Shown here: piece after piece, positions 1 through 64,000 of the stretch
Position numbering within the stretch: the stretch's first letter is position 1
How the letters are laid out: every line of letters begins with the position of its first letter
Source: Serratia sp. M24T3
GTDB taxonomy: Bacteria > Pseudomonadota > Gammaproteobacteria > Enterobacterales > Enterobacteriaceae
Length of the DNA stretch: 64,000 bases
Assembly: GCF_000257645.1 (NCBI RefSeq)
Contig: NZ_AJHJ01000008.1
Span: forward strand, 62,001 to 126,000
Reading direction: 5' to 3'
Position numbers and translations under genes: made by a program
Notes under the pieces: generated by a model
Seen by the model: only the letters and a program-made list of their open reading frames with translations
Databases searched by the model: none
What the model was told of the DNA's origin: nothing

Positions 1-74
1 ATAATCACAGATTAGTTACGGAGTCAGGAAGGTTTAACTTTTAATTTAAGCGATTAAACAATTAAGGGAATTAA

Positions 75-1346
75 ATGGATACTAAAAAAGACCACTGGCT
101 AGGACTGCCAAAAAATTTATTTTGGGGCTATGTCGCAATATTTTTATTTATGACCGGCGACGGATTTGAGCTGGCATTTCTCTCCAAGTACATGGTAGAG
201 ATAGGGTTTACACCCGCTCAGGCAACCTTTGCTTTCACCGTATACGGCCTGTGTGCAGCTTTGGCTGCGTGGGGGTCGGGGGTTATTGCCGAGGTCATCA
301 CTCCGCAAAAAGCGATGAAGATTGGGTTTATAATGTGGGTGGTGTTTCATGTCTTATTTATGGTTTTTGGGCTTACGCAAAAAAACTATTATTATATTCT
401 ACTATTTTATGGGATACGCGGCTTGGCATACCCGTTATTTCTTTATTCATTCATCGTGGTTATTGTTCACAATGTCAGAGAAGAATTGGTCGGTTCAGCC
501 TGCGGTTGGTTCTGGGCGGCTTATTCATTAGGTATCGGTGTAATTGGCAGCTATTTACCCAGTTTGATTATTACTCAAATAGGTGAGCTGAATGTTTTAT
601 GGTTCTCACTAATATGGGTCTGTGCCGGTGGCTTACTTTCTATGGTCGCATTGAAAAATATTAAAACATCTAGTCATATGCTGAATTTAAATACCAAAGA
701 AAAACTTAGTGAAATGAGTCGGGCGGTCACGCTGCTAATGACTAATAAAAATATCACTTTGGCGAGTATTGTCAGAATTATTAATACCCTGTCGCTGTAC
801 GGTTTTGCAATTATTATGCCGCTGTTATTTGTAGGCGAGCTTGGGTTTTCCATGCCTGACTGGCTGCAAATCTGGGCGATATTCTTCTTCTCGACTATTG
901 TGTTCAACGTCTTCTGGGGGATTATGTCGCAGAAGTGGGGCATGTTGCGGCTGATCCGCTGGTATGGCTGCATCGGTTGTGCAGTGTTTAGCCTGCTGTT
1001 TTATTACCTGCCGATCTATTTTGGCGATAATTTCTGGATAGCCGCACTTGGGGCGACACTATTAGGTGCATCAACCGCGGCTTTCGTGCCAATGACCGCG
1101 CTATTCCCGGCGCTGGAACCGAAACACAAAGGCGCGGCAATCTCGGTGTGCAATCTTTCTGCTGGCTTAAGCAATTTTTTTGCTCCGGCAATAGCTACTG
1201 CGCTGTTACCGTTCTACGGCGTGGTTGGGGTGGTTTATGCCTATAGCGCACTGTATATCTTTGGGTTTGTGCTAACGCTGTACATTCAGTTTACCCAGAA
1301 ACAGTTTGGCCCGCAGGCTGTTAGCGTTGAGGAAGTGGCCTCTTGA
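75..1346 (+). CDS. Polyol/sugar MFS transporter, RbtT/DalT/CsbX family
   Basis: This 423-residue integral membrane protein resembles the ribitol and arabinitol proton symporters (RbtT, DalT) of Klebsiella. The N-terminus (WLGLPKNLFWGYVAI, then MTGDGFELAFLS) and the C-terminal stretch FPALEPKHKGAAISV are close to what I recall of RbtT. About twelve hydrophobic segments are visible and the length is normal for the family. The start has an AAGGG motif about 8 bases upstream. No polyol dehydrogenase or kinase gene is nearby, so the substrate is inferred from family only. The coding sequence is visibly richer in A+T than its neighbours, which suggests acquisition or relaxed codon use. Confidence in family is high, in substrate low. 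Confidence 0.85.
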   Translation: MDTKKDHWLGLPKNLFWGYVAIFLFMTGDGFELAFLSKYMVEIGFTPAQATFAFTVYGLCAALAAWGSGVIAEVITPQKAMKIGFIMWVVFHVLFMVFGLTQKNYYYILLFYGIRGLAYPLFLYSFIVVIVHNVREELVGSACGWFWAAYSLGIGVIGSYLPSLIITQIGELNVLWFSLIWVCAGGLLSMVALKNIKTSSHMLNLNTKEKLSEMSRAVTLLMTNKNITLASIVRIINTLSLYGFAIIMPLLFVGELGFSMPDWLQIWAIFFFSTIVFNVFWGIMSQKWGMLRLIRWYGCIGCAVFSLLFYYLPIYFGDNFWIAALGATLLGASTAAFVPMTALFPALEPKHKGAAISVCNLSAGLSNFFAPAIATALLPFYGVVGVVYAYSALYIFGFVLTLYIQFTQKQFGPQAVSVEEVAS

Positions 1347-1404
1347 ACTAAATTATCGCTATAACATTTGTTGCTATAACATTTGTCGTGGTAACAGCAA
1401 AATA

Positions 1405-1439
1405 AAACCTTGCCCGCAGTCGTGCTTTGGGCAAGGTTT
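1405..1439. terminator. Bidirectional terminator between the MFS gene and pepT
   Basis: A perfect 11-bp inverted repeat (AAACCTTGCCC at 1405-1415, GGGCAAGGTTT at 1429-1439) with a 13-base loop lies between two convergent genes. A- and T-rich flanks allow it to work in both directions. Confidence 0.85.
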
Positions 1440-1468
1440 GCTTATTTGTCAGGCTTAGCTTGCGAAGT

Positions 1469-2701
1469 CTAACCTTTTGCCGCCAATAGGCAGATGGCTT
1501 TGGTCAATTCATAGGATTTCACAAATGAGCTTACCGGCAGGAATTCAAATTTAGAATGGAAGTTGTGGGCACCGGTAAAGTAGTTAGGCGTCAACAGACC
1601 TTTCGCCGACAATGCCGCGCCGTCGGTGCCGCCGCGCATAGGGGTTACTTTTGGCTCGACCTGTATTTCCTCCAATGCAGCAAAGATCAGGTCAATCGCC
1701 TGTCGATCTTCGCCGATCGCGCTACTAATATTGCTGTAAGTGTCAGAGATAGTGACCGATACTTTTGCCGTAGGATATTGTTCAGCAATGGATTTTGCGA
1801 CTTCCTCAATCTTGACCTTGCGTGCGGCAAAGCTGGCGCTGTCAAAGTCGCGGATTGAGGCTTTTAGGGTCGCAGACTGCTGACTTGCACTGATGTCGTT
1901 AAACCAGATGTAACCTTCACGGTCTTGGGTTTTCTCTGGCGTTTCCTGACGATCAAAATGGCTGATGAAGTCATGGGCCATCAGGATAGGGTTAACCAGC
2001 ACGCCGATGGCCGACATAGGATGAGCAGTCACGCCAGTAAAAGTAATCTCGGCAGCTGCGGCGTTAAAGTTTTCATAAACGACTTCACCCAGCTCGCAGC
2101 AGTCGATAGTGTAGGCAAAATCGACGTCAAAACGTTTCAGATCCAATGCCTTGGCACCGCGCAGGCCAATCTCTTCGTCTGGCACGAACGCGACAACAAT
2201 ATCTCCGAACTGATCTTGCGCCGTTAGATTCTCCAGCAGGGTCATCACAACGGTTACCGCCGACTTGTTGTCCGCACCCAGCACGCTGGTTCCGTCGCTA
2301 AAGATAATCTCTTCGCCTTTATAAGGCAGAATCTCAGGATGCTCTTGCGTACGCAACCAAATATCTTTTTCTGTATTTAGACAAATGTCGCCGCCGTCAA
2401 ATACCAGGGTCTGTGGATGGATATCCGGACTTAAGCCGACATCGACGGTATCAATGTGTGTGATAAAACCAATGCGCGGACCGCCTTGTTTAGTACCCGG
2501 TTTTACCGCGGTCACTGTGGCATGCTGGTCAATCTGGATATTCTCCAGGCCCAGCGTTTTCAACTCTACGGCCAGCAGATTGGCTAATTCTTGTTGCCCC
2601 GGGGTGCTTGGCAGAGTGGTCGCTTTGGCATCGCTTTGGCTGGTAACAGACAGGTAACGGAAGAAACGTTCAGTGAGCTGCTTGGCAATTTGAGTCGACA
2701 T
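1469..2701 (-). CDS. pepT: Peptidase T (tripeptide aminopeptidase, M20B)
   Basis: A cytoplasmic di-zinc aminopeptidase that removes the N-terminal residue from tripeptides. All expected metal and catalytic residues are visible in the 410-residue product: H82 and D84 (THIDTVD), bridging D144 (GADNKSA), the E176/E177 pair (PDEEIGL), D200 (TIDCCELGE) and H379 (GAHNFHSKFEF). These correspond to H78, D80, D140, E173/E174, D196 and H379 of E. coli PepT. It is divergent from the peptide-binding protein gene at 2838, so the two may share a regulatory region and a role in peptide use. The protein diverges noticeably from E. coli PepT but has full length. Confidence 0.92.
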   Translation of the reverse strand: MSTQIAKQLTERFFRYLSVTSQSDAKATTLPSTPGQQELANLLAVELKTLGLENIQIDQHATVTAVKPGTKQGGPRIGFITHIDTVDVGLSPDIHPQTLVFDGGDICLNTEKDIWLRTQEHPEILPYKGEEIIFSDGTSVLGADNKSAVTVVMTLLENLTAQDQFGDIVVAFVPDEEIGLRGAKALDLKRFDVDFAYTIDCCELGEVVYENFNAAAAEITFTGVTAHPMSAIGVLVNPILMAHDFISHFDRQETPEKTQDREGYIWFNDISASQQSATLKASIRDFDSASFAARKVKIEEVAKSIAEQYPTAKVSVTISDTYSNISSAIGEDRQAIDLIFAALEEIQVEPKVTPMRGGTDGAALSAKGLLTPNYFTGAHNFHSKFEFLPVSSFVKSYELTKAICLLAAKG

Positions 2702-2837
2702 CCTAACCTCTGAGTTGTTTATCTATAAGATTTTCATATATAACAGAGTATTACTAAGTTTGTCCTGAATGGTAGTCTGTTTTTGAATTGCTTACTAAAG
2801 AAATTATTAGCCTTCCAGCATAATTACAGGGAAACGC

Positions 2838-4433
2838 ATGAAACGAAAAATAGTAAAATTAACCACCGGATTATTGGCCATGGCTATGGTGGCCGGGGCC
2901 TCGGCGCAAACATTAGTCTATTGCTCCGAAGGCTCACCGGACATTTTCAATCCTCAGCTTTACACTTCCGGTACCAACGTCGATGCCAGCGCAGTGCCAA
3001 TTTACAACCGTCTGGTAGATTTTAAGACCGGCACGACCGAACTGATCCCGAGCCTGGCCGAAAGTTGGGATGTTAGCTCCGACGGCAAAACCTATACTTT
3101 CCACCTGCGCAAAGGGGTTAAGTTCCAGAGCAACAAGCTATTTACTCCGACGCGCGATTTTAACGCCGACGACGTCATTTTTTCTTTTATGCGCCAGAAA
3201 GATCCTAACAATCCTTACCACAAAGTTTCCAATGGCACCTATCTGAACTTTGACAGCCTGGATATGAGCAACCTGATTTCAAGTATTGATCGGGTGGATG
3301 ATTACACGGTGCGCTTTAATCTTTCGCGTCCCGAAGCACCATTTATTGCTGATTTGGGCTGGTACTTCGCCTCAATTCTTTCGTCTGAATACGCTGATAA
3401 AATGCTGAAAGCCGGCACGCCAGAGAAAGTGGATCTTGATCCCATCGGCACCGGTCCGTTTGAGCTGGTTCAATATCAAAAAGACACCCGTATCCTTTAC
3501 AAAGCTTTTCCGGATTATTGGCAAGGTAAGTCCAAAATTGACCGTCTGATTTTCAGCATCACTCCTGATGCTTCAATCAGAATGGCCAAGCTTGAGAAAA
3601 ATGAGTGTCAGGTGATGCCGTTCCCTAATCCAGCAGACCTCAAACGCCTGAGTGAAAACAAAGATATTACTCTGCTGAGCAAGTCTGGCCTGAATACCGG
3701 ATTCCTGGCGTTTAATACCCAGAAGAAACCACTGGATAACGTCAAGGTACGTCAGGCGCTGACAATGGCAGTCAACAAAGCCTCGATTATTGAAGCAGTG
3801 TTCCAGGGGACTGGCACAGTGGCGCGAAGCCTGCTGCCGCCAGCGGTGTGGAGCAGTGAAGATAAGACCATGAAAGATTACGATTATTCGCCGGAAAAAG
3901 CCAAAGCACTGCTGGCCGAGGCGGGGTATCCCAACGGTTTTGATATTGACCTGTGGGCGATGCCGGTTCAGCGTCCTTACAATCCGAACGCCAGACGCAT
4001 GGCCGAAATGATCCAGGCCGACTGGGCCAAGATTGGCGTTAAGGCGCATATCGTCAGCTATGAATGGGCGGAATATCAAACGCGTATTCGCAACGGCGAA
4101 CATCAAGCGGCGTTAATGGGCTGGACCACGGCAAACGGCGATCCGGATAACTTCTTTGGCCCGCTGTTTACCTGCAAGGCAGCGCAGGGGGGGTCCAACT
4201 CGGCGAAATGGTGTGATCCGCAGTTTGACAAGATAATCAACGAAGCCCGCATGACTACCGATCATGAAAAACGCGTGGCGTTGTACCAGCAGGCGCAGCA
4301 GATCATGCACGATCAGGCTCCGGCTATCATGATTGCACATTCAACGATCTTTGAACCTGTGCGCAAGGAAGTGTCAGGCTATGAAATCGACCCGTTTGGT
4401 AAACATATTTTCTATCAAACATCAGTGAAATAA
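2838..4433 (+). CDS. Periplasmic dipeptide-binding protein, DppA paralogue
   Basis: The solute-binding subunit of a peptide ABC importer (SBP family 5), 531 residues. A Sec signal peptide with a basic start (MKRKIVK), hydrophobic core and an ASA cleavage motif gives a mature N-terminus near QTLVYCSEGSPD, which matches the start of mature DppA. Long stretches such as the LWAMPVQRPYNPNARRMAEM segment are nearly identical to E. coli DppA, and two cysteine pairs are retained. No dppBCDF permease or ATPase genes follow; a terminator comes right after the stop. It is therefore an orphan binding protein that probably feeds a Dpp permease encoded elsewhere, possibly with altered ligand preference. 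AGGGAAA upstream is the ribosome site. Confidence 0.88.
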   Translation: MKRKIVKLTTGLLAMAMVAGASAQTLVYCSEGSPDIFNPQLYTSGTNVDASAVPIYNRLVDFKTGTTELIPSLAESWDVSSDGKTYTFHLRKGVKFQSNKLFTPTRDFNADDVIFSFMRQKDPNNPYHKVSNGTYLNFDSLDMSNLISSIDRVDDYTVRFNLSRPEAPFIADLGWYFASILSSEYADKMLKAGTPEKVDLDPIGTGPFELVQYQKDTRILYKAFPDYWQGKSKIDRLIFSITPDASIRMAKLEKNECQVMPFPNPADLKRLSENKDITLLSKSGLNTGFLAFNTQKKPLDNVKVRQALTMAVNKASIIEAVFQGTGTVARSLLPPAVWSSEDKTMKDYDYSPEKAKALLAEAGYPNGFDIDLWAMPVQRPYNPNARRMAEMIQADWAKIGVKAHIVSYEWAEYQTRIRNGEHQAALMGWTTANGDPDNFFGPLFTCKAAQGGSNSAKWCDPQFDKIINEARMTTDHEKRVALYQQAQQIMHDQAPAIMIAHSTIFEPVRKEVSGYEIDPFGKHIFYQTSVK

Positions 4434-4441
4434 GAGTGCGC

Positions 4442-4473
4442 GGGTGAAGGCGCCAAAAACCCTTCACCCTTTT
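4442..4473 (+). terminator. Rho-independent terminator of the dppA-like gene
   Basis: GGGTGAAGG (4442-4450) pairs with CCTTCACCC (4461-4469) and is followed directly by TTTT, 9 bases downstream of the stop codon. Confidence 0.9.
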
Positions 4474-4494
4474 ATACAGCGTAATTAGTGGGAT

Positions 4495-5394
4495 TTATTT
4501 ATCCAACACATCTTCCAGCGCCGGTTTCAATTCACTGTATTTGAATTCGAAGCCGGCATCCTCCAGCCGCTGCGGGATCGCCCGTTGCCCTCCCAGCACC
4601 AAAACCGCCGATTCGCCCATTAGCAGCCTGACCACGCCAGCCGGAACGCGCATAAATGAAGGTCGGTGCAGCAGTTCGCCCAACAGCGCGCTGAACTGAT
4701 CGTTGCGGATCGGATAGGGTGCAACCATGTTGAAGGGGCCATTGAGCGTTTCATGATTAAGCAGGAAAATGATCCCATTCACCATGTCGTCGATATGGAT
4801 CCACGGCATGTATTGCTGACCCTCACCCAGAGGTCCGCCGAGTCCAGCTCTGAACGGCAGCACCATTTTGGCCAGTGCGCCGCCTTTTTCAGCCAGCACG
4901 ACGCCGGTACGCAGCAGGCAAACTCGAGTTTTATCGCTTTCTGCCGCTAGCGCCAATGCCTCCCAACGGGCACAAAGCTGCCAGGTAAACTGCTTATTCG
5001 GCGGTTCGTCCTCGGCGACAACCGCCTGTCCCTGATCGCCGTAATAACCCACCGCCGAACCAGAAATAAATACTGCAGGGGGCTGCTGGCTAGCGTTGAT
5101 TAGTTGTGCCAGTTTCTCTGTCATCTGCCAGCGGCTGTCGCAAAGCTTCTGTTTTTGCTCTTTGGTCCAGCGTTTGTCGGCAATCGGCTCACCGGCCAGA
5201 TTAATCACCGCGTCAAAGCCATCTAATGAGGTTTTATCTTTTAAAGAAGGCCAGAGATCGACTTTGGGGCCAAGAATTTTGGCCGCTCGCTCCGGCGCGC
5301 GGGTTAAAACGGTAATCTGGTGAGACTGACTCAGAAGCGTTTCAGTGAGACGACGTCCAATCAGTCCGCTGGCACCGGTAATTAAAATCTTCAT
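4495..5394 (-). CDS. yfcH: TIGR01777-family NAD(P)-dependent epimerase-like protein YfcH
   Basis: A predicted cytoplasmic extended short-chain dehydrogenase/reductase of 299 residues. The Rossmann signature GxxGxxG is at residues 7-13 (GASGLIG), followed by the family segments [15 protein letters not shown] and [12 protein letters not shown], and a C-terminal DUF1731 region. An in-frame extension of 24 codons exists upstream, but the ATG at 5394 is preceded by a strong TTAGGAGG site with good spacing and the downstream sequence matches family N-termini. Enzymatic substrate is unknown. It lies beside yfcG and yfcD as in other Enterobacterales. Confidence 0.9.
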
Positions 5395-5538
5395 GGTCTG
5401 CCTCCTAATAACGTGCTGATACTTATCTGTACCCTGAATTGAGCATAGTTTATGTCGGCGTCGCAACGCGCGATGCAGAGCACATCCTGAAGTTATTTAT
5501 TGTTAAGTGAGATGAGATGATAAGCAGAAGTGGTAAGG

Positions 5539-5560
5539 AAGGGGGATTTAACGCCCCCTT
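5539..5560 (-). terminator. Hairpin after yfcG
   Basis: AAGGGGG (5539-5545) pairs with CCCCCTT (5554-5560) just beyond the yfcG stop. On the minus strand the tail is TTCCTTA, only moderately T-rich, so termination strength is uncertain. Confidence 0.5.
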
Positions 5561-5578
5561 GAGCAGAGGGCGAGCGGA

Positions 5579-6208
5579 TTATTTTGCTTCAGCCAGTGCG
5601 TAGGCCCTGGCGGTTGCCGGGCGATTTTTGATTCTTTCGAACCAGTTGCGCACGGCGGGATAATCAGCTAAATCTATGCGCTGGCGTTCATGAGCGACGA
5701 CCCAAGGATAGGTCGCAATATCAGCGATACTGTAGTACTCGCCTGAAATATAAACATTTTTCTCAAGTTGAGTATTCAAAACGCCGTACAGGCGCTTAGT
5801 TTCCTGTTGAAAACGTTCAATGGCGTAAGGCACGGGTTGTGGGGCGAAATGAGTAAAATGATGGTTTTGACCTAACATGGGGCCGAATCCCGCCATTTGC
5901 CAGAACAGCCACTGCAGGGTGCTGGTTCTTTCGCGTAGCTCTTTACTCAATAATTTGCCGCTTTTTTCTGCCAGATACTGCAAGATAGCGCCAGATTCAA
6001 ACAGGCTCAGCGGTGCGCCGCCGTCAACCGGTTGGGTATCGACAATCGCAGGGATTTTATTGTTGGGGGAAATGGCGAGAAATGCGGGTTGGAATTGGTC
6101 TCCTGCTTTGGTATCGACACGATGAAGTCGATAGGGAAGGCCAGTCTCTTCCAGGAAAAGGGTGATTTTGTGTCCATTTGGTGTTGGTGCATAATAAAGA
6201 TCGATCAT
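5579..6208 (-). CDS. yfcG: Nu-class glutathione S-transferase-like disulfide-bond oxidoreductase
   Basis: A cytosolic GST-fold protein of 209 residues that in E. coli reduces disulfides with glutathione. The N-terminal thioredoxin fold carries APTPNGHKI, with T9 and N11 at the positions that bind oxidised glutathione in E. coli YfcG, and the ISPNNKIPAIVD and SLFESGAILQYL motifs of the glutathione site. The C-terminal helical domain contains YSIADIATYPW. The ATG at 6208 is chosen over a 17-codon in-frame extension because an AGGAGG site lies just upstream and the protein then begins MIDLYYAPTPNGHK like the family. Confidence 0.93.
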   Translation of the reverse strand: MIDLYYAPTPNGHKITLFLEETGLPYRLHRVDTKAGDQFQPAFLAISPNNKIPAIVDTQPVDGGAPLSLFESGAILQYLAEKSGKLLSKELRERTSTLQWLFWQMAGFGPMLGQNHHFTHFAPQPVPYAIERFQQETKRLYGVLNTQLEKNVYISGEYYSIADIATYPWVVAHERQRIDLADYPAVRNWFERIKNRPATARAYALAEAK

Positions 6209-6528
6209 GATTGCCTCCTGCGTAATTATTTTATGGTCCATCTGAGTATTTGATGTCAACCGATGGGCTGGATGCGAATTCTACTGCGTATAAATTGTGC
6301 CTGATTTTATCAACTAAATATTAACAAATAGCCTTGTGGCTAATATAGCTGCTAATGATAGCAGGCTATGTGAGACTAGTCTGATGCTTTATCGCGACCT
6401 TTGACATAGGTTTTACATATCAATAACGCATCTGTTGCTATTGAAGCGATCCCCATGAGCCAGATAGAATCAGCGAACTCATTGAAAATCACTGCGCATC
6501 TCCCGCGCTATAAAGAAGGTTTCACAGG
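6209..6528. other. Intergenic region between divergent yfcG and yfcD
   Basis: About 320 bases holding the divergent promoters. A TTGACA hexamer is at 6401-6406 in yfcD orientation but no convincing -10 follows at 17 bases. An imperfect inverted repeat (TAGCTGCTA then TAGCAGGCTA) lies near 6347-6369. No ORF of interest. Confidence 0.4.
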
Positions 6529-7080
6529 ATGACGAATCAAGAGCAAAACACCGGCAGTACTGAGTGGGTTGATATCGTTAATGAAGAAAACGAAGTGATT
6601 GCCCAGTCAAGTCGCCAACAGATGCGCGCTCAAAATCTCCGTCATCGCGCCAGCTACATTGTGGTTCATGATGGCATGGGAAATATTCTGGTTCAGCGTC
6701 GAACCGAAACAAAAGATTTCTATCCTGGCTGGCTGGATGCAACCGCGGGTGGTGTAGTGCAGAGCGGTGAGAATATCCTCGAGTCGGCGCGTCGTGAAGG
6801 CGAAGAAGAGTTGGGAATTGCCGGTGTGCCGTTTGCCGAGCACGGCTCTTTTTACTTTGAGCAGGACAACTGTCGCGTCTGGGGGGCACTGTTTAGCTGC
6901 GTATCCCATGGACCTTTTGCGTTGCAGGAAGAAGAAGTTGACGAAGTTAGCTGGATGAAACCGGAAGAGATCACCGCCCGTTGTGACGAGTTCACCCCGG
7001 ACTCTCTTAAGGCGTTGTCACTGTGGCTAAGCCGTAACAATGAGAAAGATCACGGCAAACCGCTTAGCGTTGAAGAATAA
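6529..7080 (+). CDS. yfcD: Nudix hydrolase YfcD
   Basis: A 183-residue cytoplasmic Nudix protein of the isopentenyl-diphosphate-isomerase-like subgroup. The Nudix box is complete: the GGVVQSGE segment followed by [11 protein letters not shown] gives the GX5EX7REUXEEXGU pattern with the glutamates needed for Mg2+. The substrate is not established. Its position between yfcG and a LacI-family gene follows the usual yfc order on one side. A purine-rich GAAGG lies 12 bases before the ATG. It converges on the repressor gene that ends at 7103. Confidence 0.88.
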
Positions 7081-7102
7081 TCGTTTCAAATGACGGGACT
7101 GT

Positions 7103-8119
7103 CTAACAGCTTTCCCGTTTGCAAAGGGCCGAAATTACGGCCTTTTGTTCATCCCACTCGTTTTCCTGAATTCTGGCCAGTAGCGCCATTCCTGCCTGAG
7201 TCCCTATTTCCCTATGCGGCACGGCCACGGTAGTCAGCGGCGGCTGGCAGACTTTGCTGATGTCACTGTTGCCAAACCCTGCAATCGCCAAATCTTTCGG
7301 CACGCGTATTTTTCGGCGTTGGCATTCAAACATTGCTCCGCAGGCCAGTGCATCACTGCTGCAAATCAGCGCGTCCATATCTGGCCAGTTGAGCACCAGT
7401 TCGGGCAGCAACGCGGCACCCGTACTAAAACTTGAAGCGGCGTGAGTGCTAAGCATCCGCGTGGGGGAAAGATTATTGTCGAGCAGGGCGCGATGCCAGC
7501 CGCGCAGTCTTTGCTGCGACACCCACTGTTTTTGCGCGGCGCACATCAGGCCTATCTTGCTGTAGCCAAGAGAAATCAGATATTCAGTTAGCTTATAAAC
7601 AGCAGAGGCGTTATCAATGCCGATGTTGATATCAAGCGGATTTTCGACTCTGGCACCCAGTTCAGCGGTTGGCAGCTGGGCATTTTCAAGCATGTCATAG
7701 GTGGCGGCGGTATGTCGGGCATCAAACAGGACTACGGCGGCAAGGTTGTAGGATAAAAAGGTTTCGAGCAGTTTTTGCTCGCGGTCTTCCTGATTCTGCG
7801 ACTCTGCCAGCATTAGCTGGAATCCGGCCGGAATCAGCACCTCCTGTAGCCCGGCGATCATTTCCGCATGACCAAATTCCGCCAGCGAGGAGCAGATAAC
7901 CGCCACCACGTTCGAGGTGGAAGAGGCCAGCGCGCTAGCAGAATAATTGGGAATATAGCCGAGTTCGCTAACTGCAGATTCAATCTTTTCTCTGAGTTTG
8001 TCAGAGACCATCTCCGGTTGTCGCAAGGCTCGCGACACGGTCATCGTGCCGACACCCGCCAGTTTTGCCACGTCGGCCAGCGTGATTCGTCCCGTTCCTC
8101 GCCGTCTCCTTCCCTCCAT
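7103..8119 (-). CDS. LacI-family transcriptional repressor, GntR/IdnR subgroup
   Basis: A 338-residue DNA-binding regulator. Residues 12-60 form the LacI helix-turn-helix (ITLADVAKLAGVGTMTVSRAL) with a hinge that inserts in the minor groove, preceded by an unusual arginine-rich tail (EGRRRRGTGR). The rest is a periplasmic-binding-protein-like effector domain; IAGFGNSDIS and ACGAMFECQRRKI resemble the gluconate repressor GntR. AGGAG lies 8 bases before the ATG. It is divergent from a PTS IIB/IIC pair, and two identical palindromes typical of LacI-family operators lie in the shared region, so it very likely controls that operon and possibly itself. The inducer is unknown. Confidence 0.88.
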   Translation of the reverse strand: MEGRRRRGTGRITLADVAKLAGVGTMTVSRALRQPEMVSDKLREKIESAVSELGYIPNYSASALASSTSNVVAVICSSLAEFGHAEMIAGLQEVLIPAGFQLMLAESQNQEDREQKLLETFLSYNLAAVVLFDARHTAATYDMLENAQLPTAELGARVENPLDINIGIDNASAVYKLTEYLISLGYSKIGLMCAAQKQWVSQQRLRGWHRALLDNNLSPTRMLSTHAASSFSTGAALLPELVLNWPDMDALICSSDALACGAMFECQRRKIRVPKDLAIAGFGNSDISKVCQPPLTTVAVPHREIGTQAGMALLARIQENEWDEQKAVISALCKRESC

Positions 8120-8372
8120 ATTATGACTCCTGACCTTTCTTCATGAATACCAGGTTTAGTGCGAACTAGGCTGTTTTATAAAACTTTGTAAATAAATAAT
8201 GACCGCATGAATAGATGAATTTATTTAAGATGATTTTTATAAGTTAATTTCTATACGGCAAAAATCTTCCGCTTTGGAATGGACCCGTTATAGCTTGAAT
8301 ATTTTTTTAAACTTAGTGTAAGCATATCATAGCGCGCTTTAAGACAAATAACGTAGAACCTTCGGAAATTTT
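8120..8372. other. AT-rich part of the repressor/PTS divergent region
   Basis: Upstream region of the LacI-family gene. It is AT-rich with no ORF and no clear sigma-70 pair; the operators and CRP site lie just to the right. Confidence 0.4.
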
Positions 8373-8373
8373 T

Positions 8374-8385
8374 GATAGCGCTATC
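8374..8385. promoter_or_regulatory. LacI-family operator O1
   Basis: Perfect 12-bp palindrome GATAGCGCTATC with a central CG, as typical for LacI/GntR-family operators. With flanking bases the symmetry extends to TGATAGCGCTATCA (8373-8386). It is identical to O2, 34 bp away. Confidence 0.8.
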
Positions 8386-8407
8386 ACAAAAAGGCTATGC
8401 ACTTGAT

Positions 8408-8419
8408 GATAGCGCTATC
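8408..8419. promoter_or_regulatory. LacI-family operator O2
   Basis: Second copy of GATAGCGCTATC, centred 34 bp from O1 and directly abutting a CRP site. The exact duplication makes chance unlikely. Confidence 0.8.
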
Positions 8420-8421
8420 TT

Positions 8422-8437
8422 TGTGGGCTTCATCACA
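8422..8437 (+). promoter_or_regulatory. CRP (cAMP receptor protein) site for the PTS operon
   Basis: TGTGG-N6-TCACA matches the CRP consensus core TGTGA-N6-TCACA at nine of ten positions. A CATACT -10-like hexamer at 8458-8463 would put the start near 8471, placing the CRP centre at about -41.5 (class II activation). The promoter assignment is inference. Confidence 0.6.
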
Positions 8438-8502
8438 GATATTTCCTGATTTGCCCGCATACTCATTTGTACTCGCTTTGCATATAAATCCATGAGGTAA
8501 AG

Positions 8503-8802
8503 ATGAAATCTTTAACGATTTTAGCAGTTTGTGGTGCAGGTCTGGGCAGTAGCTTCGCCTGTGAGATGAGTATTGAGGCTGTATTAAAAGATTTAGGCAT
8601 TAAAGCCAACTTGTCTCACTGCGATATATCAAGTGCCGCATCGACGAGAGCCGATATCATTATGACTGGTTCAAATTTCAAATCGCAATTTGATCATTAC
8701 ACCATCAACTCAAATATTATTTATCTTAAGCGTTTGGTCGATAAAAAAGAGATTAGTGAAAAGCTCACTCCAGTATTAAAAGAGCTGGGTTATCTGAATT
8801 AA
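8503..8802 (+). CDS. PTS system IIB component, ascorbate (UlaB/SgaB) type
   Basis: A 99-residue cytoplasmic phosphocarrier that accepts phosphate from a IIA protein and passes it to the sugar. The phosphorylated cysteine is C10 in the loop VCGAGLGSS. Length and fold are as expected for stand-alone lactate/ascorbate IIB proteins. GAGGTAAAG forms a clear ribosome site. It is followed after 82 bases by the IIC gene and preceded by operators for the LacI-family repressor. The gene is AT-rich. There is no IIA gene in the cluster, so phosphate must come from a IIA encoded elsewhere. The substrate is not determined by sequence; ascorbate-like or another sugar acid is plausible. Confidence 0.85.
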   Translation: MKSLTILAVCGAGLGSSFACEMSIEAVLKDLGIKANLSHCDISSAASTRADIIMTGSNFKSQFDHYTINSNIIYLKRLVDKKEISEKLTPVLKELGYLN

Positions 8803-8884
8803 ATCCAGCCAAAAATAGACATAATCAATCACGAAAAAAATAAAAAATTAATCTTATTCATCCTGCAAACACGAGGGGCAGGTC

Positions 8885-10150
8885 ATGTCTTTCCTATATT
8901 TTATTGTTAACGATGTTTTAGGCCAGGCTTCAATATTAATTGCCCTCATCGCCATGGTAGGGCTAATAGCATTAAAGAAAAGTGTCGGACAGATTATCAC
9001 CGGCACCTTAAAAACGCTGCTCGGATTTTTGATATTGCTAGCGGGTGCCAACATCATTGTCGGCGCGCTTAACTTTTTGGGCGAAGTGTTTCAGAAAGGT
9101 TTTCACATGCGCGGCGTCGTCACCGACGTGGGTTCGATTGCCGGCATTGCCCAACAAATGCTGGGTCGAGAGACGGCGCTTATCATGGTGTTGGCATTTA
9201 TCATTAATATCCTGATAGCGCGTTTTAGCCGTTTTAAATACATCTTTCTTACCGGTCAGGCATCCTTATGGATGGCAACCGTGTGTTCGGTCGTGGGGTA
9301 TATGGGCGGCCTGCGCGGTACTGAACTGATCCTGATTGGTGGCATTATCGCCGGGCTGATGTCCGTAGGTATGCCCGCGCTGGCGCAGCCTATCGTGCGC
9401 AAGATAACCGGCTCCGATGACATCGCTCTGGGGCATTTTTGCACAATTGGATATCTAATTCAGGCAGGAGTCGCCAAAGTCACGGGTGACGTGAGCAAGA
9501 GTACCGAAGACATCGAGCTGCCTGAGTCTTTCTCCTTTCTGCAAGATACCTATCTGTCGATGATGGTGGTGATGATCCCTATCTATCTGATCCCGACTAT
9601 TGCAGCAGGTCCTGAGGTGGTAGCCCAGTATTCTCACGGCGTCAGCTATTTAATCTTCGCTTTCCTGCAATCGGTGCAGTTTGTGGTGGGTGTTTACGTG
9701 CTGCTGGCAGGGGTGCGTTTACTTTTGGCAGAAATTGTTTCGGCGTTTCGCGGCATTGCGCTGCGCATCGTGCCTAATGCGATTCCGGCTCTGGATTGCC
9801 CGGTCCTGTTCCCCTATGCGCCGAATGCGGTGATTGTGGGTTTTCTGTCGACAACAGTTGGGTCGATTCTCGGGATGTTTATTTTCCCAAGTGTTGGGCT
9901 AGCGATGATATTGCCGGGCATGCTGACCAACTTCTTCGCGGGTGGCACGGCCGGGGTGTTTGCCAATGCGGTGGGGGGGCGACGCGGAGCCATTATTGGC
10001 GGCATTTTCCACGGATTTCTAATCACTCTATTGCCCGCGCTGTTGTTACCGCTGCTGGGCAGCTACGGCCTGCAAAACGTCACTTTTAGCGATGCCGATA
10101 TCATCAGCGTTGGGTTAGTGTACGGTCATATCCTGAACTTCTTCCACTGA
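8885..10150 (+). CDS. PTS system IIC permease, ascorbate (UlaA/SgaT) type
   Basis: A 421-residue inner-membrane sugar permease of the ascorbate-glucose superfamily branch of the PTS. Around ten hydrophobic segments are visible. Segments typical of UlaA are present: LKKSVGQIITGTLKTLLGF near the N-terminus, AEIVSAFRGIALRIVPNAIPALDCP, and FAGGTAGVFANAVGGRRGA. It is somewhat shorter than UlaA at the C-terminus. It partners the IIB protein encoded just upstream and is followed by a bidirectional terminator, so the operon is two genes only. Regulation probably combines the divergent LacI-family repressor and CRP. Confidence 0.86.
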   Translation: MSFLYFIVNDVLGQASILIALIAMVGLIALKKSVGQIITGTLKTLLGFLILLAGANIIVGALNFLGEVFQKGFHMRGVVTDVGSIAGIAQQMLGRETALIMVLAFIINILIARFSRFKYIFLTGQASLWMATVCSVVGYMGGLRGTELILIGGIIAGLMSVGMPALAQPIVRKITGSDDIALGHFCTIGYLIQAGVAKVTGDVSKSTEDIELPESFSFLQDTYLSMMVVMIPIYLIPTIAAGPEVVAQYSHGVSYLIFAFLQSVQFVVGVYVLLAGVRLLLAEIVSAFRGIALRIVPNAIPALDCPVLFPYAPNAVIVGFLSTTVGSILGMFIFPSVGLAMILPGMLTNFFAGGTAGVFANAVGGRRGAIIGGIFHGFLITLLPALLLPLLGSYGLQNVTFSDADIISVGLVYGHILNFFH

Positions 10151-10163
10151 CATCGCGCACAAA

Positions 10164-10188
10164 AAAGCCGGTCATCAAGACCGGCTTT
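10164..10188. terminator. Bidirectional terminator between PTS IIC and pta
   Basis: AAAGCCGGTC (10164-10173) and GACCGGCTTT (10179-10188) form a perfect 10-bp stem with a 5-base loop between convergent genes. Confidence 0.9.
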
Positions 10189-10211
10189 GCGTTTTCAAAA
10201 CGGTGGTGGCG

Positions 10212-12377
10212 CTATTTTGCCCCTGCCGCAAGGGCTTCATCTGCCTGCGCTGACTGGATTGCTGTCAGGGCCACGGTGTAGACGATATCGTCAACCAGCG
10301 CACCGCGCGACAGGTCGTTTACCGGCTTGCGCATCCCCTGCAGCATAGGGCCGATGGAGACCAGGTCTGCTGAACGCTGCACCGCTTTGTAAGTGGTGTT
10401 TCCGGTGTTGAGGTCAGGGAAGATAAATACTGTTGCCTGCCCAGCAACCGGTGAGTTAGGCGCTTTGGATTTCGCCACATCGGCCATGATCGCCGCATCG
10501 TATTGCAATGGGCCGTCGATGATGAGATCAGGACGTTTTTGCTGCGCCAGACGTGTCGCTTCACGCACTTTCTCGACGTCGCTACCGGCACCGGAAGTCC
10601 CGGTAGAGTAGGAAATCATTGCCACGCGAGGTTCGATACCAAAGGCAGCCGCAGAATCGGCCGACTGGATAGCAATCTCGGATAGCTGTTCGGCATCGGG
10701 ATCGGGGTTGATCGCGCAGTCGCCGTAAACCAACACTTGATCCGGCAGAAGCATGAAGAATACCGATGACACCAGAGAGCTGCCAGGTGCGGTTTTGATC
10801 AGCTGCAACGGGGGGCGAATCGTGTTGGCGGTGGTGTGAACCGCGCCTGAAACCAGGCCATCAACCTCGCCTTGCTCCAGCATCAGCGTGCCAAGCACGA
10901 CGTTGTCTTCTAGCTGCTCGCGAGCAACAACCTCGGTCATGCCTTTACTTTTGCGCAATTCAACCAAACGATCGACATACTTTTCGCGCGCCACAACCGG
11001 ATCGACAATTTCTATACCTTTACCCAACACGATACCCTGAGCAGCGGCCACGCGTTTAATTTCGTCTGGATTACCCAGCAACACGCATTCCGCAATGCCA
11101 CGTTCGGCACACAAAGATGCCGCCTTGACCGTGCGTGGCTCATCGCCTTCTGGCAAGACGATTCGTTTACCAGCTTTGCGCGCCAGCTCGGTCAGCTGAT
11201 AGCGGAAGGCAGGAGGCGAAAGTCGATGAGAACGCTCTGAGTGGGCGCTCAGCGAGTTGATCCAGTCAGCGTTAATATGTGAAGAAACATAAGTTTGCAG
11301 CTTCTCGACCCGCTCGTGGTCATCAGCAGGAACTTCCAGACTAAAGCTTTGCAGATTCAGTGAGGTCTGCCAGGTATTGCTGTCGACCATAAACACCGGC
11401 AGGCCGGTCTCAAAGGCGCGAGCACAAAGCTGCTGAATGCGTTCATCAACCGGGTAACCGCCGGTCAGCAAAATCGCGCCCAGTTCGATACCGTTCATGG
11501 CCGCAAGGCAGGCTGCGACCAATACGTCAGGACGATCTGCCGAGGTAACCAGCAGCGAACCTGCGCGGAACAGCGATAGCATATTGGGAATACTGCGTGC
11601 GCAGAAGATGACTGATTTGATGCGACGAGAGTGGATTTCACCTTCGTTAATAATGCGCGCGCCCAGATGCTGAGCCATGTCGGTAGCGCGCACGGCTATC
11701 ATCTCAAAGCTCCACGGGATGCAACCCAGCACCGGCATCGGGCTGACGGCTATCAACTGCTCGATATCAACCTGAGCGAAGGTCGCTTTGTCAGAGTCGT
11801 CAAAAATCTCTGAAAGATCGGGACGTGTGCGACCCTGATCGTCAACCGGTGCATTGACCTTGTTGATAATCACACCAGTGATATTTTTATTTTTGCTGCC
11901 GCCAAACACGCTGCGAGCCAGTTCGATACGGTCTTTAAGCTGCACCGCTGTATCACTACCCTGGCCGATAACAAACACTATCTCGGCGTTCAGGGTTTTG
12001 GCAATTTCGTAGTTCAGCGCGCTGGCAAACTGATGGGTGCGGGTCGAGACCAGTCCTTCAACCAGCACGACTTCGGCGTTTTTGGTATTGGCGTGATAGT
12101 TGGCGACGATCTCTTCCATTAACACATCCTGCTGATTTGAACTCAACAGGCTTTGCACGTGTTTCATCTTCAGCGGTTCGGCCGCGGTGATATTAGAGTT
12201 AGCGCGAATAATGGTAGTGGTTTGATCAGGCGCATCGCTGCCTGCACGAGGCTGAGAAACTGGCTTGAACACGCTCAGGCTTACGCCTTTCTGTTCGATA
12301 GCGCGGATAACGCCAAGGCTGACGCTGGTCAGACCGACGCTTTGGCCAATGGGAACCAACATAATTGTACGAGACAC
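10212..12377 (-). CDS. pta: Phosphate acetyltransferase
   Basis: Converts acetyl-CoA and phosphate to acetyl phosphate and CoA, the first step of acetate overflow and the source of acetyl phosphate for protein acetylation. The 721-residue product has the enterobacterial three-part build: an N-terminal P-loop-like BioD domain ([14 protein letters not shown]), a central DRTGG-type domain and a C-terminal PTA domain ([34 protein letters not shown]). I place the start at the GTG at 12377: it is preceded by AGAGG with six-base spacing and gives VSRTIML, matching the GTG start and N-terminus of E. coli Pta. A longer in-frame TTG at 12395 is less likely. Downstream of ackA in one operon. Confidence 0.96.
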
Positions 12378-12451
12378 GGCAAACCTCTTCGACAATTTCC
12401 AGGCAGTGGTTGGCCAAATTGATAGGCAAAACCCGCCTGCGGTGAAAATAA

Positions 12452-12475
12452 CACTGCCAGCAGGCGCTGGCAGTG
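12452..12475 (-). terminator. Hairpin between ackA and pta, possible attenuator
   Basis: CACTGCCAGC (12452-12461) and GCTGGCAGTG (12466-12475) form a perfect 10-bp stem with a 4-base loop. On the minus strand TTATTTT follows, so it could partly terminate ackA transcripts before pta or protect the ackA 3' end. Confidence 0.65.
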
Positions 12476-12490
12476 GGGATGATAATGTTG

Positions 12491-13693
12491 TTACGCTGTC
12501 AGACGCGCTGCGTCCTGGGCGATGACCAGCTCTTCATTGGTTGGGATAACCAGTGCTTTGCGAGTGCCTTCTTTATTGATTTCACCGGCTTTGCCAAAAC
12601 GTGCCGCCAGATTGCGTTGGTGGTCTACTTCAAAGCCCAGCAGGCTCAGCTTGTTTAAGGTCAGCTCGCGAACCTGAGAAGAGTTTTCACCAATACCGCC
12701 GGTAAACACTACCGCGTCGAGCCGGCCTTCCATCAGGGACGTGTAGCCGCCGATGTATTTCGCCAGGCGGTGGCAGAATACGTCCATTGCGCGTTTGGCG
12801 TTGGCTTCTTTTTCGTAGTTGTCTTCAACATAACGGCAGTCGCTGGTCACTTCGGTCAGGCCCAGCAGGCCAGATTCTTTAGTCAGCATTTTGTTGATTT
12901 GCGCAACGCTCATACCTAATGCGTCATGCAAGTGGAACACGATGGCGGGGTCGATATCACCAGAGCGCGTGCCCATTACCAAGCCTTCAAGCGGGGTCAG
13001 ACCCATTGAAGTATCAACACATTTACCATTGCGGATTGCGCTTACCGAGCCGCCGTTACCCAAATGGCAGGTGATCAGGTTAACTTCCTCAACCAGTTTA
13101 CCCAGGGTTTTAGCAGCTTCCTGAGTCACGTAAAAGTGGCTGGTGCCGTGTGCGCCGTAACGGCGGATATGGTGGTCACGGTATAATTGGTACGGCAAAG
13201 CGTAGAGGTAAGACTCTTCCGGCATGGTTTGATGGAAGGCGGTGTCGAAGACGGCAACATTTTTTTTCGCCAGTTTCGGGAAGGATTTCAACGCTTCAGC
13301 GATACCAATCAGGTGTGCAGGGTTATGCAGCGGTGCAAATGGGATAGAATCTTTGATACCCTGCAAAACGGCGTCATCGATGATTGCTGACTTGGTGAGC
13401 TTCTCACCGCCGTGAACAATACGGTGACCAATAGCAATCAGGTTGGCAGATAACTCTGGCTTTTCTGCAAAAATAGTATTAACGATGTACTTCAATGCTT
13501 CGCTGTGGGCAGCACCGGCGCCTAATGCAGCTTCATGTTTAGCGCCATCCAGTTTCCATTTAATGCGGGCTTCTGGAAGATGGAAGCATTCGGCCAGACC
13601 TGAAATATGTTCTTCGCCATTCGCGGCGTCGATGATGGCAAACTTCAGCGAAGAGCTGCCACAGTTAAGAACCAGAACTAACTTACTTGACAT
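12491..13693 (-). CDS. ackA: Acetate kinase
   Basis: Interconverts acetyl phosphate plus ADP with acetate plus ATP. The 400-residue product is the same length as E. coli AckA and nearly identical over long stretches: [12 protein letters not shown] (nucleotide and phosphate region), HRIVHGGEK (with the substrate-binding arginine), [23 protein letters not shown] and [13 protein letters not shown]. It is first in the ackA-pta operon, and a strong hairpin separates the two genes. The region upstream contains a GTTAATTAATTT stretch at about 13742-13753 that looks like an ArcA half-site, which would fit anaerobic control, but this is only suggestive. Confidence 0.97.
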
Positions 13694-14124
13694 GGAAGTA
13701 CCTATTTATTGTGTTGGTGCCGTTAAGTAACAATATACATGGTTAATTAATTTTCAGAATCACATAAGCGTAGCGCATTATGGAAGCGGTAATTATGATT
13801 AACATCATGCCAAAATAATTTCTGGCACGAATTACCCGCATTGGCACAGGATGCAGGTGAGGGAAATTGATCGTTTCCGGTGACTTGTTTGATTAAGTTC
13901 TTGCCGATTCGTTCAATAGCCCAACTCTGTTTTCCAGACGCCGACTGTTAGAGTAAAATGCAGCAAAGCCAGCTGTATTAGTAAGGTTGTTTATTTATCC
14001 CTAGTGGCCTAAAGGCCGGGCTAGAATACCGATAGGTTTTGATAAAAACAAAATATATTTGCATGTGATAAAATATATTTTTAGTTTTACAACTATTTTT
14101 TAATTTAAGATGTTGAGGTGCAAC
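13694..14124. other. Intergenic region between divergent ackA and yfbV
   Basis: 431 bases with the ackA and yfbV promoters. It includes an ArcA-like GTTAATTAATTT near 13742, a small GGCC palindrome near 14010 and a very AT-rich run before yfbV. No ORF or RNA gene is apparent. Confidence 0.4.
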
Positions 14125-14580
14125 ATGACCAGCAAGCCATCGGGTTCAGTCGGTTGGTTTCAGGTGTTCCAGCGTGGGCAGCAATACATGAAGACGTGGC
14201 CGTCAGACAAGCGTCTTGCCCCTGTTTTCCCTGAGAATCGTATCTCTACGGCAACGCGCTTTGGCGTGCGTATCATGCCACCGCTTGCGGTGTTTACACT
14301 GGCATGGCAGATTGCAATGGGCGGTCAGCTCGGCCCTGCGGTCGCGACCTCAATCTTCGCCTGTAGCCTGCCAATGCAGGGGCTGTGGTGGTTGGGGCGT
14401 CGTTCAATCACGCCTTTACCGCCAACATTGCTGGGCTGGTTCCATGAAGTCAGGCACAAATTAATGGAGTCTGGGCTGGCATTGGCACCTATCGAAGGGG
14501 CTCCAACCTATCAGTCGTTGGCTGAAGTGCTGAAACGTGCCTTCAAGCAGCTCGATAAAACCTTCCTCGACGACCTCTGA
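14125..14580 (+). CDS. yfbV: UPF0208 inner membrane protein YfbV
   Basis: A 151-residue membrane protein, the same length as E. coli YfbV, implicated there in organisation of the terminus macrodomain. Two hydrophobic segments (about residues 42-62 and 66-85) are separated by the conserved [12 protein letters not shown]-type turn, and the C-terminus ends in the family-typical [17 protein letters not shown] use the ATG at 14125, which has GAGGTG upstream, rather than an ATG five codons earlier. It converges on yfbR across a GC-rich hairpin. Confidence 0.92.
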
Positions 14581-14596
14581 CAGCAAATTTGTCGCA

Positions 14597-14622
14597 CCCT
14601 TTCTCCCGCGCAGGAGAAAGGG
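14597..14622. terminator. Hairpin between convergent yfbV and yfbR
   Basis: CCCTTTCTCC (14597-14606) pairs perfectly with GGAGAAAGGG (14613-14622). Flanking T-runs are poor, so it may act as a barrier more than a classical terminator. Confidence 0.6.
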
Positions 14623-14629
14623 CGGGCGT

Positions 14630-15229
14630 TTATAGCGGCGAATCCTGGCTTATCTCATCCAGTGAAAGACTAAAGCTGGGAATAAATACCGCCATAAAGT
14701 AGTCCATCTCCGGGCTATTCCTTTCAGCCAGCGTTTTCTCAAGACGCGTTTTCGCCATCGCAAACTCGGTGTTTCCTGCTGACAACTCCTCCAGACATTT
14801 CAAATAGGCGCAAAGAGCATCTGCCTGTTTGACGGTTTTTTTCTCGTCGTCGCTAAAATGATGTTCGTCAATCAACGAGCGATAATCATCCTGAAATTCT
14901 TCGGGCAGCATTTCAATCAGCTTTTGCTGGGCGATCTTTTCGATCTTCTTGTATTCGTGGGCAATTTGCGGGTTGTAATACTTGATTGGCGTCGGCATGT
15001 CGCCGGTCAACACTTCGCTGGCATCGTGATACATCGCCAGCAACGCAACACGTTCGGCGTTGAGGGTGCCACCAAATTTTCGATTTTTGATTAGCGCCAG
15101 GGCGTGGGCGACAAATGCCACTTGCAGGCTGTGTTCCGAGACATTTTCTGTGCGCACATTGCGCATGAGAGGCCAGCGACCAATAAGCTTAAGGCGGGAA
15201 AGGTGGGCAAAAAAATGACTTTGGCTCAT
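14630..15229 (-). CDS. yfbR: 5'-deoxynucleotidase YfbR
   Basis: An HD-domain phosphohydrolase that dephosphorylates deoxyribonucleoside 5'-monophosphates and helps control dNTP pools. The 199-residue product carries the metal ligands H33 (SEHSLQ), H68-D69 (MYHDASEV) and D137 ([11 protein letters not shown]), at the same positions as in E. coli YfbR. The C-terminus [11 protein letters not shown] is identical to E. coli. It lies downstream of alaA on the same strand, separated by a palindromic repeat element. Confidence 0.96.
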
Positions 15230-15306
15230 GGGACTCTCTTACTCTCTAGACTTCGATAAATTTAAAGAGCCCCATTCTTGCATACTAATTCCAATGCCCA
15301 AAAGAT

Positions 15307-15405
15307 TTCGAGATGCAGGAAGACGGCGGCAAGGCGCATCCCCATTAGCTGACACCCGTCAGTGATTAAGGGGAATGCGGACAGTCGACGCATCTACATC
15401 TCGAA
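15307..15405. repeat. Imperfect palindromic intergenic repeat, copy 1 (alaA-yfbR)
   Basis: Outer arms TTCGAGATG (15307-15315) and CATCTCGAA (15397-15405) are perfectly complementary, and an inner arm pair around AGCTGAC/GTCAGT closes a long hairpin. It shares GCAGG, ATCCCC, AGCT and GTCAGTGA in the same order and spacing with the element at 24372-24475, so both belong to one family. Weaker outer pairing (AATGCC/GGCATT) extends the element to the alaA stop codon. Confidence 0.75.
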
Positions 15406-15416
15406 GATGGCAGGCA

Positions 15417-16631
15417 TTATTGGCGGTAGGTTTCCAGGAAACGGCCCAGTTTGCCGACGGCCATTTCCAGCTCGTCAACGCGCGGCAAGGTAACGATACG
15501 CACGTGGTCCGGATATGGCCAGTTAAACGCTGAACCTTGCACCAACAGCACTTTTTGCTGTAACAGCAAATCGAGCACCATTTTCTGGTCGTCGTGAATA
15601 TTGAAACGTTTGGCGTCGATTTTAGGGAACATATACAGCGCGCCTTTTGGCTTCACGCAAGAAACGCCGGGGATCTGGTTAATCATTTCCCAGGCCGCAT
15701 TGCGTTGTTCATAAAGGCGTCCGCCAGGCTGGATAAATTCGCTGATGCTCTGATAGCCGCCAAGCGCGGTTTGAATCGCGTGCTGCATAGGTACGTTGGC
15801 ACACAAACGCATTGAAGCCAGCATTTCCAGGCCTTCAATGTAACCTTTCGCATGCTTTTTGGGACCGTTCAGCACCATCCAGCCCTGACGGAAACCGGCA
15901 ACGCGATAGGTCTTGGACAGGCCATTGAAGGTTACGGTCAGCAGATCTGGAGCCAGCGAAGCAATGGAGATGTGCTGCGCCTCATCATAAAGAATCTTGT
16001 CGTAAATCTCGTCAGAGAAGATGATCAGATTGTGCTCGCGCGCAATCTCGACAATCTCCAGCAACAATTCTTTGCTATATACGGCACCGGTCGGATTGTT
16101 GGGGTTAATTATCACGATTCCGCGGGTGCGTGGAGTGATTTTCGCACGAATATCGTCGAGGTCCGGGAACCATTCAGCGCCTTCATCGCAAAGATAATGC
16201 ACCGCATTGCCGCCGGAAAGTGACACGGCTGCAGTCCACAGCGGGTAATCGGGAGCCGGGACCAGCATTTCATCGCCAGTGTTGAGCAGAGCCTGCATGG
16301 ACTGCACGATTAATTCGGAAACACCGTTGCCGATATAGACATCTTCAACGGTCATGTCGCGCATATCACGGGCCTGATAGTGCTGCATAATCGCCTTACG
16401 CGCAGAGAAAAGGCCTTTTGAGTCACAGTATCCCTGGGCTGTCGGCAAGTTACGAATAACGTCGACTAAAATTTCATCAGGCGCATCGAATCCGAAGGGG
16501 GCAGGGTTACCGATATTTAGTTTAAGAACTTTATTACCTTCTTCTTCCAGACGCTTTGCTTCTTTAAGCACCGGGCCGCGGATGTCGTAGCAAACGTTAT
16601 CCAGTTTGCGGGATTTTTCAATGGGGGACAT
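15417..16631 (-). CDS. alaA: Alanine-synthesising glutamate-pyruvate transaminase
   Basis: A PLP-dependent class I aminotransferase making L-alanine from pyruvate and glutamate. The 404-residue protein is almost identical to E. coli AlaA through the N-terminus (SPIEKSRKLDNVCYDIRGPV), the NPNNPTGAVY cofactor motif and the FNGLSKTYRVAGFRQGW segment containing the Schiff-base lysine. It precedes yfbR on the minus strand. A leader of about 150 bases upstream contains a possible ten-codon ORF (see separate entry). Confidence 0.96.
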   Translation of the reverse strand: MSPIEKSRKLDNVCYDIRGPVLKEAKRLEEEGNKVLKLNIGNPAPFGFDAPDEILVDVIRNLPTAQGYCDSKGLFSARKAIMQHYQARDMRDMTVEDVYIGNGVSELIVQSMQALLNTGDEMLVPAPDYPLWTAAVSLSGGNAVHYLCDEGAEWFPDLDDIRAKITPRTRGIVIINPNNPTGAVYSKELLLEIVEIAREHNLIIFSDEIYDKILYDEAQHISIASLAPDLLTVTFNGLSKTYRVAGFRQGWMVLNGPKKHAKGYIEGLEMLASMRLCANVPMQHAIQTALGGYQSISEFIQPGGRLYEQRNAAWEMINQIPGVSCVKPKGALYMFPKIDAKRFNIHDDQKMVLDLLLQQKVLLVQGSAFNWPYPDHVRIVTLPRVDELEMAVGKLGRFLETYRQ

Positions 16632-16755
16632 AGTCTGTGTGAACCTTTTGCGGTAAAGCTCGTTCTTCCCTGGGTAGGAGGTGCTTTAGAACATAGCGAA
16701 GCCGACAATTTACTCTCACCGGGCTCGATTTTGAAGAGCAAAGTCAGGCTTTGGC

Positions 16756-16788
16756 TTAAAACAGTACCTCCGACGTAACTGGCGACAT
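16756..16788 (-). CDS. Possible leader peptide upstream of alaA
   Basis: An ATG at 16788 preceded by AGGTGA reads MSPVTSEVLF then TAA, ten codons, about 125 bases upstream of alaA. GGAGGT inside this ORF is complementary to ACCTCC further down the leader (near 16676-16682), so alternative base pairing is possible. There is no T-tract terminator and the peptide is not enriched in alanine, so attenuation is speculative. It could be a chance ORF. Confidence 0.25.
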   Translation of the reverse strand: MSPVTSEVLF

Positions 16789-17645
16789 TAGTCACCTATC
16801 ATTGAGAATAAAGCATTATTAAAATCTAAATATTTTGATTATTTTGGATTATATGTCTGTGAAAATAGATGCGGAGAATGTTAATGGTGTATTTGTCAAT
16901 GTACAGAGGATACTGCAATTTATTCATCAGGATAGAGAGAGGAACAACTCTATTTAATTGAAAACTAGCACAATGCTAGCAATTATAAACTCGCTAGGCT
17001 TTATCTTAAACTGTGGGCCGACCTGCCTTTTGTGTTTTTTAATAGTGTATAAATGAAGCTGAAAAAGTAAATCGCACTTAAAAGCCTTTTACATGACAGT
17101 CAACTAATAACGTGGGTAATTAGTTAAATAAACCTGATGATTTCTTGCGTCATTAATAATTAAATATCTGAATGTAGTTATTAATGCAGGTTAATACATT
17201 TGCCTATTTTAATGAGAATTTTCTTATTAAAGCGTGGAAAATATTCTTAGCTTGCGAATCACCAGACACAAGTTTTCAGCAGATAAAAATAGATTTTAGC
17301 GATATTAATCTTTGAATTTTGATATTAGTCACATTGCTAGCGCGGCGCTGTGCCTGCATGGATAGCCGTTGAAATGAGCTTCTGTGGCCTTACCGTACAG
17401 CCAGGTTAATGAATGAATTTTGATACTTGTTCGATAGGGAATTATATTTCTTTGAATTTAATAGCTATTTGAAAAAGTATCTTAATGATAATCATTTGAA
17501 AATTAGTTGTCGGACAGAAATATTTCTCATTTCTTCATTATCTAATGAGTGAGTGTCTTTCAGATCTGGTATTCTGCATTTTGCGGGAAATTTTCCGCTC
17601 TATCCAGGGTAGCTTGTTATTAGATTTTAAAAGTGAAGAAAAACT
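16789..17645. other. Long AT-rich region between divergent alaA and lrhA
   Basis: About 850 bases of AT-rich sequence with no convincing ORF. A long regulatory upstream region is usual for lrhA and its HexA/PecT relatives. I see no clear sigma-70 pair or RNA gene that I can support. Confidence 0.4.
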
Positions 17646-18578
17646 ATGACAAATGCAAATCGTCCAATTCTTAATCTAGATCTTGACCTGCTAAGGACTT
17701 TTGTTGCCGTCGCCGATTTAAATACTTTTGCCGCCGCCGCAGCAGCAGTATGTCGTACACAATCGGCAGTGAGTCAACAAATGCAGCGCCTAGAGCAGCT
17801 TGTCGGAAAAGAACTGTTCGCAAGGCATGGACGCAATAAGTTGTTGACGGAACACGGTATTCAATTACTAGGTTATGCACGTAAAATATTGCGTTTTAAT
17901 GACGAAGCCTGTACTTCACTAATGTATAGCGATGTTCAGGGTGGGGTAACCATCGGTGCTTCTGACGACACGGCTGACACCATTCTGCCGTATCTGCTCA
18001 GTCGCGTGACCTCGATTTACCCCAAACTCTCAATCGACGTTCGCGTTAAGCGCAGTCCGTTTATGCTGCCAATGCTTGAGAGTGATGAGGTTGATCTGGC
18101 GATCACCACGATGACCACCACCGATCATCCTCACATTGTATTGAGAACGTCGCCGACGCTGTGGTATTGCTCTGCCGACTTCTCTTATCCTTCAGGGGAC
18201 AGTGTGCCGTTAGTGCTGCTTGATGAGCCGAGCTCTTATCGCTCGATGGCCATTGATCATCTCAACAAGGCCGGGATCCCATGGCGTATTGCCTATGTGG
18301 CCTCGACTCTGTCGGCTATCCGCGCTGCTGTACGTGCCGGACTGGGTGTAACGGTCAGACCTATCGAGATGATGAGTCCAGAGCTGAGAGTATTGGGTGA
18401 GCAGGACGGTCTGCCGCGTCTGCCAGATACTCAATATGTGCTATATAAAAATCAGAGCTGCGACAATGATCTCGCCATGGCGATTTTCAATGCCGTAGAG
18501 CAGGGCAACGATCCTTATTCTCTGCATAGTTATACTCAGCGTGCTGACATTGACGACGAGTTCCAGGAAGCCCCTTAA
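17646..18578 (+). CDS. lrhA: LysR-family global regulator LrhA (HexA/PecT type)
   Basis: A 310-residue LysR-type regulator. In E. coli LrhA represses flagellar master genes and type 1 fimbriae; HexA and PecT orthologues repress virulence and exoenzymes in plant pathogens. Residues 12-70 hold the winged helix-turn-helix ([18 protein letters not shown], then [13 protein letters not shown]), followed by the effector domain ([15 protein letters not shown]). Position next to nuoA, in the same orientation, matches the conserved lrhA-nuo arrangement. The C-terminus is divergent from E. coli, as is usual. Confidence 0.94.
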
Positions 18579-18604
18579 TTCTTACCAGGCACGGATTTTC
18601 CTCC

Positions 18605-18637
18605 CCCCACCCTGCGAATATTTCGTCAGGGCTGGGG
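18605..18637 (+). terminator. Hairpin downstream of lrhA
   Basis: CCCCACCCTG (18605-18614) pairs with CAGGGCTGGGG (18627-18637) with one bulged base. No T-run follows, so it may stabilise the lrhA 3' end more than terminate. Confidence 0.5.
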
Positions 18638-19332
18638 ATAGGGGGTCCAAAGGTTAATTAATAACCAACTCATCAGTTTTTCTTTACCAAACCTTCTTTT
18701 TCCACGCTTTACCTCACGCATTCTTTCGATTTCATTACCCTCTTGCTGAAGTGTCATTCGTACCAATTAGTTGAGTTTTTAAACACCTTTTGCTCAATGA
18801 TTTCTTCAAATTTTTGATGAAATGCATTTTTATTTGAAATCATTAATCAAAAACTATTCAAAAATTGTCTTATTTTTTAGCAATCTTGCCTAAAACGTGT
18901 CCTGGATCAATAAATAACCCTGTTTCCAGAGTGGAAGAATGGAACATACCTGCGACAATAGTAAGGGTAGAAGCTAAATCATTGACTCCCGTTAACAACC
19001 ATCCTTTTTTTTAACTTTTTGACTGACTCGATTTAGCTGGCAGCTCCCGCACCATATGTTAATAAAATGATAAGGATGTAAATTAACGTGGAGATACTTT
19101 TGTCAAAGTTGACAAAAGGTTATAGAAAAGGGTAAAAAGCCCACAGTAATTCACTGGATAATCGCTTTTTAAACCCCGAACTCTATGAGGTTACCGCTAA
19201 AATAGGGTGATTTCTAAACAGGGGACCCGTGAAGACTGGTGGTTATTAATCCTTCCCTTGAATCGATGTGGCAGGCAAATTGCCGAGCAAGAGCAAATGC
19301 ATGACGCCACTTTTGATGAGTAAGCATAGAGT
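18638..19332. other. Regulatory region upstream of the nuo operon
   Basis: About 700 bases with no ORF. It is AT-rich up to about 19000 and carries a perfect inverted repeat at 19097-19118. A long complex promoter region is expected for nuo, which in E. coli responds to oxygen and nitrate regulators. I could not assign individual FNR, ArcA or NarL sites by eye. Confidence 0.45.
19097..19118. promoter_or_regulatory. Perfect inverted repeat upstream of nuoA
   Basis: CTTTTGTCAA, two bases (AG), then TTGACAAAAG: 10-bp arms with perfect symmetry, 214 bases before nuoA. It looks like a dimeric regulator site; the right arm also contains a consensus TTGACA -35 hexamer. The bound protein is unknown. 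Confidence 0.55.
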
Positions 19333-19800
19333 ATGTCAACAGCCACAGATGTCATCGCTCATAACTGGGCGCTCGCAGTTTTTCTTATTATCGCAGTCGG
19401 CCTGTGTTGCCTGATGTTGCTGGGCGCAGCTTTCCTGGGAGGGAAGGTTCGCGGTCGTAACACGGAAACGCCATTCGAGTCGGGAATTGCCGCGGTGGGC
19501 TCCACTCATATGCGCCTTTCGGCAAAATTCTACCTGGTCGCCATGTTCTTCGTCATTTTCGATGTTGAAGCCCTGTATCTGTACGCATGGTCAACGTCTA
19601 TTCGTGAAAGCGGATGGACCGGATTTGCCGAAGCCGCCATTTTCATTTTCGTACTTTTAGCCGGCCTGTTTTATCTGGTTCGTATCGGTGCGCTTGACTG
19701 GACTCCAACCCGTTCCAAAGGTCCTGTCAAAGCCAGCCCGGTTATCCCGAGCCCAGTCATTAAGACCAGCAATCACCCGCATGGCAATCGCCAACAATAA
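19333..19800 (+). CDS. nuoA: NADH-quinone oxidoreductase subunit A
   Basis: A small membrane subunit (155 residues) at the junction of the peripheral and membrane arms of complex I. Three transmembrane segments are visible, with the conserved acidic motifs ETPFESGI and [15 protein letters not shown] (matrix-side loop and helix 2). The C-terminal tail after WTPTRSKG is a proline- and serine-rich extension that differs from E. coli. First gene of the nuo operon; nuoB follows after 14 bases. Confidence 0.97.
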
Positions 19801-19814
19801 AGTGAGGCATCAAG

Positions 19815-20489
19815 ATGGACTATACGCTCACGCGCTTAGACCCGAACGGTGAGAACGACCGTTACCCACTGCAGAAACAAGAGACGGTCGCCGATCCTCT
19901 CGAGCAGCAAGTTAACCAGAGCGTGTACATGGGGAAACTCGAGCATGCTTTACATGACGTGGTGAACTGGGGTCGTAAAAACTCGCTTTGGCCATTCAAC
20001 TTTGGTCTCTCATGCTGCTACGTAGAAATGACCACGTCGTTTACTGCGGTACACGACGTGGCACGATTCGGCTCGGAAGTTATCCGTGCCTCGCCTCGTC
20101 AGGCCGACTTTATGGTGGTTGCCGGAACCTGTTTTACCAAAATGGCACCGGTTATTCAGCGCCTTTATGACCAAATGCTTGAACCTAAATGGGTTATCTC
20201 GATGGGTGCCTGCGCAAACTCCGGCGGCATGTATGACATTTACTCGGTGGTGCAGGGTGTCGATAAGTTCTTGCCGGTAGACGTTTACATTCCTGGCTGC
20301 CCGCCGCGCCCGGAAGCGTATATGCAGGCGCTGCTGCTGCTGCAGGAATCCATCGGAAAAGAACGCCGCCCGCTGTCGTGGGTAGTGGGCGATCAGGGTG
20401 TTTACCGCGCCAATATGCAGTCTGAAAAAGAGCGTAAACGCGCCGAGCGTATTGCCGTGACCAATTTGCGAACCCCTGACGAGATTTAA
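19815..20489 (+). CDS. nuoB: NADH-quinone oxidoreductase subunit B
   Basis: The 224-residue hydrophilic subunit that holds the terminal iron-sulfur cluster N2, which passes electrons to quinone. The N2 ligands are all present: tandem C67-C68 (GLSCCYVEM), C133 (GACANSGG) and C162 (PGCPPRPE). The N-terminus is four residues longer relative to these ligands than in E. coli. A 117-base gap separates it from nuoCD, larger than elsewhere in the operon apart from nuoF-nuoG. Confidence 0.97.
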
Positions 20490-20606
20490 CACTGTCCGTC
20501 AACCCTGAGGGGCGAAACCGTTGAAATTAATCTCTAAAAATAACGGTTGGAAGCCAGGTGATTCTTCCCCTTGGGCATAAATGACCATTTTGTGTGGTGA
20601 GAAAAT

Positions 20607-22406
20607 ATGACAGATTTGACGACGCAAGACCTCGCTCAGCCAGCATGGCAAACCCGCGATCACCTTGATGATCCGGTAATTGGCGAGCTGCGTAACCGTT
20701 TTGGGCCAGAGGCCTTTTCTGTGCAGCCAACCCGTACCGGTATTCCGGTTATCTGGGTTAAGCGCGAGCAGATACTGGAAGTAATTACCTTCTTGCGCAA
20801 ACAGCCAAAACCTTACGTTATGCTGTATGACCTGCATGGCGTTGATGAACGTTTACGTACCCACCGCGACGGTTTACCGGCTGCGGATTTTTCCGTTTTC
20901 TACCATCTGCTTTCGATCGAACGCAACAGCGACATCATGATCAAAGTTGCGCTGGCCGAGAACGATCTTCACTTGCCAACCCTGACCAAGGTTTACCCGA
21001 ATGCCAACTGGTATGAGCGTGAAACCTGGGAAATGTTCGGCATTACCTTTGACGGTCATCCCCATCTGACGCGCATAATGATGCCGAAGACCTGGGAAGG
21101 GCATCCGCTGCGTAAAGACTATCCGGCGCGTGCCACCGAGTTCGACCCGTTCGAACTGACCAGGCAGAGTGAAGATCTGGAAATGGAAGCGCTGACCTTC
21201 AAGCCTGAAGACTGGGGCATGAAGCGCGGTACGGAAAACGAAGATTTTATGTTCCTTAACCTCGGTCCTAACCACCCGTCCGCGCACGGTGCTTTTCGTA
21301 TCGTGATGCAGCTCGACGGTGAAGAGATTGTCGACTGCGTTCCGGACATTGGTTATCACCACCGCGGTGCCGAGAAAATGGGTGAACGCCAGTCATGGCA
21401 TAGCTACATTCCCTACACCGACCGTATCGAATATCTTGGCGGCTGCGTTAACGAAATGCCTTACGTGCTGGCGGTTGAAAAACTGGCCGGAATTACCGTA
21501 GGCGATCGTGTCAACACCATTCGCGTGATGCTGTCCGAGCTGTTCCGCATCAACAGCCACCTGCTTTACATCTCGACTTTCATTCAGGACGTTGGCGCAA
21601 TGACGCCGGTATTCTTCGCCTTTACCGACCGTCAGAAAATCTATGACGTGGTCGAAGCGATTACCGGTTTCCGTATGCATCCGGCATGGTTCCGTATCGG
21701 CGGTGTGGCTCATGACCTGCCGAAAGGCTGGGAACGCCTGATGCGTGAATTCCTTGAATGGATGCCAAAACGTCTTGATTCCTACATGAAGACGGCGCTG
21801 AAAAACAGCATCCTGGTCGCTCGTTCGAAAGGCGTTGCCGCTTACAACTCGGAAGACGCGTTGGCGTGGGGCACTACCGGTGCTGGCCTGCGTGCTACCG
21901 GCGTTGAGTTCGACGTGCGTAAATGGCGTCCGTACTCTGGCTATGAAAACTTCGATTTTGAAGTTCCGGTTGGCGACGGTATTAGCGATTCCTATTCTCG
22001 CGTGATGCTGAAAATGGAAGAGATGCGCCAAAGTCTGCGTATTTTACAGCAGTGTGTCGATCACATGCCTGAAGGTCCGTTCAAGGCCGATCATCCTCTG
22101 ACAACTCCGCCGCCGAAAGAGCGCACGTTGCAGCATATCGAAACCTTGATCACCCACTTCCTGCAAGTTTCCTGGGGGCCGGTCATGCCTGCCAACGAAT
22201 CCTTCCAGATGATCGAGGCAACGAAAGGGATTAACAGCTACTACCTGACGAGCGATGGCAGCACCATGAGCTACCGCACTCGCGTGCGCACGCCGAGCTT
22301 CCCGCACTTGCAGCAAATTCCGTCGGTTATCCGTGGCAGCCTGGTATCGGACCTCATCGTCTATCTGGGCAGTATCGATTTTGTAATGTCTGATGTGGAC
22401 CGCTAA
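20607..22406 (+). CDS. nuoC: NADH-quinone oxidoreductase fused subunit C/D
   Basis: A 599-residue fusion typical of enterobacteria. Residues about 1-190 are the NuoC (30-kDa) domain with the segment [18 protein letters not shown]; residues about 210-599 are the NuoD (49-kDa) domain that lines the quinone pocket, with [14 protein letters not shown] and [14 protein letters not shown] and the C-terminal [11 protein letters not shown]. The start lacks a strong purine-rich site but matches family N-termini (MTDLTTQD). nuoE starts two bases after the stop, so translation is likely coupled. Confidence 0.97.
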
Positions 22407-22408
22407 CG

Positions 22409-22963
22409 ATGACAGATCTTAATAAAAACTCAGAGGTTCAGTATATCAATGTCTCTGCGGCCGGTGCTTTTGATTCCGCGCACGGCAAGCACGGCTTTGA
22501 ACTGAGCGCGACTGAACGTGAAGCGATTGAGCACGAAAAACATCATTACGAAGATGCCCGTGCCGTGTCGATTGAAGCGCTAAAAATTGTGCAGAAAGAG
22601 CGTGGCTGGGTGCCAGATGGCGCAATCTACGCTATCGCAGAGATTCTGGCCATTCCAGCCAGCGACGTCGAAGGAGTGGCAACATTCTATAGCCAAATCT
22701 TCCGCCAGCAGGTTGGACGTCACGTAATTCGTTATTGCGACAGCGTGGTCTGCCACATTACCGGCTATCAAGGCATTCAGGCCGCGATTGAAGAAAAGCT
22801 CAACATCAAGCCAGGCGAAACCACGCCGGACGGGCGCTTTACTCTGTTGCCGACCTGTTGTCTGGGCAACTGCGACAAGAGCCCGACGATGATGATCGAT
22901 GATGACACGCACAGCTACCTGAAACCTGAAGAAATCGGTCAGTTACTGGAGCGTTACTCATGA
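22409..22963 (+). CDS. nuoE: NADH-quinone oxidoreductase subunit E
   Basis: The 24-kDa-type subunit that carries the off-pathway [2Fe-2S] cluster N1a in the NADH dehydrogenase module. Ligand cysteines C110, C115 ([11 protein letters not shown]) and C151, C155 ([11 protein letters not shown]) are all visible. At 184 residues it is about 18 residues longer at the N-terminus than E. coli NuoE; the start follows nuoCD by two bases and the stop overlaps the nuoF start (ATGA). Confidence 0.96.
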
Positions 22964-24324
22964 ATTTCTACGGATATACGCCAAGAGAAATTATCCGCAC
23001 GCCGGAGATGCATCCACTGACCTGGCGCATGCGCGAAGACCAGCAGCCGGTATGGATTGATGAATACCGCAGTAAAAATGGCTATGCCGGTGCCGAAAAA
23101 GCGCTGAATACTCTGTCGCAAGACGAGATAGTCGCGCTGGTCAAAGACTCAGGTCTGAAGGGACGCGGCGGCGCAGGCTTCTCTACCGGCCTGAAGTGGA
23201 GCCTGATGCCGAAAGACGAATCCATGAACATCCGTTACCTGCTGTGTAACGCCGATGAAATGGAACCGGGCACCTACAAAGACCGCCTGTTGATGGAGCA
23301 GATGCCGCACCAGCTGGTAGAGGGCATGCTAATCAGTGCTTTCGCGCTGAAAGCCTATCGCGGCTACATCTTCCTGCGCGGAGAATATATCGAAGCCGCC
23401 GTCAACCTGCGCCGCGCCATTGAAGAGGCTCGCGCTGCCGGTTTTATCGGTAAAAACATTCTTGGCACCGGATTTGATTTCGAGCTGATCGTGCATACCG
23501 GTGCAGGCCGCTACATTTGTGGTGAAGAGACGGCGCTGATTAACTCGCTCGAAGGCCGTCGTGCCAACCCGCGTTCCAAGCCGCCATTCCCGGCATCCGT
23601 TGGCGCATGGGGCAAGCCGACCTGTGTCAACAATGTTGAAACGCTGTCCAACGTTCCGGCAATACTGGCCAACGGTGTTGAGTGGTACAAAGGTATTTCG
23701 ACCAGTGAAGACACCGGCACCAAGATGATGGGCTTCTCCGGCCGCGTGAAAAATCCGGGCGTGTGGGAGCTACCGTTTGGCACCACCGCGCGTGAAATTC
23801 TCGAAGAATATGCTGGTGGTATGCGCGATGGACTGAAATTCAAGGCCTGGCAGCCGGGCGGCGCAGGAACCGATTTCCTGACCGAACAGCATCTCGACCT
23901 GCCGATGGAATTTGCCAGCATTGGTAAAGCCGGCAGCCGTCTTGGTACTGCGCTGGCGATGGCCGTCGATCACGAAATCGGCATGGTTCCTCTGGTGCGT
24001 AATCTTGAAGAATTTTTCTCGCGCGAGTCTTGCGGTTGGTGTACTCCGTGTCGTGATGGTCTGCCGTGGAGCGTCAAGATCCTGCGCGCTCTGGAGCGTG
24101 GCGAAGGTCAGCCGGGAGATATCGAAACTCTCGAACAGCTTTGCCGTCAGCTTGGCCCGGGCAAAACATTTTGCGCGCACGCGCCGGGTGCCGTAGAGCC
24201 ATTGCAGAGCGCAATCAAATATTTCCGTGAAGAGTTTGAAGCAGGCATCGCCAAGCAGCACTACAACAATGCGCGGGCAATTGGCGGCATACAGCCAAAC
24301 AACCTGCTGAAAGAGCGATGGTAA
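22960..24324 (+). CDS. nuoF: NADH-quinone oxidoreductase subunit F
   Basis: The 454-residue flavoprotein that oxidises NADH. The nucleotide/FMN site is marked by [16 protein letters not shown] and [13 protein letters not shown], and the N3 [4Fe-4S] ligands by [12 protein letters not shown] plus a downstream FCAHAPGA cysteine. It begins inside the nuoE stop codon (ATGA overlap). It is followed by a 205-base gap holding a palindromic repeat before nuoG. Confidence 0.97.
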
Positions 24325-24371
24325 GTCGAGCTTAAAGATTATTTCTTAAAAGTCTTTTCCAAAAGTATTCG

Positions 24372-24475
24372 ATAGGCAGGTAGGCGGTAACGAAGCGAAT
24401 CCCCTGAGCTTACATGAAGTCAGTGACTGGGATGAGAGAAGGAAGCCAACATCCCTGCGTGTCGGATAATGAAGG
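24372..24475. repeat. Palindromic intergenic repeat, copy 2 (inside the nuo operon)
   Basis: An imperfect palindrome between nuoF and nuoG. The core reads GCGAATCCCC, AGCTTAC, then GTCAGTGACTGGG with complementary outer arms (ATTCGA/TCGGATAAT). Its order of blocks matches the repeat at 15307-15405. I recall similar palindromic units scattered in Serratia/Yersinia-type genomes, but cannot name the family with certainty. In a transcript it would fold into a long hairpin between two complex I cistrons. Confidence 0.7.
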
Positions 24476-24529
24476 AAAAGGGCCAGAATTTTGGATTAAC
24501 GCCCGTTTAAACCCGGGCCTTGTGGAAGC

Positions 24530-27265
24530 ATGCTGACTATGGCTACGATTCATGTAGACGGCAAAGAATACGATGTTAACGGAGCGGACAACCTACTTCA
24601 GGCTTGCCTCTCTCTAGGCCTCGATATTCCTTATTTTTGCTGGCATCCGGCGCTGGGAAGCGTCGGCGCTTGCCGCCAATGTGCGGTTAAGCAATACCAA
24701 AACGCGGAAGATACGCGCGGCCGTTTGGTTATGTCATGTATGACGCCTGCGTCAGATGGAACCTTTATTTCCATCGATGACGGAGAAGCCAAGCAGTTCC
24801 GTGAGAGCGTTGTGGAATGGTTGATGACTAACCACCCACACGACTGTCCGGTGTGTGAAGAGGGCGGTAACTGTCACCTGCAAGACATGACGGTGATGAC
24901 CGGCCACGCCACGCGTCGCTATCGTTTCACTAAACGTACCCACCAGAATCAGGATCTCGGTCCGTTCATTTCTCACGAGATGAACCGCTGTATCGCCTGC
25001 TATCGCTGCGTTCGCTACTACAAAGATTATGCAGACGGCACCGATCTCGGCGTGTATGGCGCTCACGACAACGTCTACTTCGGTCGCCCGGAAGACGGTC
25101 CGCTGGAAAGCGAATTCTCCGGCAACCTGGTTGAAGTCTGTCCGACTGGCGTATTTACCGATAAAACGCACTCCGAACGCTATAACCGTAAATGGGACAT
25201 GCAGTTTGCGCCAAGCGTTTGCCAGCAGTGCAGCGTCGGCTGTAACACCAGCCCAGGCGAGCGCTACGGCGAACTTCGTCGTATCGAGAACCGCTACAAC
25301 GGCACCGTGAACCGCTATTTCCTCTGCGATCGCGGTCGTTTTGGCTACGGCTACGTTAACGCCAAAGATCGTCCTAAACATCCGATGCAGCAGCGCGGCA
25401 ACGATTGGATAGCGCTGAACGCCGAGCAGGCAATGCAGGGCGCAGCGGATATTATTCGGCAGTCGAGCAAAACCATCGGTATCGGTTCACCGCGCGCCAG
25501 TCTGGAAAGTAACTTCGCGTTGCGCGAACTGGTCGGGGCAGAAAACTTCTACACCGGTATCAGCGCCGCCGAGCAAAATCGTCTGGCGATGATCCTCAAC
25601 ATCCTGAAAAACAGCGGTGTGACGACTCCTGCGCTGCACGACATTGAATCCTACGATGCGGTTCTGGTGCTGGGTGAAGACCTGACGCAAACCGGCGCGC
25701 GCATTGCGCTGTCCGTTCGTCAGGCGGTGAAAGGTAAAGCTCGCGCCATGGCAGCCGCACAGCGCGTTGCCGACTGGCAGATTGCCGCGATTCAGACCAT
25801 CGGTCAGCACGCCAAGCATCCGCTATTTGTAACGAATGTCGATAACACCCGTCTGGATGATATCGCAGCCTGGAATTACCGCGCTCCGGTTGACTCACAG
25901 GCGCGCTTCGGTTTTGCCATCGCCCATGCGATTGACGAAACCGCGCCGGCCGTCAGTGATTTACCTGAAGGTCTCGACAAGAAAATCGACATGATCGTGC
26001 AGGCTTTAACCGGCGCGAGAAAACCGCTGATTATTACCGGCACCAACGCAGGCAGCGATGCAATCATTGCCGCAGCGGCCAACGTGGCGAAAGCCTTGAA
26101 AGCACGCGGCAGTGACGTCGGCATTACCTTCGTCGCCTCCGCTGCCAACAGCATCGGTTTGTCACTGATCGGCGGCGGCAGTCTCGATGACGCCCTGAGC
26201 CTGCTGAACGACGGCGGTGCCGACAGCGCAATCGTCATGGAAAATGATCTTTACCGTCAGGCACCGGAAGCGGTGGTCGATGCGGCACTGTCTAAAGTGC
26301 CGAACCTGTTGGTCGTCGATCACCAGCGATCACGCATTATGGATAAGGCCAGTTTGATCCTGCCTGCGGCGAGTTTTGCCGAAAGCGACGGTACGCTGGT
26401 CAATCAGGAAGGCCGCGCCCAGCGCTTCTTCCAGGTTTATGACCCGGCTTATTACGACAACACCGTGGTGATGCTGGAAAGTTGGCGCTGGATGCACTCG
26501 CTGCATTCCACCATCAACAGCCGCCGTGTGGACTGGACCCAGCTCGATCACGTGATCGAGGCCTGCGTCGCGGCACTGCCTCAGCTCAACGGCATTGTTG
26601 AAGCTGCGCCGGATGCCTCTTTCCGCATTCGTGGTCAGAAACTGGCACGTTCTCCTATTCGTTCCAGCGGACGCACCGCCATGCGCGCCAACATCAGCGT
26701 GCATGAACCGCGTCAGCCTCAGGATAAAGACACCATGTTTGCCTTCTCGATGGAAGGGAACAACAGCCCGTATGCTAACCGTCAACAGGTGCCGTTTGCC
26801 TGGGCGCCGGGCTGGAACTCACCGCAGGCGTGGAACAAATTCCAGGCCGAAGTGGGTGGCAAACTGCGTCATGGCGATCCGGGCGTGCGTCTGATTGAAG
26901 CAGGAGAGGGCAGTCTCGACTACTTCAGCGAGATCCCGGCTGCTTTTGTCGCCGTGGAAAATCACTGGCGCGTTGCCCCTTACTATCACCTGTTCGGTAG
27001 TGAAGAGATGTCTCAGCGTTCGAGCGTAATCCAGCAGCGTATGCCTGCACCTTACGTGATGGTTAGCACCGCCGATGCCGCCGCGCTTGGCGTCAATCAG
27101 GGCACGCAGGTTGAATTTACCTGTAATGGCCAAACTCTGACGCTGCCGGTTCGCCTCAGCGAGACGCTGGAAAAAGGACAAGTTGGTCTGCCGCTGGGCT
27201 TGCCGGGAATTTCTCCGGCGCTGGTGGGCGCAACGGTTGAGAATCTGCGGGAGGCAACCCGATGA
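24530..27265 (+). CDS. nuoG: NADH-quinone oxidoreductase subunit G
   Basis: The 911-residue iron-sulfur subunit of the peripheral arm. The N-terminal ferredoxin domain has [2Fe-2S] ligands ([17 protein letters not shown] and a later MSCMTP), followed by the [17 protein letters not shown]5-type motif, [13 protein letters not shown] with a downstream CPTGVF, and [12 protein letters not shown] for the enterobacterial N7 cluster; the rest is a molybdopterin-oxidoreductase-like domain without cofactor. I keep the ATG at 24530 because GTGGA precedes it; an ATG three codons on (MATIHVDG) is an alternative. Its stop overlaps the nuoH start. Confidence 0.96.
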
Positions 27266-28239
27266 GTTGGTTTACACCAGAAGTTATCGACACCATTATC
27301 GCCGTGGTTAAAGCGGTGGTGATCCTGTTGGTGGTGGTCACCGTTGGGGCATTTATGAGCTTCGCGGAACGCCGCCTGCTGGGTCTGTTCCAGAACCGAT
27401 ACGGACCTAACCGTGTCGGCTGGGGCGGCTCGCTGCAGCTGGCTGCCGACATGATCAAGATGTTCTTTAAAGAAGACTGGGCACCCAAGTTCTCGGACCG
27501 CGCGATCTTTACACTGGCGCCGATGATTGCTTTCAGCTCGATGTTAATGGCGTTTGCGATTGTGCCGGTTTCACCGACCTGGTATGCCGCCAACCTTAAT
27601 ATCGGCATCCTGTTCTTCCTGATGATGGCGGGTTTGACGGTTTACGCCGTGCTGTTTGCTGGCTGGTCCAGTAACAACAAATACTCGCTGTTGGGTGCCA
27701 TGCGCGCCTCGGCCCAGACCCTGAGCTATGAAGTGTTCCTCGGCCTTTCGCTGATGGGCGTTGTTGCGCAGGCAGGGTCGTTCAACCTGCAAGATATTGT
27801 TCGTTCACAAGAACATCTGTGGAACATCATCCCGCAATTCTTTGGCTTCCTGACTTTTGCGATTGCCGGGATTGCGGTTTGTCACCGTCACCCGTTTGAC
27901 CAGCCAGAAGCCGAGCAGGAACTTGCCGATGGTTACCACATTGAATATTCCGGTATGAAATTCGGTTTGTTCTTCGTTGGTGAGTACATCGGTATCGTGA
28001 CGGTATCTGCGCTGATCGTCACGCTGTTCTTCGGGGGCTGGCAGGGTCCGTTCTTGCCGCCGTTTATCTGGTTTGCGTTGAAAACCGCGTTCTTCATGGT
28101 GATGTTCATTTTGCTCCGTGCTGCTTTGCCTCGTCCTCGTTACGATCAGGTGATGTCATTTGGCTGGCGTATTTGCCTGCCGCTGACCTTGCTGAATCTG
28201 TTGGCAACCGCTGCGGTCATTCTGTACAACGCACATTAA
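27262..28239 (+). CDS. nuoH: NADH-quinone oxidoreductase subunit H
   Basis: A 325-residue membrane subunit, the same length as in E. coli, that forms much of the quinone entry channel. Eight hydrophobic helices are visible. Conserved charged segments include [22 protein letters not shown] and [20 protein letters not shown], the acidic loop at the quinone chamber. It starts within the nuoG stop (ATGA), so translation is coupled. Confidence 0.97.
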
Positions 28240-28257
28240 TATAGGGGTGATTGAACC

Positions 28258-28800
28258 ATGACATTGAAAGAACTGGTGGTTGGTTTCGGCACCCAGGTTC
28301 GCAGTTTGTGGCTGATAGGCATGCACGCCTTCGCCAAACGTGAAACCTTGATGTACCCGGAAGAACCCGTTTATCTGCCGCCGCGCTATCGTGGTCGCAT
28401 TGTTTTGACGCGTGATCCAGACGGTGATGAGCGCTGCGTGGCCTGTAACCTGTGCGCGGTAGCCTGTCCGGTAGGCTGTATCTCGTTGCAGAAAGCCGAG
28501 ACCAAAGACGGTCGTTGGTATCCGGAGTTTTTCCGTATCAACTTCTCTCGTTGCATCTTCTGCGGACTGTGCGAGGAAGCCTGTCCGACTACGGCTATCC
28601 AGCTGACGCCGGACTTTGAGTTGGGTGAATTCAAACGCCAGGATCTGGTGTATGAGAAAGAAGATCTGTTGATATCTGGACCCGGTAAGTATCCGGAATA
28701 TAACTTTTACCGGATGGCCGGTATGGCAGTGGACGGCAAAGCGAAAGGCGAAGCCGAAAACGAAGCCAAGCCGATCAACGTCAAAGGTCTCATGCCCTAA
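28258..28800 (+). CDS. nuoI: NADH-quinone oxidoreductase subunit I
   Basis: A ferredoxin-like subunit of 180 residues with two [4Fe-4S] clusters (N6a and N6b) in the chain towards N2. The ligands are C60, C63, C66 and C70 ([12 protein letters not shown]) and C99, C102, C105 and C109 ([12 protein letters not shown]), at the same positions as in E. coli. GGGGTGA precedes the start and nuoJ follows after 12 bases. Confidence 0.98.
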
Positions 28801-28812
28801 GGAGCCGCAAGC

Positions 28813-29376
28813 ATGGAATTTGCATTTTACATTGCAGGCGTAGTGGCGGTGTTGGCGACGTTGCGAACAATTACGCACACCAACCCGGTTCACGCACTGC
28901 TGTATCTGATCATCTCGCTGTTGGCGATTGCCGCAGTGTTCTTCTCGCTGGGGGCTTACTTCGCCGCCGCGCTGGAGATAATCGTTTACGCCGGTGCCAT
29001 TATGGTGCTGTTCGTGTTCGTCGTGATGATGCTCAACCTGGGCAGCGTTCAGGAGCAGGAAAAGGCCTGGCTGAAGCCCTCGACCTGGATTGGACCTTCA
29101 ATTCTGTCGGTGGTGTTGCTGGGGGTGATGATTGCTTCTATTACCGGGCTGCACGATCAGAACATCAAAGGCACGATGGTAGACGCGAAAGCGGTGGGCA
29201 TCGCGCTGTTTGGTCCTTATGTACTGGCGGTGGAGCTGGCGTCAATGCTGCTACTCGCCGGTCTGGTCGTGGCCTTCCACATCGGACGTGAGCACAAGCC
29301 GGGCGAAGTGCTCGGCAATGCATCCGCTGCGCCGGCCAAAGAGATGGCAAAAAGAAAATCGGAGGAGAGAGCATGA
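28813..29376 (+). CDS. nuoJ: NADH-quinone oxidoreductase subunit J
   Basis: A 187-residue membrane subunit of complex I next to the quinone site. Five hydrophobic helices are visible, with the glycine- and acid-containing helix [20 protein letters not shown] that contains the flexible pi-bulge region. The C-terminal tail ([12 protein letters not shown]) is charged and cytoplasmic or periplasmic. The stop overlaps the nuoK start (ATGA). Confidence 0.96.
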
Positions 29377-29675
29377 TCCCTCTACAGCATGGCCTGATCC
29401 TGGCCGCAATCCTGTTCGTGTTGGGACTGACCGGGTTACTGGTAAGACGTAACCTGTTGTTTATGTTGATAAGCCTTGAAGTGATGATCAACGCGGCGGC
29501 GCTGGCCTTTATTGTAGCCGGCAGCTATTGGGGACAGGCAGACGGGCAGGTGATGTATATCCTGGCAATCAGCCTGGCGGCAGCGGAAGCCAGTATCGGT
29601 TTAGCCTTACTGCTGCAACTCTATCGTCGTCGTCATACCCTGAATATCGACACTGTCAGTGAGATGCGCGGATGA
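29373..29675 (+). CDS. nuoK: NADH-quinone oxidoreductase subunit K
   Basis: A 100-residue, three-helix membrane subunit homologous to MrpC, the same length as in E. coli. The buried glutamates needed for proton transfer are visible in [17 protein letters not shown] and in [15 protein letters not shown]. It is translationally coupled to nuoJ and nuoL by ATGA overlaps on both sides. Confidence 0.97.
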
Positions 29676-31519
29676 ACCTATTATATTTAACAGTTGTGTT
29701 TCCGCTGATTGGCTTTCTGTTATTGGCCTTTTCTCGCGGACGCTGGTCAGAAAATACGTCAGCCACGGTCGGCGTAGGTTCAATCGGACTGGCAGCATTA
29801 GTCACTCTTTATGTCGGGATCAACTTCCTGAGCCAGCGTGCTGCAGGGGTTCCGGTCTTTAATCAAGAGCTGTGGAACTGGATGCAGGTGGGCGATTTCA
29901 ACATCTCTGCCACCCTGTCACTCGACGGCCTGTCGATGACCATGCTGTCTGTGGTCACCGGCGTTGGTTTCCTCATCCACATGTTTGCCTCCTGGTACAT
30001 GCGCGGTGAAGAGGGTTATTCACGCTTCTTCGCCTATACCAACCTGTTTATCGCCAGCATGGTGATTCTGGTACTGGCAGACAACCTGTTGCTGATGTAT
30101 CTGGGTTGGGAAGGGGTAGGGCTGTGCAGTTATCTGCTGATTGGTTTCTACTATACCCATCCGGAAAACGGCGCTGCGGCGATGAAAGCCTTTATCGTGA
30201 CCCGTGTAGGTGACGTGTTCCTGGCTTTTGCGCTGTTTATCCTCTACCACCAGTTGGGCACGCTAAACATTCGTGAACTGATGATCCTGGCACCGCAGAA
30301 GCTGGCAGTCGGCGACACCGCTATTACTTGGGCGACGTTAATGCTGCTCGGCGGCGCGGTCGGTAAATCGGCGCAGCTGCCGTTGCAAACCTGGCTTGCT
30401 GACGCGATGGCCGGTCCAACGCCTGTTTCCGCGCTGATCCACGCTGCTACCATGGTCACCGCCGGTGTATATCTGATTGCTCGTACCCACGGGTTGTTCC
30501 TGATGGCACCTGAAATTCTGCATCTGGTGGGGATTATCGGTGCGGTAACGCTAGTGCTGGCAGGTTTTGCAGCCATGGTGCAAACCGACATCAAACGCGT
30601 GTTGGCTTACTCGACCATGAGTCAGATAGGCTATATGTTCCTGGCTTTGGGCGTTCACGCCTGGGACGCGGCCATCTTCCACCTGATGACCCATGCGTTC
30701 TTCAAAGCGCTGCTGTTCCTGTCGTCCGGTTCGGTGATCCTCGCCTGCCACCACGAGCAAAACATCTTCAAAATGGGCGGCCTGCGTAAATCGATTCCAC
30801 TGGTTTATGTCTGCTTCCTGGTGGGCGGTGCGGCGCTGTCAGCCTTGCCAATCATCACGGCCGGGTTCTTCAGTAAGGATGAAATCCTTTCCGGCGCGTT
30901 GGCAAACGGTAATTACAATCTGTTGATTGCTGGCCTGGTGGGGGCGTTTATGACCTCGCTTTACACCTTCCGCATGATCTTTATCGTCTTCCATGGCGAA
31001 GAAAAAATCAAAGCTCATGCCGGCAAGGGGATTACTCACCACTTACCCCTGCTGGTTCTGCTGGTCCTGTCTACCTTTATTGGCGCGATGATTGTTCCGC
31101 CACTACAGGGCGTATTGCCAGGCACCACTGAACTGCCGCACGGTACGGTATTGAAGCTTGAAATCACCTCTGGTGTTGTGGCCATTGTCGGCATCTTGCT
31201 GGCGGCAGCGTTGTATCTCGGCAAGCGCACGCTGGTTAACAGCATTGCGAAAAGCGCACCGGGACGCTTCTTCACGACCTGGTGGTTCCACGCCTGGGGC
31301 TTTGACTGGCTGTACGACATGATTTTCGTGAAACCTTATCTGGCTATCGCGAAACTCCTGCAACGCGATCCGCTGAACTCATTGATGAATATTCCTGCAT
31401 TGCTCTCTCGTCTGGGCAATCGTGGGCTGACGCTGAGTGAAAACGGACAGACGCGTTGGTACGTTGCGTCAATGGGATTGGGTGCAGTCGTCGTTTTAGC
31501 GCTGTTGCTGGCGATTTGA
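29672..31519 (+). CDS. nuoL: NADH-quinone oxidoreductase subunit L (antiporter-like)
   Basis: The largest antiporter-like proton-pumping subunit (615 residues) with the long lateral helix that runs along the membrane arm. Fourteen or more hydrophobic helices are visible. Key residues lie in [20 protein letters not shown] (helix 5 glutamate), [19 protein letters not shown] (helix 7 lysine and its neighbours) and [18 protein letters not shown]. The start overlaps nuoK by ATGA; nuoM follows after 31 bases. Confidence 0.97.
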
Positions 31520-31550
31520 AACATTGTAAAAACATAGGGACCTATACGCC

Positions 31551-33080
31551 ATGCTATTACCTTGGCTAATTTTTATCCCCTTTATTGGCGGACTGCTGTG
31601 TTGGCAGACTGAGCGCTTCGGAAGCAAAGTACCGCGCTGGATAGCTCTGATCGCAATGGGGTTGACCTTGGCACTTTCCCTGCAACTGTGGTTGCAGGGT
31701 GGGTATTCATTAACAGCGCCTAAAGGCATTCCGCAGTGGCAATCCGAGTTTTCGGTGCCGTGGATCCCGCGCTTTGGCATTAGTTTCCATCTGGCACTGG
31801 ATGGTCTTTCGCTGCTGATGGTGGTGCTCACCGGGCTGCTTGGCCTGCTGGCTATCCTCTGTTCGTGGCGTGAAATTCAGAAGTATCAAGGGTTTTTCCA
31901 CCTGAACCTGCTGTGGATCCTTGGCGGCGTAATCGGCGTGTTCCTGTCGATCGACATGTTCCTGTTCTTCTTCTTCTGGGAAATGATGTTGGTGCCGATG
32001 TACTTCCTGATTGCGCTTTGGGGTCACAAAGCGTCAGACGGTAAAACGCGTATCAGCGCTGCAACCAAATTCTTCATCTATACCCAGTCCAGTGGTCTGG
32101 TGATGCTGATTGCGATTCTGGGGCTGGTGTTTGTGCACTATAACGCTACCGGCGTTTGGACCTTCAGCTACGAACAGCTGCTGAAGACGCCAATGTCGCA
32201 CAACGTGGAATACCTGCTGATGCTCGGCTTCTTCATCGCCTTCGCGGTGAAAATGCCAGTGGTTCCGCTGCACGGCTGGTTGCCGGATGCGCACAGTCAG
32301 GCGCCAACGGCGGGTTCCGTTGACCTGGCGGGTATCTTGCTGAAAACGGCAGCCTACGGGATGCTGCGTTTCTGTCTGCCGCTGTTCCCGCAGGCCTCCC
32401 ACGAGTTTGCATCAATCGCCATGTGGCTGGGCGTTATCGGTATCTTCTACGGTGCCTGGATGGCGTTCTCGCAAACAGACATCAAACGTCTGATTGCCTA
32501 CACCAGCGTGTCACACATGGGCTTCGTACTGATTGCCATCTATACCGGCAGCCAGTTGGCGTATCAGGGCGCGGTGATTCAGATGATCGCCCACGGTCTT
32601 TCTGCGGCCGGGATGTTCATCATCTGTGGTCAGATTTACGAACGACTGCACACCCGTGACATGCGTCTGATGGGCGGCCTGTGGGGGCGTATCAAATACC
32701 TGCCTGCGCTGTCGTTGTTCTTCGCGGTGGCGACGCTGGGTATGCCGGGAACCGGTAACTTCGTCGGCGAATTCATGATCCTGTTCGGCAGCTTCCCGAT
32801 TGTGCCGGTGATCACTGTGATTTCGACCTTCGGGCTGGTGTTTGCCTCGGTTTATTCGCTGGTTATGATGCAGCGTGCGTACTACGGCGCGCCTAAGTCG
32901 GACCAACCTCTGCAAGGTATGACGGCGCGCGAGCTGTCAATCATCCTGCTGCTGGTCGTATTGCTGGTGCTGCTCGGGGTTTATCCGCAGCCTATCCTCG
33001 ATACCTCTAACGCAGCGATGAGTAATATTCAGCACTGGTTCGGGTCATCAGTTTCATCAATTTCAACGACAAGGCCGTAA
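31551..33080 (+). CDS. nuoM: NADH-quinone oxidoreductase subunit M (antiporter-like)
   Basis: A 509-residue proton-pumping membrane subunit, equal in length to E. coli NuoM. The conserved glutamate is in FFFFWEMMLVPMYFLIALWG, the pumping lysine in FAVKMPVVPLHGWLPDAHSQ, and the TSVSHMGFVLIAIY helix is typical of Mrp-type antiporters. No strong Shine-Dalgarno motif is visible, only AGGGA about 13 bases upstream, suggesting dependence on translation of nuoL. Confidence 0.97.
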   Translation: MLLPWLIFIPFIGGLLCWQTERFGSKVPRWIALIAMGLTLALSLQLWLQGGYSLTAPKGIPQWQSEFSVPWIPRFGISFHLALDGLSLLMVVLTGLLGLLAILCSWREIQKYQGFFHLNLLWILGGVIGVFLSIDMFLFFFFWEMMLVPMYFLIALWGHKASDGKTRISAATKFFIYTQSSGLVMLIAILGLVFVHYNATGVWTFSYEQLLKTPMSHNVEYLLMLGFFIAFAVKMPVVPLHGWLPDAHSQAPTAGSVDLAGILLKTAAYGMLRFCLPLFPQASHEFASIAMWLGVIGIFYGAWMAFSQTDIKRLIAYTSVSHMGFVLIAIYTGSQLAYQGAVIQMIAHGLSAAGMFIICGQIYERLHTRDMRLMGGLWGRIKYLPALSLFFAVATLGMPGTGNFVGEFMILFGSFPIVPVITVISTFGLVFASVYSLVMMQRAYYGAPKSDQPLQGMTARELSIILLLVVLLVLLGVYPQPILDTSNAAMSNIQHWFGSSVSSISTTRP

Positions 33081-33086
33081 TTCGCC

Positions 33087-34544
33087 ATGACATTTACTCC
33101 TCAAAATCTGATCGCACTGTTACCACTGTTGATCGTCGGATTGACGGTGGTCGTGGTGATGCTGTCCATAGCGTGGCGACGCGACCATTTTGTTAATGCC
33201 ACCCTGACTGTTATTGGTTTGAACCTGGCGCTGTTGTCGCTGTACTTCGTCGGCCATGCGGGGGCGCAGGATGTGACTCCGCTGCTGCGTGTCGATGGTT
33301 ATTCGATGTTCTACATCGGGCTGGTGCTGCTGGCCAGTCTGGCGACCAGCACTTTTGCCTATCCGTGGCTCGAAGGCTATCCCGACAACCGCGAAGAGTT
33401 TTACCTGCTGGTTCTTATCGCGGCAATGGGCGGCATCCTGCTGGCCTGCGCCAACCACCTGGCTTCAATGTTCCTGGGAATCGAGTTGATTTCGCTGCCA
33501 TTGTTTGGTCTGGTTGGTTACGCGTATCGTCAGAAACGTTCGCTGGAAGCCAGTATCAAGTACATGCTGCTGTCTGCCGCTGCCTCGTCATTCCTGCTAT
33601 TTGGTATGGCGCTGCTATACGCGGAATCCGGTGACCTGACCTTTGCTGCGCTGGGTAAAAACCTCGGCGATGCGGCGATTCACCAGCCGCTGCTGCTGGC
33701 CGGTCTGGGTCTGATGATTGTTGGTCTGGGCTTCAAGCTGTCGCTGGTGCCTTTCCATCTGTGGACACCAGACGTTTATCAGGGCGCGCCTGCTCCGGTA
33801 TCAACCTTCCTAGCCACCGCCAGCAAGATTGCCATCTTCGCCGTGGTAATGCGCCTGTTCCTCTACGCACCGGTTGCCAACAGTGAAGCCATCCGCGTCG
33901 TGCTGGGCATTATCGCCTTCTGCTCGATTCTGTTTGGTAACATAATGGCCATCAGCCAGAGCAACATCAAACGCCTGCTGGGTTACTCGTCCATCGCGCA
34001 TCTGGGTTACCTGCTGGTCGCGCTGATCGCGGTGCAAACGCATCAGCTGTCGATGGAAACCGTCGGCGTTTATCTGGCCGGTTACCTGTTCAGCAGCCTC
34101 GGCGCGTTTGGCGTGGTTAGCCTGATGTCCAGCCCTTACAGCGGCCCGGATGCAGAATCGCTGTTCTCCTATCGCGGGCTGTTCTGGCATAAGCCAATCC
34201 TGTCAGCCGTAATGACGGTGATGATGCTGTCGCTGGCCGGTATCCCGATGACGCTGGGCTTTATCGGCAAGTTCTACGTGATTGCAACCGGCGTGACTGC
34301 GCACCTGTGGTGGTTGACCGGTGCGGTGGTCGTGGGCAGTGCGATTGGCCTTTACTATTATCTGCGCGTGACGGTCAGTTTGTACCTCAATGCGCCAGAT
34401 AAGCTGGTTCGCGACACGCCGAATAACTGGGCATTTACTGCCGGTGGTGTGGTAGTGCTGATTTCCGCGATTCTGGTGCTGGCGCTGGGTATTTATCCAC
34501 AGCCGCTCATTTCGCTGGTTCAGCTGGCTCAGCCGCTGCTGTAG
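33087..34544 (+). CDS. nuoN: NADH-quinone oxidoreductase subunit N (antiporter-like)
   Basis: The last gene of the operon, a 485-residue antiporter-like proton-pumping subunit, same length as E. coli NuoN. It has fourteen hydrophobic helices, with [18 protein letters not shown] (helix 5 glutamate), [20 protein letters not shown] (helix 7 lysine) and [17 protein letters not shown]. It starts six bases after the nuoM stop and is followed by a strong terminator. Confidence 0.97.
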
Positions 34545-34561
34545 TACAGCCTGAACTGTCA

Positions 34562-34594
34562 AAAACCGCGCATCCAAGGTGTGCGGTTTTTTTT
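34562..34594 (+). terminator. Terminator of the nuo operon
   Basis: ACCGCGCA and TGTGCGGT pair (one G-U) around a short loop and are followed by eight T residues, 18 bases after the nuoN stop. Confidence 0.92.
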
Positions 34595-34734
34595 GTCCGC
34601 AATTTGCCACCTTCATGACAAACTGGTCGGAAGGTTCTTAAAAGCCAATTAGTTAGCGCAATCCTCCTTATTCATTTCGGCAAGTGGCAGAAAATAGGCT
34701 AGGGTTATTAGAACAACATCACAAGGAGAATAGA

Positions 34735-35043
34735 ATGGCTAACCAATTCGAACCACAGCAAACCAGTCTCGACGACGATCTCAGAATGCTCAGTGAAACG
34801 CTGGAAGAGGTGCTTAAATCTTCTGGTGATAAAGCAGACGAGAAATACATCGAAATAAAGACCAGAGCCGAACAGGCGCTGAATGACGTGCAATCACGCC
34901 TCAGTTCGGCAACAGATTCTTATTGCGCCAGGGCAAAAACTGCCGTGCGTCAGGCTGACAGCTACGTTCATGACAAACCGTGGCATGGTGTAGGCGTTGG
35001 CGCTGCCGTGGGTCTGGTTATCGGTCTGCTTCTGCGTCGATAA
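34735..35043 (+). CDS. elaB: ElaB/YqjD/DUF883 tail-anchored ribosome-associated protein
   Basis: A 102-residue protein of the ElaB/YgaM/YqjD family, which in E. coli are stationary-phase inner-membrane proteins that bind ribosomes. The N-terminal two-thirds is a charged, helical region (DDDLRMLSETLEEVLKSSGD); the C-terminus is one transmembrane helix with glycine repeats (GVGVGAAVGLVIGLLLRR) ending in arginines. The ATG at 34735 has AAGGAGA upstream and gives the family length; a GTG 17 codons earlier is rejected. Location after nuoN is as in E. coli. In that family expression depends on RpoS; no promoter is assigned here. Confidence 0.93.
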   Translation: MANQFEPQQTSLDDDLRMLSETLEEVLKSSGDKADEKYIEIKTRAEQALNDVQSRLSSATDSYCARAKTAVRQADSYVHDKPWHGVGVGAAVGLVIGLLLRR

Positions 35044-35067
35044 TCACCCGGTTTTCACCTCGCAGTT

Positions 35068-35104
35068 AAAAACCGAGACGGCTCACGCTGGCTCGGTTTT
35101 TTAT
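35068..35104 (+). terminator. Terminator of elaB
   Basis: AAAAACCGAG (35068-35077) and CTCGGTTTTTT (from 35092) form a stem followed by a T-run, 25 bases after the elaB stop. Confidence 0.88.
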
Positions 35105-35149
35105 TGTTAATATCATGTTACGGAAAATAAGCTAGCAGGCTAAGAAAAG

Positions 35150-35165
35150 TGTGAGAGCCATCACA
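35150..35165 (+). promoter_or_regulatory. Perfect CRP site upstream of the citrate-type MFS gene
   Basis: TGTGA-GAGCCA-TCACA matches the CRP consensus core exactly. The centre is about 63 bases before the ATG. Catabolite-controlled expression of the transporter is the natural inference. Confidence 0.75.
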
Positions 35166-35220
35166 TTGAGTAATGATAAAGACATGTTAACTGGAGAGAA
35201 ATAAAATCAGGAGTTAACAC

Positions 35221-36558
35221 ATGTCGTCCATTAACCCCAAGTCTTCACTTAACGTCGCGTCAGGCGGCAGCCGACAAGGCACAGCAAAAAATATCTTCCG
35301 CGTCGCCAGCGGTAACTTCCTGGAAATGTATGATTTTATGGTCTTTGGCTATTACGCCACTGCCATCGCCCATACTTTTTTCCCCGACTCAAACCCCTTT
35401 GCCTCTTTAATGCTGACGCTGATGACCTTCGGTGCCGGTTTCCTGATGCGCCCTTTGGGGGCGATGGTGTTAGGTGCTTACATCGACCATCACGGGCGTC
35501 GCAAAGGGTTATTGTTCACCCTTGGGTTAATGGCCTTTGGGACACTCACCATTGCCTGCGTACCGGGCTATCACAGCATTGGCGTCGCTGCGCCGATCCT
35601 TATCCTGCTTGGTCGCCTGCTGCAGGGCTTCTCGGCGGGAGTCGAACTGGGTGGCGTATCGGTTTATTTGTCCGAGATTGCTCCGCAAGGTAAAAAAGGT
35701 TTCTATGTCAGCTGGCAGTCGGCCAGCCAGCAGGTTGCGGTGGTCTTTGCCGCACTGCTCGGCGTGACGCTTAACCATCTGCTGGGCAATGGCGTGATGA
35801 ACGAATGGGGCTGGCGCATCCCGTTTGCCATCGGCTGCCTGATTGTCCCTTTCTTGTTCTGGATCCGCCGCATGATGGAGGAGACCGATGCTTTCCAGCA
35901 GCGCAAGCATCATCCTTCAATGGGCGAGATTGCCCGTTCTGTGGCCGCAAACTGGCAGATTGTGCTGGTGGGGATGCTGATGGTGGTCACGACCACTGTA
36001 TCGTTCTACATGATCACTGCCTTTACGCCGACTTACGGTAAAAACGTGCTGCAACTTACCGAGCAGGAGAGTTTCCTCGTCACGCTGTGTGTTGGAGTAT
36101 CTAACCTGATTTGGCTGCCAATAATGGGGGCATTCTCGGATAAAATCGGCCGCCGCCCGCTGCTATTGACCTTTAGCGCGCTGATTTTACTCACCTCTTA
36201 TCCTGCGTTGAACTGGCTGGTAGGCTCACCGAGTTTTGCGCGGCTGCTTGAGGTCGAGCTGTGGTTGTCATTTATGTACGCTAGCTACAACTCGGCGATG
36301 GTGGTGGCTTTGACCGAGCTGATGCCACCGGAAGTGCGTGCCACCGGTTTCTCTATGGCCTACAGCCTGGCGACCGCGATTTTTGGCGGTTTTACACCGG
36401 CGATTTCGAGCTACATGATCCACGTCACGGGAAACAAAGCTATGCCGGGCGTGTGGCTGGCTATCTCCGCGGCGTGTGGTCTGCTGGCGTTGATTGTACT
36501 GCCGCTGATCACCCGCCAGCGCGCCTATCAGCAGAGTATGGTCAAAACTACTGTTTGA
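35221..36558 (+). CDS. Citrate/tricarballylate-type MFS proton symporter
   Basis: A 445-residue, twelve-helix metabolite:H+ symporter of the MFS, closest in my recollection to CitA and TcuC. Matching segments are [20 protein letters not shown], the helix 2-3 loop [35 protein letters not shown], the [12 protein letters not shown] helix and SDKIGRRP in the second half. It stands alone between elaB and yfaZ with its own CRP site and terminator. No citrate or tricarballylate catabolic genes are adjacent, so citrate is the most likely but unproven substrate. GGAG lies about 9 bases before the ATG. Confidence 0.85.
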
Positions 36559-36570
36559 TAAGGTAGATCT

Positions 36571-36610
36571 AGCCCCACCTTGGCAAGAAATCACAAGGCG
36601 GGGCTTTTTT
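36571..36610 (+). terminator. Terminator of the citrate-type MFS gene
   Basis: AGCCCCACCTTG (36571-36582) pairs with CAAGGCGGGGCT (36594-36605) with one mismatch, followed by six T residues. Confidence 0.92.
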
Positions 36611-36767
36611 ATGCGTATTTTTCGCAATAGGTTCGCTGATTTGCCATTGCAAAATATTTCTTAAAACGAAAACATTTTTAAGCATTTGGATTAATTACTC
36701 TGCTAGCGAATTGCTTTAGACTGCCCTGAGCAACATACCCATAGTTTTTGATAATTCAGGATAAAAG

Positions 36768-37313
36768 ATGAAAAAGACATTCGTAGCCTTGTCCGCAGCC
36801 GCTATGCTGATGACCACTGTTTCTGCTCACGCGATTGACGTTAATGCGCAAGTTGGTGAACATTACACTAACCTTGGCGTCGGTTTGGGGACTTCTACTC
36901 CAGGTCTGGCATTGAGCGGCCAGTGGTCACAGCGCAATCATCGCGGCGACGTAGCCGGTGTTGGTCTGGGCTACAACATTGGACTGGGTCCAGTTCTTGC
37001 AACCGTTGGCGGCAAGCTGTTGTACACCAATCCAAACCACAGCAAAGAAGGCTATGCAGTTCCGGTTGGCGGTGGTTTACAGTTCCCGGTTAACCAATAC
37101 GTTAGCCTGTACGGCGAAGGCTATTACGCGCCCAACGTCAGCTCCAGCCACATCAAGAACTACAAAGAAGCCAGCGCTGGCGTGCGTTTCACCCCTATCA
37201 GTCTGCTAAGCGTTGACGTAGGCTATCGTTATGAAGAAATGGAAGGTAAAAACTACCATCCTAACCAGAAAATTGCCGACGGCCTGTTTGTTGGTGGTTC
37301 GGTGAACTTTTAA
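36768..37313 (+). CDS. yfaZ: Outer-membrane beta-barrel protein YfaZ
   Basis: A 181-residue putative outer-membrane protein of the YfaZ family. The signal peptide (MKKTFVALSAAAMLMTTVSAHA) is followed by mature IDVNAQVGEHYTNLGVGLGT. The rest alternates polar and hydrophobic residues in short strands (for example YKEASAGVRFTPISLLSVDV) and ends with FVGGSVNF, the terminal phenylalanine used for barrel assembly. Function is unknown. yfaY starts 23 bases downstream, so the two probably form an operon as in E. coli. Confidence 0.9.
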   Translation: MKKTFVALSAAAMLMTTVSAHAIDVNAQVGEHYTNLGVGLGTSTPGLALSGQWSQRNHRGDVAGVGLGYNIGLGPVLATVGGKLLYTNPNHSKEGYAVPVGGGLQFPVNQYVSLYGEGYYAPNVSSSHIKNYKEASAGVRFTPISLLSVDVGYRYEEMEGKNYHPNQKIADGLFVGGSVNF

Positions 37314-37336
37314 GTAATGTAATTAAGGAGAGGGTA

Positions 37337-38533
37337 ATGCTTAGGGTTGAGATGCTTAGCACCGGCGAAGAAGTTCTGCATGGTCAGATCGTCGATTCAA
37401 ACGCTGCCTGGCTGGCAACTTACCTGTTTGATCAGGGATTGCCGATGACCAGCCGTGAAACCGTAGGCGACAGCTTTGACGAGCTGGTTTCCGTGATGCT
37501 TGAACGCAGCCACATCGCCGATGTGCTGATCGTCAACGGCGGGCTTGGGCCAACCAGCGACGATCTCAGCTCCGAGGCGGCGGCAAAGGCCTGCGGCGTT
37601 GAGCTGATCGAAGACGCCGATTGGTTAGCCAATATGGAAGCGTTTTTTGCCCAGCGTGGCAGGCCGATGGCTGAATCCAATCGTAAACAGGCGCAGATCC
37701 CAGCCAATGCCGAGGTTATCGACAACCCGGTTGGCACCGCCTGTGGCTTTACCCTCAAACTTAATCGCTGCCGGCTGTTCTTTACGCCGGGAGTGCCTTC
37801 AGAATTTAAAGTGATGGTCGAGCAGCAGATTGTTCCTCGTCTGCATCGCGATCATCCTGCATTAGAAGCGCCACTGTGCCTGCGTTTGACCACTTTCGGG
37901 CGCGGTGAAAGCGACCTTGCCAGCGAGTTGGACGTGTTACCTCTGCCGGAAGGCGTGACCATCGGTTATCGTTCTTCATCACCTATCATCGAACTTAAAC
38001 TCACCGGACCGCGCAGCCAGGAAGCGGCCATGCGTGAAATCTGGGAGCGGGTGCGCGAGGTCGCAGGTGAGAGCACCATTTTTGAAGGGTTCACCAGCCT
38101 GCCAGCGCGACTGGCCGAACGCCTGCTCGAGCAGAATCTACGGTTGGCAATCAGTGAGGGCTTTACTGGCGGATTGCTCAACTGGCGGATGCAGAATGCT
38201 GCCGTGCCGTTGACGCGCGGTGAACTATTGCCGGGCAGTTGCGAGGATGAATCGCTGTCTGCGCTGTTGGCGCGTGCGCAGAATCTGGCACAAAGCAGCG
38301 GCGCGCAGTTGGCACTGGCAGTGGGCAACGTGGTAGAAGATCGCCTGAGTCTGGCGCTGTACACGCCGGGCGGCACCAGCGGGATGACGATCCAATACAC
38401 TGCTGGTCGTCACGGGCAGCAACTGCGTCAGGAAACCATCGCGATGGTGGCAATGGATATGCTGCGCCGTTATCTGAACGAATGGCCGGTGGTTGCGGAT
38501 TATCCGTGGTTATCGGTGGTGGAAAAAGTATAG
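37337..38533 (+). CDS. yfaY: CinA-like protein YfaY
   Basis: A 398-residue CinA-family protein. The N-terminal domain is a molybdopterin-binding-like fold (LSTGEEVLHGQIVDSNAAWLA, VNGGLGPTSDD, FFTPGVPSEFK). The C-terminal region corresponds to the PncC nicotinamide-mononucleotide deamidase domain, but its active-site motif, ESCTGG in active enzymes, reads EGFTGG (residues near 276-281), so deamidase activity is probably lost, as expected for the YfaY branch. AAGGAGA precedes the start. The role of the family is unclear. Confidence 0.9.
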   Translation: MLRVEMLSTGEEVLHGQIVDSNAAWLATYLFDQGLPMTSRETVGDSFDELVSVMLERSHIADVLIVNGGLGPTSDDLSSEAAAKACGVELIEDADWLANMEAFFAQRGRPMAESNRKQAQIPANAEVIDNPVGTACGFTLKLNRCRLFFTPGVPSEFKVMVEQQIVPRLHRDHPALEAPLCLRLTTFGRGESDLASELDVLPLPEGVTIGYRSSSPIIELKLTGPRSQEAAMREIWERVREVAGESTIFEGFTSLPARLAERLLEQNLRLAISEGFTGGLLNWRMQNAAVPLTRGELLPGSCEDESLSALLARAQNLAQSSGAQLALAVGNVVEDRLSLALYTPGGTSGMTIQYTAGRHGQQLRQETIAMVAMDMLRRYLNEWPVVADYPWLSVVEKV

Positions 38534-38596
38534 ATCTTTCGGGCAAAGCGGCCCTGTACGCTTTTCAGGTCAATAGACTCGGAGAAGTTTTTCCGG

Positions 38597-38757
38597 TTCG
38601 CTAAATTCAATGGGCATATAACCGGCAGTGCCGGAACCGGGCAAGAGGTCTACAGGGCGAGCCCTCTTGCATCTCCGCGCCCTCTGGTGTCGCCTGCATG
38701 TTCGTCACCCATTGAGCGAAGCGAATGCTTTTGAATTTAAAGCTTTTGCCCCAAAAG
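38597..38757. repeat. Structured intergenic element between yfaY and yfaE
   Basis: Nested inverted repeats: TTCGCT/AGCGAA (38597-38602 with 38715-38720) plus CAATGGG/CCCATTG (38608-38614 with 38708-38714) enclose CCGGCA-G-TGCCGG (38622-38634) and a hairpin GCAAGAGG/CCTCTTGC (38641-38648 with 38663-38670). A CTTTTG/CAAAAG hairpin (38743-38757) lies in the AAAAG-rich tail. No ORF is evident. It looks like a non-coding repeat or a decayed mobile unit. Convergent yfaY and yfaE flank it. Confidence 0.6.
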
Positions 38758-38793
38758 ACGTTGAATCAAAAGATTTTGACCTAAAAAGCAGGC

Positions 38794-39054
38794 TTAGAGC
38801 ACCAGCTCTATATCCCCCACTGGCAGGCAGCAGCATGGCAGGATGTCACCGTCATGGATAAAGGCCAGTGGCTTTTGATTATAAGCCACTTCACCTTTCA
38901 CCAGACGCATACGACAAGAGCCGCAATAACCCTCGCGGCACTGGTATTCGACCACCAACTTATGCTGCTCAAACAGTTCCAGCAAATTATTGTGCTCGCC
39001 CTCGCAGACGAGCGTTTTGCCGTGATCGTGCAGTTTGATGGTTGTGTTGCTCAT
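38794..39054 (-). CDS. yfaE: [2Fe-2S] ferredoxin for ribonucleotide reductase cofactor maintenance
   Basis: An 86-residue plant-type ferredoxin. In E. coli YfaE supplies electrons to regenerate the diferric-tyrosyl radical of NrdB. Cluster ligands are C39, C44, C47 (CREGYCGSC) and one of the cysteines near position 75 (LPCCCLP). It starts three bases downstream of the nrdB stop, making a nrdA-nrdB-yfaE operon with likely coupled translation. Confidence 0.96.
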   Translation of the reverse strand: MSNTTIKLHDHGKTLVCEGEHNNLLELFEQHKLVVEYQCREGYCGSCRMRLVKGEVAYNQKPLAFIHDGDILPCCCLPVGDIELVL

Positions 39055-39057
39055 TAA

Positions 39058-40188
39058 TTAGAACTCAAAATCACTCAAATCATCGGCATTCATTTCTGAA
39101 TCGATCTGACCGACCAGATAAGAGCTTACTTCAACTTCCTGTGGCGCAACTTGCACGTTATCAGACACTAACCAGGCGTTGATCCATGGGATCGGGTTGG
39201 TACGAGTCTTGAACGGTGCAGTCAGGCCAACGGCCTGCATGCGGATATTGGTGATGTATTCAATATACTGGCAAAGAATGTCTTTGTTCAGGCCGATCAT
39301 CGAGCCGTCGCGGAACAGATATTCTGCCCAGTCTTTTTCCTGCTCGGCAGCCAGCACGAAGAGATCGTAACACTCTTTCTCGCACTCTTTGGCAATCTCG
39401 GCCATTTCCGGATCATCAACGCCGCTGCGCAGCAGGTTCAGCGCGTGCTGGGTGCCAGTCAGGTGCAGGGCTTCGTCACGGGCGATCATCTTGATAATCT
39501 TGGCGTTGCCTTCCATCAATTCGCGTTCGGCGAAAGCAAAGGAACAGGCAAAGCTAACGTAGAAACGCACGGCTTCCAACGCGTTAACGCTCATCAGGCA
39601 AATATAAAGCTTTTTCTTTAGCTCGTGCAGGTCAACGACTACGGTATTGCCGTTGACCTGATGCGTGCCTTCACCCAGCAGGTGATAGTAGCTGGTCATT
39701 TCGATCAGCGAATCATAATAGCCGGAGATATCTTTCGCGCGCTTGAGGATCTCTTCATTGGTCACGATGTCATCGAAAACCAGACCCGGATCGTTCACGA
39801 TATTACGGATAATATGCGTGTAGGAGCGGGAGTGGATAGTTTCCGAAAACGCCCAGGTTTCAACCCAGGTCTCAAGCTCAGGGATGGAGATCAGCGGCAG
39901 CAAAGCCACGTTTGGGCTACGCCCCTGAATCGAGTCCAGCAGTGTCTGATATTTCAGGTTGCTGAGGAAGATGTGCTTCTCGTGCTCGGGCAGACCCTGA
40001 AAATCGATACGGTCGCGGGCTACGTCAATCTCTTCAGGACGCCAGAAGAAAGACAACTGCTTTTCGATCAGCTTTTCAAAGATTTCATATTTCTGCTGGT
40101 CGAAACGCGCAACGTTAACTGACTGGCCGAAGAACATCGGTTCCAGCAGCTGGTTGTTTTTATTTTGTGAAAAAGTGGTATATGCCAT
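39058..40188 (-). CDS. nrdB: Class Ia ribonucleoside-diphosphate reductase beta subunit
   Basis: The radical-generating subunit (376 residues, same as E. coli) that houses the diiron-tyrosyl cofactor. The radical tyrosine is Y123 in HSRSYTHI (Y122 in E. coli numbering without Met), with iron ligands D85, E116 and H119 visible, and the C-terminal tail (ADDLSDFEF) that docks on NrdA. The ATG at 40188 is preceded by AGAGGA and gives the family N-terminus MAYTTFSQ; a 16-codon upstream extension is rejected. Confidence 0.97.
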
Positions 40189-40279
40189 AACGTCCTCTAG
40201 AAACCGATGCGCCAAAAGTTCAAGCCGTAGCCGCATTTGCGGAGCTACGACCTGAGTTTATCGGCGACAGGTAAAGCAA

Positions 40280-42559
40280 TTAAATCTTGCAGGCACCGCT
40301 TTCGCAGTCGTCTACTTCAGCCTTCATATCTTCCTGAACATCGTCCGCGCCGTCGCGGGTGTTCTGATAGTACAAAGTTTTCACCCCGTACTTATAGGCA
40401 GTCAGCAAATCTTTCAGCAGCTGTTTCATCGGCACTTTGCTGTTGGCAAAGCGCGATGGATCATAATTGGTGTTCGACGAAATCGCCTGGTCGATGAACT
40501 TCTGCATCAGGCCAACCAGGTGCAGGTAACCGTCGTTGTTCGGCATGTCCCACAGCAATTCGTACTGGTCTTTCAGGCGCTCATACTCTGGCACAACCTG
40601 GCGCAGAATGCCGTCCTTTGAGGCCTTGATGCTAACGTGGCCGCGCGGTGGTTCAATCCCGTTGGTGGCGTTTGAAATCTGTGAAGAGGTTTCAGACGGC
40701 ATCAGCGCAGAAAGCGTGGAGTTACGCAGACCGTGCTCCTGGATGCTGACACGCAGCGCTTCCCAGTCGTAGTGCAGCGGCTCGTCGCACAGCGCATCGA
40801 GATCCTTTTTATAGGTATCAATCGGCAGGATACCCTGAGAATAAGTGGTTTCTTTGAACCACGGACAGGCACCTTGCTCGATCGCCAGTTCGTTGGAAGC
40901 TTTCAGCAAGTAGTACTGAATGGCTTCAAACGCGCGGTGAGTCAGGCCGTTGGCGCTGCCATCACTGTAGCGCACGCCGTTCTTCGCCAGATAATAAGCA
41001 TAGTTGATAACGCCGATACCCAGTGTACGACGGCCCATAGCACCGCGTTTGGCGGCCAGAATCGGGTAATCCTGATAGTCGAGCAGGGCGTCGAGCGCGC
41101 GCACGGCAAGGGTGGCCAGCTCTTCCAGGTCGTCCAGGCTGTCGATTGCGCCAAGGTTAAAGGCAGACAGCGTACACAGCGCAATCTCGCCTTCTTCGTC
41201 GTTAACATCGTTCAACGGCTTGGTTGGCAAGGCGATTTCCAGACACAGATTCGACTGGCGCACCGGGGCGATAGCCGGGTCAAACGGGCTATGGGTGTTG
41301 CAATGGTCAACGTGTTGAATGTAGATACGACCGGTAGAGGCGCGTTCCTGCATCATCAGGGAGAACAGTTCAACCGCTTTGACTTTTTGCTTGCGGATGC
41401 TGTCGTCCTGCTCGTACTGGGTGTACAGGCGTTCGAACTCGTCCTGATTGGCAAAGAATGCATCGTACAGGCCAGGCACGTCAGAAGGGCTAAACAGGGT
41501 AATGTCGCCGCCTTTAACCAGACGCTGGTACATCAGCTTGTTGATCTGTACGCCGTAGTCCATATGGCGAACGCGGTTGCCTTCAACGCCACGGTTATTT
41601 TTCAGAACCAGCAGGCTTTCAACTTCCAGATGCCACATTGGATAGAACAGTGTTGCTGCACCGCCGCGAACGCCGCCCTGAGAGCAGGATTTAACCGCGG
41701 TCTGGAAGTGCTTGTAGAAAGGAATACAGCCAGTGTGGAAAGCTTCACCGCCGCGAATTGGGCTACCCAGCGCACGGATGCGGCCAGCGTTGATGCCAAT
41801 ACCGGCGCGCTGTGACACGTATTTAACAATGGCGCTGGAGGTCGCGTTGATGGAGTCCAGGCTGTCGCCGCACTCGATCAGTACGCAAGAACTGAACTGG
41901 CGAGTCGGTGTACGCACGCCGGCCATGATTGGCGTAGGCAAAGAAATCTTGAAGGTGGATACGGCGTCGTAGAAGCGCTTGATGTAATCAAGACGCGTCT
42001 CGCGCGGGTAACCCGAGAACAGGCAGGCTGCAACCAGGATGTACAGGAACTGGGCGCTTTCGTAGATTTGGCCGCTAACGCGGTTCTGCACCAGATATTT
42101 GCCTTCGAGCTGCTTGACCGCGGCGTAAGAGAAGCTCATGTCGCGCCAGTGATCGATAAAACTGTTCATCTGCTCGAACTCTTCAACCGTGTAGTCTTCC
42201 AGCAGATGTTTGTCGTATTTGCCCATCTCGACCATTTTGCTTACGTGGTCGAACAGTGCAGGGGGCTCGAACTGGCCGTAAGCCTTTTTGCGCAGGTGGA
42301 AAATTGCCAGACGCGCAGCCAGATATTGGTAATCCGGTGCGTCTTTGGAAATCAGGTCGGCAGCCGCTTTAATGATCGTTTCATGAATATCGGCGGTTTT
42401 GATCCCATCGTAAAACTGAATATGGGAACGCAATTCTACTTGGGAAACTGATACGTTTTGGAGACCTTCCGCTGCCCAGTCGATAACTCGGTGGATTTTA
42501 TCAAGATCGATGCGTTCTTTACGGCCGTCACGTTTAGTAACAAGTAGGCTCTGATTCAT
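40280..42559 (-). CDS. nrdA: Class Ia ribonucleoside-diphosphate reductase alpha subunit
   Basis: The catalytic subunit (759 residues) reducing ribonucleoside diphosphates to deoxy forms. An N-terminal ATP-cone (LLVTKRDGRKERIDLDKIHRV) gives overall activity control. The active-site NLCLEIALP contains the thiyl cysteine and glutamate, and the C-terminal CESGACKI holds the shuttle cysteines C752 and C757. The upstream region has a strong NrdR box and a DnaA box, consistent with cell-cycle and dNTP control known for E. coli nrdA. nrdB follows after about 90 bases. Confidence 0.97.
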   Translation of the reverse strand: MNQSLLVTKRDGRKERIDLDKIHRVIDWAAEGLQNVSVSQVELRSHIQFYDGIKTADIHETIIKAAADLISKDAPDYQYLAARLAIFHLRKKAYGQFEPPALFDHVSKMVEMGKYDKHLLEDYTVEEFEQMNSFIDHWRDMSFSYAAVKQLEGKYLVQNRVSGQIYESAQFLYILVAACLFSGYPRETRLDYIKRFYDAVSTFKISLPTPIMAGVRTPTRQFSSCVLIECGDSLDSINATSSAIVKYVSQRAGIGINAGRIRALGSPIRGGEAFHTGCIPFYKHFQTAVKSCSQGGVRGGAATLFYPMWHLEVESLLVLKNNRGVEGNRVRHMDYGVQINKLMYQRLVKGGDITLFSPSDVPGLYDAFFANQDEFERLYTQYEQDDSIRKQKVKAVELFSLMMQERASTGRIYIQHVDHCNTHSPFDPAIAPVRQSNLCLEIALPTKPLNDVNDEEGEIALCTLSAFNLGAIDSLDDLEELATLAVRALDALLDYQDYPILAAKRGAMGRRTLGIGVINYAYYLAKNGVRYSDGSANGLTHRAFEAIQYYLLKASNELAIEQGACPWFKETTYSQGILPIDTYKKDLDALCDEPLHYDWEALRVSIQEHGLRNSTLSALMPSETSSQISNATNGIEPPRGHVSIKASKDGILRQVVPEYERLKDQYELLWDMPNNDGYLHLVGLMQKFIDQAISSNTNYDPSRFANSKVPMKQLLKDLLTAYKYGVKTLYYQNTRDGADDVQEDMKAEVDDCESGACKI

Positions 42560-42666
42560 TCGGGATTATACCTTTAAGGTTTATAAAGTAACTGACGACA
42601 ACGCGAAAAAGGCTCTGCCGAGCAAAATAGCTCTGGGACAAACCTAGTGTGCTGCTCAGGATATAA

Positions 42667-42682
42667 ACACTACATATTGTGG
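42667..42682. promoter_or_regulatory. NrdR box upstream of nrdA
   Basis: ACACTACATATTGTGG matches the 16-bp NrdR consensus (acaCwAtATaTwGtgt) at 14 positions, about 108 bases upstream of nrdA. A second, weaker candidate (right half AGATAGTGT) lies at 42697-42712, a start-to-start distance of 30 bases, close to the three helical turns usual for paired NrdR boxes. Confidence 0.7.
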
Positions 42683-42751
42683 ATTTGATATTTAATGACG
42701 ACAAGATAGTGTTCAACCCACACTTTTGCAAGGGATGAAACCGGCCTGTTT

Positions 42752-42760
42752 TGTGGATAA
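42752..42760. promoter_or_regulatory. DnaA box upstream of nrdA
   Basis: TGTGGATAA is a perfect DnaA box (complement TTATCCACA). DnaA boxes regulate nrdA in E. coli, so a similar link of dNTP supply to replication is likely here. Confidence 0.65.
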
Positions 42761-43057
42761 GTTGGGGAGAAAATCCGTGGTCATCTCCACAGTGCCCGTA
42801 GCTGCTGGGCTTAAAGAACTGTCAATATCTGAGATACGATTTTCTTATATTTTTCGAAAAGGTGATCGACTGCCGTTTTATTAAACGTTAGAAAAAAACG
42901 CTATATTGCGCGAGAAAACTATTCTAAAAAATCATGTTAAAGGGGTTGCCCACTCAACGCGCTAAAAACTAAGCTTTTATCGTAACTCATGACCGCGTAA
43001 ATGTACTTAAGTCGGGGTTTACGCGGCCATTAGGGGGCATTGGGGGTTGACTAATGC
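42761..43057. other. Rest of the nrdA-ubiG intergenic region
   Basis: About 300 bases without an ORF. The left part probably holds nrdA upstream control elements; the right part contains the ubiG 3' hairpin at 42993-43026. Confidence 0.4.
42993..43026 (-). terminator. Hairpin downstream of ubiG
   Basis: CCGCGTAAA (42993-43001) pairs perfectly with TTTACGCGG (43018-43026), 31 bases after the ubiG stop on the minus strand. No long T-run follows. Confidence 0.5.
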
Positions 43058-43825
43058 TTAACTTTCAGCAGTTTCCTGTGATTGTGTGTGCAGCATATAG
43101 TTAACGTCAACGTTGCGACCCAGTTTGAAGTGATCGCTAATCGGGTTGTAATGGAGGCCGATAATATTGCGTTCAAACAGCGGCGTGCGGTCAATCCATG
43201 ACAGCAGCTCGGAAGGTTTGATGAACTTCTTGATGTCGTGAGTGCCCTTGGGAACCATCTTGAGCACATATTCTGCGCCGAACACCGCCATCAGCCAGGC
43301 TTTGTTGTTACGGTTTATGGTTGAGAAGAATACATGACCGCCGGGTTTGACCAGACGCGCGCAGGCTGCAACCACTGAAGCTGGATCAGGCACGTGCTCG
43401 AGCATTTCCATGCAGGTCACCACGTCGTAACGCTGTGCATTGGCCTCGGCGTGCGCTTCTACCGTTTCCTGCACATATTTCACCATGACACCGCTTTCCA
43501 GCGCGTGCAGGCGAGCCACTTGCAGCGGCTCTGCGCCCATATCCAGACCGGTGACTTTCGCACCGGCAACCGCCATGCTTTCGCTCAGAATGCCGCCGCC
43601 GCAGCCGACGTCGAGCACTTCTTTGTCGAACAGCCCGTTGGATCGCTCGAGAATATAGTTCAGACGCAGCGGATTGATGCGGTGCAGTGGTTTGAATTCA
43701 CCTTCCAGATCCCACCAGCGCGAGGCAACGGCCTCAAACTTGGCGATTTCAGACTGATCCACGTTTTGGTGATCAACGTTATAAGGGATGTTATTAGGTT
43801 GTTTGCTGTTCGGTGTGGTTGTCAT
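43058..43825 (-). CDS. ubiG: Bifunctional ubiquinone O-methyltransferase UbiG
   Basis: A SAM-dependent methyltransferase performing both O-methylations of ubiquinone biosynthesis. The 255-residue product has motif [15 protein letters not shown], the acidic motif II region [10 protein letters not shown] and [10 protein letters not shown], and the YDVVTCMEM core. The N-terminus is about 15 residues longer than in E. coli. AAGGAG lies 12 bases before the ATG at 43825, a long spacing, but the start gives the family alignment; a 19-codon extension upstream is rejected. It diverges from gyrA as in E. coli. Confidence 0.94.
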
Positions 43826-44020
43826 TGGGCTGATAAACTCCTTATGCCTTGTATGACAGATTATACATATTCCCGCAGCCAAGAGTCAGTGCTTTGTCCT
43901 TTGCACAATATTCATACAAAAGGCGTCGTTCAAATGTGCAACTTGCGCAACGGATTGAAAGAGGCTGAATAATAGTGCACATCCGGGTGCGGTTGTTTCC
44001 CACGAATCCCAGCTTTGTGG

Positions 44021-44026
44021 TATAGT
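44021..44026 (+). promoter_or_regulatory. Candidate -10 box of the gyrA promoter
   Basis: TATAGT at 44021-44026, 60 bases before the gyrA ATG. The -35 at 17 bases is poor, which would suit a supercoiling-sensitive promoter as described for gyrA in E. coli, but the assignment is by eye. Confidence 0.4.
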
Positions 44027-44086
44027 TTTACACCTTTGCCTATCTAGGCAGCGGCCATGAATAATCAGTAGAGGGATAGCAGCTCC

Positions 44087-46735
44087 ATGAGCGACCTTGC
44101 CAGAGAAATCACACCGATAAACATCGAAGAAGAGCTTAAAAACTCTTATTTGGATTATGCGATGTCCGTTATCGTCGGACGTGCGCTGCCAGATGTGCGC
44201 GATGGTTTGAAACCGGTGCACCGCCGCGTACTTTACGCAATGAATGTTCTGGGTAACGACTGGAACAAAGCCTATAAGAAATCGGCCCGTGTGGTCGGTG
44301 ACGTTATCGGTAAATATCACCCGCACGGTGATACCGCAGTTTATGACACCATCGTTCGTATGGCTCAGCCTTTCTCCCTGCGTTATATGCTGGTAGACGG
44401 ACAGGGCAACTTTGGTTCGGTAGATGGCGACTCCGCTGCTGCCATGCGTTATACCGAAATTCGCATGTCAAAAATTGCCCACGAACTGTTGGCAGACCTT
44501 GAGAAAGACACCGTCGACTTCGTGCCGAACTACGACGGCACCGAGCAGATCCCGGCGGTAATGCCTACCCGTATCCCTAACCTGTTGGTTAACGGTTCAT
44601 CGGGTATCGCCGTAGGTATGGCCACCAACATCCCGCCACATAACCTTACCGAGGTTATCAACGGTTGTCTGGCCTTTATCGAAGACGAAAACATCAGCAT
44701 CGAAGGGCTGATGGAACACATTCCAGGTCCTGATTTCCCGACTGCCGCCATCATCAATGGTCGCCGTGGGATCGAAGAAGCCTATCGTACCGGTCGCGGT
44801 AAAATCTACATTCGCGCGCGTGCTGAAGTAGAAGCTGACGCGAAAACCGGTCGCGAAACCATTATTGTTCACGAGATCCCGTATCAGGTGAACAAGGCCC
44901 GTTTGATCGAAAAGATCGCCGAGCTGGTAAAAGAAAAACGTCTGGAAGGGATCAGCGCCCTGCGCGACGAGTCTGACAAAGACGGTATGCGCATCGTAAT
45001 CGAGATCAAACGTGATGCCGTTGGCGAAGTGGTGTTGAATAACCTTTATTCACTCACTCAGCTGCAAACTTCGTTTGGTATCAACATGGTTGCCCTGCAT
45101 CAGGGACAGCCAAAGATTCTGGGCCTGAAAGAGATCCTGTCTGCGTTCGTGCGCCACCGCCGCGAAGTGGTGACCCGTCGTACCATCTTTGAGCTGCGTA
45201 AAGCGCGTGATCGTGCGCACATCCTCGAAGCGTTGGCGATTGCTCTGGCAAACATCGACCCTATCATCGAGCTTATTCGTGCGGCACCAACGCCAGCCGA
45301 AGCGAAAGCTGGCCTGATCGCCCGTTCATGGGATCTTGGCAATGTGTCGGCCATGCTGGCTAGCGCCGGCGACGATGCCGCGCGTCCAGAGTGGCTCGAG
45401 AAGCAGTTTGGTATTCACGATGGAAAATACTTCCTGACTGAACAGCAGGCTCAGGCAATTCTGGATCTGCGCTTGCAGAAACTGACCGGCCTCGAGCATG
45501 AAAAACTGCTGGATGAATATAAAGAGCTGCTGACTCAAATCGCAGAACTGATCTTCATTCTGGAAAACCCGGATCGCCTGATGGAAGTTATCCGTGAAGA
45601 GCTTGAAGCGATTCGCGATCAGTATAACGATGCCCGCCGCACCGAGATAACGGCCAACACTTCCGACATCAACATCGAAGACCTGATCAACCAGGAAGAC
45701 GTTGTTGTTACGCTGTCGCATCAAGGCTACGTCAAGTACCAGCCTTTGACCGACTATGAAGCGCAACGTCGTGGTGGTAAAGGCAAGTCAGCGGCACGTA
45801 TTAAAGAAGAAGACTTTATCGATCGCCTGTTGGTTGCCAACACGCACGATACCATCCTGATGTTCTCCAGCCGTGGACGTCTGTACTGGATGAAAGTCTA
45901 CCAGCTGCCGGAAGCGAGTCGCGGTGCCCGTGGGCGTCCGATTATCAACCTGCTGCCGCTGGAGCCGAACGAACGTATTACTGCGATCCTGCCGGTTCGT
46001 GAATACGAAGAAGGGCGTCACGTCTTTATGGCGACCGCCAGCGGTACCGTCAAGAAAACTGCTTTGACCGATTTCAGCCGTCCGCGCAGTGCTGGCATCA
46101 TCGCCATCAACCTCAACGAGGGTGATGAGCTGATTGGTGTTGACCTGACCGACGGTAGCAATGAAGTCATGCTGTTCTCTGCGGCGGGTAAAGTTGTACG
46201 TTTCTCTGAACAGGCAGTCCGTTCAATGGGTCGTACAGCCACCGGTGTTCGCGGTATTCGTCTTGGCGAAACCGACAGCGTGGTGTCTTTGATTGTTCCT
46301 CGCGGCGACGGTGCAATTCTTACCGTGACCGAGAACGGGTTCGGTAAACGTACCGAGTCCGCGGAATATCCAACTAAATCACGTGCGACGCAGGGCGTTA
46401 TCTCCATCAAGGTGAGCGAGCGTAATGGTCCGGTTGTCGGCGCTATTCAGGTTGACGATGCCGATCAGATTATGATGATCACCGATGCCGGCACGCTGGT
46501 GCGCACACGCGTTTCCGAAGTCAGCAAGGTTGGCCGTAACACCCAGGGTGTGACGCTAATCCGTACCGCTGATGACGAGCACGTTGTTGGTTTGCAGCGC
46601 GTTGCAGAACCGGTAGAAGATGAAGAACTTGATGGTGTAGCCACAGTTGAGGGTGAACTGGAAGCTGCGCAGGAAAGTGACGCACCTGAAGAAATCGATG
46701 CCGAAGACGACGAACAACCGTCTGAAGACGAGTAA
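44087..46735 (+). CDS. gyrA: DNA gyrase subunit A
   Basis: The 882-residue DNA breakage-reunion subunit of gyrase. The catalytic tyrosine is Y122 preceded by R121 ([11 protein letters not shown]). The winged helix holds the quinolone-resistance region [12 protein letters not shown]: residue 83 is threonine where E. coli has serine, and D87 is intact. A coiled coil and the C-terminal DNA-wrapping beta-pinwheel follow, with the GyrA box QRRGGKGK. The protein ends in a strongly acidic tail ([10 protein letters not shown]), longer than the core. GGATAG and AGCTCC precede the start, a weak ribosome site. A strong terminator separates it from rcsC. Confidence 0.98.
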
Positions 46736-46825
46736 CATCGATTATCTTTGATAAGTCATAACCGAAAAATTTGCAGCCGCACAATGGCAATAGCCGTTTC
46801 TGCGGCTTCAAAGATATCGGGCAGG

Positions 46826-46859
46826 AGGGCATAATATGGCAACTTATTATGCCCTTTTC
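46826..46859 (+). terminator. Terminator of gyrA
   Basis: AGGGCATAATA (46826-46836) pairs perfectly with TATTATGCCCT (46845-46855), followed by TTT. It isolates gyrA from rcsC, which begins 23 bases later. Confidence 0.88.
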
Positions 46860-46881
46860 GTTTATTTGATATGGTAGCCGC

Positions 46882-49758
46882 TTGAAGTACTTAACTTCGT
46901 TTCGAACAACATTACGAATTTCCCGCTACCTGTTCAGGGTATTGGCTATTATGCTTTGGTCGCTTGGCGCATTGCTGACGACTTTTTACGTGCTGAATAT
47001 CTTCCATAATAAAGAATCCGAGATCCGCGAAGAGGACAACCTTAACTACAATCAGGCTCAGGCTTACATAAAAAATACCGCCGAGATTGTGCGTAGTGTC
47101 AGGTCGATTGCGGAAAAACGCCTTAGCGATTCATTGAACGGTCTGGACATAATCAACGGCGTACTAAGCACTAAAAACGTCGATCCGACCTACCATTCGC
47201 TGTTTCCAGAATCTAACTGTTCCACGCTGACCGACAGTAATCGCAATGCCTTGACCTCGCTCGGCAATATGATCCACTACTGGAAAGACAACTTCTCAGA
47301 CGACTATTCACTGCGGCGTATATTTTATATCGGCGGTGATAATCTTTGCCTGGTAGACTTTGGCGTCGTTGATAATGTCCCGACAATTCAGCGTGATAGC
47401 GTGCTCAAATCATTGCACGATCGCATTGTTAAATTCCGCAACGGCAAAAGTCAGGACAAACAAAAAAGCCAGTACTGGGTTCAGCCAGGCAATAATAAAG
47501 ATCAGGGTAATCTGTATGTGCTGACGCCGATTTACGTCGGCAACAAGCTCGCGGCGATTATGGGCATTCAGCAAACCCTGCGTCTTGAAGACTTAACCGC
47601 CAGCAACGCCGCTCATGCTGGAGTGACACTGCTGGACGCAGATAATTTGCCGCAACTCAGTTTCTTTGAGGGCGATCGTTACACTTCGATACTCGACGGT
47701 TATCCATCAAGCCAGAGCTATTTTGGTTACATGAATGGTTATAACGATCTGATCTATAAACGACCTTTGCCGCCTGCCGGGTTAAGCGTGGCCTACTCGC
47801 TGCCGTTTAAAACGGTGATTGAGCGTTTTAGAATCCTTATTCTCAATGCTGTACTGCTTAACGTTTTCTCGGCGCTGGTGCTGTTTGTGCTGGCCTGGCT
47901 GTTTGAGCGCAAAATGTTCCTGCCTGCGGAAGAGAACGCTTTTCGCCTGGAAGAACACGAGCAGTTCAATCACAAGATTGTTGCCTCTGCGCCGGTCGGG
48001 ATCTCGATTTTGCGCATCAGCGACGGCGTTAATATTTTGAGTAACGAGCTGGCGCATAATTACATCAGCATGTTGACTCACGAAGATCGCCAGCGCATAA
48101 CGCGGATTATTTGCGATCAGCAAACGCGTTTCGTCGATATCATTACTCGCGATAACAACAACATTCAGCTCAGTTTTGTACATTCGCGCTATCGTAACGA
48201 AGATGTCGCAATCTGCGTGCTGATTGACGTGAGTTCGCGGGTGAAGATGGAAGAGTCGCTGCAGGAAATGGCCAACGCCGCCGAGCAGGCCAGCCAGTCG
48301 AAATCAATGTTCCTTGCCACGGTCAGCCACGAGTTGCGCACGCCGCTGTATGGAATTATCGGTAACCTCGATCTGCTGCAAACCCAAGGTCTGCCGCAGG
48401 GGGTCGATCGCCTGGTCACTGCGATGAACAACTCCTCGGCGCTGCTGCTAAAAATCATCAGCGACATTCTCGACTTTTCAAAAATTGAATCCGAGCAGCT
48501 TAAAATCGAGCCGCAGGAGTTTTCCTGCCGCGAGGTTATCACCCATATTGCCGGTAACTATTTACCGCTGGTGGTTAAAAAGCATCTTGGACTGTACTGC
48601 TTTATCGAGCACAACGTGCCGGAGATTTTCGTCGGCGATCCGGTGCGCCTGCAGCAGGTGCTTTCCAACATCCTGAACAACGCGATTAAGTTTACCGATA
48701 CCGGCTGCATTGTGCTGCATGCGCGCACCTGCGGAAATTATCTGGAATTTATGATCCGCGATACCGGTGTGGGTATCCCAACCAAAGAGATAACTCGCCT
48801 GTTTGACCCATTCTTCCAGGTTGGCAGCGGTGTGCAGCGTCATTTCCAGGGCACCGGCCTTGGCTTGGCAATTTGTGAAAAGCTGATCAACCTGATGGAC
48901 GGCGATATCTCGGTCGATTCGGAACCGGGGCTGGGTAGCGCCTTTACCGTACGCCTGCCGGTTTATGGTGAGGTACATCCGGCACCGCCGTCGTCACCCA
49001 TCTGGGCGGGCAAGCGACTTTGGGTCAACATTCGCAACAGTTATCTCGAAAGTTATTTGATGCAACTGCTACGTCATCACGGCGCAGACGTCCAGCGCTG
49101 GAAGCCGGAGGATGAAAGTCAGGCCGAAGACGTTTTGATTACCGACATGCCGGTAATCCATCGCGGTGTGCTTTGCGCTCAAATCGAGTTTTCGATCGAT
49201 CATATCGGGCCGCCGCGAGAAAGCAGTCCAGGCTATTGGCTGCATAGCACCTCGACTCCGCTGGAAATTACGCTGTTGCTCAACCGTATCTATCATTTGA
49301 AAACGGCAATTGAGAACAGTCTGGCGCTGTCTGAAACCATCGAGTCACAGGATAACGGCGATATTCTGCTGCTGGTGGTGGATGACCATCCGATTAACCG
49401 CCGGTTGCTGGCGGACCAACTTGGATCAATGGGCTATATTGTGGTTACTGCCAATGACGGTTTGGACGCGCTTGAAGCCATGAAAGTGCATCCTGTCGAC
49501 ATTGTGCTCAGCGATGTCAACATGCCAAACCTTGACGGCTATGGGTTGACCCAGCGCCTGCGTGAGATGGAGTATGTGCTGCCGGTAATCGGCGTGACGG
49601 CAAATGCGCTGGCCGAGCAGAAGCAGCTGTGTCTGGAGGCGGGGATGGATAACTGTCTTTCCAAACCGGTGACGCTGGACCAGCTGCGTAAAACTCTGGG
49701 CTTTTACAGCCAGCATGTGCGACGCAAACGATCTGCCAGTGTCTCGGCCAAGGTGTAG
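46882..49758 (+). CDS. rcsC: Rcs phosphorelay hybrid sensor kinase RcsC
   Basis: An inner-membrane hybrid histidine kinase (958 residues) that senses envelope stress through RcsF/IgaA and phosphorylates RcsD. Two membrane helices (about 20-40 and 315-342) flank a periplasmic domain; then a PAS-like region, the HisKA domain with H483 (ATVSHELRTPLYG), an ATPase domain (NILNNAIKF, DTGVGIP, GTGLGLAI), the RcsC-specific ABL region and a receiver with D878 (DIVLSDVNMP). The start is TTG, giving MKYLTSFRTT; E. coli rcsC also begins at this codon in this context. The periplasmic part diverges from E. coli. Convergent with rcsB. Confidence 0.96.
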   Translation: MKYLTSFRTTLRISRYLFRVLAIMLWSLGALLTTFYVLNIFHNKESEIREEDNLNYNQAQAYIKNTAEIVRSVRSIAEKRLSDSLNGLDIINGVLSTKNVDPTYHSLFPESNCSTLTDSNRNALTSLGNMIHYWKDNFSDDYSLRRIFYIGGDNLCLVDFGVVDNVPTIQRDSVLKSLHDRIVKFRNGKSQDKQKSQYWVQPGNNKDQGNLYVLTPIYVGNKLAAIMGIQQTLRLEDLTASNAAHAGVTLLDADNLPQLSFFEGDRYTSILDGYPSSQSYFGYMNGYNDLIYKRPLPPAGLSVAYSLPFKTVIERFRILILNAVLLNVFSALVLFVLAWLFERKMFLPAEENAFRLEEHEQFNHKIVASAPVGISILRISDGVNILSNELAHNYISMLTHEDRQRITRIICDQQTRFVDIITRDNNNIQLSFVHSRYRNEDVAICVLIDVSSRVKMEESLQEMANAAEQASQSKSMFLATVSHELRTPLYGIIGNLDLLQTQGLPQGVDRLVTAMNNSSALLLKIISDILDFSKIESEQLKIEPQEFSCREVITHIAGNYLPLVVKKHLGLYCFIEHNVPEIFVGDPVRLQQVLSNILNNAIKFTDTGCIVLHARTCGNYLEFMIRDTGVGIPTKEITRLFDPFFQVGSGVQRHFQGTGLGLAICEKLINLMDGDISVDSEPGLGSAFTVRLPVYGEVHPAPPSSPIWAGKRLWVNIRNSYLESYLMQLLRHHGADVQRWKPEDESQAEDVLITDMPVIHRGVLCAQIEFSIDHIGPPRESSPGYWLHSTSTPLEITLLLNRIYHLKTAIENSLALSETIESQDNGDILLLVVDDHPINRRLLADQLGSMGYIVVTANDGLDALEAMKVHPVDIVLSDVNMPNLDGYGLTQRLREMEYVLPVIGVTANALAEQKQLCLEAGMDNCLSKPVTLDQLRKTLGFYSQHVRRKRSASVSAKV

Positions 49759-49776
49759 AAAAGGGTAGGGCATAAA

Positions 49777-49802
49777 AAAGGCACAACTGATGTTGTGCCT
49801 TT
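49777..49802. terminator. Bidirectional terminator between rcsC and rcsB
   Basis: AAAGGCACAAC (49777-49787) and GTTGTGCCTTT (49792-49802) form a perfect 11-bp stem with a 4-base loop between convergent genes. Confidence 0.92.
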
Positions 49803-49840
49803 CTGCTTTATGACGTTGCTAACCGACGAAGCCGACAAGC

Positions 49841-50491
49841 TTAGCCACGGTCTACCGGAGTCGAGCTGACAGAAGACAGGTAGTTGAGCAGAGCGATATC
49901 ATTCTCGACACCCAGTTTCATCATGGCTGATTTCTTCTGGCTGCTGATAGTTTTGATACTGCGGTTCAGCTTGCGGGCAATTTCTGTTACCAGGAAGCCT
50001 TCGGCGAACAGGCGCAGTACTTCGCTCTCTTTAGGCGACAGGCGCTTGTCACCGTAGCCATTGGCACTGATTTTTTCCAGCAGTTTGGCAACGCTGTCAG
50101 GCGTAAATTTCTTACCCTTCTGCAATGCGGCCAGCGCTTTCGGCAGGTCAGTAGGCGCGCCCTGTTTCAGCACAATACCTTCGATATCCAAGTCCAGCAC
50201 CGAGCTTAAGATAGCCGGGTTATTGTTCATGGTCAGAACAATAATTGACAGCTGTGGGTAATGGCGCTTGATGTATTTAATCAGCGTTATACCGTCACCG
50301 TACTTGTCCCCAGGCATGGAGAGATCGGTTATCAGCACGTGGGCGTCAAGCTTGCTGAGGCTATTGATAAGCGCAGTCGAGTCTTCAAACTCGCCTACTA
50401 CATTAACCCACTCAATTTGTTCAAGGGACTTACGGATCCCGAATAAGACGATAGGATGGTCGTCGGCAATAATTACGTTCATATTGTTCAT
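49841..50491 (-). CDS. rcsB: Rcs phosphorelay response regulator RcsB
   Basis: The DNA-binding output of the Rcs system, 216 residues as in E. coli. The receiver domain has acidic D10-D11 and phosphoacceptor D56 (VLITDLSMPG), and the C-terminal LuxR-type helix-turn-helix is ESEVLRLFAEGFLVTEIARKLN. It is almost identical to E. coli RcsB and controls capsule, motility and acid responses. The ATG at 50491 (MNNMNV) lies four bases after the rcsD stop; an in-frame 15-codon extension into rcsD is not the start. Confidence 0.98.
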   Translation of the reverse strand: MNNMNVIIADDHPIVLFGIRKSLEQIEWVNVVGEFEDSTALINSLSKLDAHVLITDLSMPGDKYGDGITLIKYIKRHYPQLSIIVLTMNNNPAILSSVLDLDIEGIVLKQGAPTDLPKALAALQKGKKFTPDSVAKLLEKISANGYGDKRLSPKESEVLRLFAEGFLVTEIARKLNRSIKTISSQKKSAMMKLGVENDIALLNYLSSVSSTPVDRG

Positions 50492-50495
50492 GTGA

Positions 50496-53243
50496 TTAGC
50501 TACCTTGCTGCAGCAGTCTGGAGACAAAAGAATCAATCTGATTAATATTGTCTGAGATCATCAACACTTCACCTTCGGCGAGATGCTGTTCTAATTTTTC
50601 ACACAACTGCTTACCTGGTGTCAGGTTAAGCATGGCGAACACTCCCTTGAGCCGATGGGCAGTCTGGGAAAGCGATGTAAAATCACGACGTTGATTTTCA
50701 TTATACAGTTTCTCTAAATCTTCCGGTACTGTATCGACGAAAAGCGGGTAATAGTCGCTGGCGAGCAGCTGTTTAACATAGGCGTCGATCTCGTCTTCGC
50801 CGGTACCGGAACCTGTTTTACCGTAAGCTGAATTTTCAACGCTGTTCGGGTCGGAGTAAGTCACATTCTGCTCCGCCTCTTCCAGCAATTGTTGTTCAAT
50901 CAACAGTAAAGTTGCATCAATCAGGGCGCTGCCTATATTGTAATTGACGCGAATATAACGTTTTTCCAGTTTATGGAAGCCCAACTCATCGCTGGTGAGC
51001 AGCAGCGTAAAGCTATCGCTATTTTGTGCATTATCGGTCAATAATACATCATATTCACGCGTCGGTTGTCGTTCGTCGGCCACGATACAAATCGCACCAT
51101 AGGCACTCATCACCCGTGTAACAATTCCGCGAACTTCATCAGCGGTGATGTCCAGCAGCACGGTAACATCTTCCAGCAGACCTTCATCGGATGCTTCGGC
51201 CTCGGTATCGACTGCTTCCTGCGTTTGCTTGATACGTACCGTGTAGCGGGTGCCAATATCAATCTTACTGCGGATCTCCAGTTGGCCACCCAATTTTTTG
51301 CACAGTTGATTACAAAGATAGAAGGTCAATCCCGAGCCGTGGTTAAAACGGTCTACCAGCGTCTGACTCAGGAACGGATAGTTGAGATTGCTCAGCTCTT
51401 CTTTCGATATGCCACTGCCGGTGTCGGTAATGTGGAAAATCAACTGATCTGGATGCTCTGGGTCCTGTTCACTGGTCAGCGTGATTTTGCCAACAGAAGT
51501 GGCAACAATTGCGTAATCAAGCAGAAGAGAAAGGATCTTTTTCACTGCCGATGCATCGCCAAGGTAATGATTCTGCGGGTTCATCTCGAAATGATTCAGC
51601 AGCACCAGGCCTTTCTGGTTGATTTTTGGTAAGGCATCCATCAGCAATTCGTCAGTCAGCGTAGCAAGCGAATAACGCTGTGTCGCCGGCTGCCAGTCCT
51701 GGGTTTCCAGACGAGTGAGCTGAGTGATGTTATCCACCAGCGTCAGGGTATCTTTCGAACCATTAAGCAGCGTTTGTTCAAGTTTATATCGGTCGTCGGC
51801 GCTACCCGAAGCATGAAGTTTTTCCACTATGCCATGTAATTCAATCAACGGCTGATGCAACTCGATGCCCAGATTATGTAGCATTAGCTTGCGTGCCTGA
51901 AGGTTTCTTTCGTGCTCGCGGCGTGCCTGTTGAAGCGTTTTGTTGACCATCGCCTCTTTATCCTGATCGTGCATCAGGAACAGGTAGGTATCTGGCGCTA
52001 TCTGGCTGCGCACCATTCTGATTTCATAAACTTCATTATTTACCGTCGCCTGAATTACCCCGTGGTGCTCCTCGGCCATGTTGGCAATCTTGTCGAGGCT
52101 GAGATGTGGCAATAGCTGTTCGGCAATCTTGTTGCTGACCACCACGCTGTGGCTGCTGAAGTTGTAAATCAACAGTCCAACGGACAGGTTGGAAATAATC
52201 TCCTGATTCAATGCCTGCTGGGTGTGCAGCTGGTGTGCCAGGTTCTCGCTAGGGCGGATAAATTTATGACGGATCAGATAAATACCGACCATCGCCATGC
52301 CGAGCAGAATGAGGTTTACCAGAATTAACCAGAAATTGTTGTGCAATAGATCGACGATCAGAGCAATCAACGGGATTCGATAGGTCAGATTCAGCGGAGA
52401 ATTGCTTAGCGGTGCTGTCAGGTAAATCGACCAGTCGTGCAGGGTCACAGTGCTGCCCGCGTTGGGGTCTTGCGGCGCATCGCCTTCGTTGACTGTGTCA
52501 TTGTTGCTGGTCAGCTGGAAATTGTCCCTTGCGAGATTACCAGGGACTAAATCGCTCATAGGCAGATCAAAAGCGATTACCGTCGCCAGATTGCCAGGGT
52601 TATTGAAGGTGGTACGCAGCGAGAAGAAGTAATCGTTGGAATTTCGCTGCTTGCGCAGGTTGGAGTAACTTTCACGCTCGTCCAGCGTATTGGCCTGTTG
52701 CAGCATTTCTGCGCGACGGGCCTGCAATCCCGCATAAAAATAGTTTTCTTTTAGCCTAGAGTCTTGCTGCTGCAACGGCTGAGTAGTCACCATCATCAGG
52801 CTGTTGTCTTGCCCATTGAGATAATACAGGGTGTAAGGCTGGTTTTTAGCGCCCCACTGGTCATCGAGAAAATTGGAAATCTTGAGTGTGAGATCAAGCG
52901 TGGCCGCGTCATGGGTGCCATAAATTACCGCATCGGTTTTCTTGTGCGGCTTATTAATGAAAAACATGTCCTGACGCAGCTTCACTTCCTGCACGTTTGG
53001 CGGAATTTGTGCCAGTGGCTGACCTGTATAATTATCGTAAATCTGGTAGGTCAGGTAACGATAATGATCGACGCGCTTTTGCAGGCGTTCGGCAGTGTAT
53101 TGCACAGTGTGCAGTCTGTCGCTCAAATAGGCATTGGTATAGTTATAGCCATACAGGCCCAGGCCGATTGCCAACAGCAAAATGAAGACCCAAAATGATC
53201 GCGTAATATTGGCCGAATTCAGCGATAAATATTTACTTGGCAT
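50496..53243 (-). CDS. rcsD: Rcs phosphotransfer protein RcsD
   Basis: An inner-membrane intermediate (915 residues) between RcsC and RcsB. Two transmembrane helices (about 16-34 and 308-330) enclose a periplasmic region; a degenerate kinase-like core follows, with DTGSGISKEE and GSGLTFYLC but no functional H-box. Next is the ABL domain and the C-terminal HPt domain with the phosphorylated histidine H863 (TAHRLKGVFAML). It is about 25 residues longer than E. coli RcsD. rcsB follows four bases after the stop, so the pair is co-transcribed, with an additional rcsB promoter usually lying inside rcsD. Confidence 0.96.
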   Translation of the reverse strand: MPSKYLSLNSANITRSFWVFILLLAIGLGLYGYNYTNAYLSDRLHTVQYTAERLQKRVDHYRYLTYQIYDNYTGQPLAQIPPNVQEVKLRQDMFFINKPHKKTDAVIYGTHDAATLDLTLKISNFLDDQWGAKNQPYTLYYLNGQDNSLMMVTTQPLQQQDSRLKENYFYAGLQARRAEMLQQANTLDERESYSNLRKQRNSNDYFFSLRTTFNNPGNLATVIAFDLPMSDLVPGNLARDNFQLTSNNDTVNEGDAPQDPNAGSTVTLHDWSIYLTAPLSNSPLNLTYRIPLIALIVDLLHNNFWLILVNLILLGMAMVGIYLIRHKFIRPSENLAHQLHTQQALNQEIISNLSVGLLIYNFSSHSVVVSNKIAEQLLPHLSLDKIANMAEEHHGVIQATVNNEVYEIRMVRSQIAPDTYLFLMHDQDKEAMVNKTLQQARREHERNLQARKLMLHNLGIELHQPLIELHGIVEKLHASGSADDRYKLEQTLLNGSKDTLTLVDNITQLTRLETQDWQPATQRYSLATLTDELLMDALPKINQKGLVLLNHFEMNPQNHYLGDASAVKKILSLLLDYAIVATSVGKITLTSEQDPEHPDQLIFHITDTGSGISKEELSNLNYPFLSQTLVDRFNHGSGLTFYLCNQLCKKLGGQLEIRSKIDIGTRYTVRIKQTQEAVDTEAEASDEGLLEDVTVLLDITADEVRGIVTRVMSAYGAICIVADERQPTREYDVLLTDNAQNSDSFTLLLTSDELGFHKLEKRYIRVNYNIGSALIDATLLLIEQQLLEEAEQNVTYSDPNSVENSAYGKTGSGTGEDEIDAYVKQLLASDYYPLFVDTVPEDLEKLYNENQRRDFTSLSQTAHRLKGVFAMLNLTPGKQLCEKLEQHLAEGEVLMISDNINQIDSFVSRLLQQGS

Positions 53244-53264
53244 GGTGGTGAGGCTTTTCCTTGA

Positions 53265-54431
53265 TTAGCGCGTTACGGCGCGGGCACTGGCGGTAACCAG
53301 CAGCATCAGCGCAGCAACGAAACTTAATGCAATCGACAAACTGAATACTTGAGCAATAAAGCCAACCAGAGCCGGGCCGGCTAAAATTCCGGCATAACCC
53401 AGCGTGGTGACCGACGCAATTGCCAGATTGGCTGGCATGGTTTTTTGATTTCCGGCGGCGCTGAACATAATAGGCACCAGATTCGAAGCGCCAAAACCGA
53501 CCATAACAAAACCCACCGCCACAGCATAGAGACTATCTACGGCCACGGAAAGCAGTAGCCCTGCGCAGGCAAGAAGGCTGCCGAAAAATAGCACTTTGAA
53601 GCGACCGAAATAGTTAACTACTTTATCGCCGGAAAGGCGGCCAATGGTCATTGCTACCGCAAACAGGGTATAACCTATCCCCGCATGATGTGGACTGACC
53701 GCGCGTTCGCTGGTTAAAAATAGTGCGCTCCAGTCAAGCATCGCGCCTTCGGTCATAAACATCACGAAACACAGCAGTCCGAGGAAGATTACCCAGCCTC
53801 GCGGTAGCACCAGCATGGGATCGCCTTGCTTGCTGCGAGTATCTTGCCAGAGATGCCTGCTGACCGCGAACAGCGTAATTAGCGTCACCGCGATCACCAC
53901 AAGGCTGGCGATAAACGGCGTAAAGCTCAACGATAACAGACCGCTTACTGCCAATGCGCCCAGAATGCAGCCGATACTGAAGAATCCGTGAAAGCCTGAC
54001 ATCATTGCACGGCCGCTGGCTTTCTCGACAACCACGGCGTGGACGTTCATCGCCACGTCAACCATGCCCATCGCCACGCCGAACAGCAATAATGCCAGTG
54101 CCATACCAGCGGTTGTGTCCATCAAGGTCAGCAGCGGAAGGTCTATGCAGATAAGCACGAGTGCCAGAATGATCACCGCTTTGCAGCCAAGTTTTCCGGT
54201 CAGCATGCCGGTTAAAGGCATCGAAAAGGTTGAACCCGCGCCGAGGCACAGTAATAGTAGCCCCAGCGTGCCGTCGCTAATATCAAGGCGCGTTTTAACG
54301 AACGGCACCAGCGGCGCCCAGGCCGACATGGCGAATCCGGAAAGTAAAAAGATAATACGGGTCGACATCTGTTGGGCTCGGCCCGGTCTGGCTGCTGGCT
54401 TGGCTAGCGCTATCGTCGATTCGGCTGGCAT
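53265..54431 (-). CDS. MFS transporter, YbjJ-like
   Basis: A 388-residue membrane transporter with about twelve helices. Typical features are an early SGFAMSAWAPLVPFVKTRL segment, a glycine-rich helix GMVDVAMNVHAVVVE with HGFFSIGCILGA, and TTLGYAGILAGPALVGFIA near the end, which together resemble the YbjJ/FucP-like branch. Substrate is unknown. The N-terminal 25 residues are rich in alanine and proline and precede the first helix. It is 21 bases beyond the rcsD start on the same strand, but is not a known part of the Rcs system. Confidence 0.8.
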   Translation of the reverse strand: MPAESTIALAKPAARPGRAQQMSTRIIFLLSGFAMSAWAPLVPFVKTRLDISDGTLGLLLLCLGAGSTFSMPLTGMLTGKLGCKAVIILALVLICIDLPLLTLMDTTAGMALALLLFGVAMGMVDVAMNVHAVVVEKASGRAMMSGFHGFFSIGCILGALAVSGLLSLSFTPFIASLVVIAVTLITLFAVSRHLWQDTRSKQGDPMLVLPRGWVIFLGLLCFVMFMTEGAMLDWSALFLTSERAVSPHHAGIGYTLFAVAMTIGRLSGDKVVNYFGRFKVLFFGSLLACAGLLLSVAVDSLYAVAVGFVMVGFGASNLVPIMFSAAGNQKTMPANLAIASVTTLGYAGILAGPALVGFIAQVFSLSIALSFVAALMLLVTASARAVTR

Positions 54432-54516
54432 CTGGTCGTCAATCCTTTGTTATTGTTCTTGGAAGTCCATTTGCAGGAGATAACGAATATTTGTCGATAA
54501 ACGGCTATCATTCAAT

Positions 54517-54545
54517 AAAAAAAGCCAGTTTTGGGTAAAACTGGC
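54517..54545 (-). terminator. Terminator downstream of the Sel1/DUF4034-type gene
   Basis: GCCAGTTTT (54524-54532) and AAAACTGGC (54537-54545) form a perfect stem, with seven A residues on the plus strand at 54517-54523 giving a T-run in minus-strand transcripts. Confidence 0.9.
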
Positions 54546-54591
54546 CGCATATTCTAACAGATAGCTTCGGGCAGTGTTATTTCCGATCGTC

Positions 54592-56619
54592 CTAATCTGC
54601 CTGCTGTGTCACGGATTCTTCATCGGGCAAAGTCGGTGCCTTGCTTAGTCGATAAGGCGCGGTAAAGTCTGCGCCATCGACTTTGCGTTTGTCTTGCCAC
54701 AGGCTCATGCGCGCGCGAAGTGAACCCTCCAGCTGTGTCAGGGCATGGCGGGCAACGTCTGATTCAGGATTTAGCTCAAGCACGAAATTCATCAACTGCC
54801 AGGCAATATATTTATTCTTCTTGCAGCTGATGCCCTGCATGTAAGCCATGCCGAGAGTATATGCCGCTTCGAAACGCTCGGAATGGCTGGTCTGAGCCAA
54901 AATTGCAGGCAAATCGATTTCCACCGCCTGACGTTTGTCTGCATCCGGCCCGAGATCCAGCGCACAGCTTGCACGCCAGTAGTCCGCCGAAGGGTGACCC
55001 GCATCGCTGGCGCGCTGATACCACTGCATCGCCTGCTGATAATCCACTTCGCCGCCGAGGCCTTCGCGCAGGGCATTGGCGCAGCTGAACATTGCCGGTA
55101 CCAGACCTGAACGCGCTGCGCTTAACACACAGTCGAGGGCATTGCTGTCATTATGTAAAGCTTCCGGGACATCCTGGTGCCAGGCATTACGATAAAAGAA
55201 GAACAGTTCATAGCTGTGAATTGCGCTGCCACGACGCGCCATTTCGGTCATCAGAAAATGTGTCGCGTCGAGGTCATCATTAATAGCCATGTCGTGGGCC
55301 AGCACCAGTAAGTCTTTACTCACTGACTCGGTAGACTGTTGCTGCTTCATGAGAGACCAGGCGCAATCCATTAACCCGTTGCTCAAGGCAGGATCGCAAG
55401 GCAGACCGTAAAGTCCGTAATTAACCGCAGCGGCGGCAAAAGCGGTCAGCAGTGGATCATCGGCGCGATTGATGGCGCGGACAAGCAGTGATGTCAGCAC
55501 CGATAGGCCCTGCAGCTGCTCATTCGCCAGCACGGCGCGCGAGATAAACAGCGCGGCAAACTTACCCGGCATAGCGTCGGGAGCAACGGCAAACAGCTCG
55601 GCATAAACCTGTAACCCGGCGCTGTCGTCATCTTGCCAATAGGCGATACAGGTCCCGGCGAGATTTAACAATGCGATACGTGTAGCCGGCTCGAGGGGCT
55701 GAGCCAACAGTGCCGTTAATTGCTGCTGTAATTTTTCGGCCCGAGGGGACTCGCGATCGGCTATTTCACCGGCCAGGGCGTCGAGCAGGGCATTGGCGCG
55801 GAACTGATTACGCTCGTCATCGCTAAATTCTGCGCACATCGGGCCTTCGATAATCTGATTTTGCTGCTCTTCGCCGCCGCCCCAATAGCTTGAATGGAAC
55901 AGCAGATAGGACTCCATACTGCCGACATCGCTGTGACGCACCGACATCGCCATACGCAGCCAATAATCCAGCGCATCTTCCTGGTCACGGCGAGTTTGTT
56001 GCAGCGCCGAGGGCAACTGTTGCGGCCAATGGGTCGCCGGGGCAACACCTAATTCATAGAGATAAGCGGCACCCTGATGCCAAACCGGGCTGTCTTTGAT
56101 ATTAAACTGCTCGTGCAAAGGTTTGGGTGATTGACCGACAAACAATGCGCGCAGCCAGTAAGGTTCGCCAAATCCGCCAGCAAGATTCATCATGTGTCTG
56201 AAAGCATGGGTAGGGCGCGGGTGGCAGGCAATAGCATTAAGGAAAGAAAGTACTGCATAGTCACAGCACAGTTGCGCGCCAAGCCATTGTGAATCTTCTA
56301 CTTCGTGCTCTGGCCCTTTACCTCGGCGGATAACCCACGCCTGCTCGTGCCAGAACATCCCCATCAGGCAGTGGACGTGATAGCTGGTCGGGCACTGTTG
56401 CACCCAGTCATTAAGAATTTCCAGCCGCTGGTGGGCGTTTTCGTCCTTGGAGAATAGGGTGTCGGGATGCATGATTAAACCATAAGCGTTGCCTGCTTCA
56501 GTCTGGTTCTGCCAACCGCGCATTTGTGACAACAGCCACTCGTCTAATTTCAGGAAACGGCGGGTTGCCAGAAGCATTTGTGCCTTGGCGATGTTGTCTT
56601 GCTTGTCCGGTTGTTGCAT
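54592..56619 (-). CDS. Large Sel1-repeat / DUF4034-like protein of unknown function
   Basis: A soluble 675-residue protein without signal peptide or membrane helix. The N-terminal half (WLLSQMRGWQNQTEAGNAYGL, MGMFWHEQAWVIRRG) resembles the DUF4034 type found with Sel1-like repeats; near residues 530-620 the pattern GEVDYQQAMQWYQRASDAGHPSADY is a clear Sel1 repeat, with a second at AAYTLGMAYMQGI. Helical repeats suggest a scaffold or protein-protein contact role. An AAGGA motif six bases before the ATG at 56619 decides the start over a GTG five codons earlier. It lies between a YbjJ-type MFS and micF/ompC. I do not recognise a named gene. Confidence 0.75.
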   Translation of the reverse strand: MQQPDKQDNIAKAQMLLATRRFLKLDEWLLSQMRGWQNQTEAGNAYGLIMHPDTLFSKDENAHQRLEILNDWVQQCPTSYHVHCLMGMFWHEQAWVIRRGKGPEHEVEDSQWLGAQLCCDYAVLSFLNAIACHPRPTHAFRHMMNLAGGFGEPYWLRALFVGQSPKPLHEQFNIKDSPVWHQGAAYLYELGVAPATHWPQQLPSALQQTRRDQEDALDYWLRMAMSVRHSDVGSMESYLLFHSSYWGGGEEQQNQIIEGPMCAEFSDDERNQFRANALLDALAGEIADRESPRAEKLQQQLTALLAQPLEPATRIALLNLAGTCIAYWQDDDSAGLQVYAELFAVAPDAMPGKFAALFISRAVLANEQLQGLSVLTSLLVRAINRADDPLLTAFAAAAVNYGLYGLPCDPALSNGLMDCAWSLMKQQQSTESVSKDLLVLAHDMAINDDLDATHFLMTEMARRGSAIHSYELFFFYRNAWHQDVPEALHNDSNALDCVLSAARSGLVPAMFSCANALREGLGGEVDYQQAMQWYQRASDAGHPSADYWRASCALDLGPDADKRQAVEIDLPAILAQTSHSERFEAAYTLGMAYMQGISCKKNKYIAWQLMNFVLELNPESDVARHALTQLEGSLRARMSLWQDKRKVDGADFTAPYRLSKAPTLPDEESVTQQAD

Positions 56620-57056
56620 GCGATTCCTTGTCACCTGATCAATAGTCGAAATGTGCCAGTGTAGCGACCCTCGAAGCTCGCCACAGCGGGATTGGTCTTA
56701 TAGTAACGGAATCTGCAATCACCTTCTTGGTTAACTGACAACAGAATTTGGAAAAAACGTGGAGGTTAAAGGCATTTCATTAATAAGGTTAAACAATAAA
56801 TAAAAACCTTACTGACTGTATGTTAAATCAACCACCAATAACTAAATCGCTGTTTTATATTATTGATTTAAATATTGACTATTAAAGAATTGTCATAAAT
56901 GGTTGGGTGTTTATACCAAAGATATATTTTAAAACTGATAAATAATGAGCTTAATTCGTGCCGTGAAATAAATGGCTATTTAGAGAACTCAGATTTTTCA
57001 AGAAGGTTGAGTAAAGGGTGGGGTAATAACCATTATAAACTACAGCACTAAATGCA
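56620..57056. other. AT-rich region between the Sel1-type gene and micF
   Basis: About 430 bases, AT-rich, with the promoter of the Sel1-type gene expected at its left end. No ORF or RNA that I can support. Confidence 0.4.
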
Positions 57057-57138
57057 AAAAAAACCGGCCATAAGGCCGGCTGTTGTGTCCAAAAACAGGG
57101 GATAATGAAAGTAATAAATAACAAATAATGATGATAGC
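57057..57138 (-). ncRNA. micF: MicF antisense small RNA
   Basis: An 82-nt RNA divergent from the OmpC-type porin, the known location of micF. The 5' end reads GCTATCATCATTA, the conserved seed that pairs with the ompF leader; the next part (TTATTTATTAC, TCATT) also follows E. coli MicF. The central loop region differs, and the 3' end is a GC-rich terminator hairpin (AGCCGGCC/GGCCGGTT) ending in a run of T. A perfect TATAAT -10 box lies on the minus strand at 57146-57151, seven bases before the start; the -35 is poor, as expected for an activator-dependent (OmpR) promoter. Hfq-type binding would use the T tail. Confidence 0.9.
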
Positions 57139-57300
57139 GGGATTGATTATAGAGCAAAGCCCAGATTTTGATTTATCACTTAGTGCGTTTTACATTGCCT
57201 TCATCTTACTGATTTTAATGGTTTAATATTTATTTTAGCGATAAGTGCCTTATTTTTTTTATTTACACTGCTGACAAAAGTTCAGAGAAATACAATATTT

Positions 57301-57434
57301 GTTACATTTACTTATTAATATGAAACACTATCACTAATTCAGTATCATTTTCTTTATGGATTAATACAGATAAATCCTGAGAATAGGCTTGTCTGTCGAG
57401 TACAACAATTTTTTCACATTCGTAAACTTATAAT
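57301..57434 (+). promoter_or_regulatory. Porin promoter with OmpR-like sites
   Basis: TATAAT at 57429-57434 with a weak -35 (CAATTT, 57406-57411) fits an OmpR-dependent promoter. GTTACATTTACTTATT at 57301-57316 and TTTTCACATTCGTAAAC at 57411-57427 resemble OmpR F/C-type sites. Assignment is by eye. Confidence 0.45.
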
Positions 57435-57474
57435 CCAGTGGCGGCAACTCGACACCTATAATGAGGATAGATAA

Positions 57475-58596
57475 ATGAAACTTCGCGTTCTTTCACTTGT
57501 GATCCCTGCGATATTATTCGCAGGTGCGTCAAGTGCGGCAGAAATCTACAACAAAGACGGCAATATATTAGATCTGAACGGTAAAGTAGACGCAGAGCAT
57601 TATTTCTCAAAAAATGACGGTGTCGATGGCGACCAGTCCTATTTGCGTTTTGGCTTCGATGGTCAGACAAAGATCAGCGATCAACTTACTGGTTATGGCC
57701 AGTGGGAGTATCAGGCAGCATTAAACTCTGCCGAAGAAGAAGGTACTGCCAATAGCTATACCCGTGTAGGTTTCGCCGGTCTGAAATTCGGCAATTGGGG
57801 TTCACTGGATTACGGCCGTAACTACGGCGTGCTGTATGACATCGGTTCATGGACTGACGTCCTGCCAGAGTTCGGGGGTGACACTTACACCCCTGATAAC
57901 TTTATGGAACAGCGCGGCAACGGTATGCTGACCTATCGCGCTACCGACTTCTTTGGTCTGATCAAAGGGCTGAACATTGCTCTGCAGTATCAGGGTAAAA
58001 ATGACAACCCGGGCGGTGAATCCTCAGGTCGTTCTGCTCAGGCAGCAAACGGCGACGGTTACGGTATGTCTGCAACTTATGACCTGGGAATGGGCATCAG
58101 TGCAGCAGCTGCTTACACCAGCTCCAAGCGCACCACCGATCAAAACGAGCTGGACTATGGCGATGGCAACCGCGCCAAGGCCGGTAGCCTGGGTCTGAAA
58201 TATGATGCCAACAATGTTTATCTGGCAGCGATGGTGACTCGTACCAAGGATTTGACCCGCATTGGCGATGATTCAGACGATCTCGACGGCTTTGCCAACA
58301 AAGCGACTAACTTTGAGGCGGTTGCACAGTACCAGTTCGACAGCGGCCTGCGCCCATCGTTGGCGTTCCTGCAATCGCGCGGTAAAGGCATTAACAGTGA
58401 TGTTGCGGGGGGTACCAACTATGGTACTCAGAATATCGAGAAATATATCGATATCGGCACTTACTACTACTTCAACAAAAACATGTCTACCTTCATCGAC
58501 TATAAACTTAACTTGATGAAAACCAATGATTTCACAGACGCTACGGGCATTAATACCAAAGACGTTGTAGCGGTAGGCCTGATTTACCAGTTCTAA
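57475..58596 (+). CDS. ompC: OmpC-type general porin
   Basis: A trimeric 16-strand outer-membrane porin of 373 residues. The signal peptide ends in ASSA with mature [23 protein letters not shown]. The constriction loop L3 is marked by [17 protein letters not shown], and the sequence ends LIYQF with the terminal phenylalanine for BAM-dependent assembly. It lies beside micF and near rcsDB, the OmpC locus, although sequence alone does not rule out other porin names. GAGGATAG precedes the ATG. The 3' untranslated region holds short tandem repeats before a terminator. Confidence 0.92.
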
Positions 58597-58610
58597 GCAT
58601 TGCCTTTTAC

Positions 58611-58654
58611 AGACACAGATACAAAGACACAGACAGAAAAGACATAGATAGAAA
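58611..58654 (+). repeat. Short tandem repeat after the porin gene
   Basis: About three degenerate 14-15-base units beginning AGACAYAGA and ending in AAA (starts at 58611, 58625 and 58640) lie between the ompC stop and its terminator. Confidence 0.7.
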
Positions 58655-58656
58655 AG

Positions 58657-58683
58657 ACGCAGCCCTGGGGTTGCGTTTTTTTT
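58657..58683 (+). terminator. Terminator of the porin gene
   Basis: ACGCAGCC pairs with GGTTGCGT (one G-U) and is followed by a run of T residues. It also separates the porin from the convergent TetR gene. Confidence 0.9.
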
Positions 58684-58700
58684 GCCGTTGGGCCGCTTAG

Positions 58701-59294
58701 TCAGGCTGTTGCAGACCACTGCTCGAGCAGCAAACATAGCATTTGCTGTAAAAGTTGCGTCGCCTTGACAGCGTCGTTCTCCATTTGTGCCTTCACGATT
58801 GCTCCATCAATCAATAGCGCAGCACTCTCGGCTATCTGATTTTTATCTGAGAATTCCTTAAAATATCCGGCTATCACGTCGACCATGTCTTTTTTGTGCG
58901 CTACTGAAATCTTCAATACTTCAGGAAGGGCATCACCATATTCCAGACTGCTATTGATAAAGGCACAGCCGCGATAGTCCCCACGCGTGAACCATTCCAG
59001 CAAAGTTGCCGCTAATGCAGCTGGAAAAGGAATTGCTGTCGATGTCTTCTCACGCAAAGTTTCACTAAACCAGCATATCCAGCGCTGGTGGCGATAGTCT
59101 AGAAAGGCCAGAACCAGGGCTGATTTACTCGGATAGTGCCGGTAAAACGTGACCTTGGTGACACCCGCCTGTTTGATAATTAAATCAATACCGGTAGCGC
59201 GAATACCGTCGCGATAAAACAGGTCATGGGCAGTGTGCAGGATCCGCTCGCGCGCGGCGAGTGAAGTGGTTGCAGGAGAGGGCCGCATTTCCAT
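58701..59294 (-). CDS. TetR-family transcriptional repressor
   Basis: A 197-residue regulator. Residues about 10-60 form the TetR helix-turn-helix (ARERILHTAHDLFYRDGIRATGIDLI, then TKVTFYRHYPSK); the rest is an all-helical ligand-binding domain. The ATG at 59294 has AGGA six bases upstream; a TTG further up is less likely. Divergent from an NTF2-like gene, with two matching palindromes between them, so it most likely represses itself and that gene. The ligand is unknown. Confidence 0.88.
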   Translation of the reverse strand: MEMRPSPATTSLAARERILHTAHDLFYRDGIRATGIDLIIKQAGVTKVTFYRHYPSKSALVLAFLDYRHQRWICWFSETLREKTSTAIPFPAALAATLLEWFTRGDYRGCAFINSSLEYGDALPEVLKISVAHKKDMVDVIAGYFKEFSDKNQIAESAALLIDGAIVKAQMENDAVKATQLLQQMLCLLLEQWSATA

Positions 59295-59336
59295 AAAGCA
59301 TCCTGTTGGCAAGTCGATTGGTTAATAGTTAATACA

Positions 59337-59356
59337 TGTAGACAGCTTTGTCTACA
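59337..59356. promoter_or_regulatory. TetR operator, copy 1
   Basis: TGTAGACA-N4-TGTCTACA, perfectly symmetric, 43 bases upstream of the TetR gene. Its centre is 37 bp from copy 2. Confidence 0.82.
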
Positions 59357-59373
59357 TCGGCTAGTGTGACAGA

Positions 59374-59393
59374 AGTAGACAGAGTTGTCTACG
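59374..59393. promoter_or_regulatory. TetR operator, copy 2
   Basis: GTAGACA-N4-TGTCTAC (59375-59392) repeats the copy 1 sequence. It overlaps a candidate -35 (TTGTCT, 59385-59390) for the NTF2-like gene, with CATTAT 16 bases downstream as -10, so bound repressor would block polymerase. Confidence 0.78.
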
Positions 59394-59432
59394 TAAGGTG
59401 CAGAAGCATTATCTATTAAAAGTGAGGAAATA

Positions 59433-59918
59433 ATGACCGATAACAACAGTTCAAATGTGAAAAAACCACTACCGCCCTTTACGCGAGAAAGCGCCGCCGA
59501 AAAAGTTCGCCTTGCCGAGGATGCCTGGAATAGCCGTGACCCACAGCGTGTCAGTCAGGTTTACTCTGTTGATACCCGTTGGCGCAACCGCAGTGAGTTT
59601 GTCAGCGGTCAATCAGATGTGGTGGAGTTCTTGCAGCGAAAATGGGCGAAAGAGTTGGATTATCGACTGATTAAAGAGCTTTGGGCTTTTGATGGCGAGC
59701 GTATTGCTGTGCGCTTTGCTTACGAATGGCACGACGACTCGGGTAATTGGTTCCGCAGCTTTGGTAACGAAAACTGGGCATTCAATGAACAGGGATTAAT
59801 GTACGAGCGCCACGCCTGTATTAACGATTTACCGATTAAAGAATCAGATCGTAAATTTAACTGGCCGCTGGGGCGTAGACCCGACGATCATCCGGGTCTT
59901 GGTGAGTTAGGTTTTTAA
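59433..59918 (+). CDS. NTF2-like / DUF1348 family protein
   Basis: A 161-residue soluble protein of the SnoaL/NTF2-like DUF1348 family. Diagnostic segments are [32 protein letters not shown] and the very conserved C-terminus [18 protein letters not shown]. Family members are often paired with TetR regulators and may act on small reactive or aromatic compounds, but no reaction is established. GAGGAAATA gives a good ribosome site. The stop abuts the stop of the convergent AraC-type gene with no bases between. Confidence 0.86.
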
Positions 59919-60305
59919 TCAGGCAGATTTTTGCTGGATCATGTGCAGCGGTGGTGCGACATCGAGTTTTATCTCGGGATTTTGGCGAAACTCGTGAGGC
60001 GTGATGTTAAAACGCTTGCGGAACATATAGGTAAAGTGCGACTGCGAGCCAAAGCCAAAATCCATGGCGATATCAAAAATAGATGAATCGCTGCTGCTCA
60101 ATTGATAGACCGCGCTAGCAAGGCGACGTTCGCGAATGTACTTGCCGAGGGAAATGCCTGTCGACTCTTTAAAGAGTTTTTGCATATGCCAAAGTGAGTA
60201 GCCAGAATATTCTGCCAGCTCCTCAAGATGGATCACTCTGCCCAAATGGCCTTCAATCCATTTGCTGAGTGCGTTAACGACAGAGAGGTGAATATCTTGT
60301 GCCAT
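59919..60305 (-). CDS. MarA/SoxS/RamA-like AraC-family activator
   Basis: A single-domain AraC regulator of 128 residues. Two helix-turn-helix units are visible: LEELAEYSGYSLWHMQKLFKE (about residues 28-48) and IFDIAMDFGFGSQSHFTYMFRKRF (about 76-100), with the linker YIRERRLASAVYQL typical of the MarA-SoxS-Rob group. No sensory domain is present, so activity would be set by its level. In related bacteria such regulators raise efflux and lower porin expression; that role here is inference. It ends exactly where the NTF2-like gene ends. Confidence 0.88.
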   Translation of the reverse strand: MAQDIHLSVVNALSKWIEGHLGRVIHLEELAEYSGYSLWHMQKLFKESTGISLGKYIRERRLASAVYQLSSSDSSIFDIAMDFGFGSQSHFTYMFRKRFNITPHEFRQNPEIKLDVAPPLHMIQQKSA

Positions 60306-60437
60306 AGCCTGTCAGTGATTAGTTTCGATAAGATGATTATACACAAATTCGCGGCCTAAGCGGCCACGACGAATCCGCAATCCAGAGCAGCAAGTTTAAA
60401 TCATCTGCGATTATGGCTTAAAATCCTGCACTGGTGC

Positions 60438-60545
60438 TTAACGTAGCAGTATCCAGTGAATAATGCGGGCAATAACATCGTCCAGAACCACAATGCCAAC
60501 AAGGATTGCGATCACCATTAAAATAAAACGTTTACCGGTGGGCAA
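60438..60545 (-). CDS. Candidate very small membrane protein, 35 residues
   Basis: A 36-codon ORF starting at TTG (60545) with AGAGG five bases upstream. The product begins MPTGKRFILMV, has a single hydrophobic helix of about 18 residues (ILMVIAILVGIVVL), then DDVIARIIHWILLR. Basic residues before the helix fit an N-in orientation. An internal ATG ten codons on has no ribosome site. I do not recognise it. It lies downstream of, and in the same orientation as, another tiny membrane ORF and a penicillin-binding protein gene. Confidence 0.5.
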   Translation of the reverse strand: MPTGKRFILMVIAILVGIVVLDDVIARIIHWILLR

Positions 60546-60579
60546 AATAACCTCTCAAGAACCTTGTAGCCTAGTGTCG

Positions 60580-60672
60580 TTAACCCCAGGGGTTAGTGCC
60601 ACGCATGTTCAGGGCGATGACTAAAAGACAGACTGTCAGGAAAACCAGGATAACAATAAAGAGTCTTTTCAT
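60580..60672 (-). CDS. Candidate very small membrane protein, 30 residues
   Basis: A 31-codon ORF with ATG at 60672 reading MKRLFIVILVFLTVCLLVIA, then a short polar tail with MRGTNPWG. It is a classic short single-helix membrane peptide with a basic N-terminus. No strong Shine-Dalgarno motif is visible. A possible promoter (TTAACA, 17 bases, TAGATT; plus-strand 60734-60762) lies just upstream. It precedes the 35-residue ORF by 34 bases, so the two may be co-expressed. Not a gene I recognise. Confidence 0.5.
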   Translation of the reverse strand: MKRLFIVILVFLTVCLLVIALNMRGTNPWG

Positions 60673-60733
60673 ATTGGAAGACCGCGTCTATGAAGGAAAA
60701 TTAACACAGAAAGGTACAAAATTCATTTGGCCA

Positions 60734-60762
60734 AATCTAGTCTTGCCGCATGAAATTGTTAA
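60734..60762 (-). promoter_or_regulatory. Candidate promoter for the tandem micro-ORFs
   Basis: On the minus strand TTAACA (five of six matches to the -35 consensus), a 17-base spacer, and TAGATT (four of six at -10), in the gap after the transpeptidase gene. Confidence 0.35.
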
Positions 60763-60785
60763 CTTTTGATATGTTATTAACGCCT

Positions 60786-62549
60786 CTATTGAGCACCTTT
60801 TTCTTTCAACTTAACAGCTTTACTGGAAGACACGACTGTCGTTGGCGGTGTTTCAGGGACCAAAGCATCGGGCGCAATGTTCATATGATTCAGCACTTGC
60901 CCCATAATGTCGCCAAAAATCGGGCCAGCTACGGAACCACCGAAGTGTCGACCTGCCTGAGGATTGTTGACCATTACCACCAAAGCGACGCGAGGATTAC
61001 TTGCCGGAGCCACGCCCGCCGTGTAGTTAATATAACCGCCGTCGTATTTTCCGCTCGGCCCCATCTTCTCTGCCGTACCCGTTTTAATCGCCAGTCGATA
61101 GCCTGGCACCGCGGCGCTCAAACCCGATCCGCCTGGCAAGGCATCGCTTTCCATCATATGTACCACAGTTTCAACCACACTTTTGTCCATGACTCGCGTT
61201 CCGAGTACCGGTGGTGTCACTTTAGTGATAGAAAGCGGGCGATAAATACCAAAAGAGCCGATGGTGGCGTACTCGCGGGCAATTTGCAGCGGCGTGACGC
61301 GCAGGCCGTAGCCAAACGCAAAAGTTGCACGTTCGATATCGGCCCAGCGCTCACGGTGCAGCGGGAAATAACCGCCGCTTTCGCCGCCAATGCCTAGATC
61401 GGTTGGTTTGCCCAATCCAAATGAACGATATTGATCGACCAATACTTGTGCAGGCATCGCCAGCGCAATATGTGATACGCCGATGTCACTGGATTTTTGC
61501 AGCACGCCGGTAATGGTGAGTGCGGATTCGTGTCCAACGTCGCGGATGAGGTGTCCGTTAACGGTATAGGGGCGAGTATCCAGAACGGTATCGGGCCTAA
61601 TAATCTTATGCGCCAGACCTGCCATGACAACCAGTGGCTTTACAGTGGAGCCGGGTTCAAAGCTGTCGCTAATCGCCACGTTACGCATGTCTTTAACGTC
61701 TGTGCCAGCGTAATTATTTGGATTGAAAGAGGGGTAGGAGGCCATTCCTAAAATTTCACCGGTATTGACGTCAACCATGACAGCAGCGCCGGAGTCTGCC
61801 TGGTTCAACATTACGCCTTTGCGCAGCGCGGCATAAACAGTGTATTGGATATAGCTGTCAATGCTCAGGTTAACCGTCGGCGGCTGCTGCGGCGGCACGT
61901 CCTTCAAAATACCAATGATATTGCCCTGACCATCCTGGCGATACTCGCGCATGCCAGGTTTACCTTCCAACAGGGAGTTGAAACCTTTCTCAATGCCAGT
62001 CAGCCCTTCATTATCAGTACCGACCACGCCAACCAGATTAGAAGATGCTTCACTCATTGGATAATAACGGCTGTCATCATGCTGGAGGATAACGCCGCCA
62101 AGATGCAGTTCACCGATATCTTTGGCGATACCCTGTTCGATTTTTCTGCCCAGGAACACAAAACGACGTTTAGGATCGCTGGTAATCGTCTGCTGCAGCT
62201 GTGAAAGCGGCATGTCGAGAGCCGAAGCAAGATACTGCCATTTAGGGCTGTTTAAATCACTGTGCAGTTGTTCGATACGGAAAGGGTCGGCGATAACGTC
62301 TTTTGAAGCCACGCTTAATGCTAATGGATGGCCATTACGATCGGCAATGGTGCCGCGATCGGCAGGAATGATTTGGGTGCGCAGCGATCGCTGATCGGCC
62401 TGACGCTCGAGCATTGGCCGGTTGAGGAGCTGCAGATAGCCAACTCGTCCGAGCAGTAATAGCATACATACGACTATCCCCAAGCAAATCAACGCGAAAC
62501 GTTTGGAATAAAAATGAGGTTGGGCGCTGTTTTTCTTGGGATTTGGCAT
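60786..62549 (-). CDS. FtsI-like class B penicillin-binding protein (PBP3SAL-type)
   Basis: A septal or elongation peptidoglycan transpeptidase of 587 residues, a paralogue of FtsI. A single N-terminal membrane helix (about residues 18-40) anchors it; the pedestal domain follows (PADRGTIADRNGHPLALS). The transpeptidase motifs are S301-x-x-K304 (EPGSTVKPL), S353-S354-D355 at the SxN position (QKSSDIGVSH), and K489-T490-G491 (AIKTGTAEK). The Asp in the second motif differs from the Asn of classical FtsI. It is not in the dcw cluster, so it is a second enzyme like Salmonella PBP3SAL, used in acidic conditions there. Lacks the C-terminal tail of some FtsI proteins. Confidence 0.9.
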   Translation of the reverse strand: MPNPKKNSAQPHFYSKRFALICLGIVVCMLLLLGRVGYLQLLNRPMLERQADQRSLRTQIIPADRGTIADRNGHPLALSVASKDVIADPFRIEQLHSDLNSPKWQYLASALDMPLSQLQQTITSDPKRRFVFLGRKIEQGIAKDIGELHLGGVILQHDDSRYYPMSEASSNLVGVVGTDNEGLTGIEKGFNSLLEGKPGMREYRQDGQGNIIGILKDVPPQQPPTVNLSIDSYIQYTVYAALRKGVMLNQADSGAAVMVDVNTGEILGMASYPSFNPNNYAGTDVKDMRNVAISDSFEPGSTVKPLVVMAGLAHKIIRPDTVLDTRPYTVNGHLIRDVGHESALTITGVLQKSSDIGVSHIALAMPAQVLVDQYRSFGLGKPTDLGIGGESGGYFPLHRERWADIERATFAFGYGLRVTPLQIAREYATIGSFGIYRPLSITKVTPPVLGTRVMDKSVVETVVHMMESDALPGGSGLSAAVPGYRLAIKTGTAEKMGPSGKYDGGYINYTAGVAPASNPRVALVVMVNNPQAGRHFGGSVAGPIFGDIMGQVLNHMNIAPDALVPETPPTTVVSSSKAVKLKEKGAQ

Positions 62550-62660
62550 CGATTACTTCGCAAAGTCGTTAAAATATTTTATCTTCTTTGGCTATCTTAT
62601 AATAAGCCATCGCAGTGACATGTTTATTTTAGTTGCGCTTTGTAAGTAAATGAGTACGGA

Positions 62661-62903
62661 TTACTCGTGGGAGAGCCATTCGTCAGCTTCATCAAACATC
62701 TCTTCAAGCATTTGATTCAGCTGTGACTTTTCCTGCTTACTTGCGCCGTGAGTGCTGAGACCGTTGGCCTGCATGGCTTTTACCTTTATTTCAGCATCCG
62801 GGAACATTCTGTGTACCCGTTTGGTTAACTCAACAGTAATCTTTTCACCGGCATCAGGGATTGCCGCCACATTTCTTTTGTCGTAACTCAGTTCAACCCG
62901 CAT
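62661..62903 (-). CDS. DinI-like family protein
   Basis: An 80-residue acidic protein of the DinI family. The N-terminus MRVELSYDKRN and the C-terminal helix LNQMLEEMFDEADEWLSHE follow E. coli DinI, which modulates RecA filaments, and length is the same. No LexA box (CTG-N10-CAG) is visible upstream, unlike SOS-induced dinI, so this may be a DinI-like paralogue under other control. The start has only a weak ribosome site. Confidence 0.8.
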   Translation of the reverse strand: MRVELSYDKRNVAAIPDAGEKITVELTKRVHRMFPDAEIKVKAMQANGLSTHGASKQEKSQLNQMLEEMFDEADEWLSHE

Positions 62904-63049
62904 AGCCTGCTCTCTATCTTTCTTGGTCGTTTTAAGACGTCATCGGTCATCATGACATATCAATAGAATTAAAAATGTCGCCCATGAAGTTTTGGCTGGA
63001 TAAATATACAGTTAAACGGAGGAGGGGCCAAGCGATTATTTCGATAAAA

Positions 63050-63388
63050 TCAGGAGTCGTGACGTTTGTTGAAAAGCTCGATCAGCCGCCACAGACCCAT
63101 GACCATGAAGCCCAGCACAGTTCCATAGACTCCTAATTGAGTGATTGTTCCGGCAAGGCCCAGCTGCGGTGGCATCTCGCCCGAGAGGCTTCCGTCAGGA
63201 AGTTTATGCTGCACCGGAAAGGCCAGAAAATAGATAAAGGAAAGACTGCCCATGCCCAGCAAAAAGCTGCAAAGCAACCAGTAGACTTTCTTCATCCCGT
63301 TCGCGCGCACGGCGATGCTGGCCGCTGTTCCAAACAGGATGACGATAAAAATAATCACCAGGATAAGCATCACGACATCTTGTTTCAT
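63050..63388 (-). CDS. Small inner-membrane protein of unknown function
   Basis: A 112-residue protein with three hydrophobic segments (about residues 5-24, 34-54 and 80-102) and a short polar loop QHKLPDGSLSGEMPPQ between the second and third. The tail ELFNKRHDS is charged. I use the ATG at 63388 (GAGGA ten bases upstream); a TTG eight codons earlier gives a slightly longer product. I do not recognise the family. It is divergent from the Pmp3-type gene. Confidence 0.65.
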   Translation of the reverse strand: MKQDVVMLILVIIFIVILFGTAASIAVRANGMKKVYWLLCSFLLGMGSLSFIYFLAFPVQHKLPDGSLSGEMPPQLGLAGTITQLGVYGTVLGFMVMGLWRLIELFNKRHDS

Positions 63389-63549
63389 GAACTCTGTTTC
63401 CTCTTGAGCCAATCACTACCAGCATCATTGCCTAATCGAATACTAATCTCCTGACCCATGAGAGGCAATCGTTAAACAAGAGAACTCTTATTGTTACATC
63501 AACTTAATAGGAATAAGGTTAGAGCTACAATGAAGAAAAGGAGAGCACC

Positions 63550-63708
63550 ATGGGATTTTGGAGAATTCTGTTTACCATTCTTATTCCACCGCTGGGTGTG
63601 TTAATTGGCAAAGGATTTGGATGGGCATTTATCATTAATATCATTCTGACTATCTGTGGCTATTTCCCAGGCCTGATACACGGTTTCTGGGTTCAAACCA
63701 AGAAATAA
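63550..63708 (+). CDS. Pmp3/YqaE-family small membrane peptide
   Basis: A 52-residue hydrophobic peptide of the Pmp3/UPF0057 family. Two membrane helices are separated by a short turn: ILFTILIPPLGVLIGKGFGW, then IINIILTICGYFPGLIHGFW. The PPLGV and GYFPGLIHGFW motifs are diagnostic. AGGAGAG gives a strong ribosome site. Homologues in plants and yeast respond to salt stress, and YqaE is the E. coli relative; here the role is inferred. A terminator follows at once. Confidence 0.9.
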   Translation: MGFWRILFTILIPPLGVLIGKGFGWAFIINIILTICGYFPGLIHGFWVQTKK

Positions 63709-63714
63709 TAAAAT

Positions 63715-63749
63715 AAGCCCTTGTACCATCACGGTACAGGGGCTTTTTA
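63715..63749 (+). terminator. Terminator of the Pmp3-type gene
   Basis: AAGCCCTTGTACC (63715-63727) pairs with GGTACAGGGGCTT (63733-63745) over 13 positions with one G-U, followed by T residues. It also faces the convergent hydrolase gene. Confidence 0.92.
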
Positions 63750-63787
63750 TTGTTATTTATATCAATTTCAATCGATTAGCGGCTAAA

Positions 63788-64000
63788 TCAGTAAACAGTT
63801 TTAATGAATGCCAGTAGATCGCTGTTCAACTGATCCTGATGGGTTGCGGCAAAACCGTGTGGCCCATTCTCATAGGTTTTGAGCTGTGAATTAGTAATTA
63901 TTTTGGCCGACAGAGCGCCGGTGGCTTCAAAAGGAACAACCTGGTCTGCCGTGCCGTGAATAATCAGAGTCGGGACATCAACTTTGGCTAAATCGCCGCG
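63788..64000 (-). CDS. Alpha/beta hydrolase, C-terminal part (runs off the window)
   Basis: The last 70 residues of an alpha/beta hydrolase, probably of the non-heme chloroperoxidase/arylesterase type. The catalytic aspartate is in [13 protein letters not shown] and the histidine in [11 protein letters not shown], about 45 residues apart as in the family; the protein ends LLAFIKTVY. The nucleophile serine and the start lie beyond position 64000, so the full length cannot be judged. It converges on the Pmp3-type gene. Confidence 0.85.

Follow-up and report, generated by a model that had tools for sequence, protein, structure and literature searches.

The window analyzed here, a stretch of 64,000 nucleotides from a Rouxiella genome (G000, contig C8:62001-126000), carries two tandem micro-ORFs on its minus strand, between a gene encoding a PBP3SAL-like FtsI-type transpeptidase (60786..62549, minus strand) and a gene encoding a MarA/SoxS/Rob-type AraC regulator of 128 amino acids (59919..60305, minus strand). 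The first, ORF1 (60580..60672, minus strand), comprises 30 codons, starts with ATG, and encodes a predicted bitopic membrane peptide, MKRLFIVILVFLTVCLLVIALNMRGTNPWG, in which a basic N-terminus (K2 and R3) is followed by a single hydrophobic stretch. The second, ORF2 (60438..60545, minus strand), comprises 35 codons, starts with TTG, and encodes a second predicted single-helix peptide, MPTGKRFILMVIAILVGIVVLDDVIARIIHWILLR; a direct comparison of the two peptides showed them to be unrelated. An AGAGG Shine-Dalgarno site (60551..60555, minus strand) is located 5 nucleotides 5' of the TTG codon of ORF2, and a clear Shine-Dalgarno site was not seen for ORF1 in the Rouxiella loci. The initial annotation, which was made from the sequence alone, had proposed the two ORFs, the AGAGG site with its TTG start, and the identities of both flanking genes, and all of these were recovered, with the qualification that neither flanking gene reaches the cut-offs set for the named families (for the transpeptidase, 727 bits against PRK15105, slightly below the cut-off of 737). 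The same genome also has an FtsI-like copy with 53% identity to the PBP3SAL-like protein. Elsewhere in the window, the nuoG RNA element RF01748 (24486-24528, plus strand) was the sole Rfam match at the gathering score.

The suggestion of a basic N-terminus and a single hydrophobic helix in each peptide agreed with the best 17-residue Kyte-Doolittle means (3.44 for ORF1 and 2.75 for ORF2) and with structure models, which yielded a helix over residues 2 to 26 of ORF1 (mean pLDDT, 86.7) and one helix over residues 6 to 34 of ORF2 (modeled from residue 4 to 35; mean pLDDT, 95.2), with D/E23, R27, and H30 sharing one side, although single-sequence models of such short peptides hold little information past the helix itself. 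In dinucleotide shuffles of the 480-base gap, a pair of hydrophobic ORFs on one strand was obtained in 0 of 1,000 cases and at least one such ORF in 9 of 1,000, under a criterion (ORFs of 25 to 60 amino acids with a hydrophobic 17-mer mean of ≥2.6) whose threshold was chosen after ORF1 and ORF2 had been seen.

A scan of species genomes seeded with the transpeptidase yielded 21 loci, and the order PBP3SAL-like gene, ORF1, ORF2 was kept in 18 of them, a count that is biased toward linkage since the search started from the transpeptidase gene. In the remaining three (Edaphovirga cremea L019, Erwinia sp. L027, and Pantoea sp. L029), the transpeptidase gene was found without adjoining ORFs. For the window, these 18 loci, and G003 (20 loci; four rows from genus g128 were omitted before counting, and start codons and the last, variable ORF1 codon were excluded), pooled pS and pN were 0.617 and 0.139 for ORF1 (pN/pS, 0.22) and 0.614 and 0.154 for ORF2 (pN/pS, 0.25). 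Column shuffling gave mean ratios of 0.87 and 0.86, respectively, and none of 200 shuffles was as low as the observed value for either ORF, with each shuffle scored on 30 sampled pairs and the observed value on all pairs. Variable columns at the first, second, and third codon positions numbered 13, 7, and 26 of 28 each in ORF1 and 22, 9, and 32 of 34 each in ORF2. Frame-breaking indels and random substitution patterns, which had been named as the outcome that would speak against the two ORFs, were encountered in none of the 20 loci compared. The start codon of ORF2 interchanges between TTG, GTG, and ATG in place among relatives, behind purine-rich sites like AGAGG, and its open frame is 36 amino acids long in some genomes, where upstream stops leave scant space for another start. 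Similarly, the open frame of ORF1 is just 30 and 31 amino acids long in G346 and G063, respectively, so that upstream stops nearly force the start at its ATG codon. Among 17 aligned homologs, M1, R3, V7, F11, C15, M23, G25, P28, and W29 are invariant in ORF1, and F7, A26, R27, and H30 are invariant in ORF2, in which position 23 is always acidic. At the level of sequence comparison, conservation, selection on the amino acids, start and stop positions, and gene order are thus established, and the starts, the codon pattern, and the pN/pS ratios provide strong evidence that both ORFs are translated and under selection; chance ORFs are ruled out as an account of the pair. Each being shorter than 50 residues, with one hydrophobic helix, and selected as protein, ORF1 and ORF2 can be placed among the predicted small bitopic membrane proteins.

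Neither ORF had a convincing match in Pfam, NCBIfam, or PHROGs or any match among solved structures at an E value of ≤1, and for ORF1, no Pfam family was found even at an E value of ≤10. Weak family-library matches (NF040912, E = 0.0072; SE2200_fam, 0.14; SieB, 0.019; PHROG 35975, 0.011; and others) were all at 0.007 or worse and below the cut-offs where these exist, and they were ignored. In the open-licence literature, we found no report of these peptides, also when searching by sequence fragment, and no report on small proteins of Rahnella, Ewingella, or Rouxiella or on small-ORF ribosome profiling in Rahnella. In summary, ORF1 and ORF2 are new to the curated libraries searched but are of an ordinary kind.

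Profiles built from the first homologs found distant homologs, and extended profiles, which include some of the sequences that they recovered, were then used to search 392 genomes of the family, with E values expressed per genome. The ORF1 profile matched 38 genomes at an E value of ≤0.01, and 26 of these matches reached 1e-14 or better (8 of 154 genera), and the ORF2 profile matched 32 genomes, 28 of them at 1.3e-6 or better (8 genera); the first ORF2 profile, in which lone copies were not included, matched lone ORF2 in eight genomes at E values of 1.6e-4 to 0.0088. Strong matches to both ORFs were present in 17 genomes, namely, five of Rouxiella (g1), five of the Ewingella group with Hafnia psychrotolerans (g25), five of Rahnella (g60), and two of g128; beyond these groups, genera among the 392 genomes have one ORF alone and never both. 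Twelve of the 38 ORF1 genome matches were weak (E = 4e-5 to 0.008) and were taken as chance: weak matches L085, L086, and L087, when read in frame, break off or have lost the PW tail, and L085 and L086 fall in what we take to be a ptrA-recB-like stretch. Of the ORF2 genome matches, 4 of 32 were weak, the one in G313 being a decayed copy beside ORF1. A collection of E. coli genomes contained no DNA match to either ORF.

Lone ORF1 occurs in g5, g129, g137, and g165, with strong matches in seven genomes; in the five of these that were read, it sits between mdtG (the MdtG match at L129 scores 523 bits, below the cut-off of 571) and a presumably nitroreductase-like gene, for which an NCBIfam match was absent at 1e-20. 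We considered MdtG itself as a partner, but 35 of the 36 genomes compared have an MdtG match (20 genomes with ORF1 and 16 taken as being without it; the match in G158 is merely 38% identical, and G024 has none), which offers no discriminating signal. A gene for an EptB-type lipid A phosphoethanolamine transferase (L129:9314-11014; 1024 bits) is located approximately 3 kb from the lone ORF1 at L129, and a protein with a start similar to that of this EptB-type protein adjoins the transpeptidase gene in Edaphovirga L019. A PBP3SAL-like gene in G132, another of the lone-ORF1 genomes, is fragmented and contains stops, which gives the impression of decay (G132:C1:352171-353745). Lone ORF2, found in g111, g143, g154, and g170, adjoins what is presumably an rsmF-like gene in all six genomes read (G249, G324, G158, G267, G114, and G378), and in four of these six, a serine/threonine phosphatase gene is adjacent as well (at L135, 292 bits, below the cut-off of 326). 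Length is kept in the lone copies of both families, with pN/pS ratios of 0.08 for ORF1 (seven sequences, from seven of the seven loci given) and 0.38 for ORF2 (10 of the 11 loci given, L108 having been missed by the search pattern). The first four lone copies of ORF2 to be aligned have only 31% identity to the window copy, align at the same length without gaps, and retain F7, A26, R27, and H30. Finally, ORF2 was not found in G373 and has decayed in G313, with loss of conserved residues, while ORF1 persists in both; the pair is therefore not obligate, and ORF1 can do without ORF2. The defined starts, the invariant residues, and the lone homologs in several genera allow these two conserved micro-protein families to be annotated and tested directly.

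A plausible promoter had been proposed to precede the pair. The promoter-like site found by scanning upstream of ORF1, TTAACA-N17-TAGATT, is not conserved in aligned relatives, but a different, two-block element is: TAGATT-N17-TACCTT (60711..60739, minus strand), a candidate promoter or regulator site. Of the 20 loci, 19 have an element of the form T[GA]GAT[TC], 16 or 17 nucleotides, and a TAACGT/TACCTT-like block, located 67 to 145 nucleotides upstream of ORF1 (spacing of 17 in 18 loci and 16 in one; absent in L013), according to a pattern composed after the sequences and their alignment had been seen. The hexamers, TGGATT-N17-TAACGT/TACCTT, are unusual. Among nine genomes, exact matches numbered seven, six at the ORF1 locus and one elsewhere in G008 (the reversed pattern gave one); since nearly all are local, we rejected the element as a regulon signal, and a local promoter fits better. 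Scanning 180 nucleotides upstream of ORF1 with 15 consensus strings of known boxes, and with plain shuffles as the control, we found that 10 of the 15 patterns had mean best mismatches within about 1.5 standard deviations (SD) of the shuffled value or above it. Mismatches were below the shuffled values for the CpxR box (2.60 versus 3.08; SD, 0.13) and the PhoP box (3.45 versus 3.75; SD, 0.13), and the marbox was lower by 1.5 SD. However, an exact CpxR box occurs in just 2 of 20 loci, at one place shared by L012 and its close relative G003, and a marbox with ≤2 mismatches upstream of ORF1 occurs in 4 of 20 loci, at differing places, and not in the window; with sites this few or scattered, no known box was adopted.

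In the Rahnella and Ewingella-group loci L014 to L018, L020 to L026, L028, L030, and L031, the stretch from a GGAGG-like site to the ORF1 start contains a short hairpin (mostly AGAGC-loop-GCTCT), an unusual arrangement that could tune translation. Paired cells amount to 98.4% (13 of 15 loci), with one compensatory change that was matched by 42 of 500 shuffles, i.e., weak covariation, and with per-locus shuffle fractions of 0.009 to 0.23; an equivalent stem before ORF1 is absent in Rouxiella badensis, Rouxiella silvae, and G003. On the other side of the pair, a GGCCCG...CGGGCC repeat followed by T residues was read by eye 3' of ORF2 in most Rahnella loci. A TATAAT sequence before the AraC gene (60336..60341, minus strand), in a stretch that appeared by eye to be conserved in most aligned loci, is probably the promoter of the AraC gene itself, so that this gene need not share a transcript with the ORFs; taken together with the repeat, this suggests that ORF1 and ORF2 may form a separate transcription unit.

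In 17 of the 18 loci linked to the transpeptidase gene, the AraC gene starts less than approximately 600 nucleotides from the end of that gene, behind ORF2; it is about 7 kb away in H. psychrotolerans, and it lies about 0.75 kb behind ORF2 in G131. Of 15 genomes tested, four (G000, G346, G131, and G373) have the AraC gene at an E value of ≤1e-40, with 85 to 93% identity in the three other than the window genome, and it was not found in the remaining 11. These four are the genomes with an ORF1 locus of the window kind, and the gene is present in none of the nine lone-ORF genomes and neither of the two others. While shared ancestry of the genera could explain this co-occurrence as well as a functional connection could, the MarA-like gene appears from gene content to be the more constant companion and a better lead than the transpeptidase, and it is possible that the regulator controls ORF1 and ORF2, although no marbox is conserved upstream of them.

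Our preferred reading, to which we assign a probability of roughly 0.6, is that ORF1 and ORF2 are genuine genes encoding two unrelated families of inner-membrane micro-proteins that make helix contacts with a larger membrane protein. AcrZ, MgrB, and MgtS act in such a manner, by packing a helix on a larger membrane protein. In the model that we infer for co-transcription, membrane insertion, topology, and the existence of a partner, ORF1 and ORF2 probably share a transcript and constitute a small unit by themselves. Since the start of ORF1 is basic and, according to the positive-inside rule, the basic end of a membrane helix is cytoplasmic, its N-terminus most likely stays on the cytoplasmic side, and a short M-x-G-x-x-P-W tail would protrude into the periplasm. 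ORF2, which has basic residues at both ends and hence an ambiguous topology, would form a long helix, toward whose C-terminal end D/E23, R27, and H30 make up an acid-Arg-His stripe. Each peptide would probably alter the activity or stability of a larger membrane protein against which its helix packs. Modulation of membrane proteins, as put forward in the initial annotation, thus still seems the likeliest role, but the adjacent transpeptidase is probably not the target. A bolder version, which we consider a long shot, is that the two families were recruited in tandem beside a dedicated MarA-type regulator and jointly tune an envelope sensor, efflux, or lipopolysaccharide system through paired transmembrane helices; if true, two helices and one activator would make up a small stress-response module in a single enterobacterial group.

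Among the alternatives, we regard it as rather unlikely that the peptides belong to type I toxin-antitoxin pairs, as membrane toxins of the TisB, Ibs, or TimP kind that an antisense RNA silences. TisB and Ibs are membrane toxins of this type, and the size and hydrophobicity of the peptides are compatible with such a function, as is the hairpin between the Shine-Dalgarno-like GGAGG and the start of ORF1 in Rahnella and the Ewingella group. However, the window has no match to RF00126 (timP) at the gathering score, and a promoter-like site on the plus strand (60395-60424) is not kept in aligned Rouxiella. Additionally, each genome has a single match per ORF, at fixed places and with strong selection on particular residues, and a protein search of 72,556 plasmid and 50,697 phage records gave no match to either ORF.

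That one or both peptides regulate the neighboring PBP3SAL-like transpeptidase is in keeping with their same-strand adjacency in 18 of the 21 loci found through that gene, but it now appears unlikely. The small protein reported with PBP3SAL, in the excerpted text of PMC10492807, is MreD. In g128, the ORFs and the transpeptidase gene are unlinked: in G131, ORF1 and ORF2 are on a different contig, with >120 kb of contig on both sides, and in G373, roughly 680 kb of one contig separate ORF1 from the transpeptidase gene. The ORFs and the transpeptidase gene are on separate contigs in the drafts G241 and G313 as well, with the ORFs close to contig ends, so that these two drafts do not decide linkage. 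PBP3SAL/FtsI-type genes were present in all 16 genomes tested; leaving aside Rouxiella and H. psychrotolerans, a copy at 68 to 70% identity exists in 10 of 14 genomes, G132 has the fragmented copy described above, and G140, G389, and G169 have copies solely at 51 to 54% identity. An intact copy at 68 to 70% identity is absent in four of the five lone-ORF1 genomes tested, lone homologs of both ORFs occupy other loci, and L019, L027, and L029 have the transpeptidase gene with no adjoining ORFs. Location beside the enzyme, which had been read as making the peptides its candidate regulators, is thus a poor guide to a partner: the neighbor of a micro-ORF can mislead, and the wider comparison detaches both ORFs from the enzyme and points toward the co-inherited regulator gene.

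We deem it very unlikely that ORF1 is a shortened MgrB relative tuning PhoQ or another sensor kinase. The two have a common layout, with a basic start, a transmembrane helix with a cysteine, and a C-terminal PW, and hhalign aligned 16 transmembrane columns (34.6% probability; pairwise E = 0.00041), but this alignment is confined to the transmembrane part. MgrB function needs the periplasmic residues C28 and C39 and the transmembrane residue W20, according to excerpts of PMC8404706. ORF1 has neither the periplasmic cysteines nor the transmembrane tryptophan: in the 17 aligned sequences, cysteines are confined to the helix, and the sole tryptophan is at the C-terminal end. Neither PF13998 nor any other Pfam family matched ORF1 in the search at an E value of ≤10, and the genome has an MgrB of its own (G000:C5:32137-32223; 62.9 bits). 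Finally, it is hardly credible that the conservation reflects an RNA element or regulatory region and not proteins, because, although some upstream sequence is conserved too, substitutions fall at third codon positions, pN/pS is far below the null expectation, and coding is preserved at unrelated loci as well.

As probable helix-contacting membrane micro-proteins, ORF1 and ORF2 can be set beside several known systems. TimP (RF00126), whose toxicity and repression by TimR in enterobacteria are described in excerpts of PMC7667032, is likewise an overlooked, conserved enterobacterial small membrane protein; ORF1 and ORF2 differ from it in having no RF00126 match at the gathering score, in that no conserved antisense unit was seen in the aligned Rouxiella, and in being paired micro-ORFs. 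MgrB (PF13998), the PhoQ inhibitor, resembles ORF1 in its length of <50 amino acids, basic N-terminus, one transmembrane helix, helix cysteine, and PW end, whereas ORF1 has a tail of just about eight residues and is devoid of the periplasmic cysteine pair and transmembrane tryptophan. AcrZ, MgtS, KdpF, and CydX, in turn, are small bitopic proteins that serve transporters and enzymes as subunits or regulators. In contrast to these, ORF1 and ORF2 have no convincing Pfam or NCBIfam family match, but they share with them their size, a single helix, and a probable action on a large membrane protein through helix contacts.
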